Assembly (NCBI GenBank): GCA_040757115.1
Contig: JBFLYA010000219.1
Location: 1-6,143, forward strand
Reading direction: 5' to 3'
DNA length: 6,143 nucleotides
DNA from: a bacterium
GTDB lineage: Bacteria > UBA9089 > CG2-30-40-21 > SBAY01
In this document: in pieces, positions 1 to 6,143 of the stretch
Position numbering within the stretch: position 1 is the first letter of the stretch
Layout of the letters: each line of letters opens with the position of its first letter
Position numbers and translations under genes: made by a program
The notes under the pieces: model-generated
What the model saw: only the letters and a program-made list of their open reading frames with translations
The model's database searches: none
Told to the model about the DNA's origin: nothing

Positions 1-24
1 CGAACATACTATTTTTGTGCCTTT

Positions 25-114
25 TTAGGGATATAAGTCAAGAAAAATATTTTTAAAAAAACTTAATTTTTTACTTGACATTTCACCATAAGACTTTGTG
101 AGTCGCAGACTCAT
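25..114 (-). CDS. possible small ORF of 29 codons, unknown function
   Basis: I do not recognise this peptide and it may not be a gene. An ATG at 112-114 (minus strand) opens 29 codons ending in TAA at 25-27. It is preceded by a good Shine-Dalgarno AGGAG (complement of 123-127) with 8 nt spacing, which is the only reason to list it. The peptide begins MSLRLTKSYGEMSS, is basic in the middle, and has a short hydrophobic Phe/Leu-rich stretch near the C-terminus, with no known motif. It lies downstream of pilT and the copy A repeat on the same strand. Its start codon overlaps a 15-bp inverted repeat, and its 3' half is an AT-rich inverted repeat, so the reading frame may be a by-product of repeated non-coding DNA. 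Confidence 0.22.
   Translation of the reverse strand: MSLRLTKSYGEMSSKKLSFFKNIFLDLYP
37..79. repeat. AT-rich inverted repeat, possible weak hairpin
   Basis: GTCAAG at 37-42 is the exact complement of CTTGAC at 74-79. The pairing continues inward through A/T-rich sequence to about 51/65 with two mismatches, giving a stem of about 15 bp. It lies downstream of pilT and could stop transcription or mark RNA 3' ends. It is not a classical terminator, because the stem is almost all A-T and no T-run follows it on the pilT strand. Confidence 0.4.
99..113. repeat. perfect 6-bp inverted repeat with 3-bp centre
   Basis: TGAGTC at 99-104 and GACTCA at 108-113 are exact complements separated by GCA. This could be a small hairpin or a dimeric protein-binding site. 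It overlaps two bases of the possible ATG at 112-114, so folding in RNA could affect that start if the small ORF is real. Confidence 0.45.
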
Positions 115-147
115 GAGCGTTTCTCCTACCAATAACTGACCGATTAC

Positions 148-250
148 CTCAGCCGAACGGTATTTAATTACCAGTTACCAATTACCAGTTACCAATTACC
201 AGTTACCAGAATCAAATTCCGTGCGTTATTTGTTCAACACGACACTAGAC
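148..250 (-). repeat. dispersed repeat, copy A, with six 7-bp tandem units
   Basis: Read on the minus strand, this segment matches 4891-4986 on the plus strand. Only three substitutions separate them, plus one 7-bp length difference. It has three parts: a unique arm of about 43 bp containing GTCGTGTTGAACAAATAACG, a run of 7-bp units alternating GGTAACT and GGTAATT (six here), and an end arm reading AAATACCGTTCGGCTGAG. The first arm overlaps the last codon and the TAG stop of pilT, so the repeat sits directly at the gene's 3' end in the pilT sense. I see no transposase or long terminal inverted repeats, so any spread would depend on enzymes supplied elsewhere. The family name is unknown to me. 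Confidence 0.85.
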
Positions 251-1321
251 CATCTGAAGTCTTGTTGCTCTTTGTTCAAATTCCTTTGGATTTGGTGAAC
301 GAGCTAACGCCTCATCGTAAGTAACAAGGTTATTTTTAACTAATTCTAATAAATCACTGTCCAGGGTTCGCATTCCATAACCACCACTGGATTGAATGAT
401 AGTATACATTTGATGTGCCTTTCCCTCTCTAATCAAACTTCTAATGGCTGGGATAGCAATCATAATTTCAAAGGCAACAACTCTGCCTTTCCCATCAACT
501 CTGGGCACGATAGTTTGTGAAACAATCGCCTGAAGATTTACGGATAATTGAAGTCTAACCTGTTCTTGCTGTTCAACCGGGAAGACATCAATAATGCGGT
601 CTATGGTTTGAACGGCATTATTTGTATGTAATGTTGCAAACACTAAAACCCCGGTTTCAGCCGCAGTAATAGCCGCAGAGATAGTTTCTAAATCGCGCAT
701 CTCTCCAACTAAAATAATATCTGGATTTTGTCGCATCACATGCTTTAACGCATCGGCAAAGGAAACAGCATCTACGCCTATTTCCCGTTGATTTATGGCA
801 CATAATTTATCCGTATGAACAAATTCTATGGGGTCTTCAATCGTGATTATATGTCCTTTTTTATTCGTATTTATATGTTCAATCATTGCGGCTAATGTTG
901 TTGATTTACCACTTCCGGTAGGTCCTGTCACCAATATAAATCCACGCGGAAGCATTGCCAGTTGTTTAAATACCTGCGGCAAAACTAATTCATCAATTGT
1001 CTGTATCTTGATAGGTATCGTTCGCAAAACAGCACCAATGTTCCCTCTCTGTTGAAATATGTTCACCCTGAACCTTGCAACATCAGAAATCGTATAGGAT
1101 AAATCTAACTCAAGATTCTTCTCAAACCTTTTCTGTCTTTCCTCACTTAAAATACTGTATAATAATTCATTAGCATCTTGTGGAGATAGTGCTGGAAATT
1201 TTTCTGTTCTGGTTAAATGCCCATGTATTCTAAAAAAGGGTGGTTCTCCAACACGAATATGTAAATCAGAACCACCTTCATAGACCATTTCTTTCAATAG
1301 GTCATCAAGTGTAAATTCCAT
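245..1321 (-). CDS. pilT: type IV pilus retraction ATPase PilT
   Basis: PilT is a cytoplasmic hexameric ATPase of the secretion/pilus superfamily that depolymerises type IV pili and drives twitching motility and DNA uptake. The 358-residue product has the usual family length. It shows the N-terminal GGSDLH signature (residues 16-21), Walker A GPTGSGKST (133-141), an Asp box IEDPIEF (161-167), Walker B with catalytic Glu in ILVGEMRD (203-210), and a His box ATLHTNNA (229-236). The PilT-specific AIRSLIREGK motif (292-301) separates it from assembly ATPases such as PilB. The ATG is supported by AGGAG seven bases upstream (complement of 1329-1333). No pilB, pilC or pilin gene is in the window. 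The gene follows a 225-bp palindromic spacer. Its stop codon lies inside the copy A repeat, so the final residue or two may derive from the repeat. Confidence 0.95.
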   Translation of the reverse strand: MEFTLDDLLKEMVYEGGSDLHIRVGEPPFFRIHGHLTRTEKFPALSPQDANELLYSILSEERQKRFEKNLELDLSYTISDVARFRVNIFQQRGNIGAVLRTIPIKIQTIDELVLPQVFKQLAMLPRGFILVTGPTGSGKSTTLAAMIEHINTNKKGHIITIEDPIEFVHTDKLCAINQREIGVDAVSFADALKHVMRQNPDIILVGEMRDLETISAAITAAETGVLVFATLHTNNAVQTIDRIIDVFPVEQQEQVRLQLSVNLQAIVSQTIVPRVDGKGRVVAFEIMIAIPAIRSLIREGKAHQMYTIIQSSGGYGMRTLDSDLLELVKNNLVTYDEALARSPNPKEFEQRATRLQMV

Positions 1322-1347
1322 TCGGTTGCTCCTTGTTTTTTGTAACC

Positions 1348-1572
1348 GTTCAGGCTATATATCAAAAGTGTAAGAAAGGGGATAAGGAGATAAGGGCGAT
1401 ATGGAGATAAGATAATAGAAATAGATTGAAATTTATAGAAATAGGTAGAAATTGATTGTGGAAAACAACAAATTTCCATAAATTTCTATTAGTTTCTACT
1501 AATTTCAATTTTTTTAATAATATCTCCCTATCTCCTTAATCTCCACATCTCCTTTTGTTACACCACCTGAAC
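1348..1572. repeat. 225-bp imperfect palindrome with 8-bp and 10-bp tandem arms
   Basis: This fills most of the 276-bp gap between pilT and the secreted-protein gene. The outer ends are GTTCAGG (1348-1354) and its complement CCTGAAC (1566-1572). Inside on each arm comes a block of roughly 8-bp units related to GGAGATAA (about 1378-1410 on the left, about 1519-1554 on the right as the complement). A further block follows with a GAAA core recurring every 10 bp (left at 1417, 1427, 1437 and 1447; right TTTC at 1473, 1483, 1493 and 1503). The centre is near 1462. The arms match imperfectly, so this would be a long interrupted hairpin in RNA. A pilT promoter probably lies at its left edge or within it, but I find no strong one (TATATA at 1356-1361 lacks a good -35). 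Confidence 0.8.
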
Positions 1573-1597
1573 ACTTACTGTTTTTTAAAATCGAATT

Positions 1598-2044
1598 TTA
1601 TCTCTCTTCTGATTCAATCGTAACTTTTGCCGGATACGGGTAATTTTCCTCCATCACTATCGGTCCGCTCATAGTTGGTGTTTTAACATTAATAATTCCG
1701 TCTGAAGCCGCAAATGAGTATTTATGAGTGCCTGCCTGTAACTTAGTTCTATATTGATATGTTACCCCATCTTCATAATTATTATCAGTTACATCCACCT
1801 TTTCCATCGGATATATTCTGTCATCAATCCAGACCTCAATAAAACCTGGTGGGGCACCTTCTGGGTCTGCATAAATTATTGTATAAGTGAATACTGTTTT
1901 AAGGTTACCATTTACAGGAGAGACTTTAGGTGGAACAGGATAACATATTACCCAATTCTCATCACTATTTCCTTCATTTAATCCAAAGGCATAATTTGAA
2001 AATAATATGAAACAGATGGTCAATATAATTATTTTTCTTTTCAT
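1598..2044 (-). CDS. secreted single-domain Ig-like protein, function unknown
   Basis: This 148-residue protein begins with a signal peptide: MKRK, a hydrophobic core at about residues 5-17, and a likely cleavage after the Ala-Phe-Gly near residue 21. The rest is one beta-rich module running from PPKVSPVNG through YADPEG and IEVWIDDRIYPM to LQAGTHKYSFAASDG and SGPIV. That pattern is familiar to me from Ig/PKD-like modules that usually occur in tandem in large exported or surface proteins. No catalytic motif, sortase signal or C-terminal membrane anchor is visible. It begins 13 nt after the two-CW-like gene and is probably co-transcribed with it. Its ribosome site is weak and close (AGGA two bases before the ATG), so translational coupling is plausible. 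The start is fixed by the signal peptide. Role unknown; binding or adhesion is only a guess. Confidence 0.75.
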   Translation of the reverse strand: MKRKIIILTICFILFSNYAFGLNEGNSDENWVICYPVPPKVSPVNGNLKTVFTYTIIYADPEGAPPGFIEVWIDDRIYPMEKVDVTDNNYEDGVTYQYRTKLQAGTHKYSFAASDGIINVKTPTMSGPIVMEENYPYPAKVTIESEER

Positions 2045-2057
2045 TTTCCTATCTACT

Positions 2058-2237
2058 TTATTTCCCTGTTTTTCCTACTGCGGATTGATATATTGGGCAT
2101 TGTAAACATCTGTCTTTATCATTTCGTTTACAACAGGGTATATTAAGAATTTCCCAACAGTTAGAATTTTGCTGGTAAGCCTGACAATTCAAATAATGGC
2201 TTGCCGGGCACCCTCTAATCTCATAACATCTTTTCAT
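2058..2237 (-). CDS. 59-residue eight-cysteine protein, two-CW domain-like
   Basis: This small gene was found by translating the gap between its neighbours. ATG at 2235-2237 is preceded by AGGGG with 6 nt spacing (complement of 2244-2248) and the frame ends in TAA at 2058-2060. The product has eight cysteines (4, 10, 18, 27, 35, 36, 44, 47). Two aromatic-acidic cysteine motifs stand out, CYEIRGCP (4-11) and NCWEI (26-30), followed by PCCKR (34-38) and CLQCPIY (44-50). This resembles the two-CW family of small putative metal-binding or redox domains, known as separate proteins and fused to signalling proteins. There is no signal peptide or membrane segment, so it is probably cytosolic. It begins 53 nt after the HD-GYP gene and ends 13 nt before the secreted-protein gene, all on one strand. 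A sensing or accessory role with the HD-GYP protein is inference from position. Confidence 0.78.
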   Translation of the reverse strand: MKRCYEIRGCPASHYLNCQAYQQNSNCWEILNIPCCKRNDKDRCLQCPIYQSAVGKTGK

Positions 2238-2290
2238 TAAAAACCCCTTTTGGAAGTAAAGTTAACCATCTCGATATCTTTGACAACTGC

Positions 2291-4279
2291 TTACTTCCTA
2301 CTTTTTATTCGTTCTTTATTTAAAACCTTAATAAACGCAGACACTACTTTACCATCAAATAAATACCCACACCCTCTTTTGAGTTCTGAGATGGCATCTT
2401 CTGAACTAAATGCTTTCCGATAAGGTCTAATTGAAGTCATTGCATCATAGACATCAGCAACCGTGATAATTTTAGCGATTAAAGGCACACTATTATCATT
2501 TAGAGATTCTGGATAACCACTACCATCTATTCTTTCATGATGGAATTTTACGCCGTCAATAATTTCCTTTTCAGAACAAATTGGCTCTAATATTTTTGCT
2601 CCAATTAAAGTATGTTTTTTAACATTTTCAAACTCGGGAATTGTTAACCGTTCTTTTTTATTAAGTATTTGATCCGAAATACCAATATTACCTAAATCAT
2701 GCAAAAAACCCGCTATTTTAGCCTTTTTTATCTCTTCTGTTGACAGTCCAAGTTCCGTAGCTATCATCTCTGAATATTTAGCCACCCGCTCACAATGACC
2801 ATGAGTATAGATGTCTTTTGCCTCCACGGCGGCCAATAATGATTGAATAGTATTAAGGAAACTTGTCATTTTCTCTTGATAAAGATTGGCATTTTCAATC
2901 GCTACGCCGACTTCATTGCTCAAGATTGAAAGAAACTCTATATCCTCTCGGGTATAAGATTCCAAAGACATCTTTTCCCCTAATGATAGCATTCCCAATA
3001 ACTTATCCTTAGAGGTTAAAGGAATACATATAGCGGCGTCTAATGCCTCAATGTCTTTTTTTATCTCACGCCATTGTCCATTAATACTATTTCTTACCTC
3101 TTCCCTGATAATTGGTTTTTTAGATTGAATTAAGTAATGAATTAGTCCAGAATCAGTTTTAAATCTCGTTGTTTTCTTTTTTATTACATCTAATCCTATC
3201 GCTCGATTTACCTGAACAGTGTCCTTTGTTTCATCAAGTAAAATAATGGATGCATTCCGAATATGTATCATATTTACCATAGAATTTAAAAAGGTATCTA
3301 ACAATATTTCCCGGTCAAAGTTAGAAGCAATCTTCCGACTAATTTCTTTCGCCATATATTCCTGATTAAGTCTTTCACGAAAAAAATATCTATCAATAGT
3401 CGCCTGCATCTTCTCCCATATAAATTGAAAAAAGATAATTAATGTCAGGATAATTAATATAGATGTGATGAGTGAATTATAACCGATTAGTTTTCTAAAT
3501 GCCAGTTCAAACCATAGAATACCTCCCAAAAATAAAGCAAATATAAACCCACTTAGCCCAAAATAGATAAATTTTCTTCCCAAAATCTCGATATTTTGGG
3601 TTTCAATCGTAACTAATCTATGTCTAACAATAGTATAAACTATGATTAAAGGATAAATCCCCGTAAGAAGGTGTCCTGCCGCATACATCTTACCAGATAT
3701 AAAACAAAACAGATTACTTCCTATCCCAACAAGATTAATATATCCTCCAACAAATAACAATCGTAATTGTTTTTTTTCAATAATATTACTTGTTGTCCTT
3801 CTACGGTTAGCTAAAACTAAAAGGCTATAAATTCCTGTTCCGCTAAAAAAGATAAAGAATAAAAAATCACCAACTTGACCTACTGGATAGTAACAACCTT
3901 TAACATAATTAACATCCTGAGTCATCATTCCCATTGCACTTAGAATGAGAAATAGATAACTAAAACCGTAATTAACCTGGCATATCCTTTTAGTAATTAA
4001 TCGATGGTCTCCAATAGTAGTTAATACCAGATGAAAAAAGACGGAAGGAATAAACACCAGACTTATGTAATAGAATTTTAACCAGATTAATGCCCCTTGA
4101 CTGCTTAAAGAAAAATATATCCCTACGGAGGCAAAATTCCATAGCGCTAATATTAGTCCATAGAGTATTATTTTAGTTGCATTAGGGTCTTTTATTTTAA
4201 AAAGAACAAATCCAATTAACAGAAGGTTTGTTATCCCAGATAAAAATGCACTTAAAAAAAGGAAAACATTTGGCTCCAT
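2291..4279 (-). CDS. membrane GAF/HD-GYP protein, predicted c-di-GMP phosphodiesterase
   Basis: The 662-residue protein has three parts. Residues 1-220 hold about seven membrane helices like the N-terminal 7TM sensor region of some histidine kinases, ending in a Pro-containing helix followed by VRHRL. Two more helices lie at about 236-258 and 268-287. A GAF domain covers about 320-466. An HD-GYP domain covers about 478-655, with THGHCERVA (492-500), HDLGNIGI (527-534), H556, HHERIDGSGYP (580-590) and VADVYDAMTS (607-616). These supply the His/Asp metal ligands (H495, H527, D528, H556, H580, H581, D609) and an intact GYP. HD-GYP enzymes hydrolyse cyclic di-GMP to pGpG or GMP. The usual Lys of HDxGK is Asn531 here, so activity is not certain. 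The ATG has only a modest ribosome site (AAAGGG about 10 nt upstream). It is probably first in an operon with the two small downstream genes, and is transcribed divergently from rplM. Confidence 0.9.
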   Translation of the reverse strand: MEPNVFLFLSAFLSGITNLLLIGFVLFKIKDPNATKIILYGLILALWNFASVGIYFSLSSQGALIWLKFYYISLVFIPSVFFHLVLTTIGDHRLITKRICQVNYGFSYLFLILSAMGMMTQDVNYVKGCYYPVGQVGDFLFFIFFSGTGIYSLLVLANRRRTTSNIIEKKQLRLLFVGGYINLVGIGSNLFCFISGKMYAAGHLLTGIYPLIIVYTIVRHRLVTIETQNIEILGRKFIYFGLSGFIFALFLGGILWFELAFRKLIGYNSLITSILIILTLIIFFQFIWEKMQATIDRYFFRERLNQEYMAKEISRKIASNFDREILLDTFLNSMVNMIHIRNASIILLDETKDTVQVNRAIGLDVIKKKTTRFKTDSGLIHYLIQSKKPIIREEVRNSINGQWREIKKDIEALDAAICIPLTSKDKLLGMLSLGEKMSLESYTREDIEFLSILSNEVGVAIENANLYQEKMTSFLNTIQSLLAAVEAKDIYTHGHCERVAKYSEMIATELGLSTEEIKKAKIAGFLHDLGNIGISDQILNKKERLTIPEFENVKKHTLIGAKILEPICSEKEIIDGVKFHHERIDGSGYPESLNDNSVPLIAKIITVADVYDAMTSIRPYRKAFSSEDAISELKRGCGYLFDGKVVSAFIKVLNKERIKSRK

Positions 4280-4326
4280 TATTTAGTTACCCTTTATCAA
4301 ACCATCTACCCCTCCCATATTGTAAT

Positions 4327-4355
4327 ACATTACCATAAAATATTAAAAATGTCAA
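4327..4355 (-). promoter_or_regulatory. predicted promoter of the HD-GYP operon
   Basis: On the minus strand a perfect -35 TTGACA (complement of 4350-4355) is followed, after 17 bp, by TAATGT (complement of 4327-4332). The -10 is a poor match but has the TGG that makes an extended -10. Transcription would begin near 4320 and give a leader of about 40 nt before the ATG at 4279. The -35 is good and the -10 is the weak point. Confidence 0.45.
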
Positions 4356-4394
4356 GGGAAAAAAGAATCACACATCCTAAAAATAAAAAAATTC

Positions 4395-4423
4395 TTGCAA
4401 TATTTTTGATAATATGTTATAAT
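4395..4423 (+). promoter_or_regulatory. strong sigma-70-type promoter of rplM-rpsI
   Basis: TTGCAA (4395-4400), a 17-bp spacer and a perfect TATAAT (4418-4423), with TG at 4415-4416 forming an extended -10. The start point should be near 4430, leaving a leader of about 27 nt that contains the strong Shine-Dalgarno AAGGAGG (4442-4448), 8 nt from the rplM ATG. Such a short leader leaves little room for an autoregulatory RNA structure upstream of rplM. Confidence 0.8.
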
Positions 4424-4456
4424 ACACTTTTCCAGAAATTTAAGGAGGAAAGATAA

Positions 4457-4885
4457 ATGAAAACTTATATGGCTAAAGAAAAAGACTTGCAAAAAAAATG
4501 GTATGTTGTAGATGCAGGAAGTCAAATACTGGGGCGTATGGCAAGTCACATCGCTCATATCCTGCGAGGTAAACATAAACCAATCTATACTCCCTACTTA
4601 GACACGGGTGATAATGTAGTCGTGATTAATGCACAGAAGGTTAATGTGACGGGTAAGAAAGCAGAGCAAAAAATTTATTACCACCATACAACCTATCCTG
4701 GTCATTTAAAGAGTATAAAATATAACAAATTAATGGCTCAGTCCCCGGATAAGGTAATTAGATTAGCGGTGAAAAGGATGTTACCTAAAGGGGTATTAGG
4801 CAGAAAAATGCTTAAAAAGTTATACATCTACCCAGGTAATACTCATCCTCATCAGGCTCAACAACCAGAAATGTTAAATAGGTAA
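4457..4885 (+). CDS. rplM: 50S ribosomal protein L13
   Basis: L13 is an early-binding protein of the large ribosomal subunit. The 142 residues match the normal bacterial length. The diagnostic segments are in order: [18 protein letters not shown] (13-30), [17 protein letters not shown] (36-52), [17 protein letters not shown] (62-78), [14 protein letters not shown] (105-118) and the C-terminal [16 protein letters not shown] at 4442-4448 supports the ATG at 4457, and a strong promoter lies just upstream. It is followed by rpsI, the conserved partner, but at an unusually long distance (178 nt) because a repeat fills the spacer, beginning about 6 nt after the TAA stop. Confidence 0.97.
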
Positions 4886-4890
4886 CGGGT

Positions 4891-4986
4891 GACTAATGTC
4901 GTGTTGAACAAATAACGCACGGAATTTGATTCTGGTAACTGGTGATTGGTAACTGGTAATTGGTAATTAAATACCGTTCGGCTGAG
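4891..4986 (+). repeat. dispersed repeat, copy B, with five 7-bp tandem units
   Basis: This is the second copy of the element at 148-250, here on the plus strand just after the rplM stop. The unique arm (4891-4933) and end arm (4969-4986) match copy A almost exactly. The 7-bp run is GGTAACT, GGTGATT, GGTAACT, GGTAATT, GGTAATT (4934-4968), one unit fewer than copy A. TAA (4894), TGA (4905) and TAA (4913) put stops in all three forward frames within the first arm. As with copy A, the element follows a gene's 3' end in that gene's sense. Confidence 0.85.
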
Positions 4987-5039
4987 CTCAGGACGAAACT
5001 ATTTAACCAATTACCAGTTACCATTTAACCAATTACCAG
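4948..5039 (+). repeat. large hairpin and 22-bp direct repeat in the rplM-rpsI spacer
   Basis: Positions 4948-4964 (GGTAACTGGTAATTGGT) are the exact complement of 5006-5022, a perfect 17-bp stem. TAAAT/ATTTA (4968-4972 with 5001-5005) extends it after a 3-nt bulge. The loop holds a 10-bp palindrome CTGAGCTCAG (4982-4991), flanked by TTCG and CGAA. The 3' arm is repeated: TTTAACCAATTACCAG occurs at 5002-5017 and again at 5024-5039. This structure ends 5 bp before the rpsI Shine-Dalgarno site. It could act as an attenuator, an RNA-processing site or a 3'-end stabiliser. No T-run follows, so an intrinsic terminator is unlikely. Confidence 0.75.
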
Positions 5040-5063
5040 GCAATAAGGAGGTTTTGTAAAAAA

Positions 5064-5462
5064 ATGGCTACAACTCAAAATTATGGGACAGGTAGAAGGA
5101 AAAGGGCAATTGCAAGGGTAAGACTTCTTCCGGGAGTAGGTAAAATAGTTATCAATAAAAAAGAACTAAAAGATTACTTCGGTGGTAGAAGTTTAACCTT
5201 TGAACCTATTATCCAACAACCACTAATGGCTACTTCTACTTTAGGTAAGTATGATATTTTAGCTACCGTAGAAGGCGGTGGTGTTACTGGTCAGGCAGAG
5301 GCTATTCGCCATGGCATAGCCAGAGCCCTTGTCCGGGCTAATGAGGAATTGCGAACAATTCTTGGCCGGGGCGGATTTCTAACTCGAGACCCGCGCATGC
5401 ATGAACGGAAAAAATATGGACTCTATGGCCGAAGACGCAGATTCCAGTACTCCAAACGGTAA
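5064..5462 (+). CDS. rpsI: 30S ribosomal protein S9
   Basis: S9 belongs to the small-subunit head, and its C-terminal tail reaches the P-site tRNA. The 132 residues fit the family length and show [15 protein letters not shown] (7-21), [20 protein letters not shown] (69-88), [15 protein letters not shown] (106-120) and the basic tail ending in QYSKR, close to the usual QFSKR. The ATG is preceded by AAGGAGG (5045-5051) with a slightly long 12-nt spacing. It is the conserved partner of rplM and is presumably read from the promoter at 4395-4423 through the hairpin spacer, since I see no separate promoter. No clear intrinsic terminator follows, only repeats. Confidence 0.97.
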
Positions 5463-5472
5463 TTTAATGATT

Positions 5473-5786
5473 GGTAACCATTCAGGTAGTCCTTTACCAC
5501 AGAGACGCAGAGGAACAGAGAAGACATAGAAATAAAGTAACTATTCAGCCACTGATTAACACGGATTAGCACGGATAAATAGCAGAGGACAGAGGGCAGA
5601 AGGCAGAGGGCAGAGGGCAACAAGAGAAAAACCCTTCAGCCTGATTACGGACACGGATTACGAATTTTCAGTGTTTCATCTGTGTTCATCTATGGCTGAA
5701 TAATTACAATCAGGGATGTTAATCGTCTCGTCCATAGATTTTAATTTTTTCTCTGCGTCTCTGTGTCTGTGCGGTGAATAGTTACC
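5473..5786. repeat. nested inverted-repeat region downstream of rpsI
   Basis: This gene-free stretch is made of nested inverted repeats. The outer pair is GGTAACCATTCA (5473-5484) with TGAATAGTTACC (5775-5786), one mismatch. Next is CACAGAGACGCAGAG (5498-5512), the exact complement of 5751-5765. The inner pair is 5537-5576 with 5667-5706, sharing a GTAAYTATTCAGCCA border and an imperfect run of GATTAACACGGAT-like units. A further related unit begins with TTCAGCCTGATTACGG at 5636. The CACAGAGACGCAGAG and GATTAACACGG types of sequence are familiar to me as recurrent intergenic repeats in several bacterial phyla, but their origin is not known to me. No ORF here looks real. Confidence 0.75.
5582..5619. 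repeat. 7-bp tandem repeat, GCAGAGG type, about 5.4 units
   Basis: Five consecutive 7-bp units (GCAGAGG, ACAGAGG, GCAGAAG, GCAGAGG, GCAGAGG) plus a partial sixth. It sits inside the nested inverted-repeat region, between the inner arm at 5537-5576 and the TTCAGCC unit at 5636. It is purine-rich on one strand. Unlike the other tandem runs here it has no opposing arm nearby. The count probably varies between strains. Confidence 0.85.
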
Positions 5787-5835
5787 TAATGTCCAATTGA
5801 CCTAAAAAATGTTGAATGACAACATAACTAATACC

Positions 5836-5896
5836 AGTAGATAGTAGCAAGTAGAGAATAACAAGTTGCAAGGTAATTTTCTCGCTACTTTCTACT
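5836..5896. repeat. inverted repeat with AGTAG-type 7-bp units
   Basis: The left arm (5836-5858) is built of 7-bp units AGTAGAT, AGTAGCA, AGTAGAG. The complement of 5881-5896 reads AGTAGAAAGTAGCGAG and matches the start of the left arm at 14 of 16 positions. The loop is about 30 nt. It ends 33 nt before the ATG of the last gene, so it lies in that gene's upstream region. I find no convincing promoter in or around it. Confidence 0.7.
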
Positions 5897-5929
5897 CTCC
5901 AGCCTATTTTCAGGGAGAATATACATACA

Positions 5930-6143
5930 ATGAATGTTCCAGAGGTGTTTTTGGATTTAGTAAATAAGGTAGCGAAGGGGCAAATATCATTAGATTCCGC
6001 AGTGGCAGAGATTCAGAGTCAAAGGATAAAACCCTGGCTGGAGAAAGAGGCAGTGTTAAATCTGGAGCAAACAATCAATAGCCTGGCTAACCAATCTCCA
6101 CCACAGGCATATTACCTTGCTACCCTTAACTATGAATCAGCAA
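5930..6143 (+). CDS. N-terminal fragment of an unidentified helical protein
   Basis: The gene runs off the right edge, so 71 codons are visible. The ATG at 5930 is preceded by AGGGAG (5912-5917) with a somewhat long 12-nt spacing. The protein starts MNVPEVFLDLVNKVAKGQ and continues through WLEKEAVLNLEQTI to SPPQAYYLATLNYESA. It is hydrophilic and helical in character, with no signal peptide. The style, a short acidic-hydrophobic start leading to Ala/Tyr/Leu-rich helices, recalls N-termini of tetratricopeptide-repeat or CHAT-associated proteins, but no repeat is complete here and this is a weak guess. It is not rpsB, a frequent neighbour of rpsI. About 470 nt of repeats separate it from rpsI, so it is probably its own transcription unit. 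Confidence 0.65.
   Translation, partial: MNVPEVFLDLVNKVAKGQISLDSAVAEIQSQRIKPWLEKEAVLNLEQTINSLANQSPPQAYYLATLNYESA

Follow-up and report, generated by a model that had tools for sequence, protein, structure and literature searches.

Two intergenic repeats beside pilT and rplM belong to a MITE family with mirrored heptamer arrays, probably mobilised by an IS630-family transposase

The STRR sequences of cyanobacteria are tandem 7-mers that lie between genes. Arrays of TAACTGA, which are also intergenic tandem 7-mers, have been described as free-standing repeats in Beggiatoaceae, Cyanobacteria and Bacteroidetes (PMC4679880). The unit of the element described here can be written as TAACTGG or TAATTGG, one base off TAACTGA, but here the arrays belong to a transposable element. 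For RUP, the repeat unit of pneumococcus, which is a MITE, IS630-Spn1 has been proposed as the mobiliser (PMC2229807, PMC3049150). The present element is like RUP by description, not by sequence identity: it is short, non-coding and hairpin-forming, it is present in about 100 copies, its terminal inverted repeats resemble an IS630-family element of its own genome and it clusters with and nests in other repeats. RUP, however, is 107 bp long, has not been described with tandem arrays and inserts at TA-containing sites, whereas the present element has a 4-bp duplication and mirrored heptamer arrays. The BOX elements of Streptococcus pneumoniae (PMC3049150) also have conserved outer modules, a variable-number core, terminal inverted repeats and target duplications. 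In BOX it is the single central boxB module that varies, in contrast with the variable 7-mer of the present element, which sits in both arms as a mirror image. Finally, ISY100 and its relatives make up the IS630 family, to which the transposase of our candidate mobiliser belongs; its characterised members duplicate TA only (PMC2170065), and the present element duplicates 4 bp.

The stretch of DNA analysed (the window) is the whole of contig C219, 6143 bp, and comes from a genome of 4.3 Mb that is 99.9% complete (G000). It was compared with the other genome of the same genus, which represents a sister species (G001). Both are fragmented metagenome-type assemblies in which many element copies lie at contig ends, and the genome-wide statistics were computed on fetched loci. 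We consider it highly probable that the two repeats in the window, copies A and B, belong to a MITE family with mirrored heptamer arrays, with an IS630-family transposase as the probable mover. The features of the window are as follows.

117..147, minus strand: initial ~31 nt of a nested second element (GGTAATCGGTCAGTTATTGG...), placed by alignment with G001
148..244, minus strand: copy A, which immediately follows pilT and comprises the left part of the MITE with 6 heptamer units, ending at GGCTGA
166..208, minus strand: left heptamer array of copy A, 6 units
245..248, minus strand: left flanking 4-mer of copy A, CTAG, which includes the pilT stop codon TAG
245-1321, minus strand: pilT
2291-4279, minus strand: gene for a c-di-GMP phosphodiesterase-like HD protein
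4457-4885, plus strand: rplM, stop at 4885
4893..4896, plus strand: left flanking 4-mer of copy B, CTAA (target-site duplication), right partner lost
4897..5039, plus strand: copy B, a right-truncated MITE between rplM and rpsI
4897..4932, plus strand: left terminal region of copy B, TGTCGTGTTGAACAAATAACGCACGGAATTTGATTC, made up of the terminal inverted repeat and the subterminal arm
4933..4967, plus strand: left heptamer array of copy B, 5 units of TGGTRAY
5006..5039, plus strand: right inverse heptamer array of copy B (ARTTACC), an inverted repeat that pairs with the left array
5064-5462, plus strand: rpsI, ATG at 5064

The PilT protein of the window is 74% identical to that of Candidatus Desantisbacteria, among its closest named relatives, and 85% identical to those of two MAGs.

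Copies A and B are mutually inverted: positions 175-248 and 4893-4966 are 97% identical over 74 nt, and positions 148-202 and 4932-4986 are 91% identical over 55 nt. The sequence-only reading had reported this pair as repeats that differ by one unit and that each follow a gene in its sense, and these observations stand. Copy A has one heptamer unit more than copy B and starts at the pilT stop codon; the start of copy B lies 7 nt downstream of the rplM stop. The boundaries that had been drawn at 148 and 4986, however, are not ends of the element. Copy A is interrupted at 147 by a second mobile element (a second MITE), which is itself broken off by unrelated sequence, and the right half of the first MITE is absent there. 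Copy B runs on to 5039 through an inverse heptamer array that had been overlooked; it retains the left terminal inverted repeat, the left array, the centre and the inverse right array and lacks the right terminal inverted repeat. The 18-nt segment taken for a right arm is the centre of a longer palindrome, and full copies extend to a right terminal inverted repeat. The flank of copy B was assigned from the 4-mer that precedes TGTC in all copies together with the 4-bp duplication, and CTAA is also present at the orthologous site in G001. Both window copies are common to G000 and G001, with the flanks of shared insertions 97-99% identical, and are therefore older insertions, now truncated.

Alignment of 111 copies gives a full-length element of about 175-205 bp (175-203 bp in most full copies), in comparison with which the window copies are incomplete. 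Full copies begin TGTCGTGTTGAACAA and finish TTACTCAACACGACA, and span TGTCGTGTTGAACAAATAACGCACGG through CCGTGCAAAACTTACTCAACACGACA. The terminal inverted repeats are imperfect, about 26 bp long and start TGTCGTGTTGA; the left (TGTCGTGTTGAACAAATAACGCACGG) and the right (TGTCGTGTTGAGTAAGTTTTGCACGG) are identical at 20 of 26 positions. The interior runs from the left array through the centre TTAAATACCGTTCGGCTGAGCTCAGGACGAAACTATTTAA and the inverse right array to a subterminal arm, and the interior is palindromic because the GGTAAYT array on the left is mirrored by the inverse array in the right arm. A standard copy is predicted to fold as one long hairpin (-67.6 kcal/mol, z = -8.5). In the one copy examined for reading frames (L077), the longest ATG/GTG/TTG frame overlapping the element is 42 aa and extends beyond it. 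The element is short and non-coding, with terminal inverted repeats, a target-site duplication, dispersed copies that have moved and a long hairpin, and these are the properties by which bacterial MITEs are defined in PMC2229807 and PMC3049150 (short being about 100-500 bp).

A search with positions 4880-5060 found the repeat at about 40 places in G000. The 32-nt left arm has 34 matches in G000 with up to 3 mismatches and 77 copies in G001. Chance is excluded because the reversed-pattern control gave no match against the 34 in G000; the control was also 0 in G001. Among the 60 relatives searched, G001 alone has the arms; they are absent from the other 59, some of which have heptamers only. With own and near records set aside, the exact left-arm 24-mer is absent from 84,980 GTDB species genomes and from viral contigs; phage and plasmid records gave no match either. 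Related ends also occur in G008 and G014, which represent two other families of the phylum, and the three loci inspected contained no transposase.

The flanks of the element indicate that it has moved. Of the 62 unique complete copies, 30 carry the same 4-mer on both sides, whereas shuffling gave 13 on average and 23 at most; CTAG is the most frequent flank of this 4-bp duplication, accompanied by one-off variants. When pairs with CTAG on both sides are set aside, 44 remain, of which 14 repeat the 4-mer directly and 1 forms a palindrome. The match at 4-mer positions 1 and 4 was reached in none of 2000 shuffles. As the first and fourth bases agree beyond all shuffles, the duplication is 4 bp and not TA alone, and a TA-only duplication was rejected. 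Additionally, the flanks of insertions found only in G001 were joined by script and matched against G000. Six empty sites in G000 align across the junction with essentially no break and several others align in part; ten junction alignments show a single 4-mer in G000 where G001 carries the element. Other insertions are orthologous in both species. Taken together, the terminal inverted repeats, the target duplication, the empty sites and the many copies strongly support a mobilised non-autonomous element, one of the two explanations offered by the sequence-only reading.

The other explanation was a functional 3' RNA structure: a terminator, processing site or stabiliser under selection at gene ends, in which the heptamers would form a binding array. 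In its favour, the two window copies each lie behind a gene and in its sense, and a transcript of a full copy is predicted to fold into a very stable hairpin; the rplM-rpsI operon contains copy B, for which a hairpin with z = -7.1 is predicted. The Correia/NEMIS hairpins of Neisseria, moreover, serve as RNase III sites (PMC2229807). The predicted fold of copy A is nevertheless weak (z = -1.8), and despite the strong hairpin predicted for the standard copy its pairs show essentially no covariation: across 38 copies, a two-sided change was found in 1 of 42 predicted pairs, and the covariation term was +0.22. There is no sign of selection on the RNA fold across these copies. Placement was assessed with open reading frames called by a simple script, which gave 72 unique insertions outside other repeats, 40 of them with both neighbours. 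Of these 40, 18 are within 60 bp of a gene start; for gene 3' ends at this distance the count is 9 in sense and 9 in antisense, a distribution with neither 3' nor orientation bias. The left-hand gene is on the plus strand in 33 cases and on the minus strand in 32. Sense-3' insertions outnumber antisense ones in the larger set (20 versus 11), but right-hand neighbours are known less often there (53 versus 65) because contigs break inside the element. A stop codon lies within the flanking 4-mer in about eight cases. Species-specific insertions and target duplications are, in addition, typical of a transposon. A 3'-UTR or terminator function was rejected on the negative placement and covariation tests, and we regard a selected 3' RNA element as very improbable. 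Insertions would persist mainly between genes, and the apparent link to gene ends would then follow because they survive mostly in intergenic positions. In the window, the association with gene ends is coincidental: two insertions happen to lie between genes.

The arrays themselves are variable. Most copies have 4 left units (range 1 to 13), and right units number 0 to 19. The orthologous copies L020/L118, L070/L138, L015/L127 and L001/L117 differ by 7 or 14 bp, as expected if array length changes by replication slippage or recombination between repeats, which is probably the case. Larger length differences between orthologues are nested elements. The first of these, with ends GGTAATCSSTCAGTTAT, lies at a duplicated GGCTGA, has copies of its own in both genomes and is the element that interrupts copy A; the second has the ends TATACT...AGTATA and lies at TA. 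It might be argued that the repeats are simply heptamer microsatellites that have grown in place without transposition, since similar heptamers are found beyond the element as well as in genomes elsewhere in the phylum, and some bacteria have widespread arrays of the heptamer TAACTGA (PMC4679880). Array growth cannot, however, make 32-nt arms, terminal inverted repeats, target duplications or empty sites. A plain heptamer microsatellite was rejected for the whole element on its conserved arms and terminal inverted repeats, and the probability of such an origin is negligible. Within the MITE, the arrays may grow as microsatellites.

A candidate mobiliser is present in G000. Contig C265 carries a 1208-bp element (L148:864-2071) that has ends of the MITE type and CTAG on both sides and encodes an IS630-family transposase (NF033545, E = 1.2e-41; Pfam DDE_3). 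Each MITE end agrees with the left end of this element at 21 of 26 positions and with its right end at 17-18 of 26. The transposase is split over two frames that meet at TTTTTCCCCCC, and a frameshift would be needed to join them; the residues of the DDE motif, which was read by eye, are apparently retained. Because this is the only transposon found with matching ends and it encodes an IS630-family transposase, we infer that such an enzyme moves the MITE in trans, and the family is probably IS630-dependent. The gene is single-copy in G000 and has no homologue in G001, the genome with more MITE copies. Since it is absent there, the MITE may have outlived its helper in G001.

The 4-bp duplication conflicts with this assignment, because characterised IS630 elements are reported to duplicate TA only (PMC2170065). 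A different transposase, either IS1182-like or from a DDE family with 4-bp CTAG-type duplications, might move the element, in which case the likeness to the IS630 ends would reflect a shared target or ancient kinship. The IS5 and IS701 groups are examples of such DDE families. Besides the length of the duplication, the single IS630 copy and its absence from G001 speak for this alternative, as does a second structure on C265 that shares the same right end and holds a degenerate IS1182-like gene. Against it, the IS630-encoding element matches the MITE at both ends, and IS630 reportedly prefers CTAG targets (Tenzen & Ohtsubo 1991). Over ~40 nt, the left end of the IS1182-like structure (L148 ~2430) is also similar to that of the IS630 element, suggesting that the gene is nested in an IS630-type element. 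The IS1182-like gene, being single, degenerate and probably nested, was rejected as the mobiliser. We consider movement by a transposase other than IS630 unlikely, although it carries some weight.

The flanking 4-mers show a further anomaly. At the ten junctions, comparison of the empty 4-mer in G000 with the flanks in G001 shows differences at 11 of 40 positions on the left and 13 of 40 on the right, whereas the adjacent 20 bp differ at 5.5% (4-mer excess, p = 8e-6 on the left and 1e-7 on the right). In shared insertions, 4 of 92 flanking positions differ between the species (Fisher p = 5e-6). The flanks of filled alleles are closer to CTAG than the empty sites are, and none of the 10 empty sites is CTAG. 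This 4-mer is rare (46 observed versus 296 expected in 158 kb of fetched sequence), and edges of the MITE account for 57 of the 80 distinct CTAGs in the G001 loci. Three readings can be given. The assembler may have introduced the disagreement by k-mer error correction at the repeat edge, or CTAG may have been lost from the empty allele. In the third, the 4 bp that flank the donor site, often CTAG, would be carried along and would rewrite the target 4-mer rather than merely duplicate it, which we think improbable. If true, target rewriting would amount to coupling-sequence-like behaviour in a DDE-type MITE, and would explain why the otherwise nearly absent CTAG is found at about a third of complete element edges. 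If real, the odd 4-bp flanks would bear on the integration of such elements.

In summary, what had seemed to be a gene-end element is resolved as mobile DNA, a new MITE family of a familiar mobile-DNA type, from an uncultured phylum that has been little studied. Presence/absence pairs between the two related genomes give a direct view of target choice, nested insertion and array growth. Heptamers that are reported elsewhere as free-standing regulatory repeats can also travel inside a transposon.

At the ten junction pairs compared between empty alleles in the window's own genome and filled alleles in the sister species, the 4 bp adjoining the MITE differ far more than the background does and are shifted towards CTAG (examples are L122/L174, L115/L175, L111/L179 and L077/L181).

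The first MITE is itself host to other elements, one of which reaches the window:

Window 117-147, minus strand, and sister-species contig C87, 7593-7751: nested element of about 159 bp with GGTAATCSSTCAGTTAT ends and a GGCTGA duplication.

This element has 12 matches in the window's genome and 35 in the sister species, several of them located within the first MITE. Another nested element, TATACT...GGAGTATA, is present in sister-species loci L138, L117, L110, L120, L144 and L147, where it has inserted at TA, either in the MITE's interior or at the 4-mer that flanks it. There is also a larger repeat (CTGTATTAATGTCCATAAAAAGTTAG / CCAGAAAACCAGGTCCTAA) that contains the MITE, at L003, L005, L011, L014, L022, L057, L078-L080 and other loci. 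The MITE is found there in both orientations, suggesting repeated insertion or inversion via the terminal repeats.

A second MITE-like repeat, with termini AGTGCTCTGTCGC(C/T)A(C/T)TCAA, occupies L148:2072-2222 and has further abutting copies in L072, L075, L096 and L108; it and the first MITE often have a single CTAG or flank in common. Right-truncated copies of the first MITE (L001, L018, L061 and L064) stop near the ribosome-binding site of downstream genes, which include rpsI and a DnaK-like start (L018). Further short intergenic repeats (GGAGATAAGG, TTTCTATT, CACGGATTA, GCAGAGG and AGACGCAGAG) lie at 1376-1560 and 5500-5870 of the window.

Finally, four tetramers are strongly under-represented in the loci fetched from the window's genome (observed against expected: CTAG, 46 and 296; GATC, 62 and 594; GTAC, 74 and 304; GGCC, 76 and 364). 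This scarcity suggests restriction avoidance.
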